A stretch of 61,403 nucleotides of DNA, from contig NZ_LXQB01000012.1 of NCBI RefSeq assembly GCF_004421185.1, forward strand, positions 1 through 61,403. Direction: 5' to 3'. The stretch comes from Methylacidiphilum sp. Yel. GTDB lineage: Bacteria; Verrucomicrobiota; Verrucomicrobiia; Methylacidiphilales; Methylacidiphilaceae. The position numbers were made by a program, and so were the translations under genes. Below the pieces are notes generated by a model. The model had not been told where the DNA came from and did not search any database. It saw only the letters and a program-made list of their open reading frames with translations. Below, one piece after another: positions 1 through 61,403 of the stretch (within the stretch, counting starts at the first letter, position 1; every line of letters begins with the position of its first letter).

Positions 1-666
1 CCGTCGCTGCCGACGCTATCCCCTGCGTCCTGCTGAAAACCAAGGCGCGACCGGGGGGGGATTTGGGGGTATCGGCCATGGCAACACTCTCCACAAGGAG
101 AAAAGGTACTCGGTCCTAAGCCGCACAGGGCCTTGCTCAAGCGATTGCGGAGACTCTCTAGAAATCTCTTGCGCAAGAAAAAGGGGTCGGCCAATCGGAC
201 AAAAGCCAAGGCTTGGATTTGCAAGGCTGCATGCCCGTATTGCCAATATCCGGCAGGAGGGCTTGCACAAGCTCACCTCATGGCTCAGGCGATGATTTCA
301 CCGCGTGCTTGTCGAAGAGCTGAAAGTGGGCGGCATGGAGAAGAACCGGTAATCTTGCCTGCTTTCTATCCGACATGGGTTTCTTAAAGTTTCGGCGACA
401 ACTGGAGCTGTTCGGCATGGGGGAGGGTCCAGGAAACACTGCCGCTGGCCATTCGCCAGTGGGTGTGCCCGGAGTGTGGAAGCATCCACGACCGGGAGGT
501 GAATGCGGCCAGGAATATCCTGGCGCATGGTTTGGCCGTCCTAAACGGCCTTATGACGAGTTGCGCCAAATGTGAAGCCGGTGGAGAAAAAAGCTCTTGC
601 CGCCGTCGCATGACGATGGGAAAACTGTCCTCTGTGAAGCAGGAAGTTAGCTTTGTTCCTCTGTGA
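1..666 (+). pseudogene. tnpB: tnpB (IS607-type accessory RNA-guided nuclease family), degenerate C-terminal part
   Basis: TnpB is the transposon-associated nuclease related to Cas12. Pieces of its C-terminal half are spread over different frames. The clearest is at 463-666, where the frame encodes CPECGSIHDREVNAARNI, the second zinc-knuckle half and following conserved block of TnpB. The upstream CxxC half and the catalytic segments are scrambled by frameshifts and deletions relative to the copy at 36837-37765. No intact reading frame remains, so no active nuclease is expected. Confidence 0.7.
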
Positions 667-694
667 GCAGGAACGAGTAAGTCTGACGGAACGG
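1..694 (+). mobile_element. IS607-type element, decayed 3' half (copy A)
   Basis: The segment is recognisably the same as 37143-37809 of the copy inside the phosphoesterase pseudogene: both contain the tnpB 3' region and end with the same block terminating in GAACGG (to 694 here, to 37809 there). It is much more GC-rich than the following DNA. The 5' half lies outside the window. A G-run at 52-60 and several indels separate it from the better copy. The right end at a GG dinucleotide fits the GG crossover core known for IS607 elements. It is a dead remnant unless supplied in trans. Confidence 0.75.
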
Positions 695-1002
695 AAGAAA
701 GTTAAATTCCTTCGTAGATCCCATAAACAGGCCCATACGCTAAGGGCTATGTAATTACATACGATCATGCTCAAATAGAATGAGAAGTGTTCGTTTCTGG
801 CTCCCAGAGACAACTCAAACTACCAGTAGGGATAATAACTCATTGTTTAAGATCTAAATCCAAAAAAATTATCATAAAAAAACTTGCTTTTTCTTTTTTA
901 TCTGTCATTTAGTAAATCCTATTTTCTAAGACGCTAATATAAGAATCTGAATGTTGCATATGTTTTCATTTGCATTAATGTGTTAATTACCGAAAGGAAA
1001 AT
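695..1002. other. intergenic region upstream of rpsU
   Basis: This AT-rich stretch lies between the end of the insertion remnant and rpsU. I see no coding region in it. The last bases carry a Shine-Dalgarno-like GAAAGGAAAA just before the rpsU ATG. A weak promoter-like TTGCAT with a TTAATG box 16 bases later lies near 955-985, but this is not strong enough to call. Confidence 0.4.
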
Positions 1003-1188
1003 ATGACTGAAGTAAAAGTAAAAAAAGGAGAATCTATCGATAAAGCTTTACGACGGCTAAAAAGAAAGCTTGATAGAGAAGGTACACTTCGAGAAGCAAG
1101 ATTAAGAAAAGCCTTTGAAAAACCTTGCAATCGAAGAAGAAGGAAAGCAAAAGAAGCTCGATTAAAAATTTATTCTTCCTTTTACTAA
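1003..1188 (+). CDS. rpsU: 30S ribosomal protein bS21
   Basis: This 61-residue, very basic protein matches bS21 along its whole length: an N-terminal VKVKKGESIDKALRRLKRKL block, then an arginine/lysine-rich helix ending in RRRRKAKEARLK. bS21 binds the 30S platform near the 3' end of 16S rRNA and helps initiation. The start is supported by the purine-rich GAAAGGAAAA immediately upstream. It stands alone, with a GC-rich insertion remnant upstream and a convergent OmpA-like gene downstream. An AGAG/CTCT mini-hairpin followed by T residues near 1238-1256 could terminate it, weakly. Confidence 0.95.
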   Translation: MTEVKVKKGESIDKALRRLKRKLDREGTLREARLRKAFEKPCNRRRRKAKEARLKIYSSFY

Positions 1189-1268
1189 TTCCTAGGTTTC
1201 GTTCCTTATCATCCTCCAACACCTATCAGGTTGCTTAGAGTTTTGCCTCTTTTTATATGATCCCTAAT

Positions 1269-2198
1269 CTAATGGTGAGGCTGCAACTGCTTCGTTTTTT
1301 CTAAATTAATCAAGGAAGGGTTTGCAGTAGCGCGAAAATCCGCATTAGGAGATGCTGGATAGACAGTAATTTCAACCCTTCTATTTTTTTCCTTTCCCTC
1401 TAACATACTATTATCAGCTATTGGATTGGTTTCTCCTCCAGCAGCAAGAGAAAACATACCTTCAGGCAGTTGTCCAATCTGGATTAATGCCCTGATAACA
1501 GCAGCCGAACGTATGGCTGAAATTTCCCAATTTGTAGGATATATATCTTGTACTTCATGAGCAGGCGGATCATTATCCGTAAAAGAACAAACTTCTATTT
1601 TCGAATCCTGAGTGTTAACCAAAAAAGGCTTTGTTACAGAGAGGAATTTTGATAAAAGAATTTTTCCTTGTGTGCTTAACTTTATGCCTCCATAGGCAAA
1701 TAAGGCACTCTTAGCGAATCGGGCAACCACTCCATTTTTTTGCAGCATCACTGTTAATTCCCCTTTTTGTATTTCTTCAGGAAATGCTGCTTTTAACCTA
1801 TTTTCAAGTTCTTTGGTTAAAGAAGAATTTTCTTTAGTCGAACCACTTGTTGCTTCCTCCATTTTTTTTGATTCGACTGCTTTGAGTGATTGAGTGGTTT
1901 TCTCAAGAAGTTCTTCTTGACTTTTCAATAGGCTGCCTGTCTGGGACAATTCGGCTTGAAGTTGATCAACAACCGCCCGTTGCTTTTGATTTTCTTGTTT
2001 GAGAAGTTCATCCTCTTCTTTTAGTACTCGAATGGTCTTTTCCAGTGAAATGTATTGGCTATAAAAGTATACCGCTGTAGCACCTAAAAAAACACTTAAT
2101 GAAACCCAAAAAAAAACAGCTCCCAACCCTCCTGCCGGCAAAACCGTTTGTTTTTTCTTTTGGACTTTGACAGGTACTACGGCCGGTTTTTGATCCAT
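1269..2198 (-). CDS. OmpA/MotB-like C-terminal domain protein with N-terminal membrane anchor and coiled coil
   Basis: The 309-residue protein has a short basic cytoplasmic tail, one transmembrane helix (about residues 22-46), a long heptad-like Glu/Gln/Leu coiled coil (about 50-115), and an OmpA-like domain (about 190-290) with the typical SxxRAxxVxxxL-type helix and a final NRRVEI strand. Domains of this family bind peptidoglycan; the layout suggests an inner-membrane anchor reaching the cell wall. It is the last gene of the minus-strand set that begins with the ECF sigma factor and lies 54 bases after the HtrA-like gene. Its role in that cluster is unknown; sensing of, or anchoring to, the wall is an inference. 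Confidence 0.75.
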   Translation of the reverse strand: MDQKPAVVPVKVQKKKQTVLPAGGLGAVFFWVSLSVFLGATAVYFYSQYISLEKTIRVLKEEDELLKQENQKQRAVVDQLQAELSQTGSLLKSQEELLEKTTQSLKAVESKKMEEATSGSTKENSSLTKELENRLKAAFPEEIQKGELTVMLQKNGVVARFAKSALFAYGGIKLSTQGKILLSKFLSVTKPFLVNTQDSKIEVCSFTDNDPPAHEVQDIYPTNWEISAIRSAAVIRALIQIGQLPEGMFSLAAGGETNPIADNSMLEGKEKNRRVEITVYPASPNADFRATANPSLINLEKTKQLQPHH

Positions 2199-2252
2199 TT
2201 CTTTAAAATAACTTTTTTATCAAATAATAACAAGAAAAGAAAAAACTCTTCT

Positions 2253-3371
2253 TTAATGGGTATTATTTGTTTTTTCCACAGGTGCAGTCATTGGAGAAGA
2301 GCTTACGGGTAGGCTTTGTGACCAATTCTTTTTAAGTTCCTCAGGATTGTTTGGTAAAATCGTAGAGCCTGAAGGGGCGTCAATCGGCCTTTCTCCAACT
2401 AAAAACTCGAACTGTATTGGCTTACCATCTCTTAATACCTTTACGGGTATCTTTTGTCCTACAGAAACAAAGAACGATGCATCCATTACATCTGCCAAGC
2501 TGGTAATCTTTTTCCCATTGATCGAGACAACAATATCCCCTTCCCTTAACCCGCTACCAGATACAGGAGTATTAGGAAATAGACGGGCAACTACCACTTG
2601 CCCTGCAGCCTCCTCTCTTCCTATTTTGGTAACAGCCACTCCAACCCATCCATAACGCACCTTCCCATAGCGAGTGGTATCATCAACGACTTTTCTAATT
2701 GCTTTGCTTGGCAACGCATAACTCCATTCTTCTTCTTTTACACTCATCGTTATCATTCCAACGACTAACCCCCTCGAATTAATTATGGGCCCACCAATCT
2801 GGCCTGGATTTACCCTTGTATTAATCCTATAATGGGTCGTGGGAAAAAAATGATTTAAATATTCGCAATCTTTTCCTACAACCAATCCAAAGGAAGGGCA
2901 AGCGGGAAGCTTATACGGATAGCCTATGCCTACAACAGGTGTCCCGGTAAGGACCTCTTGACCGTAAGCAAGCTTTAGAAAAGGAAAGGGTTTTGAACCC
3001 TCTTCAACTTGAAGAACAGCCACTCCACTTCGCTCGTCAATGCCTAGAACTTTGGCTAAATGCCATTGAGCGTTGTAATCAACATAAAAGAGCGAATCGG
3101 TTAACTGGCAATCGGGTGCTGTAACCAAGACTCCTTCGGAATTGATAAAAAAACCTGAGCAGAAACTTTCCCCCCCATTTCTATGCTCTATTCTAACACG
3201 GACGACAGCGTTTTTGTTCTGCTCAAAAATCTTGTTAACTTCTCTTCCTATGGTATCAAAGAGACTTTCAGCACCTATCAGTGGCAATCTTCCCAAAACG
3301 AGGAAGAAAAAAAAAAGGCAAGCCGATGAGGCTTCCACAATAGAATCTTTAAAAAGCAACCATCGCTTCAT
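2253..3371 (-). CDS. HtrA/DegP-like PDZ protein lacking the catalytic triad (pseudoprotease)
   Basis: The 372-residue protein has a signal peptide or anchor (about 12-34), a trypsin-like double-barrel domain (about 50-230) and one PDZ domain (about 240-328). Aligned by eye to DegP, the His of TNNHVV is Asp87 here (TAPDCQ), the Asp of SDIAL is Gly115 (SGVAV), and the nucleophile Ser of GNSGG is Ile192 (GQIGG). The surrounding fold motifs are well kept, so this is a maintained non-catalytic protein and not a broken gene. It overlaps the upstream putative anti-sigma gene by 23 bases, implying translational coupling. A sensor or chaperone role in the envelope is inferred. Confidence 0.8.
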   Translation of the reverse strand: MKRWLLFKDSIVEASSACLFFFFLVLGRLPLIGAESLFDTIGREVNKIFEQNKNAVVRVRIEHRNGGESFCSGFFINSEGVLVTAPDCQLTDSLFYVDYNAQWHLAKVLGIDERSGVAVLQVEEGSKPFPFLKLAYGQEVLTGTPVVGIGYPYKLPACPSFGLVVGKDCEYLNHFFPTTHYRINTRVNPGQIGGPIINSRGLVVGMITMSVKEEEWSYALPSKAIRKVVDDTTRYGKVRYGWVGVAVTKIGREEAAGQVVVARLFPNTPVSGSGLREGDIVVSINGKKITSLADVMDASFFVSVGQKIPVKVLRDGKPIQFEFLVGERPIDAPSGSTILPNNPEELKKNWSQSLPVSSSPMTAPVEKTNNTH

Positions 3372-3900
3372 AATGAGTTAACGCATCACGAATGACATAA
3401 TGTGGATCTTTAGAATTGTGGAAATTGGGAGCAAGTTTGGTAGATTCCACTTCAAGATCCTCTTTGGATGGTAAGGAAAGAAGAGGAGGAGTAGAAGGGA
3501 CAAGGGTTTGAGAATGTTGGCTTTTTTCAACTCTTTCTATTTTTGGAGACTCATAGTTTGTAACCAAAGAATTAGGTATCTTCTTACTGTTGTTTTTAAG
3601 TAGATTGAAACTGTTGAAACTGACAATGCCTAGAAAAAATACAAAAAGGAAACTTCCTACGACCGCTCTTTGGAATACTCTGGTATGATCACAAAGAAGA
3701 AAGACTCTTTGGAGTTTTTCTAAAAACATTTCTGAAAAACTCTTTTCTTTGATCATTTCAACACGAAGCCTTCTGTGAAGATTTTGATGCATTTGTTCAA
3801 AATATTCAGCAGTGGCAAGCTTTTCTGTCTGTTTCTCTAAGTGTGTTTTTATCCATTTTTTCATTTCTACATCCGCAGTTTGAAGACATTTTCTCTCCAT
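3349..3900 (-). CDS. putative membrane-bound anti-sigma factor
   Basis: The 183-residue protein has a cytoplasmic N-terminal part (about 1-78), one transmembrane helix (about 80-100, AVVGSFLFVFFLGIVSF) and a proline/serine-rich extracytoplasmic tail. I find no recognisable zinc anti-sigma motif. The call rests on topology and position: it follows the ECF sigma gene by 34 bases and overlaps the next gene. The start at 3900 is preferred over an ATG at 3913-3915, because a GGGAGG Shine-Dalgarno (3908-3913) sits 7 bases before the ATG at 3900 and overlaps the earlier ATG. It could instead be an unrelated membrane protein. Confidence 0.5.
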   Translation of the reverse strand: MERKCLQTADVEMKKWIKTHLEKQTEKLATAEYFEQMHQNLHRRLRVEMIKEKSFSEMFLEKLQRVFLLCDHTRVFQRAVVGSFLFVFFLGIVSFNSFNLLKNNSKKIPNSLVTNYESPKIERVEKSQHSQTLVPSTPPLLSLPSKEDLEVESTKLAPNFHNSKDPHYVIRDALTHYEAMVAF

Positions 3901-3934
3901 ATCAAAGCCTCCCATTCTACATCTTCCACATTTT

Positions 3935-4549
3935 TTAACTTATGAAGCTGTTGTCATTTTTCAATAGCTTTTGCAGTTGCTTATGTGCATAGAACAATCT
4001 AGAGCGAATTGTTCCTTCCGAACATCCCATAATTTTAGCTATTTCCGAATGGCTGAGCTCTTCTAAATCAAAAAGAACAACAACGGCTCGATGTTTTTCG
4101 GAAAGCTTAGATAGGGCATCATTCAAAACCTTATTCAGTTCTTTAATTTCCATTTGTCGTACCGCTTGCTCTGCCGAACGGTAATCGACAAATTCCTTTT
4201 CCATTTTCCCCTCCTCATCGTCTGGAAAATAAGGATAGGGTTGTGGGCTGGATTTCGATTTTCTTTTAAAACTTATAGCGGTATTAATGGCAATACGATA
4301 GATCCATGTATAAAAGGAAGCTCCAATTCGAAATCCCCCAATGTTTTTGTAGGCTTTGATAAAAGTTTCCATTAAAACGTCGTTTGTATCTTCATGGTGC
4401 AGCAGCACACCATAAATCACCCTATATAATCTTTTTTGATAGCGTTCGACTAAAATATCGAAAGCATCCAATTCTCCAGATTTCATTCTGAGAATGAGCT
4501 CCTGATCGGTTGGAGACTGATCGAGTACTTCTGGAATAGCTTTTTTCAT
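3935..4549 (-). CDS. ECF-type RNA polymerase sigma factor (RpoE-like)
   Basis: The 204-residue protein has region 2 (about 20-90, AFDILVERYQKRLYRVIYG and the FIKAYKNIGGFR segment with YTWIYRIAIN) and region 4 (about 135-195, LSEKHRAVVVLFDLEELSHS then a helix-turn-helix GCSEGTIRSRLFYA). These are the two domains of an extracytoplasmic-function sigma factor, which redirects RNA polymerase to a small regulon. It heads a minus-strand cluster with a putative anti-sigma, a dead HtrA-like protein and an OmpA-like protein, so envelope signalling is the likely trigger. Autoregulation is likely for the family, but I could not identify its promoter. Confidence 0.92.
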   Translation of the reverse strand: MKKAIPEVLDQSPTDQELILRMKSGELDAFDILVERYQKRLYRVIYGVLLHHEDTNDVLMETFIKAYKNIGGFRIGASFYTWIYRIAINTAISFKRKSKSSPQPYPYFPDDEEGKMEKEFVDYRSAEQAVRQMEIKELNKVLNDALSKLSEKHRAVVVLFDLEELSHSEIAKIMGCSEGTIRSRLFYAHKQLQKLLKNDNSFIS

Positions 4550-4694
4550 TCTTTTTTTGTATCAAAAAGAGTTGTTGTTTTACCTTAAAGCAGCTAATAA
4601 GAAAAAATCAAGTAATATCGACTCCAATAAATTCATATTTTTGCTAAAAAGTCCAGTTCTATCTATAGAAACGATAGAAAAGAAAAAAAGATGC

Positions 4695-4723
4695 TTGTCA
4701 TCTTTCTAATTTTTAGAAATAAT
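4695..4723 (+). promoter_or_regulatory. candidate sigma-70 promoter for the TPR-like protein gene
   Basis: TTGTCA (4695-4700) and AATAAT (4718-4723) are separated by 17 bases. The -10 box ends only 12 bases before the ATG at 4736, so transcription from it would give an almost leaderless message. No Shine-Dalgarno is visible. Confidence 0.4.
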
Positions 4724-4735
4724 GCCTGATCATTC

Positions 4736-5779
4736 ATGCAACTAGATAAAGTTTCTTCAAAACAGAGGGTTTCTAATAAACACCTCTCTCCTCCTATCTA
4801 TTCTTGGGCAATTAAGCTTGTCGTACTTGTCGTATTCTTTCAAATGTTCTCCCTCCTTTCCATATTCTGGTTAAGACATTACGTTTTTAATCAAGTTTCA
4901 AAAAAAGATCGATTGACAGCTGCAAGCAATTCTTTTAAGTTGCCTTCTTTTCTTTCCCCTAAGCCTCCAGCCTTACCAGTAATTCACTCCAAAGAATTGA
5001 AAAAGGATGCTTCGTTTTTAGCAGAAGAAAATAAAGAAGAAAAACTCGATGCCTTTATCAAGGATGCCGAACGGTTTGAAAGAGAAGGAGAATTGAGCTT
5101 AGCTCATGATGCTCTAAACAATGCTGAAGAAGTAGATCCTCTCAATTGCGATGTACTTGTCAGACAAGCTCAGCTAGCTGAACGTCAGAAAGATGGTCAA
5201 AGAGCCTATACCTATTGGAGTAAAATCGCTGAACTCGATCACAAATCTAGCTCTTCTAGTCCGCTTTATAAAACAGCCCGTCAAAAAGTAGCTGCCTTTA
5301 GAAGTCTCTCTAAAAAAGACAGTGGCTCCCCACCTCTTATCCATTCGGCTCTGAAAGGAATTCAAGGAATGGGCAAAACGTTATGCCTTGAAAAAATACG
5401 TGTGGAGAAAAGTAATCTTTCTAATACCCCGTGGGGACAAGAAGTCACTCTGCGGGTGCCCATTTTTCTTTCCGATCCTACCATTCGCATTGATCCCAAA
5501 CAGATCCGTTACCAAATTTATATTTATGATGAGATAGACAAAGGCATTATTTTACAATCAAATGCCAAAATTACCAGCTCCTTTGAGAACCCTCTTCCTA
5601 CTTGGACTATTCACCAAACAGAAATCCTTCGGATTAATTACAAATTAGAACGTCCCGTTCAAAATCAAAAATTTTATGGGTACATCATTCGGATTTTTTA
5701 TTGTGGACAGCTTCAGGATCAAATTGCTGATCCCCCTGAACTGCTAACCCGCCTTCCCGGTTTAACTCCTAAGATGTAA
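4736..5779 (+). CDS. membrane-anchored TPR-like protein of unknown function
   Basis: I do not recognise a named family. The 347-residue protein has one N-terminal transmembrane helix (about 27-50), a linker, then a helical part (about 95-185) that reads like two tetratricopeptide repeats (an ALNNAEEVDPLNCDVLVRQAQ-like pattern). The last half is rich in beta-strand-forming residues. The family resemblance suggests a periplasm-facing scaffold. It converges on lpxB and the two coding regions overlap by 18 bases at their 3' ends. It diverges from the ECF sigma gene across 186 bases, so it could belong to that regulon, but no shared promoter motif was found. Confidence 0.6.
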   Translation: MQLDKVSSKQRVSNKHLSPPIYSWAIKLVVLVVFFQMFSLLSIFWLRHYVFNQVSKKDRLTAASNSFKLPSFLSPKPPALPVIHSKELKKDASFLAEENKEEKLDAFIKDAERFEREGELSLAHDALNNAEEVDPLNCDVLVRQAQLAERQKDGQRAYTYWSKIAELDHKSSSSSPLYKTARQKVAAFRSLSKKDSGSPPLIHSALKGIQGMGKTLCLEKIRVEKSNLSNTPWGQEVTLRVPIFLSDPTIRIDPKQIRYQIYIYDEIDKGIILQSNAKITSSFENPLPTWTIHQTEILRINYKLERPVQNQKFYGYIIRIFYCGQLQDQIADPPELLTRLPGLTPKM

Positions 5780-6946
5780 TGGTTGCTCTTTCTTCTCTTC
5801 GTTAAGCAGATCAACAATTAGGTTACTTGTTTTTTGACTTGCTCCAGTTGAACCGAGGGAATCAATAACTTCTTTCATTCTTTTTTTCATCCAAGTCCTT
5901 AGTTCTTCGTCTTCCATCAGGCGCAAAGCTACAGGGACTATTTTGTCTGGATGTGCATCATATTGAACGAATTCTGGCACAATCTGCTCGGAAGCAAGCA
6001 CATTGACAATACTCAAAAAAGGGACTTTAACAAGCCTTTTACCCACTTGATAGGTCAAAGGATTGGTTTTATAGATAACTATCTGAGGGACCCCAAGGAT
6101 AGCACATTCCAAAGATACTGATCCAGAGGCTAAAATAGCCAATCGGCATCTGGAGATATGAGAAAGTGGGTATCCTATCTGAATCTTCAACCATTCTGGA
6201 AGATGTTTTTCTCCTAGATGCGCCAATCCCAGTTCGATGAGTTCTTCGTTGGGTGCAATCCATAAAAATTCATAATCATGATGCTTCATAACCATCTTCC
6301 ATGCCACTTGATAAAGAATAGGCAAATGCCTGATAATTTCCATTCTCCGACTTCCTGGAAGCAAGGCTATTTTGTTAGAACTAAATTGAGAATTTGGCAA
6401 AGGATTAGGCAGCAGCCGATCCAACAAGGGATGTCCTACCCATTCTACTCGCAGGTTGAGGGCATTTTTCTCAAACCATGGCTTCTCAAAAGGAAAAATA
6501 ACCACCATAAGATCAAAGAGCTTACTGAAGCGTGCTGCTCTTTGGCTATTCCATGCCCAGACTTGAGGACTTATATAATAAACAATCTTAGTAGTAGGTA
6601 ATTCTTTGCGAAGTTTGGAGGCAAACCGAAGATTAAAACCAGGATAATCTATTAAAATCACACAATCAGGTTTTTCAACAATGGCACAATGCAAAAGCTC
6701 TTTAAAAATCCTTCGGATTTCAGCTAAATTTTTGATGACTTCTACAAGTCCCACGACAGCCAATTTAGAAAGGTCATAAAGTTGTATCTGTCCAGCAGCC
6801 GCCATCCTTAATCCTCCTACTCCTAAAAAAACGGCTTCTGGAAAAGACTTTCGAACTGCTTCAATCAGCAGAGCTCCGTAAAGATCTCCACTTGTTTCCC
6901 CAGCAACCAACAAAAACTTTTTTTTGGATGGTTTTACTTGCATCAT
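5762..6946 (-). CDS. lpxB: lipid-A-disaccharide synthase
   Basis: LpxB joins UDP-2,3-diacylglucosamine and lipid X to make the lipid A disaccharide at the inner membrane. The 394-residue protein has the family's N-terminal VAGETSGDLYGALL, the GVGGLRM and VVGLVEV segments, the YYISPQVWAW block and the ALLPGSRRMEI and LASGSVSLECAI motifs of glycosyltransferase family 19. Length is normal. It is the last gene of lpxI / oxidoreductase / lpxB, with 12 bases after the oxidoreductase. The end overlaps the convergent TPR-like gene. Confidence 0.95.
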   Translation of the reverse strand: MMQVKPSKKKFLLVAGETSGDLYGALLIEAVRKSFPEAVFLGVGGLRMAAAGQIQLYDLSKLAVVGLVEVIKNLAEIRRIFKELLHCAIVEKPDCVILIDYPGFNLRFASKLRKELPTTKIVYYISPQVWAWNSQRAARFSKLFDLMVVIFPFEKPWFEKNALNLRVEWVGHPLLDRLLPNPLPNSQFSSNKIALLPGSRRMEIIRHLPILYQVAWKMVMKHHDYEFLWIAPNEELIELGLAHLGEKHLPEWLKIQIGYPLSHISRCRLAILASGSVSLECAILGVPQIVIYKTNPLTYQVGKRLVKVPFLSIVNVLASEQIVPEFVQYDAHPDKIVPVALRLMEDEELRTWMKKRMKEVIDSLGSTGASQKTSNLIVDLLNEEKKEQPLHLRS

Positions 6947-6958
6947 AGTTTTGTCTTG

Positions 6959-7885
6959 TCACTTCACTTTATTGGAGCGAATGATTTCTGTGATTTCTAC
7001 TGCTAATTTGAGGGCTTCAACTGCTTCTTTCCCGCCAACAAGGGGAGAATCTTTGGAATAGATACAGTCAATAAAAGATCGCAATTCAAAGAATAAAGGC
7101 TCCCCTTTTTCAATAGGCATGGGTAGACATTCAATGCCATGATCCCGCTTTCGATAGATTTCGCCTTTTTGCTCAAGGTAGTTTAACGAAATGTAAGCAT
7201 CGTCTTGAAAAATCCTAATTTTTCGCATTTTTTCAGGGCTTATCCGACTAGTGGTGATGTTGGCAATAGCCCCATTTTTAAATTTGATTCTTGCATTGGC
7301 AATGTCTTCTGTAAGGCTTAAGACAGAAACTCCTACCGCATCAACTGACTGAATTTCGGAATGCACCAAATGCAGTATTGTCTCCAAGTCATGGATCATA
7401 AGATCCAGTACGACTCCAAGCTCGGTATTTCTTCCTGGATAGGGACAGAGCCTGTGGCATTCGATAAAGCGTGGCTGACTCAAATATCCTTCGAGAACTC
7501 TAAAAGCAGGATTATATCTTTCCACATGGCCCACTTGTAAAATGACACCATTTTTTTTGGCAATTTCCACAAGCAATTTTGCCTCTTCTAGGCTATCAGT
7601 GATCGGTTTTTCAATTAGCACATGGACGCCAGCTTCTAAACATTTTGAACCAATAGTGAAATGAGTAGAAGTCGGAGTAGCTATCGAAACTGCGTCCACT
7701 TCTTTTAGTAGTTCCTCTACTGACTCAAAGACTCTTCCACCAATGGTTTCTGCAAGTCTTCCTGCAGCCTCCTTTTTAATATCAAAACATCCCACATAAT
7801 GGACTCCATCCATCTGGGCATATATTCGAGCATGATGTTTGCCGATATGCCCTATGCCAATAACGCCAAGTTTTATCGGGCTCAT
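6959..7885 (-). CDS. Gfo/Idh/MocA-family oxidoreductase in the lipid A operon
   Basis: The 308-residue protein begins with a Rossmann dinucleotide-binding GVIGIGHIGKHHAR motif, followed by the EKPITDS block typical of the family, and ends with a C-terminal substrate domain. Members oxidise sugars or sugar nucleotides with NAD(P). It lies between lpxI (8 bases) and lpxB (12 bases), so a sugar-nucleotide substrate for lipid A is likely. The known relative GnnA makes 3-keto UDP-GlcNAc for 2,3-diamino lipid A, but no GnnB-like aminotransferase is adjacent. The exact substrate is therefore unproven. Confidence 0.85.
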   Translation of the reverse strand: MSPIKLGVIGIGHIGKHHARIYAQMDGVHYVGCFDIKKEAAGRLAETIGGRVFESVEELLKEVDAVSIATPTSTHFTIGSKCLEAGVHVLIEKPITDSLEEAKLLVEIAKKNGVILQVGHVERYNPAFRVLEGYLSQPRFIECHRLCPYPGRNTELGVVLDLMIHDLETILHLVHSEIQSVDAVGVSVLSLTEDIANARIKFKNGAIANITTSRISPEKMRKIRIFQDDAYISLNYLEQKGEIYRKRDHGIECLPMPIEKGEPLFFELRSFIDCIYSKDSPLVGGKEAVEALKLAVEITEIIRSNKVK

Positions 7886-7893
7886 AATTGATC

Positions 7894-8736
7894 CTATGGA
7901 AATCCAATCAGGCTCGTTTTAGTCTGATCAGCTAAACTTACTACCTTTTCCTTCTCCAAAATAAGCGTCTTTGCTGATTCGCATACAATGGTACCAATGC
8001 CAAAACGTTGAGCTGACTCAATCGTCTTGATCCCTATAACAGGAACATCAAACCTAAAATCTTGATTAGGCTTGCTAACTTTCACTAGCATGGCACTTCC
8101 TCTTCCCAATTCTCCGCCTCTTTTCATGGCCTCATCGGTTCCTTCAAATGCCTCAACCGATAGCACCGTTCCATTTTTAACCACAACCGATTGACCTATA
8201 TCAAGCCTTGCAATTTCTTTGGCGATTTTAAACCCAAACTCAACATCCTCCCAATATCTTTTTTTAATTTGAGGGCCTCCAAATTGTCCAGAAGGGGCTA
8301 ATTGGTCTTCCAAAAAAGTAGTGGCATTTAAAAGAATGACCCCATTTTTTTCAAGCTCTTGAGCAATAGCTCCAAAAATTGTATGAGCATTTCTTTCCTT
8401 AAGTTTTGCTAAAAGCAAAATTGCTCGCAGATCAGGTCTTAATTCAAAAAGATGGGATGGAGCTATCCCCCCGGCCATGATTGCTGTGTTGACTTCATTT
8501 TTTTTGAAAAATTGAATTAATTTAGACAGTTGACCAACCCGAATCCATTCCACTGCAGTCGAAAGAGTTTCCATCTGATGATCTGTTTCGGACACAAAAC
8601 AGACTGAGAAAATCTTCTCTACTCCGGATCTTCTTGCTCCTTTGGCCACAAGCAATGGATAAACACCCCGGCCAGCAATAATACCAAGTCGATCAGCCGA
8701 CTCAAGAATTGATTTTTTTTGATTCTTAGTAATCAC
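7894..8736 (-). CDS. lpxI: UDP-2,3-diacylglucosamine pyrophosphatase, LpxI type
   Basis: LpxI hydrolyses UDP-2,3-diacylglucosamine to lipid X and UMP; it replaces LpxH in many lineages. The 280-residue protein shows the family's GIIAGRGVYPLLVAKGAR start, the IMAGGIAPSHLF segment, and the C-terminal DVPVIGIKTIESAQRFGIGTIV part (formerly DUF1009). It is the first gene of the minus-strand lipid A operon and is divergent from nusA. The substrate product feeds LpxB two genes downstream. Confidence 0.92.
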   Translation of the reverse strand: MITKNQKKSILESADRLGIIAGRGVYPLLVAKGARRSGVEKIFSVCFVSETDHQMETLSTAVEWIRVGQLSKLIQFFKKNEVNTAIMAGGIAPSHLFELRPDLRAILLLAKLKERNAHTIFGAIAQELEKNGVILLNATTFLEDQLAPSGQFGGPQIKKRYWEDVEFGFKIAKEIARLDIGQSVVVKNGTVLSVEAFEGTDEAMKRGGELGRGSAMLVKVSKPNQDFRFDVPVIGIKTIESAQRFGIGTIVCESAKTLILEKEKVVSLADQTKTSLIGFP

Positions 8737-8800
8737 CCCTTTATGTTTTTTTTTTAAAATAAGAATCTTCTATAGAAAGAGAAAGAAAGAAAATCAAATC

Positions 8801-8829
8801 TTGACCATAGAGAACGATAAGAGTAAATT
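8801..8829 (+). promoter_or_regulatory. candidate sigma-70 promoter for nusA
   Basis: TTGACC (8801-8806) and TAAATT (8824-8829) are separated by 17 bases. Transcription would begin near 8836, some 20 bases before the hairpin in the nusA leader. Confidence 0.5.
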
Positions 8830-8858
8830 ATTGCACCACTGATTTTTTTGATTTGAAG

Positions 8859-8893
8859 AGTGGAAACTATGTTAAAGTTTCCACTTTTTTCTT
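8859..8893 (+). terminator. intrinsic-terminator-like hairpin in the nusA 5' leader
   Basis: A perfect 9-bp stem, AGTGGAAAC (8859-8867) with GTTTCCACT (8877-8885), encloses a 9-base loop and is followed at once by a T-rich tract. It lies between the candidate promoter (8801-8829) and the nusA Shine-Dalgarno (8901-8905), so RNA polymerase must read through it to express nusA. It could be an attenuator, possibly sensitive to NusA itself; this is an inference from structure and place. Confidence 0.6.
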
Positions 8894-8912
8894 TAAAATT
8901 AAGGAGAAAGCC

Positions 8913-10169
8913 ATGAATCAGGAAGTCCTAGCTATCATGGAATACATGGAAAAGGAAAAAGGGATCAATAGGCAGGTGTTCATCGAAGCGATGCAGTCAG
9001 CTTTATTGGCGGCCGCAAAAAAAAGCATCGGACCTGCCAGGGATCTTAGGGTAGAGATCCATCCTAAAACTGGGCGAATCAATGTTCGAGCCAAACTCGA
9101 AGTTGTTGAAAAAGTCCAAAACAGCCATGATCAAATTTCCATCAAAAGAGCAAAAGAAATCGATCCAAATGTCAAGCTTGGAGATCTGATTGAAGTGGAA
9201 GTGACTCCGAAAGATTTTGGCAGAATTGCAGCTCAAGTTTTTAAACAGACTATAAACCAAGCCCTCAAAGGCATAGAAAGAAAAATGGTTCTGTCAGAAT
9301 TTAAAGATCGCATTAACAATATTGTTAGCGGCACCATCCGAAGAATAGAGAGAGCTGATGTAATAATAGACTTGGGAAGATATGAAGGCGTAATGCCTGC
9401 TAAAGAAAGAGTGCCTACAGAAGAGTACGTTGTTGGGGAAAGAATAAAGGCCTATGTACTTTCCGTAGAAGACACTCCCCATGGCCCTATGATTATTTTG
9501 TCTCGAAGCCATCCTAATTTCATACTGCGCCTTCTCGAATTAGAGGTCAGTGAAGTAGCAGATAAAATTGTCGAAGTAAAAGCCATCGCTAGAGAACCTG
9601 GATTTCGCACAAAAATTGCCGTTTGGACAAACAATCCAAAAATTGATCCTGTCGGTTCCTGCGTTGGTGTCCGTGGGGCGCGTGTAAAAAACATTGTCAG
9701 AGAGTTGCATAGCGAAAAGATCGATTTATTCAAATGGTCACCCAATGTAGAAGAACTAACTATTGAAGCTTTAAAACCCGCAAAAGTAAAGAAAGTGGAA
9801 GTGGATCAAGACCACCACCGGGTAAAAGTAACAGTGGATGAAGAAAATTATTCTATAGCGCTTGGCAGAAAAGGGAAAAATATTTGGCTTGCATCCAAAA
9901 TTGTGGGCTGGGATATAGACGTTGTCAAAGAACCCTCAGCCGCCGTGGATAATTTCACACAAAAGCTTACCAAAGCCGCTGAAGAGATGGCCTCTACGCT
10001 TTCTATTGATCAAAGCGTGGCTGAACAAATAGTAAGAGCAGGCTTTATCAATCCTGAAGCTGTGGCTGAAAGTGAAGAAGAAGATCTTATGTCTGCTCTT
10101 CCTGAGCTGGATCCGCAGTTGATCCATCGCTTAAAAGAAGCGGCTCACTTGGCAGGAAAAACAAATTGA
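8913..10169 (+). CDS. nusA: transcription termination/antitermination factor NusA
   Basis: NusA binds RNA polymerase and nascent RNA and modulates pausing, termination and antitermination. The 418-residue protein has the N-terminal polymerase-binding domain, an S1 domain (about 125-200, GTIRRIERADVIIDLGRYEG), and two KH domains (DPVGSCVGVRGARVKNIV and ALGRKGKNIWLASK). A short helix-hairpin-helix-like tail replaces the acidic repeats of E. coli. The start at 8913 has AAGGAG (8901-8906) at good spacing; an upstream in-frame ATG at 8853 lies before the leader hairpin and is rejected. It heads nusA-infB-rbfA. Confidence 0.96.
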   Translation: MNQEVLAIMEYMEKEKGINRQVFIEAMQSALLAAAKKSIGPARDLRVEIHPKTGRINVRAKLEVVEKVQNSHDQISIKRAKEIDPNVKLGDLIEVEVTPKDFGRIAAQVFKQTINQALKGIERKMVLSEFKDRINNIVSGTIRRIERADVIIDLGRYEGVMPAKERVPTEEYVVGERIKAYVLSVEDTPHGPMIILSRSHPNFILRLLELEVSEVADKIVEVKAIAREPGFRTKIAVWTNNPKIDPVGSCVGVRGARVKNIVRELHSEKIDLFKWSPNVEELTIEALKPAKVKKVEVDQDHHRVKVTVDEENYSIALGRKGKNIWLASKIVGWDIDVVKEPSAAVDNFTQKLTKAAEEMASTLSIDQSVAEQIVRAGFINPEAVAESEEEDLMSALPELDPQLIHRLKEAAHLAGKTN

Positions 10170-10203
10170 AATCATAAACTAAAGAAAATTTAATACTCTA
10201 TAC

Positions 10204-12291
10204 ATGAATTCGAAAAAATGTTCTCCAACAAATGAAATAAAATCGTTTGCTAGCAATTCGCCCAATAGACTTTCTTTAGACAAACCGAAGAAGTCTACCA
10301 AGGAGGCTGATTTTTCATTGACTGCGAAAGAAAAAAAACCTAAAGCAGTTGTTGCCCCTGCCTTGGATTCAGAAGAGAGAAAAGAAAAAACCAAAAAAGA
10401 AGAAAAAAAAGATGCTTCTCTATCCATTCTTCCTTCTCTAGAGAAAGAAAATAATAAAGCCATTCCAGTTCTAGAAGCCTCTAAGCCAGCCCTCCCCAAG
10501 GAAGGGGAAAAGCGAGTGATTGCTATCAAAGGGCCAGTTTCAGTAAAAGAATTAGCTGGCTTGATCGGAATCAAACCTTTTCAACTTATTCACCATTTGA
10601 TGGAAATGAACATATTCGCTTCAATGACCCAGTTGCTAGACGAAGGGGTCATTCAGGGAGTATGTCAGAGACTTGGAATAACTATACAGACTGACAAAAA
10701 GGAACGGCATGGACCAGTTCATCCAACACCCTTAGTAAAGCCAAAGGCTCAACCTCCCCCCCCCCAACCCCTATCTAATATTAAATCAAGAGCCCCTGTA
10801 GTAACTTTCATGGGGCATGTGGATCATGGGAAGACTTCGCTACTTGATGCCATAAGACAAACAAAAGTTGCGGCAGGAGAAGCCGGTGGAATAACACAAC
10901 ATATTGGTGCTTATACAGTGGTGAAAGATGGACGATCCATAACATTTATCGATACTCCTGGACATGAAGCGTTTACAGCTATGCGTGCCCGTGGAGCTTC
11001 GATCACCGATATTGTGGTTCTAGTTGTAGCCGCCGATGATGGAGTCATGCCTCAAACCTTAGAAGCCATCAATCATGCCCGCAACGCCAAAGTTCCTATT
11101 ATTGTGGCTATAAACAAAATAGACCTGCCTGGGGCTAATCCTCTACGGGTAAAATCTCAACTCCAAGAGATCGGTCTTGTCCCCGAGGAATATGGGGGAG
11201 AGACCATTTTTTGTGAAGTCTCAGCTATCAAAAAAATTGGCATCGACAACCTCCTCGATATGATTTTACTTCAAGCTGAAATCCTTGAATTAAAAGCCAA
11301 TTATGAAGGCAATGCCAAAGCTAGGGTTATCGAATCGCAGATAGAAAAAGGCAGGGGACCAACGGCCACAGTGATTATCCAATCGGGTCATCTAAAAGTC
11401 GGAGATATTGTCCTTTGTGGGATTTATTATGGGAAAGTCCGAGCTCTTATTGATGATACTGGGAAGAACATCAAAGAGGCTTTTCCTTCTATGCCCGTCA
11501 AGATTCTTGGTCTCAACGGCCCCCCTCTACCTGGAGAAGAATTAGTCGTTGAAAAGGATGAAAAGAAGGTAAAAGAAATAGTTCAAGAAAGAATTGAAGC
11601 CCTTAAGAAAGACCGTGAAGCCTCTCTTACACCTAAAGTCACTCTAGAAAACATCTTCCAAGCAATTGAAGAGGGTCAAAAAAAGACTTTGAATATTGTT
11701 CTTAAAGCCGATGTTCAAGGCTCTCTAGAAGCTCTCATTGACCAATTGAAAAAAATCTCTAGTCAAAAAGTCGATTTAGACATCATTCATTCTGGTGTGG
11801 GTTCCATTTCAGAATCTGATATCCTTCTTGCAAAGGCTGCCGGTGGACTTGTCATCGGATTTAATACAAAAACTGACTCTGCTGCAGCTGCGTTGGCAAA
11901 AAGAGAAGGGGTTCAAATTAAGCTTTTCAGTGTTATTTATGAACTAGTTGACCAAGTCAAAGAAGCAATGTCTGGTCTTCTAGAACCTGAACTACGAGAG
12001 TCTATTGTCGGTACAGCCGTAGTCAAGAAAGTCTTCGAATTGTCTAAATATAAAGTAGCAGGTTGTATGGTCCAATCTGGACGAATTATACGAGGTGGAT
12101 TAGCTAGAGTTTTACGAGGTAAACAGCCTATATATGATGGGGAAGTTCTTTCGCTGAAACGCTTTCAAGATGAAGTATCAGAAGTGAGGATGGGGTTTGA
12201 ATGTGGTATTCGCCTAGGAAATTTCAACGATTATGAGCCTGATGATATTATTCAATGTTATCAATTGGAAAAGGTGCCACAAAGTTTATAA
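10204..12291 (+). CDS. infB: translation initiation factor IF-2
   Basis: IF-2 is the GTPase that brings initiator tRNA to the 30S subunit and promotes subunit joining. The 695-residue protein has a short Lys/Glu-rich variable N-terminal part (about 1-185), then the G domain with [20 protein letters not shown] and NKID motifs, and two beta-barrel domains plus the domain that binds fMet-tRNA. The N-terminal part is shorter than in E. coli. A run of ten C residues (10756-10765) encodes a Pro stretch just before the G domain. There is no clear Shine-Dalgarno. It lies 34 bases after nusA. Confidence 0.96.
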
Positions 12292-12320
12292 TTCTATAGT
12301 AGAGCATTCATATTGATCCA

Positions 12321-12674
12321 ATGACAACTAGAGCGATTAGGGTTTCGGAAGTCATCCGTCGGGAGTTATCTTGGTGCTTTCAGCGAGAAGTAGAACTCGA
12401 AGGCTTAGTGTTAACTATATCTGCCGTAGAAACTTCCGCTGATCTTAAAGAAGCTTCCATTTTTGTTAGCCTTTTTGACGCCTCCATCCCTGATGAAAAC
12501 TTGCTTATGATTTTAAATAGGCACCGAAACGAATGGCAAAAGTGGATTGGGAAGAGATTGCAAAGCAAATTTACACCACGGTTGACTTTTAAAATCGATA
12601 ATTCATTAGATAGAGGAGACCGAGTATTACGTATCATCGAAGAACTTGACAAAGAAACAAATACAGACTCATAG
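12321..12674 (+). CDS. rbfA: 30S ribosome-binding factor A
   Basis: RbfA binds immature 30S subunits and assists 16S rRNA 5' end maturation. The 117-residue protein has the single KH-like domain of the family, with RAIRVSEVIRRELS at the start, the VSLFD segment in the middle and the RLTFKIDNSLDRGDRVLRI strand-helix near the end. It lies 29 bases after infB in the classical nusA-infB-rbfA order. Confidence 0.93.
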   Translation: MTTRAIRVSEVIRRELSWCFQREVELEGLVLTISAVETSADLKEASIFVSLFDASIPDENLLMILNRHRNEWQKWIGKRLQSKFTPRLTFKIDNSLDRGDRVLRIIEELDKETNTDS

Positions 12675-12712
12675 TTCTAGGTGTTGAATCAAAAAGATTC
12701 TGTGGTCTCCAA

Positions 12713-13648
12713 TTGAAAAGTTCTCCATCAATATTGATATATTTTATCAGACGGCTTCTCTCTTCTCTTTTTGTGCTTTTTGGAATTATTTCTCTAACTT
12801 TCTTTCTTGTCAGACTCGCCCCAGGCAATCCCTTTAGTGCCGAAAGGAATATTTCTCCTGCTATTCTTCGAAATCTTGAAGCCCGTTATAAGCTCAGTGG
12901 ATCACTACTCGAACAGTACAAAAATTACCTGCTAAACCTTTGTCATGGCGACTTAATGCTTTCTACCCGATATCGTAATCGCTCAGTAAACGAAATCATT
13001 GGTCAAACTCTCCCTGTATCGATAACCCTTGGAGGTTGCTCTTTTGTTTTAGCCCTTGCCTTTGGTATTAGCAGTGGTTGTTTAAGTGCCTTTTTTTGGA
13101 ATAAACCTTTTGACAAGATTACTCAAGGAATTACTCTAATGGGAATTTCAATTCCAAGTTTTGTGCTCGCTCCTATTTGCGTGCTGATTTTTGCAATCCT
13201 TTTGAGACTCCTTCCCCCCGCTGGCTGGGGATCAATAGAAAAACTCATCCTCCCTTCTTTCTGCCTTGGTATTCCTTATGGATGCGTGGTTTGCCGATTA
13301 ACGAGAAGTGCAATGCTTGAAGTACTTCATTCCGACTATATACGGACTGCTAAAGCCAAAGGATTGACCGAATCCTCCATTCTCTTTGTACATGGTTTAA
13401 AAGCAGCGGCCAGTCCTATTATTGCCTACAGTGGGCCTTTAGCCGCTAATTTGCTGACAGGATCGATGGTTATCGAACAGATTTTTGGGATCAGTGGTAT
13501 GGGTTCTTTTTTTGTAGACGGAGTGCTCAATAGAGATGTTTTTCTAGTAAGCGGCGTCACACTTGTATATTCTCTTTTACTCATCTTATTTAATCTCCTA
13601 GCCGATATGCTATGCCTCCTGTTCGACAAAAGAATTGTTTTGGAATAA
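12713..13648 (+). CDS. peptide-type ABC transporter permease, DppB/OppB family
   Basis: The 311-residue protein starts with the family pattern YFIRRLLSSLFVLFGIISLTF followed by RLAPGNPF, has about six transmembrane helices, and carries the permease EAA-like loop (RTAKAKGLTESSILFVHGLK). It forms half of the inner-membrane channel for oligopeptides, dipeptides or nickel. The likely start is TTG; the N-terminus fits the family from that codon, but there is no clear Shine-Dalgarno. It overlaps the next permease by 37 bases. No binding protein or ATPase genes are beside it, so these must be elsewhere; the substrate is not predictable. Confidence 0.88.
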   Translation: MKSSPSILIYFIRRLLSSLFVLFGIISLTFFLVRLAPGNPFSAERNISPAILRNLEARYKLSGSLLEQYKNYLLNLCHGDLMLSTRYRNRSVNEIIGQTLPVSITLGGCSFVLALAFGISSGCLSAFFWNKPFDKITQGITLMGISIPSFVLAPICVLIFAILLRLLPPAGWGSIEKLILPSFCLGIPYGCVVCRLTRSAMLEVLHSDYIRTAKAKGLTESSILFVHGLKAAASPIIAYSGPLAANLLTGSMVIEQIFGISGMGSFFVDGVLNRDVFLVSGVTLVYSLLLILFNLLADMLCLLFDKRIVLE

Positions 13649-14517
13649 AAAAAAGCAAAGGTGGGTTTCCCTTTAGGACATTCTCTTTATTTTTTTTATT
13701 GGTCCTTTTGTCGCTCATCGGCCCTTGGTTTTATCCTCAATCCCTCTATAAAACAACAAACGAAATCTTACTTCCCCCCAGCCTTTCACACATATTTGGA
13801 ACTGATATCCATGGACGGGATCTGTTTATCAGAATCCTTTTCGGAGCAAGAATTTCTTTCGGAGTGGGCTTCAGTGGTTCTTTGATTAGTCTTCTTATAG
13901 GGGTTACTTATGGATCCATTGCCGCCTATGCTGGTGGAAAAATTGACAGGATGATGATGCAGCTTGTCGATCTTCTTTATTCCTTACCTGTGTTGGTTTT
14001 TGTCATCGTACTCATTGCCATATTTGAAAATCCTCTACGCGCTTTTCTGTTCCATAGCCATTTGGAATCACTGCTTCCCTACTCGCGTATTATCCTTCTT
14101 CTTGTAGGACTGGGTTTTGTCGAATGGCTCACAATGGCAAGGGTTGTTCGAAGTCGTGTATTGATCTTAAAAGAATCTCTTTTTGTACAAGCCGCAAAGG
14201 TTCTAGGACAAAACAGTTTTAAAATACTTCTTAAACATATTTTTCCCAATATCGCAGGCCTTGTGATTGTGTATCTGACGTTGACCATTCCAACAGTCAT
14301 TTTGGAAGAATCTTTTTTGAGTTTTTTAGGACTAGGAGTTGAACCTCCTTCCTCTAGTCTAGGAAGTCTTTTATCTGACGGCGCAAATGCAATCAATCCC
14401 GTCAAGATATCTTGGTGGCTTCTTTTCTTTCCAGGACTATACCTAAGTCTTACCCTTTGGTCATTGAATGTTTTTGGCGAATGGTTAAGAGATAAACTCG
14501 ATCCTAAAACAAGATAA
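13612..14517 (+). CDS. peptide-type ABC transporter permease, DppC/OppC family
   Basis: The 301-residue partner permease has the DppC/OppC N-terminal pattern (a short cytoplasmic leader, one helix, then the LSHIFGTDIHGRDLFIRILFG segment) and the conserved EAA-like loop VQAAKVLGQNSFKILLKHIFPN. It ends with the EESFLSFLGLGVEPP segment typical of the family. The 37-base overlap with the previous gene indicates coupled translation. It converges on galE, with three bases between the two stops. Confidence 0.9.
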   Translation: MPPVRQKNCFGIKKSKGGFPFRTFSLFFLLVLLSLIGPWFYPQSLYKTTNEILLPPSLSHIFGTDIHGRDLFIRILFGARISFGVGFSGSLISLLIGVTYGSIAAYAGGKIDRMMMQLVDLLYSLPVLVFVIVLIAIFENPLRAFLFHSHLESLLPYSRIILLLVGLGFVEWLTMARVVRSRVLILKESLFVQAAKVLGQNSFKILLKHIFPNIAGLVIVYLTLTIPTVILEESFLSFLGLGVEPPSSSLGSLLSDGANAINPVKISWWLLFFPGLYLSLTLWSLNVFGEWLRDKLDPKTR

Positions 14518-14520
14518 GGA

Positions 14521-15486
14521 TTAGTCGTAGCCTCGAGGATGGGATTTATGCCATGACCATGCGCTTTGAATGATTGCATCTAGATCATAGTTTGGCTTCC
14601 AACCAAAGGTCTCAAAAGCTTTTCTAAAATTAGCCACAAGAATAGGGGGATCCCCAGCGCGAGGAGAACACACTACAGCAGGAATAGGCATTGCCGTAAT
14701 CGCTCGAGCAGCTTCTATAACCTCAAGCACAGAGTAGCCTTTTGCACTACCTAAATTGTACACTCCTTCAAACTGGCTTTCCAAAGCTTTAATGTGCGCA
14801 TCAACCAGATCTACTACATGAATATAATCTCTAACCGCCGAGCCATCCGCAGTTGGATAATCAACACCATAGATCTCTACCTTCGGTAATATGCCCAAAG
14901 CCACCTGTAAAATTCTAGGGATCAAATGGGTCTCCTTCCTGTGATGTTCTCCATGATAAAGAGTTGCTCCAGCTGCATTAAAATATCTAAAAATGACAGG
15001 CCTGATCCCATGAATCTTCCGGTACCATTCAAGAATTTTTTCAAATAGAAATTTGGATTCCCCATACGGATTTTCTGGATTTGCCGGAAAATTTTCCTCA
15101 ATGGGCACTTTTGTTACCGAGCCATAGATTGAACAAGTGGAAGAAAAGACTATTCTCTTTAACCCGTACTCTACCATAGCATCTAAAAGATTGACTCCAT
15201 AAGCCACGTTATTTTGAAAATATAAGGAAGGATTGCTCATCGATTCTGCAACTAAGGCCTTGGCAGCAAAATGGATCACAGCTTGAGGTTTTTCATTCAT
15301 GAATATAGATAAAAGCAGATTCCGATCAGCAATATCCCCTTGGATAAATAAGGCTTTTGATTCTACAGCTTTGATATGTCCCTCTGATAGATTATCAAGG
15401 ACAATGACTTGATAGCCACGATCTATCAATCTCTCCACACATATACTGCCAATATATCCCGCACCGCCTGTAACAAGGACCTTCAA
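14521..15486 (-). CDS. galE: UDP-glucose 4-epimerase
   Basis: GalE interconverts UDP-glucose and UDP-galactose with bound NAD, supplying galactose for cell-surface glycans. The 321-residue protein starts with the Rossmann VTGGAGYIGS motif and has the catalytic SSTCSIYG and YGESK (Tyr-x-x-x-Lys) motifs, and the FRYFNAAGA block. Length is normal for the short-chain dehydrogenase family. It is a single minus-strand gene between the convergent permeases and the region before rho. Confidence 0.93.
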   Translation of the reverse strand: MKVLVTGGAGYIGSICVERLIDRGYQVIVLDNLSEGHIKAVESKALFIQGDIADRNLLLSIFMNEKPQAVIHFAAKALVAESMSNPSLYFQNNVAYGVNLLDAMVEYGLKRIVFSSTCSIYGSVTKVPIEENFPANPENPYGESKFLFEKILEWYRKIHGIRPVIFRYFNAAGATLYHGEHHRKETHLIPRILQVALGILPKVEIYGVDYPTADGSAVRDYIHVVDLVDAHIKALESQFEGVYNLGSAKGYSVLEVIEAARAITAMPIPAVVCSPRAGDPPILVANFRKAFETFGWKPNYDLDAIIQSAWSWHKSHPRGYD

Positions 15487-15862
15487 GGATATGCCCCTTT
15501 CCTTTTTTTAAAATATAAAGCGTAGCGTAACGAAAAAAAATTTTCTTAAGAATAGCTCCAATCAACTGATTTTTTTATCCTTCTTATGCAAGACAAGAAA
15601 GACCTTAAGCCATCATAGGATGCACTAATATACTAGAGCTTAGCAAAACTGATGTTTTTTTGACTAATGCTTTCTTTGACAAATGCGCTAACAAAAAGAT
15701 TTTTTATCTTACTAGAACTAGCAACAAAACATCAACAGCAGATCTAAAAGCGTAATGGCTTGCAATTGTTTGATTCAGCAAAGTGCACTTGTGCATTGTT
15801 TCTAAACAGGGGTGCATTAATCAACCCTATCACAGAAAAGGGGAAAGGGTAGCTGATAGCTC
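15487..15862. other. intergenic region between galE and rho with inverted repeats
   Basis: I see no gene here. It contains the 3' end region of the minus-strand rho gene and the upstream region of galE. TGATGTTTT (15650-15658) and AAAACATCA (15726-15734) form a perfect 9-bp inverted repeat 67 bases apart, and a short palindrome TGCACTTGTGCA lies near 15786-15797. Neither has a strong T-tract in the rho direction, so I do not call a terminator. Confidence 0.4.
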
Positions 15863-17311
15863 TTAATCCTTAAGATTCATCGAAAGGAGAAATTCAACGT
15901 TATTTTTAGTTTTTTTCAGTCTTTCGAGTAATAATTCCATGGCTTCTATCGGAGGAACTGACGATAAGGCTCTCCGGAGCACATGAATCCTTACAAGCTC
16001 ATCTGGATGATAGAGTAATTCTTCTCTACGAGTACCAGATTTAGGAATGTTGATCGCTGGATAAATTCTTTTATCGACAAGTGCTCTATCCAGATGCAAT
16101 TCCATATTTCCGGTTCCTTTGAATTCTTCGAAAATAACATCGTCCATCTTTGAGCCTGTATCAATCAGTGCGGTTGCAATAATGGTAACGCTGCCCCCTT
16201 CCTCAAGATTTCTGGCTGTTGCAAAAAATCGCCTAGGCTTTTGAAGCGCATTGGCATCAACTCCACCAGTTAAAATTTTGCCACTATGCGGTTGTAGAGT
16301 ATTATAGGCCCGAGCAAGTCTTGTCAAAGAATCCAAAAGAATCACCACATCAATCTTATTTTCGGCCATTCTTTTCGCCCTTTCTATAACCATTTCGGCC
16401 ACCTGTACATGTCTATCGGGGGTTTCATCAAAAGTGGAACTGATAACCTCTCCTTTTACCGATCTTTCCATGTCAGTTACTTCTTCAGGCCGTTCATCAA
16501 CAAGTAGGACGATAAGATGGGCTTCAGGATGATTTTCAGTAATGGCATTGGCTATTTTCTGAATCAAAACTGTTTTACCTGTTCTTGGAGGAGCAACAAT
16601 TAAGCCTCTTTGACCAAATCCAATGGGAGTGATCAGATCCATGACTCGCATGGAAAGATCCCCACTTTTACCCTCCAAAAAGATTCTTCTATTTGGAAAA
16701 ATAGGTGTTAAATTGTCAAAAATGATTCTACCACGAATCTTTTCGGGTTCTTCATTCTCAATTTTTTCAACTTGGAGCAGGGAAAAATACCGTTCTTTTT
16801 CCTTAGGGGGTCGAATAGGTCCAGAAACCAAATTGCCTTTCTTTAGCCCATATTTTCTGATTAAAGCAGGAGAAACATACACATCCTCTTGACAAGGGAA
16901 ATAATTGTATGCTTCTGATCTTAAAAATCCATATCCTTCGGGTAATATCTCTAAAACCCCTCCTCCGTAAATCGCTCCATTTCTTTGAGCATTACGCCGC
17001 AAGATTTCAAAAATTACCTCATGCTTTCTCATTAATCCCGGATTTTCAATCTGGTATTCTGCAGCTTTAATCTGCAGCTCAGAAAAGGATAACTGTTGAA
17101 GCTTACTCAGATCCAACGTAGGACCTAAGTTTACAGATTCCTCCATCCCGTTATTTTTTGTTTGAGTGATTGTCTCTTGGACAGATTTTTTAATTTCCAT
17201 ATGTTCTTCTTTTTGTTCGGAATATTCTTGAATGTTCTTTCCTTCTTCATTTTCGGCCTTCATGGAAGAAGGCATCTCGTTGTTAGAATCAAAAGTTTCC
17301 TGCGCTTTCAT
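15863..17311 (-). CDS. rho: transcription termination factor Rho
   Basis: Rho is the hexameric RNA helicase that ends untranslated transcripts. The protein has a Glu-rich N-terminal extension (about 70 residues), the Rho N-terminal helices ([18 protein letters not shown]), a cold-shock-like RNA-binding domain ([15 protein letters not shown]), and the ATPase with Walker [17 protein letters not shown] and the [13 protein letters not shown] motor block. The ATG at 17311 has a GAGGG Shine-Dalgarno seven bases upstream and gives 482 residues. An in-frame ATG at 17350 has none. The extension makes it longer than the roughly 420 residues of E. coli Rho. Confidence 0.95.
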
Positions 17312-17461
17312 CGGCTCACCCTCTGAATGATTTTTTTTTGATGCTCTCATTTTAAATTATTGTAACAACACTGAATTAAACAATCCTCAGGTTTACATTG
17401 TTGATTGTATAGGGTTTTTAGATTCCTTGACCCGCTTTATTCGAAAATTTCACAAAAGAAA

Positions 17462-18073
17462 TTATGAACAACCTGCATTATAAGATCGAAGCTGGTCTAA
17501 AAACATGCGACCCTGATCATAAAGCAAATGAATGGAACCATCATTCCAAAAAACAAAGTCACTATTTTCCATTTTCTTTTCCAAAGGCCATTGACTTTCA
17601 ATCCTCATTCTTATTTCTCGTGAAATCAATCCTCTATCCAAAAGTCTTTTGAACTGTACCGATGGAGAACAGCCAACACACAAGACCTTATCAAATTCTT
17701 TTTCGAGTTTTTCCTCGAACAAAAGTGGTATAACAACAATTATACGTTTCCTCGGATTGCTTTTTTTGGCTTCAATAACTTTTATTTTCCACTGTTGGCG
17801 TATTGAAGGATGCGTTAATCTATTTAATGTTTCCAACAACTTCGGATTCTGAAAAACCAGTTGACCTAATACTCTACGATTTATTGTATTATCATTATTT
17901 AAGATTTCTTTCCCAAACTCGTCAACTACTTTTTTCCAATTTTCTCTTCCCGGCTGGAGAAGCTCTTGTGCGATTCGATCCGTATCGATAATTTCAAAAC
18001 CTTCTTTCATAAGCCAATTAGACAAAGTCGTTTTTCCACAGCCAATACCTCCTGTTAGACCAAAATAATTCAT
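17462..18073 (-). CDS. coaE: dephospho-CoA kinase
   Basis: CoaE phosphorylates the 3' hydroxyl of dephospho-CoA, the last step of coenzyme A synthesis. The 203-residue protein starts with the P-loop FGLTGGIGCGKTTLS and has the DTDRIAQELLQPG and VIPLLFEE segments of the family. It lies upstream of rho on the same strand (111 bases). The previous step, coaD, is encoded at 34289-34813 in the same window. Confidence 0.94.
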   Translation of the reverse strand: MNYFGLTGGIGCGKTTLSNWLMKEGFEIIDTDRIAQELLQPGRENWKKVVDEFGKEILNNDNTINRRVLGQLVFQNPKLLETLNRLTHPSIRQQWKIKVIEAKKSNPRKRIIVVIPLLFEEKLEKEFDKVLCVGCSPSVQFKRLLDRGLISREIRMRIESQWPLEKKMENSDFVFWNDGSIHLLYDQGRMFLDQLRSYNAGCS

Positions 18074-18211
18074 AAGTAGTTTAAGATTTTTGAATGGTAA
18101 TCAAATATAAAAATACCTATTTGTTAGCTGAAAGTATCGATGTTTATTCAAAAAACGATTGTTTTTGAGTTATTTTTTTTATTAAAAAGCAATGTAATAA
18201 AGAAATTTTTC

Positions 18212-19114
18212 ATGAATCTTACCGAAGCCTATTCTTATTGTAAACATATTGCTTCCCACTACGAAAACTTTCCTGTGGGTCTTCTTGTTGCTAAAAATCT
18301 TGCACCTCATGTCCATGCTATCTATGCCTTTTCACGAATTGCCGATGATTACGCCGATGAAGGATACTCCTTAAAAGAGAAAGAAAGGGAAGATGAGCAA
18401 AAAAGAAAAAAAAGGCTGGATAGTTTAGAGACATGGCGTGCCTATCTTCTTGACCCCAAGCTTTGCGCTAAAAATCCTGTTTTCTTAGCTCTTCACGATA
18501 CCATTGAAAAATTTCAACTCCCTTTAAACCTTTTTACAGATCTTCTGGATGCCTTCAAGCAAGACGTCCTAAAAGATCGATATGAAAATTTTGAAGAAGT
18601 ATTGAATTATTGCAAAAAAAGCGCCAATCCAATTGGAAGACTTGTTCTTTACCTTCACCGCCAAACGACCGATTTGCAACTGCTTAGTTCAGATTGTATA
18701 TGCACGGCTCTTCAACTCGCCAATTTTTGGCAGGACATCTCCATAGACCTTAAAAAAAATAGAATCTATTTACCTAAAGACGAAATGGAACAATACAAGG
18801 TTAACGAAGCCGAACTATTTGCTAGGCATTTTAGTTCAAATTTCAGAGACCTACTCTCTTTTCAAGTCAAGCGTACGGAGGAGCTTTTTGATAAAGGAAA
18901 GGTTTTGATCGATACCCTTGGATGGCCCTTAAAGCTAGAAATTGCATTAACCTGGTATGGTGGAAAAACCATTCTTGATAAGATTAAAAAAATAAATTAT
19001 AACACCTTAGCTTCCAGGCCAAAGTTAGGCTATAAGGATATCCCCTCGCTTCTTTTCAAATCACTACGGAGGATTTATAGGAAAAGAGCAAATCAAGAAA
19101 TTGCCTTTTTCTAA
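18212..19114 (+). CDS. hpnC: hydroxysqualene synthase HpnC (squalene/phytoene synthase family)
   Basis: In the HpnCDE route HpnD makes presqualene diphosphate, HpnC converts it to hydroxysqualene and HpnE reduces that to squalene. The 300-residue protein has the HpnC-type start (HYENFPVG, then AIYAFSRIADDYADEG with the Asp-rich site) and the second Asp motif (QLANFWQDISIDLKKNRIYLP). HpnD is the main alternative, but the YENFPV block favours HpnC. The start at 18212 fits the family; an ATG at 18140 would add 24 hydrophobic residues. HpnD and HpnE are not in the window; shc and hpnG are at 57589-60350. Confidence 0.82.
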   Translation: MNLTEAYSYCKHIASHYENFPVGLLVAKNLAPHVHAIYAFSRIADDYADEGYSLKEKEREDEQKRKKRLDSLETWRAYLLDPKLCAKNPVFLALHDTIEKFQLPLNLFTDLLDAFKQDVLKDRYENFEEVLNYCKKSANPIGRLVLYLHRQTTDLQLLSSDCICTALQLANFWQDISIDLKKNRIYLPKDEMEQYKVNEAELFARHFSSNFRDLLSFQVKRTEELFDKGKVLIDTLGWPLKLEIALTWYGGKTILDKIKKINYNTLASRPKLGYKDIPSLLFKSLRRIYRKRANQEIAFF

Positions 19115-19191
19115 GAAATTAGTTTATTTCCGTTTGAATTGAGGCTTATGGGAATGCATCCTTCCAAGGTGTCAGAGCAAAGCCTTAACCT

Positions 19192-19968
19192 CTAGCCCAC
19201 TACCACCATTTGTCTAGAATGGGATCGAAAAACCGCAAATTCTCTAATCCCCAGTTTATGCAGCAACGGTAAAAGTTCAGAGAACCCCTTGCCTACTTCC
19301 AGCCATGAATGCGCATCGGAACCAATAGAAATAGGAATTTTCATTTCCACAGCCTTAAAAAGAATTTCTTCGGCCGGATATTGCTCTTTTACAGGTTTTC
19401 TCCAACCTGCTGTATTAATCTCTAAACAAAGATCTTTTTCTTTGATTTTTTCCAAAATAGGTTCGAAATAATCTATTATTTTCCCTTTGGGTCTATAATT
19501 GAAAATTTTAATCAAATCCAAATGCGCCACCGCATCGATAAAACCTTCATCAATCAATTGCAGTAAATTTTTTACATAATCTCGATAAATATCCTCGATA
19601 GGTCTCTTTAAAAAACCTTCTTCAAAACCATTTCTATCGAAAGGCCAGTCTCCTATAAAGTGCACAGACCCAAGAACAAAATCGAGTTTTTCCCAATTTT
19701 CTTTTACCCAAATCAAGCCTGAATGACCGCTGACTGGATCGTTGTCCCTTTCTATCCCTAAGCGAACATTAAGGGTTGGGAATTTCTGTTTCCATTGGTC
19801 GAAAATTTTAAAATCGATCCCTTCTCTATATCTATCATGATCGGTAAAACAAAAATCTACCACCCCTTTTTGGAGACAAGATTCCGCCCAAGGATCAAGA
19901 AGTTTAAAGGTGTAGGGTTGTAATTTATGACCTTGAGGATGCATATGATAATCAGCAAATATTTTCAT
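19192..19968 (-). CDS. PHP-domain phosphatase, histidinol-phosphatase (HisJ) family
   Basis: The 258-residue protein carries the metal-binding motifs of the PHP superfamily in order: ADYHMHPQG, FTDHDRYREG, GIERD, GSVHF, AHLDLIK and GSDAHS. HisJ-type members remove phosphate from L-histidinol phosphate in histidine synthesis; other PHP members act on other phosphoesters, so the substrate is provisional. The start at 19968 places the HMH motif close to the N-terminus as usual; a longer start at 20013 would overlap the upstream DUF192 gene. It converges with hpnC. Confidence 0.8.
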   Translation of the reverse strand: MKIFADYHMHPQGHKLQPYTFKLLDPWAESCLQKGVVDFCFTDHDRYREGIDFKIFDQWKQKFPTLNVRLGIERDNDPVSGHSGLIWVKENWEKLDFVLGSVHFIGDWPFDRNGFEEGFLKRPIEDIYRDYVKNLLQLIDEGFIDAVAHLDLIKIFNYRPKGKIIDYFEPILEKIKEKDLCLEINTAGWRKPVKEQYPAEEILFKAVEMKIPISIGSDAHSWLEVGKGFSELLPLLHKLGIREFAVFRSHSRQMVVVG

Positions 19969-19979
19969 AATATAAATAG

Positions 19980-20459
19980 TCAATTTTTCAAAAGAAGAAG
20001 CAGTTTCTCCCAAGTTGTATCCTTGGGAGTTAATTGATCCCCCGCTAAAAGCTTGTGTCTTTCAAACCATCCTTCGTTTACTTCTAATGCGAATTTGACA
20101 AATGAGGATTGACTAGGGATAGGCGTCAGATCAAAAGGTTTCATCGAATAGATCTCAAGGATCTTTCCTCTCTTATCCATAAACGCTATAGATAAAGGTA
20201 TACGAGTATTCTTCATCCAAAAAACAGCTTTTTGTTCAAAAGGCAAAACAAAAAGCATGCCCTGATTTTCAGGTAGGCTTTCCCGATACATCAACCCGCG
20301 AGCAAGGTCTTTTGGTTTCCATACAACTTCTACCAAAAGATGCTGTTCTGGCAATTTCCCTATCAAATCAATAGTGCCAACTTTTTCCTCTCCTCTGATC
20401 CAAAAAGCTAAAAACAAAGAACTGACTGTAAAAAGAAGCAGAAAGCGATTGCAGATCAT
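19980..20459 (-). CDS. secreted or membrane-anchored DUF192 protein
   Basis: After an N-terminal hydrophobic signal (FLLLFTVSSLFLAFWI), the protein carries the DUF192 fold, with the characteristic ARGLMYRESLPENQGMLFV segment and the FWMKNTRIPLSIAFMD block. The biochemical function of DUF192 is not known; most members are exported. The start at 20459 gives a normal signal peptide and has a purine-rich stretch upstream. An ATG at 20579 would add 40 residues. The next gene (PHP phosphatase) starts 12 bases later, so they are probably co-transcribed. Confidence 0.8.
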   Translation of the reverse strand: MICNRFLLLFTVSSLFLAFWIRGEEKVGTIDLIGKLPEQHLLVEVVWKPKDLARGLMYRESLPENQGMLFVLPFEQKAVFWMKNTRIPLSIAFMDKRGKILEIYSMKPFDLTPIPSQSSFVKFALEVNEGWFERHKLLAGDQLTPKDTTWEKLLLLLKN

Positions 20460-20633
20460 TCTTTTCCCATGCTTCAAAAATTTAAAAAAAGAGAGCCTTG
20501 CGCTTTTTTTCTTGTTTTCATCTATTTTCCATCGGATAACTGGATCATCTTTTAGATGCCTATTCAACCACAAAAACAATAACTTGCTCCTCTGTCTTAT
20601 TGGAATGCCAACTTTTTTATTTTACATTACCTC

Positions 20634-20930
20634 ATGGCTTCGACGCTGACTCTTATTCTTACAGTCTCCAGACAGAGTCAAAAATACGAAGAATTCCTTA
20701 AAAAACTCTTTTACTATAAAGACAAAGGACATCAAATCTATATTTTCTGTCTGGACGAAGGGGTCAGAGAGATAACATCCCTTCTGGCTGCTTCAAAAGA
20801 TTTTCACATCTTTGCCTGCGCCTATGCCATTCAATCAAGAAATCTCTCAACGATTGAATCGGTTTGTTATGGAGGCTTAGGGCTCTTAGCTGACCTCATT
20901 GTCCATAGCGATAAGACCGAATCATTTTAA
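20634..20930 (+). CDS. DsrE/DsrF-like small protein
   Basis: The 98-residue protein resembles the DsrE/TusD fold: an alternating strand-helix start (TLTLILTVSRQSQKYEEFLK), a central helix after VREIT, a strand with a conserved-looking cysteine (HIFACAYAI) and a C-terminal GGLGLLADLIVHSDK like the GLgxL tail of the family. Some members carry sulfur on this cysteine; others are uncharacterised. It is alone on the plus strand and converges with superoxide dismutase, two bases between the stops. The assignment is by pattern only. Confidence 0.55.
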   Translation: MASTLTLILTVSRQSQKYEEFLKKLFYYKDKGHQIYIFCLDEGVREITSLLAASKDFHIFACAYAIQSRNLSTIESVCYGGLGLLADLIVHSDKTESF

Positions 20931-20932
20931 GC

Positions 20933-21568
20933 CTATGGGCAAAAGGAAAGGTTTTTTGCTACTGCTTGCGAATAGAACTCTTCGACTGCCTGCCAATTAA
21001 CCACATTCCAAAATGCTTTGAGCCACTCCCCTCTCCGGAATTGATACTTGAGATAATACGCATGCTCCCAGACATCACAGCCAAAAAATGGCTGATTTCC
21101 ATCAGAAAGAGGATTATCTTGATTGGGAGTAGAGAGGATTTCCAGCTTCCCCTCTTTATTCACAACTAACCATACCCACCCACTTCCAAAACGAGCAAGA
21201 CCTGTAGCCTCAAATTTTTCCTGAAAAGCTTCGAAGCTCCCGAACTGAGAGAGAATGTCTTGGTAGAGTTTTCCGGTAGGTTTGCCTCCAGCATTTGGAG
21301 CCATTATTCTCCAAAAAAAACTGTGATTGACATGGCCCCCTCCATTATTTCTTACAGCTGTCCTTATATTTTGAGGAATAGAATCTAAGGATATAAGTAA
21401 TTCTTCAGGCCTCTTCCTTTGAAGGTCAGGATAATCGGCTAAGGCTTTATTTAAGTTCTGTACATAAGCTTTATGATGTCCATTATAATGACAATCCATG
21501 GTCATGGTATTAATATGAGGTTCTAAAGCATCCAAAGCATAAGGTAATGGTGGTAATTGATAAGCCAT
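20933..21568 (-). CDS. sodA: superoxide dismutase, Mn/Fe family
   Basis: The enzyme converts superoxide to oxygen and hydrogen peroxide. The 211-residue protein has the four metal ligands: His in MDCHYNGHH, His in [10 protein letters not shown], and Asp and His in [12 protein letters not shown]. The GGH context and the TPNQDNPL glutamine resemble manganese-type enzymes, but metal preference cannot be settled by eye. No signal peptide is seen, so it is cytoplasmic. A GGAGA Shine-Dalgarno precedes the start. Useful against oxidative stress in an aerobic methanotroph. Confidence 0.93.
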
Positions 21569-21780
21569 TGTCGATCTCCTTTTTAAGTTGAAGAATTTTC
21601 TCCTAAGGAATACTAATTATAATAACGAATTTATAGTAGCATTTTGATTAATAAAAAAAATGTTCTTCAACAAGAAGAAAAATGAATTCTTTTTTTTAAT
21701 TATTTTTTGATATTGTAAACGGACAAAGATGGTATTGGTTTTAAGCATCATCGATACCTCTTGATCTTAAAACTAAGATT

Positions 21781-24231
21781 ATGTGTACGGAACGCAATTC
21801 TATATTGTTTGAAATCTTTAGTATTGTTTGTTTTGGAGCAGCCATTCTACTCATCCTAAGTTTGGCTTCTTTTCATGCAACGGATATTGCTTTTAATCAA
21901 TGGCCTCCTAAAACAGCGATATCCAATGCGGTAGGTCCATTAGGAGCCTACACGGCTTTTTTCCTCTTTATGTTTTTTGGTTTTGGGGCTTACACTGTGC
22001 CCGTTCTTTTGATTACTGCCGGAATAGCCCTAGGTATCCATGCTAAAATCTGCTGGTGGAAAAAAATCCCATTAAGTTTTTTGCTACTCTCCTCCATTGC
22101 AGCCCTTTTGGAATTGCAGCCGTTGCTTGGTAAAATTGTAGAGCAAAATCGAGAAATTTTTACTCCTGGTGGCCTCATTGGGGATATAGTTAAGCGCTTC
22201 TTACTCGTTCGTTTCTTAGGCGAACCAGGAAGTTTGGTCTTGCTCATCATCTTGCTGATCCTTTTTTTTGTGCTTTTGTACGAAACAGAGCCGGTAAGAA
22301 GTTTGATTAGACTCTCCGTTTATCTGAAAGAAAAAATAGAAGCACATCAAGAAACCCTTCTGCAGCAAAAAGGGCTATCTGGTCAGTTAGAACTCGCTCA
22401 TAAGAAGCTAAGTAAGGAAGAGAAAGAAATAGAAAAAGTTTTAAAAAAACAGTCGACTCCTCCTTTAAGTGTGGAGAGCCTCTTTCGAAGAAAAAACGAC
22501 ACCTCTGGGATTTCTGGAATAATTGGCAACTCCAAGGATTTGGACAATGATCCCATACCACAACAGAAGCCTTCTCTTTTTAAGAAAATGAATTTATTTG
22601 CTAACAAAGAAAAAGAGGGGGACAACCAAAACACCTCCTCCTCCTCAAATTCCTTTGAATCCCCTAAGAATGATCCTCTTATTTTCTCCCCATCTTTTGG
22701 AGCAAAAGAAAAGTCTTTTGCAACTATCCTCAAAAATCCTTCCAAGGAGAGCTCAAAACCAGAAAAACTTTCTGCTGAGTCCTCTACCTATGTCTCTCCT
22801 CCAATTTCTCTCCTTCGGCAAAATCCCTATCTTGGGAAAGTCACAGTCCCAGAATCTGAGCTACGCAATCAGGCTCAACTTCTCATTGAAACGCTTGCGA
22901 GCTTTGGTATCGAAGTGAGTCCTGGAGCGATCACTTATGGACCTACGATAACACGCTTTGAACTTTATCCAGCTGCAGGCGTGAGAGTTGATAGAATCAA
23001 AAATCTTCAACGAGACATAGCCCGCTCTATGCGCGCCGAAAGAGTCAATATTTTGGCACCGATCCCAGGAAAAGATAGTGTGGGAGTGGAATTACCCAAT
23101 GCAAAGAAAATCCCAGTTTTTCTAAGAGACATCCTAGAAAGTCCAGACTGGAATAATTCCAAAGCAAAGATTCCCTTAGCCCTGGGTAAAAATGTCTATG
23201 GAGAAGCTCTTATTGCTGATCTTTTCGAGATGCCTCATCTTCTTATTGCTGGAGCCACTGGCTCAGGCAAATCGGTATGCCTTAATTCGATATTGTTGAG
23301 TTTGCTTTACAAGTTTGGTCCATCCGATCTTAGAATCATTCTTGTCGATCCAAAGCAAGTTGAACTTCAAGCCTACAATGGCATTGCCCATTTAATTGTG
23401 CCTGTGATCATTGATTCTAAAAAAGTTCTTAACGGACTGAAGTGGCTCATTCAAGAAATGGAAAGGCGTTATGGCTTGCTGGCAGAAGCTGGAACTAGGA
23501 ATATCATTGCTTATAACTCAAAATTAGATCGCACGACTTCGCCTATTAAAGAAGAAGAAAAAAAAGAAAAACTCCCCTGGATTGTGGTCGTGATTGATGA
23601 ACTGGCTGATTTGATGCAGACAACCCCTGCGGAAGTCGAAGTGGCAATAGCGCGACTTTCTGCAAAAGCTAGAGCCGCTGGTATCCATCTTATCGTTGCC
23701 ACTCAAACTCCGCGAAGAGAAGTGATCACAGGGGTAATCAAAGCCAACATACCCTCGCGTATCGCTTTTCAAGTTGCCAGTGCCCTTGATTCTCGAGTGA
23801 TTCTTGACGAAAACGGAGCTGAGAATCTTATCGGAAAAGGAGATTTCCTATTTCTCCCTCCAGCCACTTCTAAAATGATCCGAGGCCAAGGAGCTTATGT
23901 ATCTGAAGAGGAAGTCTATGAGGTGGTTGAACATATAAAAAGCCTCTATCCTTCTTCGACTATCCCTCAAGTTCAAAACGCTATCGATAACGAAACTAAA
24001 GAATTGGAAATCTCCGAGAGCGATCGAGAACTAATCGAAAAATGTCTTGAAATTATTTGGCAAGAAAAAAGAGCCAGCACCTCCCTCCTTCAAAGAAGAC
24101 TTCGGCTTGGATATAATAGAGCTGCTTGGGTGATGGACCTTTTAGAAGAAAAAGGAATTGTGGGTCCGGAAAATGGGGCTAAGCCTAGAGAAATACTTGT
24201 CGATTTAAATGGCCCCATTCCCCATTTTTAG
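21781..24231 (+). CDS. ftsK: DNA translocase FtsK
   Basis: FtsK pumps chromosome-terminus DNA at the division septum and helps resolve dimers. The 816-residue protein has four N-terminal transmembrane helices (about 1-170), a Ser/Pro/Lys-rich linker, then the motor with Walker A LLIAGATGSGKSVCLN and Walker B WIVVVIDELADLM, and a C-terminal winged-helix gamma domain (TSLLQRRLRLGYNRAAWVMD) that reads polarity sequences. The domain set is complete but the linker is short. It is followed by a RodZ-like gene whose chosen start lies 19 bases after the stop. Confidence 0.95.
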   Translation: MCTERNSILFEIFSIVCFGAAILLILSLASFHATDIAFNQWPPKTAISNAVGPLGAYTAFFLFMFFGFGAYTVPVLLITAGIALGIHAKICWWKKIPLSFLLLSSIAALLELQPLLGKIVEQNREIFTPGGLIGDIVKRFLLVRFLGEPGSLVLLIILLILFFVLLYETEPVRSLIRLSVYLKEKIEAHQETLLQQKGLSGQLELAHKKLSKEEKEIEKVLKKQSTPPLSVESLFRRKNDTSGISGIIGNSKDLDNDPIPQQKPSLFKKMNLFANKEKEGDNQNTSSSSNSFESPKNDPLIFSPSFGAKEKSFATILKNPSKESSKPEKLSAESSTYVSPPISLLRQNPYLGKVTVPESELRNQAQLLIETLASFGIEVSPGAITYGPTITRFELYPAAGVRVDRIKNLQRDIARSMRAERVNILAPIPGKDSVGVELPNAKKIPVFLRDILESPDWNNSKAKIPLALGKNVYGEALIADLFEMPHLLIAGATGSGKSVCLNSILLSLLYKFGPSDLRIILVDPKQVELQAYNGIAHLIVPVIIDSKKVLNGLKWLIQEMERRYGLLAEAGTRNIIAYNSKLDRTTSPIKEEEKKEKLPWIVVVIDELADLMQTTPAEVEVAIARLSAKARAAGIHLIVATQTPRREVITGVIKANIPSRIAFQVASALDSRVILDENGAENLIGKGDFLFLPPATSKMIRGQGAYVSEEEVYEVVEHIKSLYPSSTIPQVQNAIDNETKELEISESDRELIEKCLEIIWQEKRASTSLLQRRLRLGYNRAAWVMDLLEEKGIVGPENGAKPREILVDLNGPIPHF

Positions 24232-24250
24232 TAAAAAGAAAGAAGAATTT

Positions 24251-25333
24251 ATGGAACAGGGAATGAAACAAACAATCGGCCAAAGGCTCCGAGCTGCGCG
24301 CGAGGCCCAAGGTCTTTCGTTACAAACAGTTTCAAAAATAACAAAAATTCTTCCAGAACAACTTGCAGCCTTGGAACAAGATCAATATGACAAAATTCCG
24401 GCTTCGGCTCAAGTTCGTGGCTTCGTAAGAATCTATGCAAAAACCTTAGGCATGGATGAGAGGCCGCTTTTAAATGAACTAGATAATATTTTTGGTTCTA
24501 AGGAAGAAGAAACTGCCTCTCTATTAATGACTCTTCCCGTAAAATATGTGGAGAGACCCCTACAAAAAGAGCCTTTCTTTACACCACAACGAATCGCCTT
24601 TTTCTTTGCTTTCCTTCTTTTTCTTCTCATGTGCGGCATTGGAGTATACAGAATTTATCAAGTCACTTCTTTTCGACATGGCCCAGGCAAAAGCCCTTCT
24701 ACTGAAGAGATGGTTCGAAAAAGTCCAGAGCTTAAACCTCCTATCCTTGAACCTGTTAGGAAAGAACAACCAACCCAAGAAACTCCAATCGATCTTTCCA
24801 AAGTTGGAAATGAAACTGTAAAAAGAGCTACTCCTATCCATCCTATTCCAATTGAAGAATCTTCTCCTCCCTCTCCTCCTTCTTCTCTGATTCCACCCAA
24901 CAAAGAAAATGGCTCTTCATCTGATAATGTGAAGGTTATGAGAGCCTTGCCCGTTAGCCCGGAACCTATCCCTAACATAGAAGATCAACCTAGAAGAAAA
25001 GATGGGACAATAGAGACAAATTCAGACGCAGCAGAAGAAGAGGAGGAGAGTGCCGATGAGCCAGCTGTTTCTTTTGCAGAAAAAAATTATAAACTAGTTG
25101 TTCAGGCCAGAAAAGATTCTTGGATTTTCATTCAAGTCATCGAAGGAGGAAAACCCAGGCAGGTTTTTTCAGGGGTTCTGCACGGAGGGGAACGAAAAGA
25201 ATTTATTGGTCCAAGATTCCAAATTCGTGCTTCCAATATATCTCAAGTTGAATTTATACTCGATGGGAAAAGCGTATCGATTGCTTCAGCGGGGGATTCA
25301 ACTCAAGACATTATTATTCCAAAGACTCCATAA
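24251..25333 (+). CDS. RodZ-like helix-turn-helix membrane protein
   Basis: The 360-residue protein has an N-terminal Xre-type helix-turn-helix (GQRLRAAREAQGLSLQTVSK), one transmembrane helix (about 113-133, IAFFFAFLLFLLMCGIGVY), a Pro/Ser-rich periplasmic linker and a C-terminal beta domain of the DUF4115 type (VVQARKDSWIFIQV). This is the RodZ architecture, a bitopic protein linking MreB to the wall. Identity is by architecture only. The start at 24251 has a purine-rich tract before it; an upstream start would overlap ftsK. Confidence 0.78.
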   Translation: MEQGMKQTIGQRLRAAREAQGLSLQTVSKITKILPEQLAALEQDQYDKIPASAQVRGFVRIYAKTLGMDERPLLNELDNIFGSKEEETASLLMTLPVKYVERPLQKEPFFTPQRIAFFFAFLLFLLMCGIGVYRIYQVTSFRHGPGKSPSTEEMVRKSPELKPPILEPVRKEQPTQETPIDLSKVGNETVKRATPIHPIPIEESSPPSPPSSLIPPNKENGSSSDNVKVMRALPVSPEPIPNIEDQPRRKDGTIETNSDAAEEEEESADEPAVSFAEKNYKLVVQARKDSWIFIQVIEGGKPRQVFSGVLHGGERKEFIGPRFQIRASNISQVEFILDGKSVSIASAGDSTQDIIIPKTP

Positions 25334-25382
25334 TGCTAATTTTTTTTTACAAAACTCTTAAAAGATCCACCAGTTATTTTCC

Positions 25383-26720
25383 ATGAACTCGACTCTTGCA
25401 GGCACAAGCATTGCGATGATCTCCTTGGGCTGCTCTAAAAATCTTGTGGATTCAGAAGTAATGCTAGGCAAACTTCTGGATGCTGGAGCTTCCTTGACGG
25501 CTTCTCCACACCGAGCAGATATCCTATTAATTAATACCTGCGGGTTTATTTTGCCGGCAAAAAAAGAATCTATCGAGACAATTCTGGCTGCTATCCATCG
25601 AAGAGAGAGGGGAGCAACAAAACAGAAAATTGTGGTGACAGGCTGTCTTTTCCAGCGGTACGGAAAGGAACTGTCTTCTTTGCTTCCTGAAGTTGACCTT
25701 TTTCTTGGGCTTGATGAAATTCCAAATATTGATTCTCATTTAAAAAAGTTAATTGATCGCAACGCTCCCCTTTCTGATTCCATTCCATTTTCTCAGTCAC
25801 CAAAGTTCATACCAGATTTCGATCATCCACGACTCAAACTCACTCCTGCCCATTTTAGCTATTTAAAGATAGCGGAAGGATGTAATCATCCATGTACTTT
25901 TTGCATAATCCCAAAAATTAGAGGACGCTACCGGAGTCGTTCGATCGATTCAATACTGAAGGAAGCATCCAGCATGGTGGAAAGAGGAACAAAAGAAATC
26001 ATCTTGGTTTCTCAGGATACGACCTTCTACGGAATCGATCAATCCACTCAGAGAGTTTCTCTATTGGTGGATCTTTTAAGTGGTTTAGAAGCGATACCGG
26101 GTGATTTCTGGATTCGCCTTTTATATACCCATCCTGCCCATTGGACAGAAGCACTCATAGAAAAGTTTAGCTCCTCCAAAAAAATAGCAAAGTATATTGA
26201 TATTCCCATTCAACACATTTCTGATCCAGTACTAGGAAGGATGCAACGCAAAACATCAGAAGCCTACCTTCGAGAGCTGCTATACGAAATCAGGAAGAAA
26301 GTAAAGGATGCTGCCATCCGAACCACCCTTATTGTTGGCTTCCCTGGAGAATCTGAAGAAGATTATCAAAAACTATGTGATTTTATTTGCGAGTTCAAAT
26401 TTGACAGGCTTGGTGTCTTCCCTTACTCTCCAGAGGAAGGGACAAAAGCTGAAAAAATGATTGATCAAATTGGCGAAAAAGTAAAAAAAAGACGCGCAAA
26501 AAAAATTATGGAATTACAAAAAGAGATCGTTAAGGAAAAAAACAGCCTAGCAATCGGAAAGAAATTAAAGGTATTGATTGATCGCCCAGGTTTAGCTAGA
26601 AGTCAATGGGATGCTCCTGAAGTGGACACGCTGGTGCATGTGCCTTTGAGCTTACCCCCTGGTCAATTTGTAGAAGTCAAGATTGTTGATTTCAAAGATT
26701 ATGACCTGATCGCTCAATGA
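25383..26720 (+). CDS. rimO: ribosomal protein uS12 methylthiotransferase RimO
   Basis: RimO is a radical SAM enzyme that adds a methylthio group to an Asp of ribosomal protein uS12. The 445-residue protein has the N-terminal MTTase domain with three cysteines ([26 protein letters not shown]), the radical-SAM cluster motif CNHPCTFC followed by [11 protein letters not shown], and a C-terminal TRAM domain. The [12 protein letters not shown] start is the RimO hallmark and separates it from MiaB. Confidence 0.94.
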
Positions 26721-26754
26721 GACCGGTGATTTTTAATGAATGCGATAAAAGATT

Positions 26755-27432
26755 ATGCCTCAACAAACTAACTCTTCTCCCAATTTAGAGAAATTCAATG
26801 AAACAGAGAGAATAAAAAAGATTCTATCTATACTGAAAAAGACTTATCCTAATGCAAAGCCTGCTCTTTTTTTCCGAAATCCTTTAGAACTTCTCATTGC
26901 GACGATTCTTTCAGCGCGTTGCACTGATGAACAAGTCAATCTGGTAACCGCCAAGCTTTTTCAAAAATACCATACTGCAGCCGACTATGCGGCCGCCCCT
27001 ATTGAAGAGCTAGAAAATGCCATTCATAGTTTGGGATTCTATAAAACGAAAGCCAAAAATATAAAAAACGCTTGTCAGATTCTTGCTTCCCAATGGAATG
27101 GCGAAGTACCTCCTCAGATAGAAAAACTGGTCAACTTGCCTGGTGTCGGAAGGAAAACGGCTAATGTGGTTTTAGGGAACGCCTTTGGAATTAACGATGG
27201 CATAGTCGTCGATACGCATGTAAGTCGGGTGAGTTTTCGATTAGGATTGACTAAAGAAAAACAACCAGAAAAGATCGAAAAAGATTTAATGCGTTGCATT
27301 CCAAAGGAAAGTTGGACTGAATTCAGTAACCTCATAATTTGGCATGGCAGAAAAAGATGTAAAGCAAGAAATCCAGATTGTCCTCATTGTGAACTCAACG
27401 AGCTTTGTCCAAAAATAGGGGTAAAAAATTAA
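26755..27432 (+). CDS. nth: endonuclease III (DNA glycosylase/AP lyase)
   Basis: Nth removes oxidised pyrimidines and cuts at the abasic site. The 225-residue protein has the helix-hairpin-helix LVNLPGVGRKTANVVLGNAF with the catalytic Lys, the catalytic Asp in VDTHVSRVS, and the C-terminal 4Fe-4S loop (Cys-x6-Cys-x2-Cys-x5-Cys in CKARNPDCPHCELNELC). It lies 34 bases after rimO. Confidence 0.95.
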   Translation: MPQQTNSSPNLEKFNETERIKKILSILKKTYPNAKPALFFRNPLELLIATILSARCTDEQVNLVTAKLFQKYHTAADYAAAPIEELENAIHSLGFYKTKAKNIKNACQILASQWNGEVPPQIEKLVNLPGVGRKTANVVLGNAFGINDGIVVDTHVSRVSFRLGLTKEKQPEKIEKDLMRCIPKESWTEFSNLIIWHGRKRCKARNPDCPHCELNELCPKIGVKN

Positions 27433-27450
27433 TTCCATTTCGAATAAGGT

Positions 27451-27478
27451 TTGACCAAAAATAAGAGTCGTCTATTTT
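27451..27478 (+). promoter_or_regulatory. candidate sigma-70 promoter for the fab operon
   Basis: TTGACC (27451-27456) and TATTTT (27473-27478) are separated by 16 bases, and the -10 box ends 12 bases before the fabD ATG. The message would have almost no leader, and no Shine-Dalgarno is visible before fabD. Confidence 0.4.
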
Positions 27479-27490
27479 TTTCATCTAACT

Positions 27491-28417
27491 ATGCGGATAG
27501 GGATACTTTTTTGTGGACAAGGCGCTCAAAAAGTAGGAATGGGTAAAGATTTTTTTGATCGGTACCCCGTTGTCCAGGACCTTTATTTAGAAGCTGAACA
27601 ACAGCTTGGTTTCCCTTTGTCCACTATTTCTTTCTATGGACCTGAATCTGAGTTGACGAAAACCTATCACTGTCAACCTTCTCTCTTTGTTTTTGGATAT
27701 GCTCTTTACACGATCTTGCGTAAAGAAATACCCAGACTGGAGATCGTTGGTGCCTCTGGGCTATCACTTGGCGAACTAACAGCTTATGCAGCGTGTGGAG
27801 CTTTTGATTATAAAACGGCACTGAAACTTGTTGGAGAAAGAGCTCGACTCATTCAGGAAGCTTCTCAAAAGCATCCAGGGACGATGGTAGCTTTAATTGG
27901 ATCTACAAGAAAACAGGCTGAAACTATTGCCCAGATGTCAGGATGCCAGGTAGCCAACTATAATGCTGCTGACCAACAAGTGCTCAGTGGATCCCATAGC
28001 TCTATCGCAGAGGCCATAAAACTGGCTCGCGAAGCTAAAATTAAAAAAGTCATCCCTCTTGATGTTTCTGGTCCTTTTCATAGCCAGTATATGGAAGAAG
28101 CTTCAAGGGAATTTTTTGAACTTCTCAAAAATCTCACCCTACACCCTCCTTCCATTCCGGTTATATCCAATGCAACCGCTTCCATTGCTCAAACAGTTGA
28201 GGAACTTCGCCAAAGTCTAAGCAAACAAATTTGCAATCCAGTCCTTTGGGAAGAAAGTTTGCATTTTATGCTTAAATTAGACATAGAACTTTTTATCGAA
28301 ATTTCACCTAGAAAAATATTTGGCAGTTTTTTAAAAAGAATAGATCCTGCCATCCAGTGTCTGACTCTTTCGAATGTAGAAACGATGGATGAATTAAAAA
28401 ATGAGCTTGAAAGATAA
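27491..28417 (+). CDS. fabD: malonyl-CoA:ACP transacylase
   Basis: FabD loads malonate from CoA onto acyl carrier protein for fatty-acid synthesis. The 308-residue protein has the N-terminal FCGQGAQKVGMGKD, the nucleophile elbow GLSLGELTAYAA (GLS rather than the E. coli GHS, a version I recall from cyanobacterial and plant enzymes), the carboxylate-binding Arg in GERARLIQEA and the catalytic His in SGPFHSQYM. It starts the fabD-fabG-acpP-fabF cluster and overlaps fabG by 17 bases. Confidence 0.94.
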   Translation: MRIGILFCGQGAQKVGMGKDFFDRYPVVQDLYLEAEQQLGFPLSTISFYGPESELTKTYHCQPSLFVFGYALYTILRKEIPRLEIVGASGLSLGELTAYAACGAFDYKTALKLVGERARLIQEASQKHPGTMVALIGSTRKQAETIAQMSGCQVANYNAADQQVLSGSHSSIAEAIKLAREAKIKKVIPLDVSGPFHSQYMEEASREFFELLKNLTLHPPSIPVISNATASIAQTVEELRQSLSKQICNPVLWEESLHFMLKLDIELFIEISPRKIFGSFLKRIDPAIQCLTLSNVETMDELKNELER

Positions 28418-29141
28418 AGTTGCTTTAATTACTGGAGCTAGCCGAGGTATAGGCAAAGCCATTGCCATGGAATTAGCTCTTATGGGGAGCTCTATTGCTT
28501 TTATTAGTAAAAACCCTCTACAGGTAGAACAAACAGAAAAAATGTTGCAAAATTTAGGTGTTCGTACCAAAGGTTATGCTCTTGACATTTCTGAAATTTC
28601 ACAGTTGAAGAAAACTATTGATGATATTTTGAAAGAATTTGGACAAATAGATTTCTTGATTAATAATGCAGGGAAAACGGAGGATAGATTGCTTTTACGC
28701 ATGAGTGAAGCAGATTGGGATAGTGTTATGAATATTAATTTAAAGGCCTCTTTTTTTATGATAAAATTTGTGGGAAAGCATTTTCTTTCAAGAAATTATG
28801 GCAAAATCATCAATATCAGTTCCATTTCTGGCTTGACAGGTATTCCTGGACAAGCCAATTATGCTGCATCCAAAGCAGGACTAATTGGGCTAACCAAAAC
28901 TGTTGCCAAGGAATTGGGACCACGAGGCATAACCTGCAATGCCATCTGTCCGGGTTTTATAGAAACTGACATGACTCAACATCTTCCTCTTGAAAGAAAA
29001 GAAAAAATACTCAAAGAAATTCCTTTAGGAAGGTTTGGCAAAGCAGAAGAAGTTGCGAAATTAGCAGTTTTCTTGCTTGGGCCTGGGGGAGATTATATTA
29101 CCGGACAATGTTTTATTATTGATGGAGGATTGTTAGCATAA
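28401..29141 (+). CDS. fabG: 3-oxoacyl-ACP reductase
   Basis: FabG reduces 3-oxoacyl-ACP with NADPH. The 246-residue short-chain dehydrogenase has the cofactor-binding ITGASRGIGKA, the NNAGKTEDRL motif, the catalytic Ser (ISSISG) and Tyr-x-x-x-Lys (YAASK), and the CPGFIETDMT segment. The start overlaps the end of fabD, so translation is probably coupled. It is 63 bases before acpP. Confidence 0.95.
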   Translation: MSLKDKVALITGASRGIGKAIAMELALMGSSIAFISKNPLQVEQTEKMLQNLGVRTKGYALDISEISQLKKTIDDILKEFGQIDFLINNAGKTEDRLLLRMSEADWDSVMNINLKASFFMIKFVGKHFLSRNYGKIINISSISGLTGIPGQANYAASKAGLIGLTKTVAKELGPRGITCNAICPGFIETDMTQHLPLERKEKILKEIPLGRFGKAEEVAKLAVFLLGPGGDYITGQCFIIDGGLLA

Positions 29142-29204
29142 ATGCTATTGGCTGATAGAAAAAATTTTTACATAAAGAAGATAAATCTCATCATGGAGGA
29201 AAAT

Positions 29205-29459
29205 ATGGCAGAAAAAAAATCGATCGAAGAAAGAGTGAAAAACATTATTGTAGAGCAGCTTGGAGTCAATCCTGAACAGGTTACTCCCAAAGCCAGATTT
29301 ATAGAGGATTTGGGAGCAGATTCTCTAGATACAGTTGAGCTGGTGATGGCTTTTGAAGAAGAATTCAATGTTGAAGTACCGGATGAAGAAGCTGAAAAAC
29401 TACAAACTGTAGGAGATGTCATTCGCTACATCGAAGAAAACCTAGAAGAAGAAAGCTAA
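29205..29459 (+). CDS. acpP: acyl carrier protein
   Basis: ACP carries growing acyl chains on a phosphopantetheine arm. The 84-residue acidic protein has the attachment motif [20 protein letters not shown], whose Ser is modified. The start at 29205 is chosen because TGGAGGA lies at good spacing and the N-terminus then fits the family; a start at 29142 directly after fabG would add 21 unrelated residues. Confidence 0.96.
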
Positions 29460-29490
29460 AAAGATTGAGAAGAAGCCAAAAGCACAGGCT

Positions 29491-30735
29491 ATGAGTAAGA
29501 GGCGAGTGATCATAAGCGGGATGGGATTAGTCTCTCCAAATGGCAACTGTGTCCAAGAGTTCTGGACAAGTCTTATAAACGGGAAAAGTGGCATTGGAGT
29601 TATTACCGCTTTTGATACTCAAGCTTTTGATTGCAAGTTTGGCGGAGAAGTAAGAAACTTCAATCCAAGCAACTACTTTAAAAATCCCAAAGATGCTCGA
29701 AGAGCCGACCGCTTCGTCCAGTTTGCAATGGCTGCAGCAAAGGAAGCCATTGAAAGCAGCGGCATCGATTTCGATAGAGAAGACCCCACAAAAATAGGGG
29801 TTATTGTGAGTTCTGGCATTGGTGGTTTGAAAACATTGGAGGATCAACACACCATTTTGCTGACAAAAGGACCTTCCCGATGTAGTCCTCTCATGATTCC
29901 AATGATGATTTCTAATATGGCCTCAGGCATGATAGCTATAGAATACAATTTAAAGGGTCCTAATTTTTCTATCGTAACAGCTTGTGCCTCTTCTGCTCAT
30001 TCAATTGGTGAAGCTTTTCGCATGATCCAGGTTAGTGATGCCGATATCATCGTTGCTGGCGGATCAGAAGCCTCGATCGTACCTTTAGGAGTTGCAGGAT
30101 TTTCCAATATGAAAGCTCTCAGCCTACGAAACAACGAACCCCAAAAAGCTTCACGCCCCTTTGACAGACACCGCGACGGGTTCGTATTAAGCGAAGGGGC
30201 TGGAGTGGTTGTTTTGGAAGAGTTGGAGCACGCTAAAAAAAGAAATGCTCCTATTTATGCAGAGATCATTGGCTATGGCCTATCTGCCGATGCACATCAT
30301 ATTACTGCACCTGATCCCTCCGGAGAAGGGGCGACTCGAGCTATGGAGATGGCTATGAAAAAAGCGAGCCTCAATCCTCAAGACATCGATTATATTAACG
30401 CCCATGCTACAAGTACCATTCCCGGAGATATTTGTGAAACGATGGCAATAAAAAAAGCCTTCGGTAAACATGCTTATTCCATACCAATAAGCTCTACAAA
30501 GTCGATGACAGGACACCTTTTAGGAGCTGCTGGAGCTGTGGAATTGATCGCATGCATTAAAACCATTCAAGAAGGGGTGATACCCCCAACAATCAATCTA
30601 GAAGAACCTGATCCTCTCTGCGATCTTGATTATGTACCTAATGTAGCACGGAGACAAAAAGTGAATATCGCCATGAACAATTCCTTTGGCTTTGGCGGAC
30701 ATAATGCTAGTCTGATTATAAAAAGATTTGATTGA
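29491..30735 (+). CDS. fabF: 3-oxoacyl-ACP synthase II
   Basis: FabF condenses malonyl-ACP with acyl-ACP to lengthen fatty acids. The 414-residue protein has the nucleophile Cys in VTACASSAHSIGEA and the two active-site His in HATSTIPGD and SMTGHLLGAAGA, and it ends with the family's NNSFGFGGHNASLI. It lies 31 bases after acpP in the common acpP-fabF order. Confidence 0.96.
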   Translation: MSKRRVIISGMGLVSPNGNCVQEFWTSLINGKSGIGVITAFDTQAFDCKFGGEVRNFNPSNYFKNPKDARRADRFVQFAMAAAKEAIESSGIDFDREDPTKIGVIVSSGIGGLKTLEDQHTILLTKGPSRCSPLMIPMMISNMASGMIAIEYNLKGPNFSIVTACASSAHSIGEAFRMIQVSDADIIVAGGSEASIVPLGVAGFSNMKALSLRNNEPQKASRPFDRHRDGFVLSEGAGVVVLEELEHAKKRNAPIYAEIIGYGLSADAHHITAPDPSGEGATRAMEMAMKKASLNPQDIDYINAHATSTIPGDICETMAIKKAFGKHAYSIPISSTKSMTGHLLGAAGAVELIACIKTIQEGVIPPTINLEEPDPLCDLDYVPNVARRQKVNIAMNNSFGFGGHNASLIIKRFD

Positions 30736-30763
30736 CTAACAAAATAAGAATATTTTAATGTAA

Positions 30764-31006
30764 ATGAAAAAAGGAATTCATCCAAATTATCAAGAAACAA
30801 CGATTAGTTGTGCGTGTGGAGCAGTCTATACAACCAAATCCACAAAGCCTTCTATTAGAATAGGAATATGTGCTTCCTGTCATCCCCTCTTTACTGGTCA
30901 ACAAAAATTTGTCGATACCGCTGGAAGAGTAGAAAAATTTGCAAGACGTTTTGGAAAGGTTTCTTTGCTAGGTGATGCAGCAAATAGAAAGAAAAAGACT
31001 AAGTAG
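30764..31006 (+). CDS. rpmE: 50S ribosomal protein bL31 (zinc-binding type)
   Basis: The 80-residue protein starts [18 protein letters not shown] and has the four cysteines of the zinc-containing form (two in CACG, two in [10 protein letters not shown]), so it is the zinc-loaded version rather than the Cys-free paralogue used in zinc limitation. A basic tail follows. It starts the run rpmE-prfA-prmC-murA-coaD, a common bacterial order in part. Confidence 0.95.
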
Positions 31007-31095
31007 GTTTGGCCAATGACTTCTCCTTGATAAGCCCACAAGCCTTTCTTCTTTCTTATTCTTTGCCTTTGTTCTTTCCATTTACAAAAATTCAC

Positions 31096-32232
31096 ATGTA
31101 TTTAGAGCGATATATTGAAAAAATTCAAAAAAAGTTCGACAAACTCCAGACAGAACTTTCTAAGGAAGATCTCTATAGCAGCAATCCAGCCAAAACTATT
31201 GAAATGGCTAGAGAACACACTCGCTTAAAAGAAATACTGGATCTTTATGCTCAGTTAAAAACGCTTCAAGAAGCAAAGGCTTCTGTTGTTAGTCTGACAA
31301 AAGAAACTACCGACGTAGAACTCCAAGAATTAGCACAACACGAAATAGAAAAGCTGGACCAAAAAATACATGAACTTACAGTGGCTGTGCTTTCTTCACT
31401 TTTCCCCTCGGAAGAAGAAAAAAGTTCGAAAAATCTGATTATTGAAATTCGAGCGGGGACAGGAGGAGAAGAAGCTGCCCTTTTTGCTTCCGATCTTTAT
31501 AGAATGTATAGTAAATATGCTGAAAAAAAGGGTTGGAAGCAGGAGTTACTCCATTTTCATCCTAGCGAATTAGGAGGGCTAAAAGAAATTATATTTTCAA
31601 TCCAAGGAAAAGAGGCTTTCAAAAAATTGAAATATGAAAGTGGAGTGCATAGAGTCCAAAGAGTTCCCGCAACAGAATCTCAAGGAAGAATCCACACCTC
31701 AACTGCAACAGTGGCTGTCCTGTTGGAACCAGAAGAAATCGAATTAAATATAAAACCTGAAGATTTGCGGATTGAAGTCTGCAGAGCCGGAGGCCCCGGG
31801 GGGCAAGGGGTCAACACAACAGATTCGGCTGTTCAGATTTTTCACATTCCTTCAGGAATTATGGTGAGATGTCAAGATGAGAGGTCTCAATTAAAAAACA
31901 GAGAAAAAGCGCTCAAAATCCTTAAAGCACGACTTCTTTCCAAAAAAGAAGAAGAAGAAGCTCAAAAACGTGCTATGGAAAGAAAAAGTATGGTTGGCAG
32001 TGGCGAACGGACAGAAAAAATACGGACTTACAATTTCCCTCAAGGACGAGTCACCGATCATAGAATTCCTCTCACTCTTTATAATTTACAATCTTTTCTT
32101 GACGGAGATATCGATCCGATAATCGATCAATTAATTCAAAAAGAAGTCGCTAGTAGAATCGCCCGAGAACTAGCCGAAGAAAACATCCCTTTCAGTGCTA
32201 CGGAAGATGATCGAAAGCCGTCAATTGTTTAA
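31096..32232 (+). CDS. prfA: peptide chain release factor 1
   Basis: RF1 reads UAA and UAG and triggers peptide release. The 378-residue protein has the anticodon-like tripeptide PAT (in [14 protein letters not shown]), as in E. coli RF1, and the catalytic GGQ ([16 protein letters not shown]), whose Gln is methylated by PrmC encoded next door. The start at 31096 ([11 protein letters not shown]) fits the family; a TTG at 31009 would add 29 residues. It overlaps prmC. Confidence 0.95.
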
Positions 32233-33034
32233 AAAAGCTCTAAGGTATTTAGAAGAGAAAAATATAGAGGCTCCTAGGCTTTCTTGCGAACTGATTTTTT
32301 CCGATGCTCTCCAAATCGACAGACTTGCTCTGTATACCACCCCATCTTTGTCATTGGAATCAAAAACCGCCGATCTTATCTGGGGACGAGTGGAAAGAAG
32401 GGCAAGGGGGGAACCGGTTGCCTATATACTCGGTTACAGTCTATTTTATGGGGAAAAATTTTATATTTCTCCTGCCGTTCTTATTCCAAGACCAGAGACG
32501 GAATTCGTTGTGGAGTCTGCTATGGAATTGCTCCCTAGGCTTACAGGGCCAATCCTTGATATTGGAACAGGCAGTGGAGTCATTGCAGTAACGATGGCTC
32601 AGGCTTATCCAAACTTGTCCTTTTACGGTACAGATATCTGTAGTAAGGCCCTTCAAATAGCTGAAAAAAACAAAAAGAAATTAAAAAATCTTTTCTTTTA
32701 TCAGGATGACTTATTGAATAAACCTCCTTGTGATTTTTTTGAGCTGATGATTGCTAATCTTCCCTACCTTCCCTCGGAAATCATTCCCCAGCTTTCTCCA
32801 GAAATACAATTTGAACCTCGTATTGCTCTAGATGGAGGGGAAGACGGTTTGAAGTTGATCAGAAAATTCATTCCTCAAGCAAAAAACAGATGTCGTTATC
32901 TTATCTTGGAGATAGGAGATGGGCAGTTTCTTCAAGTCAAGCAACTTTTAGTAGACCATGGTTTTTCTGTTATCCAAGTAAAAAAAGATCTTTCCCAAAT
33001 GGAGCGAGTTGTTATAGGAAAATATCGTGGATAA
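32195..33034 (+). CDS. prmC: release factor glutamine methyltransferase
   Basis: PrmC methylates the GGQ glutamine of RF1 and RF2. The 279-residue protein has an N-terminal helical domain, a SAM-binding [12 protein letters not shown] motif, and the substrate-Gln site read as NLPY in MIANLPYLP, where the usual motif is NPPY. Asn and Tyr are kept. It overlaps prfA by 38 bases from the first ATG (32195), or 26 from an ATG at 32207, and overlaps murA by 8 bases. Confidence 0.93.
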
Positions 33035-34292
33035 ATTTGTTATTCAAGGTGGAAATCCTCTCATTGGAAAAGTTACTATCAGTGGATCAAAAAATTCTGC
33101 TCTTCCTATCCTTGCTGCAACACTCCTGACACCGGAAGAATGTATCATTCATCGGGTTCCCGATCTTAGTGATATACGGTATATGTTGGAAATTCTAAAA
33201 TTTCTGGGTGCTCAGGTTCATTACGAAAAGGGAACGGTAAGAGTCAAAAATAAGATGATTAATTGGATAGCCCCCTATGACTTGGTCCGAAAAATGCGAG
33301 CCTCCATTTGCATTCTTGGCCCTCTCATAGCTCGATGTGGGAAAGCTAGAGTCTCTTTACCAGGAGGGTGTGTGATTGGAGACAGACCTATTGATCTTCA
33401 TATTTCTGGACTCCAAAAGCTAGGAGCCAATATAGATATCATCAAAGGTGATGTTGTGGCTCAGGGTGGGCAATTGCGAGGCACTACGATCAATTTAAGA
33501 GGTCCTTACGGCTCAACAGTTCTAGGAACAGATAATGTGATGATGGCTGCTTGCCGCTCAGAAGGAACAACGATTATAGAGGGAGCTGCCTGTGAACCAG
33601 AAGTAGAAGATTTAGCCAAATTCCTTGTGTCAATGGGTGCTAAAATCAGCGGGATCGGTTCTCAACGCTTGATCATCGAAGGGGTAAAAGAACTTCATGG
33701 AAGCGAATATACAATTATTACAGATAGAATAGAAGCAGGGACATTCGCCGTTGGCGCCGCAATGACTAAAGGCGATTTATTCCTTGAACAGGCTCCTGTC
33801 AACCACATGACCAGCGTACTGGGAAAATTACAAGATTGCGGGGTAACCATTCAAGTCGAAGAAAACGGCTTACGGGTATCGAGATCTGGTCCACTCAAAG
33901 CCTTTGAAATCGTGACTTCTTCTTATCCAGGCTTCCCAACAGATATGCAGGCTCAATTTTGTGCCATGGCAACTATTGCCTGCGGTAAGAGCAAAGTCGT
34001 CGAAAATATATTTCCAAACCGGTTCATGCATATCAGTGAACTTAAGCGACTAGGAGCCAATATCGAACTATCGAAAAACGAAGTACATATTTATGGGACA
34101 GAACGGTTAAGCGGAGCTCCTGTCATGGCTTCAGACCTTAGGGCTTCAGCAGCTCTCGTGCTTGCGGGGCTCGTAGCCGATAATACTACCGAAGTCCATC
34201 GAGTCTATCACATAGATAGAGGATATGAGAGGATTGATGAGAAACTGTTATCGGTAGGAGCCATGATCAAAAGAGTGTATTCAAAAACATGA
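33027..34292 (+). CDS. murA: UDP-N-acetylglucosamine 1-carboxyvinyltransferase
   Basis: MurA transfers enolpyruvate to UDP-GlcNAc, the committed step of peptidoglycan synthesis. The 421-residue protein has the GSKNSALPILAATLL start, the active-site loop GGCVIGDRPIDLH whose Cys is the fosfomycin target, and the GLVADNTTEVHRVYHIDRGYE end. The start is a GTG overlapping the end of prmC; the N-terminus then fits the family. It overlaps coaD by 4 bases (ATGA). Confidence 0.96.
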   Translation: MDKFVIQGGNPLIGKVTISGSKNSALPILAATLLTPEECIIHRVPDLSDIRYMLEILKFLGAQVHYEKGTVRVKNKMINWIAPYDLVRKMRASICILGPLIARCGKARVSLPGGCVIGDRPIDLHISGLQKLGANIDIIKGDVVAQGGQLRGTTINLRGPYGSTVLGTDNVMMAACRSEGTTIIEGAACEPEVEDLAKFLVSMGAKISGIGSQRLIIEGVKELHGSEYTIITDRIEAGTFAVGAAMTKGDLFLEQAPVNHMTSVLGKLQDCGVTIQVEENGLRVSRSGPLKAFEIVTSSYPGFPTDMQAQFCAMATIACGKSKVVENIFPNRFMHISELKRLGANIELSKNEVHIYGTERLSGAPVMASDLRASAALVLAGLVADNTTEVHRVYHIDRGYERIDEKLLSVGAMIKRVYSKT

Positions 34293-34813
34293 AAAAAGTC
34301 CTTTATCCAGGAACCTTCGATCCAATTACCCTTGGGCATGTTGATGTGATACTCAAAGCGGTTCGTTTGTTTGATGAAGTGATTATTGGAGTTTCAGGTC
34401 AAACACCTAAAGAAACTCTTTTTCAATTAGAAGAACGCATCTCCCTTGTTCAGTTAACAATAAAAGAGCTATCCTTCCAAAATCTAAAGGCATTGTCTTA
34501 CACAGGCCTTACTGTAGACTTTGCCAAGCAGTTAGGCTGTTGTGCCATTATCCGCGGGCTTCGAGCAGTATCTGATTTTGAAAGTGAGTTTCAACTTGCT
34601 CTAATGAATCGTAGATTAGAACCTAAAATCGAAACCATTTTTCTTATGCCCGAAGATAACCATATTTATTTAAGCTCTTCTTTAGTAAAAGAAATAAGCA
34701 GGCTTGGAGGAGATATATCTCCCTTTGTTCCCGTTGCCGTTGTAGAAGCACTTAAAGAAAAAATGTCCAAAAGAAATTCTCTTTCTATTATTTCTCAACT
34801 CTCCGCACAATAG
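34289..34813 (+). CDS. coaD: phosphopantetheine adenylyltransferase
   Basis: CoaD makes dephospho-CoA from ATP and 4'-phosphopantetheine. The 174-residue protein has the nucleotidyltransferase motif YPGTFDPITLGHVD, the GLRAVSDFESEFQLALMN block and the SSSLVKEISRLGGD end. Its start overlaps the murA stop as ATGA, indicating coupled translation. CoaE, the next enzyme, is at 17462-18073. Confidence 0.96.
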   Translation: MKKVLYPGTFDPITLGHVDVILKAVRLFDEVIIGVSGQTPKETLFQLEERISLVQLTIKELSFQNLKALSYTGLTVDFAKQLGCCAIIRGLRAVSDFESEFQLALMNRRLEPKIETIFLMPEDNHIYLSSSLVKEISRLGGDISPFVPVAVVEALKEKMSKRNSLSIISQLSAQ

Positions 34814-35296
34814 CTACTTGTTAATTAAATCCTCAAGGGCATCATCAACTCTTATATCAATGAGCTTCCATACTTTATCTGGTTTGTAATAGACAAATCG
34901 CCAGCGAAGAGGTTGCAGTTCAAGATTTAACAAATAAGTAACTACATAAAGGCGATTCCCGAAAGCTTTAGAATCATAGATATCAAAAGAATCAGCTTTC
35001 CCGTAATAAGACATTGCTTGGCTGGTTTTATCCATAAGCATATTGATATTTTCATTGCGGGAGGCCAATCTACTATTAACCAACAATTCTTGAAAAGCCC
35101 TTTGTATATCCCCTTGAAGCAATTGATTAAAAAATTTTTCTATTGGTACTTTTAATTCAGGAATCGGTTGGACGGGATTGGGCTCCCTAGACATCCTCAA
35201 TGGGGGTAAATCTTTTACTTGAGGCACAGGAGCGGTTTGAGCTAAAAGAGAAGCAACCGGAAAAAAGAATAAAAAGAATAGAAAATTTTTCTGCAT
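34814..35296 (-). CDS. secreted protein of unknown function
   Basis: I do not recognise a family. The 160-residue protein has a signal peptide (FLFFLFFFPVASLLAQ), a proline-rich stretch, then a small alpha+beta domain (about 50-155) with LLQGDIQRAFQELL and WRFVYYKPDKVWKLIDI, a pattern like that of NTF2-like folds. The start at 35296 is chosen because it gives a clean signal peptide; an upstream ATG at 35398 would add 34 residues and overlap the divergent gene. Its stop abuts that of coaD with no gap. Confidence 0.65.
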   Translation of the reverse strand: MQKNFLFFLFFFPVASLLAQTAPVPQVKDLPPLRMSREPNPVQPIPELKVPIEKFFNQLLQGDIQRAFQELLVNSRLASRNENINMLMDKTSQAMSYYGKADSFDIYDSKAFGNRLYVVTYLLNLELQPLRWRFVYYKPDKVWKLIDIRVDDALEDLINK

Positions 35297-35386
35297 CTTT
35301 TCTAGACCATAAAACAAAAAGTAAAATGGCTTCTTTGCCTCTCCAATTCTCTTCATTTCAAAGATGACCAACAATAATTTTTTTCC

Positions 35387-36425
35387 ATGGATAATCATAG
35401 CTGGTTCTTAAGGCTTTATTCTTTTGTTGCAGTGGTTATTCTTGCCATTTATGGAAGGGCTGCACCCTCAAAGGAGCAGCTATATAACATCATCATTATT
35501 TACCAGGAAAACCACAGTTTTGACAACTTGTTTGGTAGCATGGAAAAAGTAGATGGTATTGCAAATGCAAAACATACATTTCTACAAGAGGATAAACAAG
35601 AGGTACTATATAAAACTTTACCTCCTATTTATGACCCTGTGAATTAAACAGTAGATAAAAGATTATCTCGATCTCTCCCTAATGGTCCTTTTCTTTAAAT
35701 GATTTCTTAACAACTATATAAACAGCCCCATACCCGATCCCATCCCTAGTTTTTACTGGACTCAGCTTCAGATAAATAGTGGCAAATGCAACCGATTCGT
35801 AGCTTAGAGTAATACTGGAGGCTTACCCATGAGCTATCACAGTGTCAATCTCTACCCCTCTATGCTTATGCAAAGCAGTACACCGTTCTGAATCATTTTT
35901 TTTAAAGCAATCTTTGGTGTTTTCTTTTTGAATCACCTATTGCTTATGACTGCAAAAATACTCCCTATTGGGGAGACGCTCCTGAGGAACTAAAATCTCC
36001 ACTGGAATTCGACAATCAAGGAACATGGATCGGGATTAAAAAAGAAGGGACAAAGACATTTGATGGGTAGGTTGTAGGAACGGTACAAAGTGTCTACCAA
36101 TCCCATTCTTCCACACAAAAAAAAATGCCATCTACTCCTTCCATTGCCCATGCAAACGATTAGGGATAGACTATCGGAAGTTGGAATTTCTTGGTCATGG
36201 TATGCGGATGGCTGGAACGATGCACTCCAAGGAAGGGCTGATCCCTCTTTCAGTTTCATCTTCAGTTCGTTGTATACTTTAAAAATTCCGCTGGTTATAC
36301 AGAAGCAAAGAAAAAAATATCTTAAAGATGAAGCAGGTTTTTATCCTGGATATTAAAAAGGGGATCTTTTTTACCCCAAGTATGCTTTGTGTGAAACCTA
36401 TGGGCAAATACAACGAACAGCCTGG
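35387..36425 (+). pseudogene. secreted phosphoesterase (phospholipase C/acid phosphatase family), 5' part, inactivated
   Basis: A signal peptide and the family's N-terminal motif IIIIYQENHSFDNLFGS are readable at 35387-35647, then the frame closes. Later pieces appear in shifting frames: RDRLSEVGISWSWYADGW near 36156-36209, the FQFH and KKYLKDEAGF segments at 36250-36340, and KPMGKYNEQPG ending at 36425. Stops and indels, some next to A-runs, break the gene before the insertion is considered. The intact enzyme would cleave phosphate esters outside the cytoplasm. The 3' part continues at 37810. Confidence 0.78.
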
Positions 36426-36468
36426 GGCTTGAACAGTTTCTATACAAGTTGCTTTTTCCTTCTCATAA

Positions 36469-36836
36469 ATGTATATTCTAAACCTGTCGCCCAAGCTAGT
36501 CAGCATTCAAGAGGCCGCCGAGTTCCTGGGGGTTGCGCCGCAAACACTGCGGCGCTGGAAGCGCGAGGGCAAGCTCCTACCCGATGAACCCACAGCAGGA
36601 GGGCGGCGACGCTACAACCTTGCGCGGCTTAGGCCAGACCAATTTCATGCACCGGAGAAGGTAGACCGCACCCCTTCAGGCCTTTTTTGTGGTAGTTCAT
36701 GCCGGAACCCAGGTCCGCGATCACCTCGAATGTCCAGCCTTGCAAGGCACAGAACAGCTCAAGAACCTGTTTTTGCCCTTCCAGATCGTCCTTCTGGTCG
36801 TGACTGGACACACGTGCATAGGCAATGGCTCTACGG
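36469..36836 (+). pseudogene. tnpA: tnpA (IS607-type serine recombinase), rearranged by internal inversion and deletion
   Basis: The plus strand reads the MerR-like helix-turn-helix (SIQEAAEFLGVAPQTLRRWK) to about 36670. From about 36671 to 36830 the catalytic start lies on the minus strand, where it reads AIAYARVSSHDQKDDLEGQK and onward to NYHKKGLK. The remaining third of the gene, present at 61123-61330 in the other copy, is missing. The recombinase Ser motif is thus in the wrong orientation and the gene cannot make a functional TnpA. Confidence 0.75.
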
Positions 36837-37765
36837 TAGTCGCTTGGGCAAGAACCAGAAACTGCTGGATGGTGTCCGGAAAGAACGCGCCACAGATGGC
36901 GATCATCCAACTGGGTGCGGCCTTCAAGAACTTCTGGGCGGGGCGTGCAAAGTATCCGAAGTTCCGCAAGAAGGGGGTGCATGACCGTTTTCCCCTGACC
37001 AATGACCAGTTTTCCCTCGACGGCCGCCGCATCCGCATCCCCCATCTGGGGTGGGTACGGATGCGGGAGGCGTTGCGTTTTACGGGCAAGCTCATCTCCG
37101 CTACCGTCTCCCGGGTGGCGGACCGGTGGTTTATCAGCATCACCGTCGCTGCCGACGCTATCCCCCTGCGTCCCGCTGAAAACCAAGGCGCGACCGGACG
37201 ACACACCGATTCCCAAAGGCTTGCGGTTGCTCATATCGGGAAATGCGAAAAAGGCCAGAGTCCGACTGTCCAAGCTCCATGCCCGTATTGCCAACATCCG
37301 GCAGGACGCCTTGCACAAGCTCAGGTCCGATCTTACGCAACGGTTTCACCCCATCGCTATCGAGGAGCTGAACGTGCGCGGGATGTTGAAAAACCATCGA
37401 CTGGCCCGATCCATTGCCAATATATGGATTTCTTCGAGTTTCGCCGACAACTGGAATACAAGGCAGAAAGGCGTGGTGGTTTGGTGCTTGTCGCTGGTCG
37501 CTGGTTTCCGTCCAGCAAGAGCTGTTCGGCATGGGGAACGGTCCAGGAAACACTGCCGCTGGCCATTTGCCAGTGGGTGTGCCCGGAGTGTGGAAGCATC
37601 CACGGCCGGGAGGTGAATGCGGCCAGGAATATCCTGGCGCATGGTTTGGCCGTCCTAAACAGCCCAATGGCGAGTTCCGCCAAATGTGAAGCCGGTGGAG
37701 AAAAAAACTCTAGCCGCTGTCGCATGACGATGGGGAAAACTGTCCTCTGTGAAGCAAAAAGTTAG
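36837..37765 (+). pseudogene. tnpB: tnpB (IS607-type), frameshifted
   Basis: Reading runs through QLGAAFKNFWAGRAKYPKFR and RIRIPHLGWVRMREA in one frame to about 37190, then continues in a second frame (KLHARIANIRQDALHKLRSD, IAIEELNVRGM) to about 37430, then returns to the first for FFEFRRQLEY and the zinc part. The first zinc pair reads CSAWG instead of CSxCG, while CPECGSIHGREVNAARNI is kept. Two frameshifts and the lost Cys argue that it is inactive. Confidence 0.75.
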
Positions 37766-37809
37766 CTTTGTTCTTGTGTGAGCAGGAACGAGTAAGTCTG
37801 AGGGAACGG

Positions 37810-38169
37810 TTATTCAACCATTGAAGCAGGAGCAAAACATGCTATTGAACTGATAGAAGCTTTAAAAAATTCTCCTTATTAGGAAACAACCTTCTTCTTA
37901 TACTGAGCTACGATAAATTTGGTGGTTTTGGGGACCACCTTTCCCCCTCCAAAAAAGATTGGGGACCTGGCCCAAGAATCCCTACACTGCTTGTTTTCCA
38001 TTTCTGCGAAGGAGGCAAAGTTCAATCCAAATATTATGACATGCCGTCTATTTAAAAGCTAAGCGAATGGAGATTTAGCTTATCTCCCTTATCCTCTCGG
38101 GACAAGTCGGCAAGAAATCTTTTCGAAGCCCTTTTGAATAAAGATCTTCAAAATATTTTCATGGAATAA
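37810..38169 (+). pseudogene. secreted phosphoesterase, 3' part beyond the insertion
   Basis: The frame continues from the left part as YSTIEAGAKHAIELIEALK and stops at a TAG where TGG (SPYW) is expected. In another frame follow LILSYDKFGGFGDHL (the family's YDEnGGfWDH site, Trp changed to Gly), DWGPGPRIPTL and YDMPSI, then SPLSSRDKSARNLFEAL to a stop at 38169. Several independent lesions show long decay, so the insertion was not the only cause. Confidence 0.75.
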
Positions 38170-38258
38170 TCTTTTCTTAATAAAATTCCTAAATAAATAA
38201 TCTTTTAATAGGAAGCGCCTTCTACTGAAAAAAAAATTCCTGTCATTACCTTCGCTGG

Positions 38259-38699
38259 ATGAAAAAAATAACTAGAGCTGCAGGCTTTGTAATTTATAAA
38301 GAAGAAAAGGGCAAACCTCTCTATCTGCTTCTTAGGGCTTATAGAAACTGGGATTTCCCCAAGGGTACCATCCAAAGTGGGGAGTCAGATTTTGAGGCTG
38401 CCTTACGGGAAACCGAAGAAGAGACTACTTTAAATTCTTTTGAATTTCCTTTTAACCAAGAATCAAAAGAAACAGAAGTCTATTCAAAAGGAAAAATCAG
38501 TAAATTTTTTATTGCAAAATTAAAAGAAGGAGAACCCCTACTTAGACCAAGCCCAGAACTTGGAAGAGCTGAACACCATGAGTGGCGGTGGGTCAATTTC
38601 GAAGAAGGTTTAAAACTTTTACCCATTCATCTTATCCCAATTTTACAATGGGCAAATGCTCGAATTTGTTCGATAAAAACAGATAGAGAAGAAGCTTAA
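38259..38699 (+). CDS. Nudix hydrolase
   Basis: The 146-residue protein carries a Nudix box (about 37-59): GTIQSGESDFEAALRETEEE with the metal-binding REtEEE; the usual Gly near the end of the box is Thr. The FVIYKEEKGKPLYLLL start and the acid-rich body resemble the diadenosine tetraphosphate hydrolase branch, but the substrate is not certain. Nudix enzymes cleave nucleoside diphosphates linked to another moiety. It is alone on the plus strand, after the decayed phosphoesterase. Confidence 0.85.
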   Translation: MKKITRAAGFVIYKEEKGKPLYLLLRAYRNWDFPKGTIQSGESDFEAALRETEEETTLNSFEFPFNQESKETEVYSKGKISKFFIAKLKEGEPLLRPSPELGRAEHHEWRWVNFEEGLKLLPIHLIPILQWANARICSIKTDREEA

Positions 38700-38732
38700 G
38701 GTTTTCTTTTTGTCCTAGATCAGGCCATTCAA

Positions 38733-38915
38733 TTAATCTTCCGGATCCTCTTCAAGTCTTTCCCCTCCAGGGATTTCGTTTGTCCATTTATCTTCCACAG
38801 CCAATGTAAACTGCACTTTTTGAGAAAAGGACATCTTTTGATAAAATTCTTTCCATCTTTGGTCTTCTTCTTCAAATAATTTCAACGCTTTATTAAAATC
38901 CTCATTAGAAATCAT
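38733..38915 (-). CDS. small acidic protein of unknown function
   Basis: This 60-residue protein is acidic and predicted mostly helical at the start (NEDFNKALKLFEEEDQRWKEFYQ). No family is recognised. It begins 10 bases after the stop of the ArnT-like gene on the same strand, so it is probably co-transcribed. No strong Shine-Dalgarno. The codon use looks like that of neighbouring genes, which is the main support for it being real. Confidence 0.5.
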   Translation of the reverse strand: MISNEDFNKALKLFEEEDQRWKEFYQKMSFSQKVQFTLAVEDKWTNEIPGGERLEEDPED

Positions 38916-38925
38916 GATTTATAAT

Positions 38926-40746
38926 TTATTCATTCCTCTGGTTCAGAAGCAATACGCGAGTACCACTTTTTTCAATGGGAATGAGTTTTGCAGCGTCTAT
39001 TTTAAAACGTTCTGCCCAGTAGGCCATAGAGACTTCTTCAGTGATAAGAAACACTTTTCGTTTTCCTTTCCAATAATTTTCAACATCCCTTTCGGTTAGA
39101 TAATATTCCCTACCTAGATGAAGGCTTCTCTGAGCAAATTCTGCCTTTGGATTTGCATGGACCCAGAAAATCGGGGAATGATTTAAATAAAAAAACAAAC
39201 CCGAAGCAAAATTGGGCTCGCTATCAGAAATAACAATATCTTCCTGTCTAATAATATGATTGATTTTTTTAGCTAGCTTCATCGAAGAAAAATAATCACT
39301 GAGCAAGCCAAATCCTTGACCGGCTTGATGAAGCGGATAAATCATCGTGAAGGCAAGAAATATCCCAGCCAGGAATCTTTCTTTTTTCAAAAATAACCAA
39401 TAGGCAATCATTCCACCAATTAAAAAACTGAAAGATGCCCTATACAAAAGAGGTACAAAATTTTTCCAGGTGCTAAAGGAAAACCCGAATATTGCAGACA
39501 AAAAGGTGTCTCTTTTTTCCAAAGGCTTCGCCCATATAGGATGAATACCCTTACTGTGATCAATAAAAAGAGCTACTAAGATCCCACCAAGCCCTATAAG
39601 TACAATAAGAAGCGAGGGCAAGCTAAAATATATTGGATTATTCAGTTCTTTTTGCTCAAGACAAAAAGGTTTTGCCAGAATCAGAATCAAGGCTCCCCAA
39701 CAGCTCATCGCATAGTAATCTTGCAAAGAAGAAAAGGTCACAGACAAAAAGGTTGTTAGGATCCAACTAATTAACAGAAAGCTTTCCCACTTAAAGAAAG
39801 GCTTGTTTTTTAGTTCCCATAAAGAACCCAAATAGAGGGTCCAAGGAAGCAGGAAAATGAAATGCTCGAGATAAAACTGCAAAATTGGTACTGTTCCTGC
39901 ATCCGGAGGATTCCGATGATTGAGGGCATGTCCGAATTGTTCATTGAAAAAATGCTCACGGAGAAAGCCGGGCACTTTATATTCAATAGCCACATACCAT
40001 GGCACAAACATCAGAAAAAAAAGGACAATGCCAGGCCACCAAAATAAGTTAAGCCATCTTTTTCTTAATTTTGGAAAAAATAATACGGAGAGTCCGCTAC
40101 TGAGTAGCGGATACAAAACTGCATGCAGTCCCTTGGCCAGCGAACCAAGAGCCATGATAAACCAAGCAGCTAGGAAATATCGTTTTCGGCCATCCCTTAT
40201 ACCTAGATAAATAAAGAGAATAGCATAGGTAACAGCTGCAGATAAAAAAGGCTCAGGCATTAAAATATGGGTAAAAATGAAAAATCCAAATGCACTTCCA
40301 AGCATTAGACAGGCTAAAAGTCCAAGTTTTTCTCCACCCATAGCGCTGCCAAGAAGATAGATGCCAATAATCCATAAGACTGTTGCAATGCCTTCAGGAA
40401 GCCGTGCTGCAAACTCATTGATTCCAAAAATCTTGTAAGATATTAGAATGCACCAGTAGACCAAAGGAGGTTTTTGTAATCTTGGAACGCCATTAACAGT
40501 CGGTAAAATCCAATCATTTCGTTGGATCATTTCTTTTGCAGCCCCAGCATAAAGACCTTCATTGTCATCAAAGATGACTGGACCACGGCTTTCTTCAATA
40601 TAAAAAAAGGATAGGACCAATAGGAAGAAAACCGAAGCTAGAGGGAAAGAAGGAAAGGCTGATAATTTTAAAAAGGGAAGCGTTCGTTGTTCTATTTCTT
40701 CTTCGTTAACTTTATTGAACCGAAAAAACCACATTAGTCGTTCCAC
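38926..40746 (-). CDS. ArnT-like/PMT family membrane glycosyltransferase (GT83)
   Basis: The 606-residue protein has about twelve hydrophobic helices and the family's first extracytoplasmic loop motif FDDNEGLYAGAAKEMIQRND followed by NGVPRLQKPPLVYW, which matches ArnT and related lipid-linked sugar transferases. Such enzymes move a sugar from a polyprenyl phosphate to lipid A or a protein. No arn synthesis genes are nearby, so the donor sugar is open. The small acidic gene follows in the same direction. Confidence 0.85.
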   Translation of the reverse strand: MERLMWFFRFNKVNEEEIEQRTLPFLKLSAFPSFPLASVFFLLVLSFFYIEESRGPVIFDDNEGLYAGAAKEMIQRNDWILPTVNGVPRLQKPPLVYWCILISYKIFGINEFAARLPEGIATVLWIIGIYLLGSAMGGEKLGLLACLMLGSAFGFFIFTHILMPEPFLSAAVTYAILFIYLGIRDGRKRYFLAAWFIMALGSLAKGLHAVLYPLLSSGLSVLFFPKLRKRWLNLFWWPGIVLFFLMFVPWYVAIEYKVPGFLREHFFNEQFGHALNHRNPPDAGTVPILQFYLEHFIFLLPWTLYLGSLWELKNKPFFKWESFLLISWILTTFLSVTFSSLQDYYAMSCWGALILILAKPFCLEQKELNNPIYFSLPSLLIVLIGLGGILVALFIDHSKGIHPIWAKPLEKRDTFLSAIFGFSFSTWKNFVPLLYRASFSFLIGGMIAYWLFLKKERFLAGIFLAFTMIYPLHQAGQGFGLLSDYFSSMKLAKKINHIIRQEDIVISDSEPNFASGLFFYLNHSPIFWVHANPKAEFAQRSLHLGREYYLTERDVENYWKGKRKVFLITEEVSMAYWAERFKIDAAKLIPIEKSGTRVLLLNQRNE

Positions 40747-41034
40747 TCCATAATAGACATTGAGCTTGGCTAAAGGACTTTCTTTCCGTACAGATTGTAG
40801 CAGTTTGGGTCTCTACCATGAAAAATTTCTTTAAGAAATGCAATGTTAAATTAGTGAACTAAAAGAGAAAAATATTTTAATTTGATCACTTTTCATTGTG
40901 CGAGAGTATGTAATGGCCTTGGTAATTGATCAACCTCCTTTTTTTTGTAAGCTGCCTTTTTTCATTCTTTCTATGATTATGGGAAAGAGAATGCAAGCAA
41001 AATAGAGGCAAATAAAGAATAAGTGAGAAGAAAA

Positions 41035-42078
41035 CTATCTTTGTTTCTTCGTATTTTTAAGGACAAAGGCTAGCACTACCCCAATTCCAAAGCCAGTAAG
41101 AATTAGGACAATAGACCAAAAGAAGCTTAGATGAAATTTTCCAACTTCTACCGTGGGGACAACAGAGAAACCAGGGCCAACCGTCTCGTCACTAGCGAGG
41201 GGTTCATCAAAGAGGATCTTAACGGGTACTCTCTGGACCACTTTGACATAATTCCCTGTTGCATTTTCTGGTGGCAGAAGGCTAAACTGCGCGCCACTGC
41301 CTCTTTGAATACTATCTACATGGCCTTTATAGCGATGGTGAGGATAGGCATCGATTCGGATTTTAGCTCTTTGCCCAGGACGCATAAAAGTAATCTGTGT
41401 TTCTTTATAATTAGCGACCACCCAAAGATTAGGAGGAACAATATCAAAAAGAATTTGTCCTACCTCGACGTATTGTCCTTTTTCGACCGATCGCATGGTT
41501 ATTCTACCATCTTCCGGAGCATAAATTCTGGTATAACCAAGTTGCAGTTCGTAGAGCTTTAAAAAGGCTTCGGTGGAAAGTTTGACAGCCCATGCGGCGT
41601 CAACTTGAAGTTGGGAAACAGCAGAAGACCTAAGGATTTCTTTCATTCTTTTCCACTCCGTTTCAGCCCATTCTTTATTGGCTTGAGCAATGGCTACTCT
41701 TGATTGATAATCTCGGGGATCAATCTCGATTAAGAGTTGTCCTTTTTTAACATCCATATTGTCATCGATATAATAGCCCACAACATGGCCAGCGACTTTG
41801 GGAGCGATGCGAATGATATGTCCTGCGATAAAGGCATCATCGGTGGTTTCGTAGGATGAGAAATATTCGAAAAGCAAATAGGCAAGAAAAAAAATCAGAC
41901 TAAAGATGACTCCATAGAGGATTGACTTTATAAGGAATGCAGGCAAACCCTTTTGATCCTCTGTCTTCGAAACCTGCGAGACTGTAGTCAAAGATGGTTC
42001 TTGCTCGCTGGAAGAGAAGGGACCAAAAGTTTCCCGCTTAATTCGACTTTCTTTGCGGTTTAAGAGTTTAAAGCCCAT
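41035..42078 (-). CDS. HlyD/EmrA-type membrane fusion protein with an extra C-terminal membrane helix
   Basis: The 347-residue protein has an N-terminal transmembrane helix (about 52-74), a barrel-sandwich (lipoyl-like) part with RIAPKVAGHVVGYYIDDN and DPRDYQSRVAIAQA, a short helical hairpin, and a beta-barrel domain. This is the EmrA layout for tripartite drug efflux. Unusually, a second hydrophobic helix (about 316-338) sits at the very C-terminus. No EmrB-type transporter is adjacent. It is divergent from a TetR regulator across 84 bases. Confidence 0.82.
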   Translation of the reverse strand: MGFKLLNRKESRIKRETFGPFSSSEQEPSLTTVSQVSKTEDQKGLPAFLIKSILYGVIFSLIFFLAYLLFEYFSSYETTDDAFIAGHIIRIAPKVAGHVVGYYIDDNMDVKKGQLLIEIDPRDYQSRVAIAQANKEWAETEWKRMKEILRSSAVSQLQVDAAWAVKLSTEAFLKLYELQLGYTRIYAPEDGRITMRSVEKGQYVEVGQILFDIVPPNLWVVANYKETQITFMRPGQRAKIRIDAYPHHRYKGHVDSIQRGSGAQFSLLPPENATGNYVKVVQRVPVKILFDEPLASDETVGPGFSVVPTVEVGKFHLSFFWSIVLILTGFGIGVVLAFVLKNTKKQR

Positions 42079-42110
42079 AAATTTTCTTTTCGAAGCGAAA
42101 TTTTAGATAA

Positions 42111-42140
42111 ATTATAAATAAAGGTTTGACTGAAATCAGT
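42111..42140 (-). promoter_or_regulatory. candidate promoter and TetR operator for the EmrA-like gene
   Basis: On the minus strand a perfect TATAAT (42116-42111) lies upstream of the EmrA-like gene. The region where its -35 should be holds the inverted repeat ACTGA-AA-TCAGT (42129-42140, plus strand). A repressor bound here would block the promoter. The divergent TetR gene is the obvious candidate, by location only. Confidence 0.4.
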
Positions 42141-42162
42141 ATGTGATTACTTACTTATCTAA

Positions 42163-42786
42163 ATGGACTTGTCAATGGAGAAAGCTAGAGAAATCCCCTC
42201 TGGAAAACAAAAAATTCTTAATGCAGCAAAAAAACTGTTCGCACAAAAAGGGTTTGCAGGCACCACCACCCGACAGATCGCTCAATATGCCAATGTTAAC
42301 GAGGCCTTAATTTATAGATATTATCCAACCAAAAAAGATCTGTATCTAGCTATTATTCGATCGAAAATTGATCAGCTCAATGTGCTTATGGAAAAATTAG
42401 AAAATCCTGAGCAAAACCGAGAGGGTGTTCCTGGGTTTTTAAAACAAATAGCTACCCAATTATTTACCTCTGTCAAAGAAGATCCCGATTTTCTCCGACT
42501 TCTTTATTTCAGTGCTCTTGAACATCATGAGCTATCAAAAATGTTTTGCGAATGTTTCGTAGTGGAATTACGGAAGAAACTTGAAAATTATGTTTCCATG
42601 TTAATGGATAGAAACATTTTCAAAGCATTAAACCCTTATTTAGCCTCTAACGCTTTTATTGGTATTATCTCGCATTATCTAGTGGCAAATACTCTTTTTG
42701 AACTAGACACTCCACAGATTTCAGAAACAGAAGTTATCGATAACTTTATTGAAATCTTCCTGGATGGCACTTGTAAAAAAGAATAG
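42163..42786 (+). CDS. TetR-family transcriptional regulator
   Basis: The 207-residue protein has the N-terminal TetR helix-turn-helix (KILNAAKKLFAQKGFAGTTTRQIAQYANVNEALIYRYYPTKKDLY, about residues 18-62) and a helical ligand-binding domain. TetR proteins usually repress a neighbouring efflux gene until a ligand binds. The divergent EmrA-like gene and the inverted repeat between them fit that. A second ATG at 42175 is possible. A 9-bp inverted repeat (42781-42789 with 42828-42836) lies at its end. Confidence 0.9.
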   Translation: MDLSMEKAREIPSGKQKILNAAKKLFAQKGFAGTTTRQIAQYANVNEALIYRYYPTKKDLYLAIIRSKIDQLNVLMEKLENPEQNREGVPGFLKQIATQLFTSVKEDPDFLRLLYFSALEHHELSKMFCECFVVELRKKLENYVSMLMDRNIFKALNPYLASNAFIGIISHYLVANTLFELDTPQISETEVIDNFIEIFLDGTCKKE

Positions 42787-42862
42787 CAAAAGTTTTATGT
42801 AAGTTTTTTTTCTTCCAAAGATCTATCTTGCTATTCTTTAAGCTAGGCTTATTGCTATATAC

Positions 42863-43417
42863 ATGGGGAAATCGTCTGAAGGAGTGGTCAAATCACAACC
42901 TAAAAAAAAGAATCTTCTTTCCTATGTCTCTCATCATTTCAAAAAAAGTCATACCATCCTTCGAAAATTGCCTGTATCCGCTCATTCCATAGCCCTTGGT
43001 TTTGCTATTGGGGTCTTTTATGGATTTACTCCTTTTTGGGGATTCAAGACGATTTTAGCTATTGTATCAGCGTGGCTTATTCGTGTTAGTAAGGTTGCAG
43101 CAGCTGTTGGTGTTGCCGCCCATGATATTGCTTTGCCCTTCGTTCCCGGACTAATGTGGCTTGAATATAAAATTGGGTTGATTGTGCTTGGTCAAAATAG
43201 CCCTCAATTTAATATGACACTGTCCAAACTCCAACATCTAGAGCTCAAACAATTAATAAGTTGGCAGGAGATTTATAATTTAGGATGGCCAATGTTCATA
43301 GGCTCCTTGATCATAGGATTGCCTCTGGCAACCATTTCCTATATTTTAGTCTTTAAAAGCATAAAGAAATATCAAGAAATCCAAAAAGCTGAAGAAGAAT
43401 CAACGCCTCCTTCCTAA
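42863..43417 (+). CDS. DUF2062 membrane protein
   Basis: The 184-residue protein has the DUF2062 pattern: a basic start, ALGFAIGVFYGFTPFWGFKTILA, a second hydrophobic stretch and the LPFVPGLMWLEYKIG block, with about three transmembrane helices. The function of DUF2062 is not known; members often occur near glycosyltransferase genes. It is plus-strand and converges on the DUF4340 gene with 66 bases between stops. Confidence 0.8.
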   Translation: MGKSSEGVVKSQPKKKNLLSYVSHHFKKSHTILRKLPVSAHSIALGFAIGVFYGFTPFWGFKTILAIVSAWLIRVSKVAAAVGVAAHDIALPFVPGLMWLEYKIGLIVLGQNSPQFNMTLSKLQHLELKQLISWQEIYNLGWPMFIGSLIIGLPLATISYILVFKSIKKYQEIQKAEEESTPPS

Positions 43418-43483
43418 GAATCGACCATTTGTATCCCAGAGCCTTCGATTTATGTGTTTTGTCATAAATAACATAGCTAAAAC

Positions 43484-45277
43484 CTATTTTGCTGCTTGAG
43501 GCATAGCTTGCTGCACAGTAGTTTTAGTTGGTTCTACCAGCTTCTTATAAACTAAATCCTCTAATTCGAAGGCGATCGGGTTGCCTTCCAAAAGAGCATA
43601 CCTGCCACCAGTTGGCGAAGCAACTCCAATAAGGACAACATAGTTCTTTTTGGCATGGATTGTAATTTTTGCTTGGGGTTTGGAAAGTTCCATTCCCTGA
43701 GAAGGAGGCCCAATCCACCTCGCTGCTTTTAGATGCGCTAACAACTCAAGGCAATCATTGGCTTTCTCTTTATCCAGTCCGGATATGCCTGTGGTTATAA
43801 ACTTCCCTTCTTTTCTCTGTACAGTAAAAGACTGATTCCCAGAGCTGACATCCCATTGGTATATCTCTTGGGGATCCAATTGGATAATCGATAGATCCTT
43901 CCAATCCCATGGATCTTTAGGGAGTGTTTTGATAAATGAATCTTTAACAGCATAAACAAAAGGTTCAATAGAGTTTTTGGCATAGATAAGTCCATTTTCC
44001 TCTTTCCCTAAATAAAGCCCTATCCGCTGAGATTTGTCGGTGGTTAGTCCAGGATTAAATTCAATTTCTATATCCTCTTGAGGATTTTCCAAACCATAAC
44101 CCTTTACCTCCATCTGTTCTTGTTTAATGTCTTTGGCTTCCAGATTACGTAATGCATCTATAAACTCATTAACCTTACTTTTGTTGGCAAGTCCTTTCTC
44201 AGTTTCTTCATTTTGCCAATCACTGCCTTTTTTCACATAAGCCAATTTGAGGTCTTTGTTCCGAAACCATATCTTTTCAACCTGCTCTTCTGAAAAAGTA
44301 GGAAGCACATGCTTGTCCCGAATATCTGAAAAATTCTGTACGATCTTATTGACTGCATCTGCTTGAATCGTAAAGACCGAATTACTCGAAGCCATTTTCG
44401 CATATAGCTCCTTTGGATCAGACGGCAAAAAATTACCAACCAAAAGCTTCTCTTCCGCCTTCTTATCTGACTGATCGATCCAAATTTGAAATCTTGGACT
44501 ATCTAATCCGTATTGAGTAAGGTTCGACCCATCATCAGCAATAAACTTGTCAATACGAAGCGAATGCAATTCATTAAACCAATCCTCTAATTTGTTCCCA
44601 TCAGCCCTTGCCATAACAGGTTTTTGAAGTTCCCACTGCTTTGCTTTCTTTAAGACTATATAATCAGAAAAGGAAGGGCCATTGAGTTGTCTAATCCCGC
44701 ATTTGTCAATCGAAAACTGATTGAAATGAAAAACAACCCGACTGCGCAAATCATCTAAACCTTTCTTTAAAGACTCCGCCATACTCGAACTAATTAAATA
44801 AATTGGGCCATTGGAACCTGTAGAGGTTTTCGCATAAACCAACTCGCTTACAGCTGTTTTTCGACCAACAATCAAACTGTGTGTTTCTTTTGAAGTTTTA
44901 AAATAGATTTCTAGAGATGGATTAGAAAATCCCCATTGTTTTAATATATCCCCATTAGGAATCTCATTCTGGGGAATTTTTCTTCGCACTTCCAAATATT
45001 GAAGATCAATCAGATACCGATCGATTGTCCTTTCATCAGCATCAGCATGAATTGGAGAGATTATCTTCCATTGATTTTCTTTTTTCTCCAAGGTAACGGA
45101 TTCACCAGGTGATTTAATTTGTAACCAATTTATTTCACCCGCTTCAATATGAAAAAGTTCATTTTCCGTCCGTTGACTTTCTTCTGTAGACTTCTTACCC
45201 TTGTCAAAAAAATAAATATATCCAGTCAACAAAGCAACAATGATAGAGAGGATGAGGGTTGAACGAAAATTTTTCAT
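43484..45277 (-). CDS. DUF4340 periplasm-facing protein of a Gld-type ABC cluster
   Basis: The 597-residue protein has one N-terminal transmembrane helix (about 7-24) and a long body with repeated DUF4340 units, each with a GxxK/R followed by strands and a W-rich segment (for example WGFSNPSLEIYFKTS, YGLDSPRFQIWI and YGLENPQEDIEI). DUF4340 proteins commonly sit next to GldA/F/G-type ABC genes, as here. It starts 21 bases after the stop of the GldG-like gene. Its biochemical role is unknown. Confidence 0.82.
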   Translation of the reverse strand: MKNFRSTLILSIIVALLTGYIYFFDKGKKSTEESQRTENELFHIEAGEINWLQIKSPGESVTLEKKENQWKIISPIHADADERTIDRYLIDLQYLEVRRKIPQNEIPNGDILKQWGFSNPSLEIYFKTSKETHSLIVGRKTAVSELVYAKTSTGSNGPIYLISSSMAESLKKGLDDLRSRVVFHFNQFSIDKCGIRQLNGPSFSDYIVLKKAKQWELQKPVMARADGNKLEDWFNELHSLRIDKFIADDGSNLTQYGLDSPRFQIWIDQSDKKAEEKLLVGNFLPSDPKELYAKMASSNSVFTIQADAVNKIVQNFSDIRDKHVLPTFSEEQVEKIWFRNKDLKLAYVKKGSDWQNEETEKGLANKSKVNEFIDALRNLEAKDIKQEQMEVKGYGLENPQEDIEIEFNPGLTTDKSQRIGLYLGKEENGLIYAKNSIEPFVYAVKDSFIKTLPKDPWDWKDLSIIQLDPQEIYQWDVSSGNQSFTVQRKEGKFITTGISGLDKEKANDCLELLAHLKAARWIGPPSQGMELSKPQAKITIHAKKNYVVLIGVASPTGGRYALLEGNPIAFELEDLVYKKLVEPTKTTVQQAMPQAAK

Positions 45278-45298
45278 CTTCTTTCTCGTTGTCTTTGG

Positions 45299-46777
45299 TT
45301 ATCTTCTTCTAGAAAAATACATCCCTACCCCAAGCACCAAAAACGCAAAAGGAATGGTAATCAAGCAAATCATCGCAACGGTTTGTCTTTGGGAAGCTGG
45401 AATGCTTAATCCAAATTCCTGAACAGATTTTGGAGCAATCCCTAGGGCCATTTCTTTCTGAAGCATCCAATTTAACAAGTTAATGAAAAAATCAACCCCA
45501 TCAGGCTTTATATTCTGATTGGCAAGAAAGGAGGAAGATCCAACGGCTGCAATCCTTGTTCCGAAAACATGAATCCCTTCCTTGCCAGGAACTTCCCCAC
45601 CATCATAAACAGCAGCTAAAATTAGAGGACCGGGAATATCAACTCCTGGATCATATTTAGGCCTTTCTTCTTCTTTCCAATTAACCTCACCCCAAAATCC
45701 CTCTGGAGTTTTTACTAAGGCTGTGACCTTCTTGACATTAGGATTAGAAGAATCCGTTGACAAGGCTATAGAGCGGCAATCAGGCAGCTGAAGGGTATAA
45801 CCAATCATTGGCTTTACCGCAGGATGATCGGCAAAATGGGTCCCTGCTGCTTTATCGATAAGCATCTCTCCTCCAAGACCTCCAACTAGTCTTCCAATGG
45901 CAACCACTTTATCATTTTGAAAGATTATTCCGTATTTTGAAAGCAAGGGTTCTAAGCCTGAATTGGAGTTTGTGCCTTCAAGAACTATTAATTTGCCTTT
46001 GGAATCCAAGTAATGGGTGATGGTTTGAATTTCAGAAGAAGAGAAAGGATTTTTGGGGCCAGCAACGACCACAACTGCAGCATCTTCTGGAATAGCCCCA
46101 CTTTCCAACAAATTCAGGTTCAGTGGTTCCATATTTTCCTTACGAATTTGTGTTGCAATAATCCCATAGCCTCCCGGTTGATTGTAATCATCTATATTTC
46201 TTTCCCCATGCCCCGTCAAAAAGTACACTTTGGACGGCTTCCCTTCTACCACAGATAAAATAGCTGCTGTAAATTGTTGTTCCCCTTTAAATGACTTAAT
46301 GGAAGGGGATTGGCCAAACATTGCTACTGAATTATCATACTCAACTAGTTGATTATCATTTACAAACTTATGAAAATTTTTGTATTCGAAAATAATAACA
46401 TTTTCTTGTAAATCAAATTTAAGTCTTTTAGCTAGTGCTTCAGCTCTTTCAAGATTTAATGCAGGATCGATATGTTCTATAATGATCTTGTTACCTCCAT
46501 AATATTTATATTCCTTCAGGAGGTTGTCTATATCAGATTGAAGCTTTGAATTGGTGAGACAAACGATAATTTTAACTGGCTCCGGTAAAGACTTTAAAAC
46601 ATTAATCGTTTTGGAAGAAAGAGTATACATGCCCCCTTTGGAGAAATCCTTGCGATAATAATATTTATATCCAAAATAATTGACTATCCAAACTATGGCA
46701 AACATCAATAAAATGGTCAGTATGTTATTGATTCTAAGCTGAAATCTCAAAGGATGAGACACCCTGACTCCTTTCAT
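45299..46777 (-). CDS. GldG-like ABC transporter auxiliary protein
   Basis: The 492-residue protein has an N-terminal helix (NILTILLMFAIVWIVNYFGY), a large extracytoplasmic domain with the GldG-type VYFLTGHGERNIDDY and VVVVAGPKNPFS motifs, and a C-terminal helix (VAMICLITIPFAFLVLGVGM). It is the auxiliary subunit found with GldA/GldF exporters. The start at 46777 has AAGG before it; an upstream ATG at 46897 would overlap the permease by 80 bases and add 40 unlikely residues. Confidence 0.82.
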   Translation of the reverse strand: MKGVRVSHPLRFQLRINNILTILLMFAIVWIVNYFGYKYYYRKDFSKGGMYTLSSKTINVLKSLPEPVKIIVCLTNSKLQSDIDNLLKEYKYYGGNKIIIEHIDPALNLERAEALAKRLKFDLQENVIIFEYKNFHKFVNDNQLVEYDNSVAMFGQSPSIKSFKGEQQFTAAILSVVEGKPSKVYFLTGHGERNIDDYNQPGGYGIIATQIRKENMEPLNLNLLESGAIPEDAAVVVVAGPKNPFSSSEIQTITHYLDSKGKLIVLEGTNSNSGLEPLLSKYGIIFQNDKVVAIGRLVGGLGGEMLIDKAAGTHFADHPAVKPMIGYTLQLPDCRSIALSTDSSNPNVKKVTALVKTPEGFWGEVNWKEEERPKYDPGVDIPGPLILAAVYDGGEVPGKEGIHVFGTRIAAVGSSSFLANQNIKPDGVDFFINLLNWMLQKEMALGIAPKSVQEFGLSIPASQRQTVAMICLITIPFAFLVLGVGMYFSRRR

Positions 46778-46817
46778 AGCTACCTTCTCAAGCTTCTTTT
46801 TGCAATTTTTTTCCTTG

Positions 46818-47567
46818 TCATTCTCTGAGCCTTCTCCATTCCAAAATTTTTTCTGTAAGAAAGAGGAAAAAGAAAGTGGCTGAACCCAATAAAACAACGG
46901 GTCTAGAATCGAAAATACCCCGTGAAAAAGTATCCATTTGATCCAAAAATGAAAGATAAGAAATCATTTCCCGTGTCTGGCCCCCAATTCCCAAATAAAT
47001 CAAAAAACTTACTGAGAAAATGAGGAAAATAAGAGCAAAAGAAAGAATGGCAGCAATAATCTGATTTTTCGTAAGGGACGAAACAAAAAGGCCGATCGAT
47101 ATGAAGAACATTCCAATAAGAAGGAGCATTAAAAAAGGGAGAACAACCATTCCTACACTCATCCCAAGGGAATGTCCATAAACTATCCGCAACACCGCTA
47201 AATACAATGCCATTGGCATCCAAAGAACAGAAAAGAAACAAATAGAGCCTAAAAACTTAGATAGCACTAATTCCCATTCCCTCACAGGAGCTGTCAGAAT
47301 CATTTCAATGGTGCCCAATTTGTATTCTTCAGCAAAAGACCGCATCGTTATAACGGGTACTTGAACAAGGAGCAAAAACCAGAAAAAAAATGCATTCATG
47401 CAAGCCTGCAAAAGAGTAAATTCTTTGATATTATTGATTGAAAGGTAGTTGAGCCAAAAAACAAAACTAGCTCCATTGATCAAAGAACAAGAAAATAAAA
47501 GGATATAAGCTACTGGAGAAACAAAGTAGCTTTTCATTTCTCTTTGAAATAAAGTCAAAAGAGCCAT
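46818..47567 (-). CDS. ABC-2 type permease, GldF-like
   Basis: The 249-residue protein has six hydrophobic helices and the ABC-2 start LFQREMKSYFVSPVAYILLFS, with the FAEEYKLGTIEMILTAPVREWELVLSKF coupling segment that typifies GldF. It forms the membrane channel for the ATPase encoded just upstream at 47676-48614 (108 bases). The last bases of its coding region lie close before the preferred start of the GldG-like gene. Confidence 0.88.
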   Translation of the reverse strand: MALLTLFQREMKSYFVSPVAYILLFSCSLINGASFVFWLNYLSINNIKEFTLLQACMNAFFFWFLLLVQVPVITMRSFAEEYKLGTIEMILTAPVREWELVLSKFLGSICFFSVLWMPMALYLAVLRIVYGHSLGMSVGMVVLPFLMLLLIGMFFISIGLFVSSLTKNQIIAAILSFALIFLIFSVSFLIYLGIGGQTREMISYLSFLDQMDTFSRGIFDSRPVVLLGSATFFFLFLTEKILEWRRLRE

Positions 47568-47675
47568 AATGCATCCTCATCCAAAAAAATATTTTCAAAA
47601 AAAGGTTTTTTTCTATTCACCGTTTTTAGAACAACCACCTGTTACCAAAACCTTTTCTATAGAAAGTTAGCTGCT

Positions 47676-48614
47676 TTAATCTTGTGTTAATTCGACAAAA
47701 ATATCCTCCAAGGTTGCTTTTATTCTTGACATTTCTCTTATTTTCCAACCCTTTTTCTGAATTACATTATAAACTGCATCCCTGATATCATTTCCAGGTT
47801 TAGGCCATACCTGTAGAATCACCCATCCTCCCGGATATTCTTCAACAATTTCTGCTTCCTCAACTTCTTCCAACCCTTCGAAAGCTTCCTTCGCTACAGA
47901 GGGCTTACAAAGGATTTCAAGTCGAATCGCTCCAATGTTTCCACCTCTTACAAGTTTTGAGAGATTTTCAGGAGTATCCGCAGCTTCTATTTTACCTTTA
48001 TTTATAATTAAAACCCTACTACATACGGCCTCGACTTCGCTCAAAATATGAGAGGACAAGATGATGGTATGGTGTTGGCCCAAACTCCGAATTAATTCCC
48101 TGACCGATCTAATCTGATTGGGATCCAAGCCAATAGTTGGCTCATCTAAAATCAACAACTCCGGATCATGCACCAAAGCATCTGCAAGGCCCACCCTTTG
48201 TCGATACCCTTTGGATAAATTTCCAATCATGCTTGAAGCGACATCTTCAATATGGCAAAGTTTTAAAACAGATTGTACCCTTTCATTGAGCATAGAGCCC
48301 CTAATCCCCTTGAGTTTGGCTCTATACCTTAGGTACTCATTTACTCTTAAATCCATATATAGGGGAACATTTTCTGGCATGTATCCTACTCTTTTCTTAA
48401 CCTCCAAAGGTTTCTGAAGAACATCAAAGCCGGCTACTTCTACTTTTCCACTTGTTGGAGGGAGGTAACAAGACAAAATACGCATGGTCGTCGTTTTCCC
48501 TGCCCCATTAGGACCAAGGAAACCGACGATTTCTCCTTTTTTTACTTCAAAACTAATTCCCTGCAGTGCCGTATAACCCGAATAGGTTTTTACCAGATTC
48601 TCAACCTTGATCAT
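47676..48614 (-). CDS. ABC transporter ATP-binding protein, GldA-like
   Basis: The 312-residue protein has Walker A GFLGPNGAGKTTTMR, the signature LSKGYRQRVGLADAL, Walker B ELLILDEPTIGLDP, and the extra C-terminal domain of the ABC-2 exporter class. It heads a minus-strand cluster of ATPase, permease, GldG-like auxiliary protein and DUF4340 protein. In Bacteroidetes this type supports gliding; here the cargo is unknown. The ParA gene diverges from it. Confidence 0.92.
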   Translation of the reverse strand: MIKVENLVKTYSGYTALQGISFEVKKGEIVGFLGPNGAGKTTTMRILSCYLPPTSGKVEVAGFDVLQKPLEVKKRVGYMPENVPLYMDLRVNEYLRYRAKLKGIRGSMLNERVQSVLKLCHIEDVASSMIGNLSKGYRQRVGLADALVHDPELLILDEPTIGLDPNQIRSVRELIRSLGQHHTIILSSHILSEVEAVCSRVLIINKGKIEAADTPENLSKLVRGGNIGAIRLEILCKPSVAKEAFEGLEEVEEAEIVEEYPGGWVILQVWPKPGNDIRDAVYNVIQKKGWKIREMSRIKATLEDIFVELTQD

Positions 48615-48799
48615 GAAAAAGAGAATTTAATATTAAAACATTATAAAAAATGTCAAGTTAATCCATTTTCCTACATAAAGCAGATACTGAAATACTGAAA
48701 AGAGAAAGAAAATTAGTTAAAATTCAATTTTATTTTAGCCAAATTCAACAAGAATGTTAGTTTAGTTTTCTTTATTAATGATAATTGAACAATTGGACA

Positions 48800-49564
48800 A
48801 TGAAATTTATTTCGATTGCAAACCAAAAAGGAGGGGTAGGGAAAACTACCACCGCAATCAACCTTTCAGCTTGTTTAGCTGAAAAGGGATATTCGACGCT
48901 GCTGGTCGATGTAGACCCCCAATCCAATGCTACCAGTGGCGTGGGGTTTTCCCTTGATTCTGGAAAAAGTTTATTCCCTGTTTTAATTGGTGAAGAACTT
49001 TTAAAAGACCAGATTATTTCTACTCCCTACATGAATTTGGACCTTATCCCAGCCAATCTAGAATTAGCCAACTGGGAAAATCAACAGCATGATCCAATCG
49101 AATCTTTTTCCCTTTTTAGAAAAATCTTTAGAGAATCCCTTATTGGAACAGCCTATCAGTATGTCATTCTTGATTGTCCTCCAGCCTTAGGATTACTCAT
49201 GGTCAACTCGATGGTAGCTGCTGATTGGCTAATCATTCCTATTCAATGCGAATACTACGCTTTAGAAGGATTAGCAAAAATGTTTCAACTGCTTGATAAC
49301 CTTAAAAAATTGGTTTCAGCAGCCCCCAATATCTTAGGAATACTGATGACCATGTATGATAGCAGAACAAATTTAAGTCAACAAGTCGTTGAAGATGTCC
49401 GCCACCATATTCCCAACCTTGTATTTGATACAATTATTCCAAGAACAGTCCGACTAGCGGAAGCCCCAAGCTATGGAAAGCCCATCACTCTTTACGATCC
49501 TCACAGCATAGGCTGCATGAGCTATAGGAAATTCACAGAAGAATTTTTAAAAAAAATCAAATAA
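48800..49564 (+). CDS. ParA/Soj-family ATPase
   Basis: ParA ATPases help segregate chromosomes or plasmids, with ParB. The 254-residue protein has the deviant Walker A KGGVGKTTTAINLS, the DVDPQSNATSG switch and the LDCPPALGLL motif, as in chromosomal Soj/ParA. The start at 48800 (MKFISIANQKGG) fits the family; a TTG at 48785 would add five residues. No parB is in the window, so the partner is elsewhere. It is divergent from the GldA-like gene. Confidence 0.9.
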   Translation: MKFISIANQKGGVGKTTTAINLSACLAEKGYSTLLVDVDPQSNATSGVGFSLDSGKSLFPVLIGEELLKDQIISTPYMNLDLIPANLELANWENQQHDPIESFSLFRKIFRESLIGTAYQYVILDCPPALGLLMVNSMVAADWLIIPIQCEYYALEGLAKMFQLLDNLKKLVSAAPNILGILMTMYDSRTNLSQQVVEDVRHHIPNLVFDTIIPRTVRLAEAPSYGKPITLYDPHSIGCMSYRKFTEEFLKKIK

Positions 49565-49628
49565 TCCCATTCTATAGCTAAAAGTTTAAAGAAGTTTTTT
49601 TCTTTCCTTTTCTCTCAATTATATTTAG

Positions 49629-50177
49629 ATGATAGATATGCTTATAAGCCAAAAGATAGTTCCTTCTTTATATAAACAAATTAGTAGTGAATTTCAGGCT
49701 TTCGTTCTTTATCTTGCTATCGGTTCTTATTTCGAAATAGAAGCTCTTCCAGAACTCTCAGCTTTTTTTTTCAAACAAGCCGATGAAGAACGTCAGCATG
49801 CTCTAAAATTTATAAAATTTTTAATTGATAATGATATTCCTGTCAGCATTCCAGCAATAGGAGCAGTAGATTCTTCTTTTAAAGACCCAGAATCCGCTAT
49901 CAGCTTATCCCTAGAGAGAGAAATAGCCGTTACGAAGGAAATTCATGATCTTGTTCGATTAGCCAAAGAGGAAAAAGACTTTACATCAGATAATTTTCTT
50001 CAATGGTTTGTTAAAGAACAACTTGAAGAAGTTACGGTTATGGATCAGCTGCTGAAAATGATTAGAAGAACCGGAAAAGATCAAATCATGCTTGTAGAAG
50101 ATTATCTAGCAAGAAAAAACCGATTAAGAGAGAAAATTTCTGAAGCTGACTCTCCTATGGAAAACCCCAACAATTGA
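49629..50177 (+). CDS. ferritin, non-heme type
   Basis: The protein stores iron as a mineral in a 24-mer. The 182-residue sequence has the ferritin four-helix pattern with ferroxidase residues in SEFQAFVLYLAIGSYFE, ADEERQHALKF, EREIAVTKEIHDL and FVKEQLEEVTVM. A start at 49629 or 49638 is possible. It follows parA by 64 bases and is followed by tRNA-Arg. Iron storage also limits Fenton chemistry in an aerobe. Confidence 0.92.
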   Translation: MIDMLISQKIVPSLYKQISSEFQAFVLYLAIGSYFEIEALPELSAFFFKQADEERQHALKFIKFLIDNDIPVSIPAIGAVDSSFKDPESAISLSLEREIAVTKEIHDLVRLAKEEKDFTSDNFLQWFVKEQLEEVTVMDQLLKMIRRTGKDQIMLVEDYLARKNRLREKISEADSPMENPNN

Positions 50178-50235
50178 GCCAGGCTCTTTTCTTTGAAGAT
50201 TTTCCCTAGCGGCTGCGCATCTCAAGAAATCAACG

Positions 50236-50309
50236 GCACCCGTAGCTCAACTGGATAGAGCGTCGGCCTCCGGAGCCGAAGGCTTTGGGTTCAAGTCCCG
50301 ACGGGTGCA
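50236..50309 (+). tRNA. tRNA-Arg (anticodon CCG)
   Basis: The 74-base sequence folds fully: acceptor stem GCACCCG/CGGGTGC (perfect 7 bp), D stem GCTC/GAGC, anticodon stem TCGGC/GCCGA with loop CTCCGGA (anticodon CCG, reads CGG), T stem TTGGG/CCCGA with loop TTCAAGT, and discriminator A. The CCA end is not encoded; the sequence continues as AATA. It is the only tRNA I could see in the window. Confidence 0.96.
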
Positions 50310-50403
50310 ATAACCTTTAAATTTAAGTCAATAACGCTCTATATTCTCTCCATAAGAGAGAGAACCAAAAACCTCTGCTTTTCTTTAATAACCAAAAACT
50401 GGC

Positions 50404-51651
50404 TCAAGATAATGGAGAAGAAAGGAAGGTCGCATAAACTTGTGTCGTTGCAACAAGATCCTCAAGCGAAGTTTTCTCATCCATCGCATGGATATCTTTA
50501 CCATCGACTCCATATCCAATTGCTTCGCAATTCTTGGCCTTTACAAAAAAATGCATATCCGTTGCCCCCCTGTTGATGGTAAAAGTTGCTTTGCCTCCTT
50601 TTATTTTTTCAACAGCCGATTTAAATGATTTCGTAAAGGATGAATTATACCAAAGAGCGCAAGGTTCAGTTTTGTGGATAATTTCGATTTTTACCTTCGT
50701 TCCTCTTTTCTTTGCCCATTTTTCTATAGCTTCCCTAATCTCACTTTCGACTCGATCCATCTTTTCTGATGGAGTCAATCTACGGTCAATTGTAAAAGTA
50801 GTCTCTGCGGAAACGATATTAACTTTTGAACCAGGACCAGAACTCACCACACCTCCTATATTGACAATAGGTTTTAGTTTTTCTTTTGAAGGAGCCACAT
50901 AGACCCTTTTTGCATCTGCCAAAATTTTCTTAAAAAATCTTTCCAAAAATTCAACCAAATGGACCGTTTCTAAAAACGAGTTAACTGCCTTTTGCTGATA
51001 AGCCGTGTGGGTTGAAGTCCCTATAACCCTTATGTTGAGTTGAAGAATTCCATTATGTCCTATCCCTATTTTCTTTGCGGATCCTCCTTCACAAACGACC
51101 ACAAAATCTGGTTCAACCAATTTATTTTTCACCACAAACCCAGATCCCAATTCTCCTCCAATTTCTTCATCAGCGACAAGAGCAAACTGAACATTATATA
51201 GGGGATCAATTTTTAAGGTTTTCAATGCCTCCACAGCAAAAATGCTTGCGGCAAGAGATCCTTTCATATCTGCAGAACCTCTTCCATAAATCCACTTATC
51301 GTCTTTTTCTCCCCGAAAGGGATCATGCTTCCATTTTCCCGAAACAGGTACAACATCGTAATGGGAATTAAAAAGGACCGTCTTGGGAGCCTTAGCATTC
51401 CATCGGGCTATAAGATTATAGCGTGGAAAGGAAAGAAAGGCTTCTCCCAATTGCTTTTCTACCATTGCATCAGGCACTCTTACAATCTCTGTTTCTAATC
51501 CAATTTGCTGAAGTTTCCTCTCCAAGTACTCAACCATTTCTGCATATTGCTTGCCAGGTGGATTAATTGTAGGGATTTGAATAAGGTGTTGTACAAATTG
51601 GAATAATTTTTCACGATTGTTGGAAATCCATTCGGTCAAAGCATCATGCAT
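50404..51651 (-). CDS. M20-family metallopeptidase (ArgE/DapE/CPG2 type)
   Basis: The 415-residue protein has the two-metal active site of the M20 family: HYDVVP (first ligand His, catalytic Asp), GRGSADMKGSLAA (bridging Asp), and DEEIGGELGSG (catalytic Glu pair), and the dimerisation domain in the middle. Members remove acyl groups or cleave peptides; DapE, ArgE and carboxypeptidase G2 cannot be told apart by eye. It is convergent with the tRNA/ferritin region and divergent from the TldD gene. Confidence 0.85.
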   Translation of the reverse strand: MHDALTEWISNNREKLFQFVQHLIQIPTINPPGKQYAEMVEYLERKLQQIGLETEIVRVPDAMVEKQLGEAFLSFPRYNLIARWNAKAPKTVLFNSHYDVVPVSGKWKHDPFRGEKDDKWIYGRGSADMKGSLAASIFAVEALKTLKIDPLYNVQFALVADEEIGGELGSGFVVKNKLVEPDFVVVCEGGSAKKIGIGHNGILQLNIRVIGTSTHTAYQQKAVNSFLETVHLVEFLERFFKKILADAKRVYVAPSKEKLKPIVNIGGVVSSGPGSKVNIVSAETTFTIDRRLTPSEKMDRVESEIREAIEKWAKKRGTKVKIEIIHKTEPCALWYNSSFTKSFKSAVEKIKGGKATFTINRGATDMHFFVKAKNCEAIGYGVDGKDIHAMDEKTSLEDLVATTQVYATFLSSPLS

Positions 51652-51767
51652 AAAGGTATTATCCTATTCTTTTAGAAAACTCTCAGTCAAGCAACTTCTT
51701 CTCCTTCCTAATTTTCTTTTTTAAGTTGAAGAGCAAACCCATTATTCTTATATAAGATATAATTATA

Positions 51768-53351
51768 TTGAATTGCGATAGAAGAAACTTTATCAAAGGA
51801 TTGGCAGGAAGTTTGCTTTCCTTAAAAATGCCCACTGTTTTTTCTGGCCCTCTCCCAGATGCTTTTTGGAATTACGACCAGAGCCGGAGAATAGCTACCG
51901 TAGTTGCTGAATCAGCCCTCCATACAGCTAGAGTCTATGGTTGTCAATTTTCTGATATACGCATCTGTTGGATCCTTAAAGAAAGAATTATTTCAAGAGA
52001 AAGTAGAATCGAAGAACTGGGAGGTAGTTTTGAATCTGGAATGGGTATTAGAGTCCTTTTTGAAGGAACATGGGGTTTTGCTTCTTCGAATTTGTTAGAT
52101 CCTAACGAAGCTGCGGAAAAAACAAAGGAAGCCGTTGAAGTAGCAAAAAAATGCCTCAAATTGAATCCAAGACCTGTTGAATTAGAAAAATTGCCACAAA
52201 TCCAAGGACAATGGCATCAAGATGTTTTAATTGATCCTTTTGGGGTGCCTCTAGAAGAAAAAACATCGTTTTTACTCGACCTTAATGACAAAGCAATCAA
52301 AGCTGGGGCTGATTTTTGTCGATCCTTCTTCTTATTTCATAAAGAACTTCGAATATATGCCTCCTCTATTGGATCCTGGATTGAACAAACATTCCTTAGA
52401 ACATATCCAAAATTTATCGTTACTGTTGTTGATAAAAAAGAAGGGAAATTTGAAAGCAGGTCAAGTTTCGAGCCTCCGAAATCTGGAGGTCTAGAAATCA
52501 TTGAGAAAAAAGCCTTTGAGATGGAAGTAGTTGAAGCGACCCATCAGGCTAGAGAAAAACTGCAGGCAAAACCCGTTGTACCTGGAATAAAAGACCTTGT
52601 ACTTCATCCAACTAATCTGTGGTTAACCATTCATGAAACCATAGGTCATTCTACTGAATTAGATAGGGTCATGGGACTTGAATCCAACTATGCTGGGACT
52701 TCTTTTCTAAAAGTTGACCAATTGGGCAATTTTGATTTTGCCAACCCCATTGTTACCATTAGAGCCGATCGCAATCAGCCAGGTGGACTGGCTTCCGTTG
52801 GATATGATGACGATGGGATTCCTTCTAGTTGGTCAGATTTTCTTATCATAGAAAAGGGTATCCTTAAAAACTTTCAGATGGCTATTGGGCAAGCACATTG
52901 GATTGGCAAAGAAAAATCCAACGGCTGCAGTTACGCTCAAAGTTATAATTTTTTCCCCATCCAGCGGATGCCCAATATTTCCCTTGTCCCAAGTGAAAAA
53001 AAGGAGCAACTTAAGGATCTCATTTCAGGAGTGGAAGATGGCATATATATAATTGGGGATGGGAGCTGGAGCATCGATCAACAAAGATATAATTTCCAAT
53101 TTGGTGGACAACTCTTTTATGAGATTAAAAATGGAAAAATCCGACAAATGCTTCGGGATGTTATCTACCAAGGAAACACCCAGTCTTTTTGGAAATCCTG
53201 TGATGGGATTTGTAGCAAAGAAGAATATAAACTCTGCGGGACTCTTTTTTGTGGAAAAGGAGAGCCTTCTCAAACTGCACCAGTTTCCCATGGAGCTGTT
53301 CCTGCTAGATTTAGAAATATCACTATACTCAACAGCCGTTTACATTCATGA
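51768..53351 (+). CDS. tldD: TldD-family metalloprotease with Tat-like signal
   Basis: TldD and TldE form a heterodimeric protease that digests unfolded peptides and matures some modified peptides. The 527-residue protein has the zinc motif HETIGHSTELDR, the TldD form of the HExxxH site, in the middle. Unusually, the N-terminus reads DRRNFIKGLAGSLLSL, a twin-arginine signal pattern followed by a hydrophobic stretch, so it may be exported folded. The start is TTG; no Shine-Dalgarno is obvious. It overlaps tldE by 4 bases (ATGA). Confidence 0.85.
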   Translation: MNCDRRNFIKGLAGSLLSLKMPTVFSGPLPDAFWNYDQSRRIATVVAESALHTARVYGCQFSDIRICWILKERIISRESRIEELGGSFESGMGIRVLFEGTWGFASSNLLDPNEAAEKTKEAVEVAKKCLKLNPRPVELEKLPQIQGQWHQDVLIDPFGVPLEEKTSFLLDLNDKAIKAGADFCRSFFLFHKELRIYASSIGSWIEQTFLRTYPKFIVTVVDKKEGKFESRSSFEPPKSGGLEIIEKKAFEMEVVEATHQAREKLQAKPVVPGIKDLVLHPTNLWLTIHETIGHSTELDRVMGLESNYAGTSFLKVDQLGNFDFANPIVTIRADRNQPGGLASVGYDDDGIPSSWSDFLIIEKGILKNFQMAIGQAHWIGKEKSNGCSYAQSYNFFPIQRMPNISLVPSEKKEQLKDLISGVEDGIYIIGDGSWSIDQQRYNFQFGGQLFYEIKNGKIRQMLRDVIYQGNTQSFWKSCDGICSKEEYKLCGTLFCGKGEPSQTAPVSHGAVPARFRNITILNSRLHS

Positions 53352-54691
53352 TACTTTCCGAATCTGAAGCAAGAAATTTTCAAATATCTATCCTTTCTTT
53401 ATCAAAAGCCAACAGCTTATCCGTGGAGATAAAAGGCGGTCAATTTGTAAACATCCGCTTAGGAAGAAATGCTTTAAATACTAATGGTATTGAAAATTCT
53501 CTTAAAATTACTTTAAACTCTACCTTTGCGAATAGAACAGCTAGTTACACCATCGATCAGCTTGAAATGTCAGCCATTGAACGCGGGTTAAGACGCTGTG
53601 AAAAGCTGGCGCAGATTTCTCCTCCCGATCCTGAGTTCTTACCACCTCTTGGTCCACAACACTATGCTAGCAGTTTTTCCTACTCTGAAAGCATGGGGAA
53701 CCTCTCAATAGAAAACATTGTTGAAATGGCTGTGAGGATACTGGATGTACTAACACAAAATCAAAGCCAGCATATTGAACTTAGTAGTTTTATAAAATTC
53801 CAGAAATATTTCATCTGCATTGCAAATAGCAATGGGCTTTTTGGATATCAAAAATTTGCTAATATACAATTGACAGCGACAGCAAGAACAAATGATGGCC
53901 TTGGTTCGGGGTGGGCAGGAGCCTTTGTTTTTAATATTGAGGAGATCGATCCAGAAAAACTAATTGAAACTGCTATTCAGAAGGCTATTTTAAGCAAAGA
54001 GAAGCTTTCTATGGCTCCTGGCCATTATCCAGTTCTTCTTGAACCTACGGCTGCTGTCGATCTTATTGGTCTTATGTTATTTTCTATGGATGGGCGGGCA
54101 GCTGATGAAGGAAGAAGCGTTTTTTCAAAGCCAGGTGGGGGGAATAGAATTGGAGAGCCTCTATTTCCATCCAATATAACAATCTACTCTGACCCTTCTA
54201 ACAGGCAGGCTCCAGGACAAGTCTTTTCCAATGATGGACTACCTTGTCGAAAGATCCCATGGATTCAAAATGGCATCCTTTCTAACCTTATTTATTCTAG
54301 ATATTGGGCAAAAAAAAATCACAAAGAGCCTATCCCCGAACCATCAAATATTTTGATGTTAGGATCGGATACCACTCTTGACAAAATGATCCAAGATATA
54401 GACAAAGCCATTCTGGTTACCAGACTGTGGTATATTAGAGAGGTCGATCCTCAATCCCTTATCTTTACAGGGCTTACGCGAGATGGCACATTTTTGATTG
54501 AAAAAGGAAAAATCTCTAAAGCGGTTAATAATTTTAGATTTAACCAAAGTCCTTTGACTATGCTTCAAAGCGTTCAGCAGATCGGCAGAGCCGTTAATTG
54601 TATAGGATCTGAAATTGACGATCTCCCAGCATTAATTCCTCCGCTTTTGGTGAAAGACTTTTACTTTACATCGACATCCGAAGCCATCTAA
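53348..54691 (+). CDS. TldE/PmbA-family partner protein
   Basis: The 447-residue protein matches the PmbA/TldE family by its overall layout, with the ATARTNDGLGSGWAG segment and the C-terminal SPLTMLQSVQQIGRAVN block. It lacks an HExxxH zinc site, as expected for the partner that helps TldD. No Tat or other signal peptide is visible at its start. It overlaps tldD by 4 bases (ATGA), indicating coupled translation and probably a complex. If TldD is exported through Tat, this subunit would have to travel with it. Confidence 0.85.
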   Translation: MILSESEARNFQISILSLSKANSLSVEIKGGQFVNIRLGRNALNTNGIENSLKITLNSTFANRTASYTIDQLEMSAIERGLRRCEKLAQISPPDPEFLPPLGPQHYASSFSYSESMGNLSIENIVEMAVRILDVLTQNQSQHIELSSFIKFQKYFICIANSNGLFGYQKFANIQLTATARTNDGLGSGWAGAFVFNIEEIDPEKLIETAIQKAILSKEKLSMAPGHYPVLLEPTAAVDLIGLMLFSMDGRAADEGRSVFSKPGGGNRIGEPLFPSNITIYSDPSNRQAPGQVFSNDGLPCRKIPWIQNGILSNLIYSRYWAKKNHKEPIPEPSNILMLGSDTTLDKMIQDIDKAILVTRLWYIREVDPQSLIFTGLTRDGTFLIEKGKISKAVNNFRFNQSPLTMLQSVQQIGRAVNCIGSEIDDLPALIPPLLVKDFYFTSTSEAI

Positions 54692-54706
54692 GCTATTCAA
54701 AAGAGG

Positions 54707-57187
54707 CTATTGGCTATTTAAATTTTTTTCTAGGACAAAATTAAGAAGCTTATCTGGCACATAAATAACTTTTGAAATAGTAGCCTTTTCAAGCCATTTC
54801 CCAATTGCCTCGGTCTCCTTTGCTTTTCTTATAGCTTCTTCCTTTTCCACCCCTTTTTTGACCATAATCCGACCACGCACTTTTCCGTCGATTTGCACAA
54901 TAAGTTCCATCTCTTCATTGATTAAATACTTTGGATCATATTTTGGCCAAGGCTCGTAGGCCAAGGAATCCTTATGTCCCATTTTTTGCCATAATTCTTC
55001 GCAAATATGTGGAGCAAAAGGAGCTAGAAGCAAAAGAAGAGCTTCAAGTACTTTTTTCCATCTTTTTTTTTCTTTTGTTAGCTCATTGACAAAGGTCATA
55101 AGCTTGGCAATAGCCGTATGAAATTGAAAATTTTCAATGTCTTCAGTGACTCCTGCAATTGTCTGATGTTGTAATCTTTGAATGTGAGAGGGAGCCTCTT
55201 CTTCAAGAATATCTTTTCTTAGAACCCACAACCCTTCTCCATCTTCATCCATAAATAGTCTCCATACCCTAGCCAGAAAGCGATGGGGCCCCTCCAATCC
55301 CTTCGAAGACCAAGGCTTGCTCTGTTGTAAAGGACCAAGAAACATTTCGAAAAGACGCAACGTATCCGCTCCATATTCTTGAATAATAGCATCCGGATTA
55401 ACAATGTTGCCTCTAGATTTTGACATTTTTTGATTATCTTCTCCTAATATCACTCCCTGGTTCACTAATTTATAAAAAGGTTCTGGAGTCGATACAAGAC
55501 CGATATCATAGAGAACCCTATGCCAGAACCGGGCATAAAGCAGATGAAGAACTGCATGTTCAGCCCCACCTATATACAAATCAACTCCGTGAGGGGACAT
55601 CCAGTATTTTTCCTTTTCAGCGGCAAAAGGTGCTTCTTTGTTGGATGGATCGCAATACCTCAAATAATACCAACAAGAACCTGCCCATTGGGGCATTGTG
55701 TTCACCTCTCTCTTTAGACCATTTCCCAATTCTACCCAGTCTTTTTTCCGAGCTAAAGGTGCTATGCCTTCATCTGTAGGGGTGAAATCTTCAAGGTCTG
55801 GTAACAACACCGGCAGCTCTTCATCCGGAACTGGAATCGGTGTATTTTCTTTCCATATTATAGGGAAAGGTTCTCCCCAATATCTCTGACGGGAAAAAAG
55901 CCAATCTCTTAGTTTGTATTGCACCGTTCTTTTCCCAAGTTTTTTCTCCTCCAGCCATTGAATGATTTTCTCCTTAGCCTCCTTTGTTGCAAGCCCGGAT
56001 ATAAATCCAGAATGAACCGTTATACCTTCTCCTGTATAACAGTCATTTTCCTCCTCGATCCCTTCCGCTGTAACGACTTTTTTTATTGGCAGACAAAAAG
56101 TTTTGGCAAAGTCGTAATCTCTCCGATCATGGGCAGGAACAGCCATGATAGCGCCTGTTCCGTACGTCATCAGCACATAGTCAGAAACCCAAATCGGTAA
56201 TTTTTCCTTTGTAATCGGATGGATAGCATAGCTTCCAGTCCAAACTCCAGTTTTGTTTTTAGATAACTCCGTTCTTTCTAAATCAGTCTTTAAAGAAGCA
56301 GAGGCACAGTATTGTTCCACCAACTCTTTGAACCCGCTCTCTGTCAACTTAGTGACCAATGGATTTTCTGGAGCCAAGACCAAAAAGGTCACCCCAAAAA
56401 GGGTATCCGGTCTTGTGGTAAAGACTTCAATTTCAATATCTTTTCCTTCAACAGAAAATTTCACCACTGCCCCTTCACTTTTGCCTATCCAATGGCGTTG
56501 CATCTCTTTAATTGATTCCGGCCATTCTACTAATTCCAAACCTTCAAGCAGCTTTTCAGCATAGGCCGTTATTTTTAAAAACCATTGTCTGAAAGGTTTT
56601 TTAATAACAGGATGATTCCCTCTTTCAGACCGTGGACCTTCGGGAGTATGAACAATTTCCTCATTAGCAAGAACTGTTTTAAGCTTTGGACAATACCACA
56701 CAGGAGCTTCAGCCACGTAAGCCAAGCCTTTTTCGAAAAGCCTTTTGAAAATCCACTGCGTCCATTTATAATAAGAGGGATCAGTGGTATTGATTTCCCT
56801 CTTCCAGTCGTATGAAAAACCCATAGACTGAATCTGTCGACGAAAATTATCAATATTTTGCTTGGTTGTTACTGCTGGATGAGTCCCCGTTAAAATGGCA
56901 TGCTGTTCGGCTGGCAATCCAAAAGCGTCCCAACCTATTGGATGCAGCACATTAAACCCCTTCATTCTTTTATAACGGGCAACGATGTCTGAGGCGGTAT
57001 AGCCTTCAAGATGGCCAACATGAAGACCGCTTCCAGAAGGATATGGAAACATATCGAGGACATAAAACTTGGGCTTCTCTGAACCCATTTCTCCAGGATC
57101 TGCAGATCGGAAAAGCTCCCTATCTAACCAGTAGTGTTGCCATTTTGGCTCAATAACATCAAAAGGATACGCTTTTCTTGCTGGCAT
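54707..57187 (-). CDS. leuS: leucyl-tRNA synthetase
   Basis: LeuS charges tRNA-Leu. The 826-residue protein has the HIGH-type motif in [19 protein letters not shown], the editing (CP1) domain in the middle with [18 protein letters not shown] and [14 protein letters not shown], and the KMSKS motif in [10 protein letters not shown]. Length and motifs are those of bacterial LeuRS. It converges with the TldE-like gene (15 bases between the stops) and follows the A-type carrier gene on the minus strand. Confidence 0.96.
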
Positions 57188-57234
57188 AGAAAAATGTTTA
57201 AAATTTAAAAAATATTAAGAGAAAAAAACAGAAA

Positions 57235-57576
57235 TTAAACCTGAAAAGAAGAACCACACCCACAGGTCGATTTAGCTTGAGGATTGATGATTCTAAATCC
57301 ACCTTGGGTTAGACCCTCTTTATAATCAATGGTTGAACCGGCTAATAAATGACTACTTTCTGAATCGATAGCCACAAAAACATCTTCTATTTTTAACCGA
57401 ATATCCTTTTCCTTGGGTAGGGCTAGTTCTAGTTGATATTCGTTGCCGGCGCATCCACCTTTTGCTACCGAAAGCCGTAACATATATCCAGGATGAGACT
57501 CAGTTAGCTTTTTAATCTTTGAAAGAGCCATTGGGGTAAGGTTAATATTCAACTGTAAAGGAAAAACGTTGTTCAT
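57235..57576 (-). CDS. A-type iron-sulfur carrier (IscA/ErpA/HesB family)
   Basis: The 113-residue protein has the three conserved cysteines of the A-type family: one in KGGCAGNEYQLEL and two in STCGCGSSF near the C-terminus. These bind or transfer Fe-S clusters to apo-enzymes. IscA, ErpA and SufA cannot be told apart by eye. It lies between hpnG (12 bases) and leuS (47 bases) on the minus strand, in line with the hopanoid genes. Confidence 0.9.
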   Translation of the reverse strand: MNNVFPLQLNINLTPMALSKIKKLTESHPGYMLRLSVAKGGCAGNEYQLELALPKEKDIRLKIEDVFVAIDSESSHLLAGSTIDYKEGLTQGGFRIINPQAKSTCGCGSSFQV

Positions 57577-57588
57577 AAATTTAGTTCC

Positions 57589-58284
57589 TTATATTTCTAA
57601 ATTATAAATAAGCGTAAGAATTACCTTGGTCAACGTTCTGCGAATCTTAGGTAAAGTAGAAACAAACTGAAAAAAAGGGACTGTTTCTTTAGGATGGTTC
57701 ATAAGATAACGAAGAAGAGAGAAGGGTTTGGATTCCCCTCTTTCTGAATCCCAAGAAGACATTATTGCTCCCACTGGTAGCCTATCTCCATACTCATCAC
57801 TAATAACCCGAATCGAACAAAAAGCCACTCCATGTGCCTGGACGGTATTATAGACGGCTTCAGTTTCCATATCGACAATTTGAGAAGCGGAAAGTTGCGC
57901 CATTTTTGATCTGCTTTCCGGGTCTGCTACAATAACATCAGAACAGACAGTCTTATAAAGAGGCAATCCTTGACCTAAAAGAATGGGACGTAGTTCTTCG
58001 GAGAGGTAATTTTCTACAGCGCATACCTCTCCTTTACGGATTCCAGGAACCAAGGCACCAGAATAGCCAGCTAAAATAAATAGGGAAGGTGAAAAATTCC
58101 TTAATAAGAGTTCGGCACTTCGGGCAGACTTTCTTTTTCCCATCCCTAATACCATACCACAGATAGCTTTGCGAGCATATTGTCCTAAATAAAAAACATG
58201 TCCTTCCACTTCCTTTTTTCCCTTAAGAACATGGTCCAATATCTCCTTTCCTTCATGTTCGATAGCAAATCCAATGGCTATCAT
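57589..58284 (-). CDS. hpnG: hopanoid-associated phosphorylase HpnG
   Basis: HpnG releases adenine from adenosylhopane during synthesis of C35 hopanoids. The 231-residue protein is of the nucleoside phosphorylase superfamily, with IAIGFAIEHEG at the start, LAGYSGALVPGIRKGEV in the middle and DMETEAVYNTVQAHGV near the end. The assignment depends on the direct link to shc: the ATG overlaps the shc stop as ATGA (58281-58284). An upstream start would lie inside shc. Simple MTA/SAH nucleosidase is the alternative. Confidence 0.82.
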   Translation of the reverse strand: MIAIGFAIEHEGKEILDHVLKGKKEVEGHVFYLGQYARKAICGMVLGMGKRKSARSAELLLRNFSPSLFILAGYSGALVPGIRKGEVCAVENYLSEELRPILLGQGLPLYKTVCSDVIVADPESRSKMAQLSASQIVDMETEAVYNTVQAHGVAFCSIRVISDEYGDRLPVGAIMSSWDSERGESKPFSLLRYLMNHPKETVPFFQFVSTLPKIRRTLTKVILTLIYNLEI

Positions 58285-60350
58285 ACAGCTGAAAGCCTCT
58301 TTTCCATGCACCCAAGAGTTGCATCTACCCAATAGGTAGAACGTTCTTTAGCTTGTTGATATTGCCTATAATACTCCCCAATGACAAGTAGAGGCCATGC
58401 ATTTCTGTACATATCGTATTTCAAGTAAAAAACGCCAGGGAAACCGGTGCCAGTTAAGAATTCCTCAGCCCAAGATCCATCAGAAAGTTGTCGTTCACAT
58501 AAATATTTAATTCCCCGTGCAATGCTTGGTCGGAAAATGTCTCCACATGCCATAATGCCACTTATAGCCCAAGCAGTTTGAGAAGCCGTACTCGGTCCTT
58601 TTCCTTTGAGTTGAGGATTATCATAAGAGGCTGGAGTTTCTCCCCATCCACCATCTTCATTCTGACAAGACTCTAGCCAATCCCTAGCCCTTAAAATCCA
58701 TTCCTGAGTCATGTCTTCTCCAATCGCCTGCAACCCTCTTAAGGCCTGCCATGTCCCATAGATATAATTGACTCCCCACCTTCCCATCCAAGAGCCATCA
58801 CTTTCTTGCGTTTCTTTTAGATAACGAATCGCTTTTTGAACAAACTTCTCATTTCTTCTAATCCCCATTTTGCCAAATAATTCTAAAGCTCTTGCTGTTA
58901 TATCTGAACATGGCGGATCAAGTATCGCATTATGATCAGCAAAGGGAACATCTTCTAGCCATTTTTTATAAACGTTTTTATCAAAAGCAGCCCACCCTCC
59001 ATTCTTACATTGAAAACTGATAACCCATCGTAAAGCTCTCTGAATCACTTCCTCTTTCTTTATCTTATCATCTATATCAATCAATCGCAGGGCCAAAAGC
59101 ACCATTAGGGTATCATCCACATCTGGATAATACATGTTGTTATACTCGAAAGCCCAACCACTAGCTTCAGGATGGGGATTTCTAACATGCCAATCCCCTT
59201 TGATTCTTATTTCTCTGTTTATTATCCAATGAGCGGCTTTCTTCAGCTGGGGAGCATTTCTTTCATAACCTGATTCAGCCAAAGCCACTAGGCTAACGGC
59301 TGTATCCCAAAGTGGAGAAAAGCAGGGTTGTATCCTTAAATCATCGTTTTTCTGATCGTCTACTTCTAAGGCCTCGAAATCAGCAATAGCCTTTTTTAGG
59401 ATCGGATTGTCTTCGGTATATCCTAGAGCAATCAACGCCATGATCGCATAATGCATTGCTGGGAAAATAGCTCCCAGGCCATCGGATCCGACAGCTATAC
59501 GCTCTAATATCCATTTTTCAGCTTTTTCTATCGCCATTTTCCTAAAGGGCTTCAATGAAGTCTTATCCCAATATTGTAAAAATTTATCACAAGCTAAGAA
59601 TAAACCTTCTTTAGATAAATATTTTGCCCCTTTCTTTAGCCAGGAAAACTTCCCACGTTCCGTCCCATAGGGGAAGAGTTCATGCAGCTGCAATTTTTCA
59701 GGGAGAACTCTTGTCGGCTTAAAATGATGGATAATAGATAGGGGAACAAGCATGGTCCGGCTCCAAGCCGATATTTCATAGAGATTGAAAGGGAACCAAT
59801 TCGGGAAAAGGATAATTTCTGGGGGGATAACAGGAAGGCGGTCCCATGGATAAACCCCTAGAAGGGCTAGCCCCAGCTTTGTGTAAGTCATGCACTTAGG
59901 TATTCCTCCAAGCCTAAGAATAGTAGAGCGTGCTTTAGCCATTAAAGGTTCATCTGGAGAGAAACCAGCTAATTTAAGGGCAAAATAGGCTTTGACTGTG
60001 GCATTGACTTCACTGGGACCTCCAGGATAAATATTCCATCCGCCATCAGGAAGCTGCCTATCTAGGATATGCTTTACTAATCGTTTCTGTTTTTTGTAGT
60101 CAATCTTTCCTCTCCAATGCATCAAGTGAATGGAATCGCAAGCAAGCGTCACATCCACAAACAATTCCCCTACCCAATGCCCATCTTCTTTTTGTATAGA
60201 AAGAAGATATCTTTGTGCTTTTTTAATCGTCTCTTCCACTTTATGTGGAAAATTTAAGGTTTCTTCCACTAAAGAAAGGGGGACAGAAGGAAGCTTTTTG
60301 TTGTCCCCAATCTCATTTTCCTTTTTTAAAAAAAGCCTTCCTGAATGCAT
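58281..60350 (-). CDS. shc: squalene-hopene cyclase
   Basis: Shc cyclises squalene to hopene at the membrane, the core step of hopanoid synthesis. The 689-residue protein has the catalytic Asp motif DVDDT (PDVDDTLMVLLAL), many QW repeats (for example QKEDGHWVGE, QLPDGGWNIYPGG, QESDGSWMGRWG, QNEDGGWGETP) and two alpha-barrel domains. Start choice: ATG 60350; a TTG at 60386 would add 12 residues and coincides with a TTGACC that may be a -35 box. The end is coupled to hpnG. Confidence 0.94.
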   Translation of the reverse strand: MHSGRLFLKKENEIGDNKKLPSVPLSLVEETLNFPHKVEETIKKAQRYLLSIQKEDGHWVGELFVDVTLACDSIHLMHWRGKIDYKKQKRLVKHILDRQLPDGGWNIYPGGPSEVNATVKAYFALKLAGFSPDEPLMAKARSTILRLGGIPKCMTYTKLGLALLGVYPWDRLPVIPPEIILFPNWFPFNLYEISAWSRTMLVPLSIIHHFKPTRVLPEKLQLHELFPYGTERGKFSWLKKGAKYLSKEGLFLACDKFLQYWDKTSLKPFRKMAIEKAEKWILERIAVGSDGLGAIFPAMHYAIMALIALGYTEDNPILKKAIADFEALEVDDQKNDDLRIQPCFSPLWDTAVSLVALAESGYERNAPQLKKAAHWIINREIRIKGDWHVRNPHPEASGWAFEYNNMYYPDVDDTLMVLLALRLIDIDDKIKKEEVIQRALRWVISFQCKNGGWAAFDKNVYKKWLEDVPFADHNAILDPPCSDITARALELFGKMGIRRNEKFVQKAIRYLKETQESDGSWMGRWGVNYIYGTWQALRGLQAIGEDMTQEWILRARDWLESCQNEDGGWGETPASYDNPQLKGKGPSTASQTAWAISGIMACGDIFRPSIARGIKYLCERQLSDGSWAEEFLTGTGFPGVFYLKYDMYRNAWPLLVIGEYYRQYQQAKERSTYWVDATLGCMEKRLSAV

Positions 60351-60386
60351 GGAATGTTGGATAACTGTTCTTTTTGTTCGGGTCAA

Positions 60387-60717
60387 TACGAAAAATTTGT
60401 ACTAGATAACAAAAACAGTTGAGAGCAAACTGTTTTGGCTAGATTCCTTTGGCTTGCCTATGAAGTGTAGCCAAAATCCAAACAGACAGTTGTTCTCAGA
60501 GTCATTCATAGTTCTAGTCCAGATATAGGAAGAGTCTTTTCTTGTCTATTCCAATTTTCCGATAGCCTAATGAATTACGATTGGGAAAAAAAATCCCTGT
60601 TAAAGGATACCAAAGAATAGGAAATTAGCTTGGATGCTTGCAGCTTTGAGTCTTTTAGAGGGAAAGCAGAATAATAATGGTAACCATCGCCACGACCCCC
60701 AGCACCTGAGCCAAGAT
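60387..60717. other. region upstream of shc, before the third IS607 copy
   Basis: No gene is visible. It is AT-rich, carries the shc leader hairpin at 60411-60436, and ends where the GC-rich insertion begins. A TTGACC (60386-60381, minus strand) with TATCCA 17 bases on is a weak candidate shc promoter that would give a nearly leaderless message. Confidence 0.4.
60411..60436 (-). terminator. perfect hairpin upstream of shc
   Basis: AAAACAGTT (60412-60420) and AACTGTTTT (60428-60436) form a perfect 9-bp stem with a 7-base loop. Read on the minus strand the second arm ends in five T residues (60415-60411), so it can act as an intrinsic terminator toward shc. It lies about 60 bases before the shc ATG. 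Whether it attenuates shc or ends transcription from upstream is open. Confidence 0.45.
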
Positions 60718-61403
60718 GGCTTGAACAGTTTCTATACAAGTTACTTTTTCCTTCTCATAAATGTACATTCTAAACCTGTCGCTCAAGCTGGTCAGCATTC
60801 AAGAGGCCGCCGAGCTCCTGGGGGTTGCGCCGCAAACACTGCGACGCTGGGAGCGCGAGGGCAAGCTCCTACCCAATGAACCCACAGCAGGGGGGCGACG
60901 ACGCTACGACCTTGCGCAGCTTCGGCTAGACCAATTTCATGCGCCGGAGAAGGTAGGCCGCATCATTGCCGCCTATGCCCGTCTGTCCAGTCACGACCAG
61001 AAGGACGATCTGGAAGGGAAAAAAACAGGTTCTTGAGCTGTTCTGTGCCCCCGGCAAGGCTGGACATTCGAGCTGATCGCGGACCTGGGTCCTGGCATGA
61101 ACTACAACAAAAAAGGCCTGAAGCGCCTGCTGGATGCGATCATCGGCGGTGAAGTTGGGTGCCTGGTCATTACCCACAAGGACCGACTGACGGGCTTTGG
61201 AGCGGAACTGATGTTCGCAATCTGCGAGGCAAAAAACCTGGAAGTGGTCATCCTCAACCAGGGTGAGGACAGGACCTTTGAAGAAGATTTAGCCAAGGAC
61301 GTGCTGGAGAGCATCACGGTGTTCAGTGCACGGCTCTATCGCTAGTCGCTTGGGCAAGAACCAGAAACTGCTGGATGGTGTCCGGAAAGAACGCGCCACA
61401 GAT
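60718..61403 (+). mobile_element. IS607-type element, 5' part (copy C), cut by the window end
   Basis: The left end GGCTTGAACAG is the same as that of the copy at 36426, in the same orientation, and the sequence is GC-rich against an AT-rich flank. It contains tnpA (60761-61345) and the start of the tnpB region from 61346 on, which matches 36837 onward of the other copy. The right end lies outside the window. Confidence 0.8.
60761..61345 (+). pseudogene. tnpA: tnpA (IS607-type serine recombinase), with a frameshift-caused stop
   Basis: The gene has an N-terminal MerR-like helix-turn-helix (SIQEAAELLGVAPQTLRRWE) and a serine-recombinase domain (YARLSSHDQKDDLEG, catalytic Ser). Compared with the 36469 copy, an A7 run near 61014-61025 carries an extra base, causing a stop at 61034-61036, and a two-base gain near 61046-61050 restores the frame, so the rest (NYNKKGLKRLLDAIIGG to SARLYR) is readable. 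The product is truncated unless slippage rescues it. Confidence 0.72.

Follow-up and report, generated by a model that had tools for sequence, protein, structure and literature searches.

An ECF sigma factor cassette of the Verrucomicrobiota pairs a predicted HtrA pseudoprotease with a presumed anti-sigma factor that ends in an aromatic tail

Several orders, spanning much of the phylum Verrucomicrobiota, carry a cassette that encodes an ECF sigma factor, a presumed anti-sigma factor and a predicted HtrA pseudoprotease. The DegS-like fold, the PDZ domain and the link to an ECF sigma factor are kept while the protease is lost, and the presumed anti-sigma factor itself bears a candidate PDZ ligand, an aromatic C-terminal tail that is a new observation. 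We read the module as a sigma/anti-sigma envelope-stress switch in which the HtrA protein may serve as a non-cutting PDZ receptor that shields the anti-sigma tail, and we put the probability of this reading at roughly 0.4. Knowledge of envelope-stress signalling to the cytoplasm comes chiefly from Proteobacteria, where the anti-sigma factor is cleaved by DegS or AlgW. If our reading is true, the same stress signal would be read without a cut at the DegS step, a function could be assigned to an ancient HtrA pseudoprotease, and the recognition that switches on a protease in DegS would here act through binding alone.

Results

The window (the whole 61,403-nucleotide stretch of Methylacidiphilum sp. 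Yel DNA that we analysed) encodes on its minus strand, in order, an ECF sigma factor, a single-pass membrane protein, an HtrA-like PDZ protein and an OmpA-like protein. A gap of 19 bases separates the first two genes, the membrane-protein gene overlaps the HtrA gene by 23 bases, and 54 bases lie between the HtrA and OmpA-like genes, reproducing the four-gene order and tight spacing of the original prediction (1269-4549). The first gene (3935..4549, minus strand) encodes an RpoE-type ECF sigma factor of 204 aa, assigned by Pfam and TIGR02937: sigma regions 2 and 4 are both present (Sigma70_r2, 1.2e-14; Sigma70_r4_2, 1e-14), and the TIGR02937 score of 109.6 bits exceeds the cut-off of 42.9.

Among 111 loci with the triad-less HtrA gene, not all of them distinct because some genomes were sampled twice, the small membrane-protein gene is present in 106 and an ECF gene lies alongside in 102, an arrangement that is not due to chance. 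Four of the five loci without the small gene sit at contig ends, and at locus L062 the HtrA gene has no cassette around it. The cassette of ECF sigma factor, small membrane protein and HtrA protein occurs in the window's order and beyond, in several orders of Verrucomicrobiota, across which the HtrA protein and the aromatic tail are retained jointly while the flanking genes vary. The fourth gene (1269..2198, minus strand) encodes an OmpA/MotB-like wall-binding protein of 309 aa with a TM helix and a coiled coil (OmpA, 1.9e-10). It is adjacent in the window's family only (L031-L034, L039, L040, L043, L044, L046, L047 and L050) and not in other families of the same order, which reduces the conserved unit to ECF sigma factor, presumed anti-sigma factor and HtrA protein, three genes in all. 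We therefore rejected the OmpA-like gene as a core member and regard it as a lineage-specific add-on of the window's family, which leaves the wall-contact role first proposed for its product unsupported. No convincing promoter motif common to the loci emerged from the sequences preceding the ECF gene, no RseB gene was recognised within the cassette, and we found no published description of the cassette in the open-access literature, to which our search was limited.

The HtrA-family protein (2253..3371, minus strand; 372 aa) has an N-terminal signal sequence and one PDZ domain (2379..2666), and was assigned from Pfam, alignment, tree and model. A trypsin-like domain with a PDZ domain C-terminal to it (Trypsin_2, 3.8e-17; PDZ_2, 1.8e-12) places it in the HtrA/DegP fold family. 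Its AlphaFold model has a normal HtrA and PDZ fold, matching the folds of DegP, DegQ and DegS with Z of 27-31 and superposing on DegS with a bound YQF peptide with Z of 29.6; the retention of PDZ and fold motifs noted earlier is thus upheld. It scored 136 bits against TIGR02037, below the cut-off of 416, and 90.7 and 81.8 bits against the DegS models, whose cut-offs are 423 and 408.

We then compared the triad positions with H96, D126 and S201 of E. coli DegS in an alignment of 48 members of the family, drawn from several orders. In the window's protein the catalytic His is replaced by Asp87 (codon 3111..3113), the catalytic Asp by Gly116 (3024..3026) and the catalytic Ser by Ile192 (2796..2798), all on the minus strand. 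The loss of all three residues stands as predicted, with D87 and I192 correctly placed, but the position first given as Gly115 is one off. Fixation of the loss extends well beyond the genus: His, Asp and Ser each occur at their places in 0/48 members, the Asp place holding Gly in 31 and Asn in 17 and the Ser place Gly, Ile, Val or Leu, so that the triad places vary freely. Nor has an active site moved elsewhere in the protein, since neither Ser nor His reaches 75% conservation in the family at any position, and alternative active-site residues were rejected for want of any conserved Ser, His or Cys. We also rejected decay in a single genome, the loss being common to 48/48 members and the frames intact in nearly all matches. 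In the tree, a branch with 100/100 support separates all the triad-less proteins from 10 active HtrA proteins. Judged by its sequence, the protein is a pseudoprotease of ancient triad loss, and the absent His-Asp-Ser triad sets it apart from both active HtrA serine proteases and DegS-type site-1 proteases.

The small gene between the ECF and HtrA genes (3349..3915, minus strand) encodes the presumed anti-sigma factor of 188 aa, or 183 aa if the second ATG at 3900 is used, and its homologues hold the same place order-wide and beyond. The protein has a helical N-terminal domain, one TM helix and a disordered periplasmic tail; the AlphaFold model gives helices at 3-28, 31-50, 55-69 and 72-103 and disorder thereafter. 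One TM segment is predicted in all 80 distinct homologues, with a mean K+R of 1.9 before it versus 0.9 after it, so that a gene beside the ECF gene encodes a single TM helix with, by charge, a cytoplasmic N terminus, the layout of a transmembrane anti-sigma factor. Most homologues are only 10-20% identical to the window's protein over the whole length. The small protein matched no Pfam family and no PDB sequence, a fold search found nothing, and we detected no homology to RseA (hhalign against one single RseA sequence, probability 0.3%). Because anti-sigma domains diverge strongly, this lack of a match to known anti-sigma domains decides little, and we presume from the gene position and layout that the protein would hold the ECF sigma factor as an anti-sigma factor.

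The presumed anti-sigma factor ends in YEAMVAF-COOH (3352..3372, minus strand), a candidate PDZ ligand whose codons overlap the HtrA start codon. The last residue is Phe or Tyr in 79/80 distinct homologues (F 73, Y 6, L 1), which share ancestry and so are not independent events, compared to 10/256 neighbouring conserved genes; the single Leu comes from one Opitutia locus, L120. Position -2 is hydrophobic in about 70 of the 80, giving a usual form of hydrophobic-x-Phe, and the tail holds the sole invariant column of alignment A2. The HtrA start codon lies within the codons for the Y[DE] pair (tATGa), Tyr being encoded by TAT in 57/58, and because of this overlap part of the Y[DE] conservation is attributable to translational coupling. 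We rejected such a by-product as the explanation for the last residue: Phe or Tyr is retained in 19/20 loci without overlap of tail and HtrA start, and the terminal Phe codons are divided between TTT (39) and TTC (34). Y[DE]xxxAF-stop is not a common genome-wide motif either, being found in one gene only in the genome; the second match reads TGG in frame where the stop would be.

The PDZ domain of the HtrA pseudoprotease retains the ligand carboxylate loop, W242-V-G-V (2637-2648, minus strand), which aligns to Y258-I-G-I of DegS and has the [YW]-x-G-x form of a DegS-type sensor PDZ loop. The loop glycine is kept in 46/48 family members, and the loop has W or Y in 46/48. Two sequences (L169 and L171) have Pro in place of the loop Gly. 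YxF and WVF ends are ligands of the PDZ domains of DegS and AlgW (PMC8545111). The anti-sigma tail resembles the C-termini of the host's own BamA (..VGYSF) and TonB-dependent receptors (..ARITF, ..ISWNF and ..VTVYF). The PDZ binding of OMP tails that the original prediction gave as an example is indirectly supported, with a different candidate partner, in that the presumed anti-sigma factor itself has an OMP-like tail. We judge the odds slightly in favour of a contact between this PDZ domain and the anti-sigma tail. Another PDZ protein could also act as an alternative receptor for the tail.

Discussion

Since the triad is lost and the PDZ domain and fold are kept, the HtrA protein cannot act in signalling by making the cut that DegS makes. 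Besides two intact DegP/DegQ-like proteases, the genome encodes one M50 (RseP-type) and one S41 protease, so proteolysis may still operate elsewhere in the pathway. We infer binding, sigma inhibition and the direction of signalling in the cassette as follows. At rest, the single-pass anti-sigma factor would keep the ECF sigma factor membrane-bound, and its disordered tail, with its hydrophobic-x-Phe-COOH end, would be docked in the PDZ domain of the HtrA pseudoprotease and shielded. When OMP assembly fails, the x-Phe-COOH ends of OMPs would compete for the PDZ domain, and its occupation by them would set the anti-sigma tail free; the freed anti-sigma factor may then be cut by an intact DegP/Q or S41 tail protease and afterwards by the M50 protease, releasing the sigma factor. 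That shielding is relieved by OMP competition is a tentative proposal, which we hold to be somewhat less likely than not. About as tentative is the full competition switch, in which the anti-sigma factor would imitate an OMP C-terminus, the PDZ domain would hold its tail and real OMP ends would displace it.

The tail, triad and tree evidence would serve equally for an adaptor, an HtrA protein that binds the anti-sigma tail and delivers the anti-sigma factor to an active envelope protease, or whose PDZ domain binds OMP ends before another HtrA surface recruits the anti-sigma factor. Trimers and cages are typical assemblies of HtrA proteins, and the genome encodes active DegP/Q paralogues; however, nothing points to contact between the pseudoprotease and these paralogues, and the same data fit shielding equally well. 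The two readings predict opposite directions, loss of the HtrA protein lowering sigma activity if it is an adaptor, and we consider either form of adaptor unlikely. OMP-like C-termini are typical tags for PDZ proteases, and we are similarly doubtful that the aromatic tail is such a tag, read by the S41 protease or one of the two intact DegP/Q-like proteins as the site-1 protease, while the co-transcribed pseudoprotease has its role elsewhere, perhaps that of a periplasmic chaperone or of a sigma target. Although the genome provides these proteases, the tag reading sits poorly with the joint retention of pseudoprotease and tail across several orders with changing flanks, and with the kept PDZ ligand loop.

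That the small protein is a membrane partner of the HtrA protein and no anti-sigma factor, sigma being controlled otherwise, would agree with the profile and fold comparisons, which linked it to no known anti-sigma domain, and with the negative comparison to one RseA sequence. The small gene nevertheless directly follows the ECF gene in nearly all loci, and one TM segment, an N-in orientation by charge and a helical cytoplasmic domain form the standard transmembrane anti-sigma layout, making this quite improbable. Activity of the HtrA protein through an unrecognised catalytic mechanism, for which we found no supporting point, is very improbable in a family that lacks conserved Ser, His and Cys and whose triad places differ freely.

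Several known systems come close to the cassette. Like E. coli sigma-E/RseA/RseB/DegS/RseP, the cassette has an RpoE-type ECF sigma factor, an adjoining gene for a single-pass membrane protein and a PDZ-bearing HtrA protein of a type known to bind OMP C-termini, with an M50 protease in the genome. In contrast, no residue of the triad is left in the HtrA protein here, whose gene belongs to the cassette, whereas E. coli degS is located elsewhere, and the presumed anti-sigma factor has an aromatic PDZ-ligand tail whereas RseA, to which it has no detectable similarity, ends in GTQSQ. In Pseudomonas AlgU/MucA/MucB/AlgW/MucE an HtrA PDZ domain likewise reads an x-Phe end, the WVF of MucE (PMC8545111), but AlgW is an active protease and the ligand there is on OMPs or MucE and not on the anti-sigma factor. 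Mycobacterium tuberculosis sigE-rseA-htrA-tatB has the same order of sigma factor, anti-sigma factor and HtrA; its HtrA is described as a serine protease that is essential and breaks down a wall amidase, sigE and rseA are transcribed separately, and why htrA is linked to them has no explanation there (PMC10027907). MamO of magnetotactic bacteria likewise belongs to the HtrA family and has taken on a new role without classical protease function (PMC4794232), but it binds metal in magnetosome formation and no sigma factor cassette is known for it. Periplasmic shielding of an anti-sigma factor from proteolysis has its likeness in the FoxA signalling domain that protects FoxR (PMC11637429) and in RseB, which protects RseA (PMC8103513), although these protectors are unrelated to the HtrA pseudoprotease and act without a PDZ-tail contact.

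Gene order and loss of the catalytic triad

The locus lies on contig C12 of G000, a genome of 2.25 Mb. Gene calls and domain searches there bore out the four consecutive minus-strand genes named in the original prediction: an ECF sigma gene at 3935-4549, a gene for a small membrane protein that is the presumed anti-sigma factor (3349-3915, no family match), one for an HtrA-like protein with a PDZ domain (2253-3371) and, last, an OmpA-like gene (1269-2198). Beside the ECF gene, a divergent plus-strand gene with no assigned function (4736-5779; weak TPR match, E 0.035) also adjoins the cassette both in the window's genus and in a Methylacidimicrobium-type genus of the same family. Positions 1-700 contain broken frames that are possible remnants of an IS200/IS605-type transposase, among them a plus-strand zinc-ribbon piece (CPECGSIHDREVNAARNILA, 463-666).

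In an alignment that included E. coli MG1655 DegS and DegQ, residues D87, G116 and I192 of the HtrA-like protein occupy the places of DegS H96, D126 and S201. The predicted triad loss thus holds, and it is shared by all 48 family members aligned, which span several orders and in no case keep a catalytic residue; the Asp place carries Gly (31/48) or Asn (17/48), and the Ser place Gly, Ile, Val, Leu, Ala, Gln or Asn. Alternative positions for the active-site residues were also checked, and no conserved Ser or His was found elsewhere in the protein across the family. The genome also encodes two paralogues of DegP/DegQ type (L069, L070) whose triad motifs are intact. In a structural comparison, the AlphaFold model of the window protein (mean pLDDT 87.5) matched both DegP (Z 30.9) and YQF-peptide-bound DegS (Z 29.6). 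A 100/100 branch splits the 48 dead HtrA proteins from 10 active ones; because so few active proteins were sampled, a single triad loss is the simplest reading of this tree, not proof.

Distribution of the cassette

Across the neighbourhoods fetched in the window's order, the ECF gene, the small gene and the dead HtrA gene recur in that sequence while flanking genes vary, but the OmpA-like gene adjoins them only in the window's family, reducing the predicted four-gene cluster to a core of three. An HtrA-protein match was present in all 60 genomes searched in this order, although in a few genomes the best match scores low and could instead be an active paralogue. Scanning named genomes placed the cassette in Methylacidimicrobium, Verrucomicrobia 'subdivision 6', Chthoniobacter/Spartobacteria and Opitutia as well. 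A phylum-wide search of 289 genomes added high-scoring members (at least about 180 bits); they occur in 18 genomes that belong to the window's class but not to its order, and in G063, a genome from another class. High-scoring loci fetched from this search all encode dead proteins preceded by ECF and small genes; the lower-scoring matches checked (e.g. L175, L152-L155) are active proteins. Genomes of two large families of the window's class, f11 throughout and f12 for the most part, gave lower matches only, indicating that distribution across the phylum is patchy. The 111 dead-HtrA loci, drawn from partly overlapping collections, include 106 with the small gene and 102 with an ECF gene. Of the five loci lacking the small gene, four sit at the end of a contig; the other (L062, in G033) is a true exception, an orphan dead HtrA gene with neither ECF nor anti-sigma gene upstream and the sole clear exception among examined loci.

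The small protein and its C-terminal tail

Gene place and layout suggest that the small protein is an anti-sigma factor. All 80 distinct homologues have one TM segment, with greater positive charge on its N-side (K+R 1.9 versus 0.9 after it), and in the predicted model the TM helix is preceded by three helices and followed by a disordered tail. Family, sequence, RseA and fold comparisons returned no match to a known anti-sigma domain.

Reading the small-protein sequences revealed a conserved C-terminal end, and in a first alignment (n=31) the terminal Phe was the sole invariant column. The 80 homologues end in F (73), Y (6) or L (1), as compared to a terminal F or Y in 10/256 neighbouring conserved genes, and at position -2 hydrophobic residues predominate (L 28, V 27, M 5, I 5, F 3). 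By sequence, this tail matches the pattern seen in class II PDZ ligands and in outer-membrane protein (OMP) ends; DegS and AlgW recognise such ends (YxF, WVF; PMC8545111). OMPs encoded in the window's own genome end in like manner, BamA in VGYSF and three TonB-dependent receptors in ARITF, ISWNF and VTVYF. By contrast, the gene following another ECF gene of that genome (L186) ends SQPPR. One Opitutia anti-sigma gene (L120, 4256-4891) has a non-aromatic end, PSGSL, through frameshift or real change.

Among genomes of the window's order, the start codon of the HtrA gene falls within the tail codons (tATGa) and the tail Tyr codon is TAT in 57/58, so the conserved Y[DE] pair is held at least partly by this overlap. 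The terminal aromatic is not an overlap by-product, being kept in 19/20 loci whose HtrA frame starts after the small-gene stop and encoded by mixed Phe codons (TTT 39, TTC 34). The TATGA overlap (3349-3371 in the window) is found at most of the order's loci and suggests that translation of the two proteins is coupled.

Proposed mechanism

Beyond the observed anatomy, conservation and missing triad, we favour a competition switch, since the dead HtrA keeps its PDZ carboxylate loop (W or Y 46/48, G 46/48), its gene adjoins one for a protein with a PDZ-ligand-like end, and host OMPs end similarly. The PDZ domain would hold and shield the anti-sigma tail, OMP ends would displace it, and proteases encoded in the genome (M50, S41 and DegP/Q) might then remove the anti-sigma factor. 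We consider it unlikely that the dead HtrA is instead an adaptor, and equally doubtful that the tail is a tag for another PDZ protease; that the small protein has a role other than anti-sigma seems less probable still.

Comparison with known systems

We found no description of this cassette in the open-access literature searched. MamO exemplifies a repurposed HtrA protein (PMC4794232), and FoxA (PMC11637429) and RseB (PMC8103513) illustrate periplasmic protection of anti-sigma factors. The recognition proposed here would be that of sigma-E/RseA/DegS and AlgU/MucA/AlgW, but in both the protease is active, and E. coli RseA ends GTQSQ in contrast to the aromatic tail of the small protein. Gene order is shared with M. 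tuberculosis sigE-rseA-htrA, whose HtrA is, however, described as an active protease (PMC10027907).

Follow-up and report, generated by a model that had tools for sequence, protein, structure and literature searches.

The 5' leader of the nusA-infB-rbfA operon of Methylacidiphilum sp. Yel very probably contains a transcription attenuator of some kind, and the reading that we favor, and regard as likely, is that the level of NusA sets the read-through and so exerts negative feedback on the operon. The window examined here is the entire stretch of 61,403 nucleotides of contig NZ_LXQB01000012.1. A sequence-only reading had claimed a premature terminator in the nusA leader, and this claim is strongly supported by the conservation of the hairpin across the phylum, by covariation within its stem and by a conserved promoter just upstream. 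Termination at this hairpin in the cell is what the sequence features predict, and its dependence on NusA is suggested by analogy with known systems and by the association of the hairpin with nusA rather than rimP.

Organization of the nusA leader

All features of the leader are on the plus strand, and the positions proposed for the promoter, hairpin, Shine-Dalgarno sequence and ATG were confirmed base for base. The promoter, recognized from its sequence and conservation, consists of TTGACC (8801–8806) and TAAATT (8824–8829) separated by a 17-nt spacer, and the transcription start is predicted near position 8836. After approximately 20 nt follows the terminator hairpin (8859–8885), which is identified by sequence, folding, conservation and covariation. 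Its perfect 9-bp stem is formed by GTGGAAACT (8860–8868) pairing with AGTTTCCAC (8876–8884) around the loop ATGTTAA (8869–8875); G-C accounts for four of the nine pairs, and the outer pair A8859-T8885 extends the stem to 10 bp. As in an intrinsic terminator, the stem-loop directly abuts a U-rich tract (8885–8894), which reads T6 (8885–8890), C and T3 and is interrupted at its seventh position; the T-tract is conserved in both the order (A1) and the class (A2) alignments. The Shine-Dalgarno-like AAGGAG of nusA (8901–8906) precedes the ATG at 8913, giving a leader of about 77 nt, and, judging from the positions of the promoter and the U-tract, termination would leave an RNA of some 55 nt (8836–8890). 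In the genus of the window, folding predictions pair the U-tract region with the Shine-Dalgarno sequence of nusA in the read-through RNA (8885–8910), a pairing that might provide an additional, translational level of control.

The first gene of the operon is nusA (8913–10169; 418 amino acids with NusA_N, S1 and KH domains in Pfam), and the terminator lies between the promoter and this gene, which is the arrangement of an attenuator. Family searches identified infB (IF-2; 10204–12291) and rbfA (12321–12674) downstream, giving the order NusA, IF-2 and RbfA, with rimP absent ahead of nusA. A TTG start at 8853, resulting in a NusA of 438 amino acids, was rejected because it would fall within the hairpin and because the relatives begin at an ATG with an MNQE-, MSQE- or MNAE-like sequence. 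The upstream neighbor lpxI (7894–8736, minus strand; family search) is context and not part of the device.

Folding of the leader yielded −16.8 kcal/mol vs. −6.05 ± 2.41 kcal/mol for shuffled sequences (z = −4.5), and −9.9 kcal/mol at 55°C. The terminator detector gave the hairpin a score of 28.6, the highest among the 30 sites that reached at least 18 when both strands of the window were scanned; it was the sole window site at or above 26, and the maximum in six one-strand shuffles was 25.8. A simple terminator scan of the window had no entry at the hairpin, and a simple promoter scan did not rise above chance (2 found vs. 1.3 expected from shuffles). These two scans would favor a chance hairpin, with a terminator serving the gene upstream as the related possibility, but we give this explanation next to no credence: a promoter intervenes in 115 of the 117 hairpin-bearing leaders of the class, the leader hairpin is not the 3' end of the upstream gene because lpxI is divergent, and chance is refuted by conservation and covariation throughout the class. 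The hairpin call is thus secure because of its conservation, rather than because of the single sequence.

The hairpin also stands out within its own genome. A covariance model, R1, was derived from relatives (22 rows, one of which is the hairpin of the window itself); it scored 43.7 bits at the nusA leader and 25.8 bits on the antisense strand, with nothing else above 17.0 in the genome. A wider scan covered 383 kb of the same genome, comprising the window and 20 further stretches (L231–L250) with 321 gene-like open frames. It contained six sites scoring at least 26, of which three were intergenic, namely the nusA leader and both strands of one palindrome. None of the 48 gene-like frames of the window had a detector site of at least 20 in the preceding 130 nt, a count from which the nusA leader was excluded, nusA having been called there from the TTG inside the hairpin. 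Intrinsic terminators thus seem scarce at the gene ends of this genome, and Rho, for which a putative gene is found at 15863–17350 on the minus strand, is probably the main terminator. Among the few strong intrinsic terminators of the genome, one precedes the termination factor's own gene.

Conservation and covariation of the hairpin

A total of 40 Methylacidiphilales genomes, including that of the window, were searched; nusA was found in 39 and 37 leaders were assessable (nusA lies at a contig end in G015 and G032, and G029 gave no nusA match). The hairpin and its T-tract were present in all 37, despite NusA identities as low as 51%, and TTGACC was located upstream of the hairpin in 35 of them. 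The stem sequence itself is conserved in the order as GTGGRAAC/GTTYCCAC; alignment A1, in which the structure was kept in 95.2% of cells, displayed double changes at one of nine pairs. Within the order, R1 matched 19 of 20 genomes at E < 1e-6, directly before nusA. Duplicate contigs L031, L032 and L033 (equal to L017, L022 and L177) were left out of the counts, though L033 stayed in A1. The contig L022/L032 is labeled as an Akkermansia muciniphila MAG, but both its search kinship and its leader sequence place it with the Methylacidiphilales, and the label is probably wrong.

Among the class leaders, 114 of 130 scored at least 20 in the detector vs. 9 of 650 shuffles. These were the 37 from the order and 77 of the 93 from outside it, where L092, counted among the 77, is unconvincing by eye and G053 (L128), counted as a miss, has a hairpin with a long loop. 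For the phylum outside the class, the corresponding values were 45 of 52 leaders vs. 3 of 260 shuffles; left out were G156, G159, G166 and G185, in which nusA was matched only partially or lay at a contig end, and G177, which gave no match. The promoter is conserved along with the hairpin, since TTG[AC]C was found 35–74 nt upstream in 115 of the 117 hairpin-bearing class leaders, compared with 231 of 1170 shuffles. When open frames were used to orient the upstream neighbor of nusA across the class, 48 of 87 cases came out as "both".

Compensatory stem changes in relatives, which the sequence-only reading had named as a check on the hairpin, were present at 7 of 10 pairs in alignment A2. This alignment covers 62 genera of the class, aligned by sequence, with L092 dropped as an unconvincing terminator. 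A total of 91.9% of its cells were paired, a value favored by the choice of the stretches, which were included because the detector had found a stem there. Double changes occurred in 88 cells vs. 37.4 ± 4.1 after shuffling, and the covariation score was 0.473, compared with 0.252 for shuffled alignments and at most 0.196 upon sliding. The innermost stem base G-C (columns 22–46) was invariant in the 62. Besides GTGGGCC/GGCCCGC, lineage-specific stem variants included GAGTGGGTC/GACCCGCTC, AAGTCGGA/TCCGACTT and AAGTGGGT/ACCCACTT. The pattern GTGGGN{2,14}CCCRCTTTTT had 34 matches in 87 whole phylum genomes, 16 of them within 120 nt upstream of nusA as determined by comparing pattern positions with nusA coordinates by hand; in L193, the detector chose a different hairpin from the GTGGG one found by the pattern.

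The hairpin was absent in at least 10 class genomes (G054, G062, G069, G083, G090, G094, G101, G104, G119, and G131; five from family f31, two from f21, plus G069, G083, and G094), with G107 being doubtful, and it is therefore dispensable in some lineages. All five f31 genomes (L092, L094, L099, L100, and L106) are without a nusA-leader terminator; in L092, L099 and L100 of this family, a CCCGAC...GTCGGG hairpin is kept just before nusA without a T-tract.

At E ≤ 0.01, R1 matched 41 of 113 class genomes. Outside the order, 22 genomes had matches, of which 14 were directly before nusA and eight were elsewhere. A regulon was considered and rejected, as 11 places with R1 matches elsewhere in relatives were read and had no downstream gene in common. 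Several of these 11 follow a long co-directional open frame at a distance of 2–67 nt, and most look like ordinary gene-end terminators.

Gene order and the probable reader of the terminator

A search for the RimP_N domain (PF02576) recovered it from 10 of 14 named controls but gave no match in the 57 class genomes or the 87 phylum genomes. RimP is a 30S maturation factor, and its apparent absence extends throughout the 87 Verrucomicrobiota-type genomes; a very diverged RimP in the sampled Verrucomicrobiota is possible. Lineages without rimP, or in which rimP has moved, constitute a natural test of whether RimP or NusA is the reader of the terminator. The mollicutes offer a second case. Among 41 mollicute genomes, 31 loci were examined (L263–L293), and in 28 of them the 900 nt ahead of nusA contained a site with a terminator score of at least 20, compared with 5 of 310 shuffles. 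Where the hairpin was 470–600 nt from nusA, 13 loci were tested: a frame of 143–173 amino acids begins 3–28 nt behind the hairpin in 12, and the open frame begins 119 nt behind it in the thirteenth, L282. Five of these frames were searched against Pfam, and all five were RimP. In seven other loci the hairpin is 74–91 nt before nusA. On the chromosomes of G200, G203, G213, G222, G225 and G226, rimP was located far from nusA, and the phytoplasma G190 gave no rimP match. Hence the mollicute hairpin lies ahead of rimP in operons that begin with rimP, and ahead of nusA where rimP is elsewhere or absent. Since the terminator stays with nusA, and not with rimP, in both phyla, NusA is favored over RimP as the regulator; at a minimum, RimP is ruled out as an obligatory reader in these lineages.

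Some mollicute stems carry the motif of the Verrucomicrobiota, for example AGAGAGTGGGTC...ACCCGCTCT in L267 and GAGTGGGA...TTTCCACTC in L263, and GAGTGGG...CCCGCTC is common to Akkermansia-like Verrucomicrobiota and an Acholeplasma-type mollicute. Other mollicute stems, e.g., AAAGAAGGCG..., are without it, and sequence kinship across the phyla is only suggestive because the motif is not shared by all. A bolder proposal is that the terminator is an old regulatory RNA that predates the present gene order and was inherited with nusA across phyla, with its conserved stem base GTGGG/CCCAC being read directly by NusA. We hold this only tentatively and think it on balance doubtful; if true, the nusA leader would contain a sensor dedicated to NusA instead of a terminator of the generic type.

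NusA promotes hairpin-dependent termination. In the mechanism that we favor, RNA polymerase would start near position 8836 and make the short leader, after which the conserved hairpin and U-tract would lead either to release of the ~55-nt RNA or to read-through into nusA. When carried by the elongating polymerase, NusA would favor hairpin formation and pausing, such that more NusA would cause more release and less nusA mRNA, a negative feedback on NusA, IF2 and RbfA. Because the leader is short and is without a sensor domain (no aptamer or T-box domain was found in the ~20 nt available upstream of the terminator, and Rfam at gathering thresholds returned only tRNA and no cis-regulatory family in the window), direct feedback by NusA is the simplest reading. 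The features of the terminator itself bear on this in two directions. Strongly Nus-dependent terminators of B. subtilis are mostly weak hairpins, and distal U-tract interruptions are typical of NusA- and NusG-dependent ones, according to the relevant parts of a published study (PMC8060035). The strength of the stem in the window therefore argues against strict NusA dependence, and the interruption at the seventh U fits NusA dependence.

A real attenuator, or a fixed brake, could also operate with something other than the NusA level as its main input, e.g., a constant set-point, NusG, IF2, a growth-linked elongation rate or another factor. A strong stem followed by a six-U tract could terminate unaided, the conserved stem sequence may reflect another binder, and NusA and NusG are described as acting jointly at most B. 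subtilis terminators (PMC8060035). We nevertheless judge this unlikely, since in two phyla the terminator accompanies nusA irrespective of whether or where rimP occurs, and since autoregulation of B. subtilis NusA through leader termination has been reported (PMC12288461).

Sequence conservation outside the hairpin does not extend beyond the genus, and no seed-like region is kept there. For this reason we consider it very improbable that the terminated leader is a small RNA acting in trans, even though the predicted product, approximately 55 nt long and closed at its 3' side by a hairpin with a U-tract, would be a discrete RNA.

In some lineages an outer stem, P1, runs from near the predicted 5' end and closes around the hairpin. 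Its sequence varies by lineage, yet it pairs. The P1 partners paired better with their own than with swapped partners in 5000 of 5000 permutations, in a test without a control for base composition; in the shuffle test, which has that control, 12 of 62 genera reached p ≤ 0.05 against their own shuffles, and the stem was weak in the genus of the window. P1 encloses the hairpin and U-tract in L014, L016–L021, L085, L090, L091, L123, L175 and others, and as modeled it could form only in the read-through RNA. This outer stem, together with the possible U-tract/Shine-Dalgarno pairing in the genus of the window, would suit a post-transcriptional role of the hairpin as a 5' stabilizer, an RNase target or a means of masking the ribosome-binding site of nusA once read-through has occurred. 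Such a role has a slim chance of being the main one: both pairings are restricted to certain lineages, the T-tract of most other leaders ends tens of nucleotides before the ATG, and the best conserved features are those of a terminator, with the stem abutting the U-tract.

An antiterminator, in which the region before the hairpin pairs with its 5' arm, was rejected as a general feature, with 6 of 58 genera at p ≤ 0.05 being close to chance and the CCACT/AGTGG pair of the window giving p = 0.21. Two families display candidates of their own. In the Akkermansia-like family f11 (L154–L170), upstream ACCCC... or GTTCCGGTC with GATTGGGG pairs the 5' side of the terminator, with 14 of 16 at p ≤ 0.05, and an antiterminator is possible there. 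In f19 (L137–L152), CACTTT directly precedes the terminator arm AAAGTGGG and could form a competing antiterminator hairpin, such as CACTTTCCGGAAAGTG in L144, but only 2 of 12 passed the shuffle test. Lastly, the 5' arm GGGAACUC of some members of the order is similar to a site bound by the NusA KH domains in a different species, but the motif is not kept outside the order and so lends no support to sequence-specific reading through it.

Relation to known leader terminators

Rfam contains a rimP-leader family. At E ≤ 5, 12 nusA loci had no rimP-leader match and no credible cis-regulatory match; weak L20_leader matches over the leader in L001 (1401–1486, 26.5 bits) and L005 (2770–2855, 23 bits), relative to a gathering threshold of 58.7, were taken as chance. 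The closest known element is this rimP-leader, a conserved terminator ahead of rimP-nusA-infB that Naville and Gautheret described in 2010 (PMC2965389). The parts of that paper dealing with the rimP-leader describe no larger conserved element or antiterminator, and leave open whether RimP or NusA is the reader, with NusA favored. The likeness is considerable, since the rimP-leader is a short, sequence-conserved terminator with a G-rich 5' arm, a C-rich 3' arm and a T-stretch ahead of a NusA/IF2 operon, and lies 4–130 nt before the first gene (PMC2965389). It differs in preceding rimP, whereas the hairpin of the Verrucomicrobiota, in which rimP was not found, precedes nusA directly. Moreover, its core is GGGc(...)gCCC, whereas that of the window is GTGGAAAC/GTTTCCAC; the GGGc/gCCC core does occur in some relatives, many of which have GTGGGCC/GGCCCGC.

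In E. coli, a NusA feedback at the metY-rimP-nusA-infB leader was reportedly proposed by Bylund in 2011. Within the metY-rimP interval of E. coli K-12 we found GCCCCGATTTATCGGGGTTTTTT and GGGCTTTAGGCCCTTTTTTT, in agreement with the motif and with the tandem terminators published upstream of rimP in that operon (PMC6511841). The GGGCTTTAGGCCCTTTTTTT element just before rimP is a GGGC/GCCC hairpin with a T-tract and thus resembles the nusA leader; E. coli differs in its two tandem terminators, its other stem sequence, and the tRNA gene and rimP ahead of nusA. In S. agalactiae, the leader RNA of rimP-nusA ends 31 nt after the start site, and the pertinent part of the report proposes a NusA feedback (PMC4448216). 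There too the terminator is close behind the start, with short and long RNAs observed by RNA-seq (PMC4448216); rimP leads that operon, however, and its RNA was measured, whereas the Methylacidiphilum leader RNA is predicted from sequence.

A further precedent is B. subtilis, in which NusA-stimulated termination in its own leader autoregulates NusA (Mondal et al., 2016, as summarized in the review PMC12288461). Both leaders have an intrinsic terminator ahead of a nusA-containing operon; read-through set by NusA has been shown by experiment in B. subtilis (PMC12288461) and is inferred in Methylacidiphilum. The B. subtilis operon is headed by rimP (ylxS; PMC2965389), unlike that of Methylacidiphilum, and in the Verrucomicrobiota and the mollicutes it is nusA, not rimP, that the element accompanies. 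Among the open-access papers searched, none was found that described a nusA-leader terminator in the Verrucomicrobiota. The rimP-free leaders, at about 77 nt, are simple templates for a direct in vitro test. The device is hence a known kind of attenuator, which differs in its altered core and in its rimP-less position next to nusA; the new point is comparative, in that gene order in two phyla indicates that the terminator follows nusA and not rimP.
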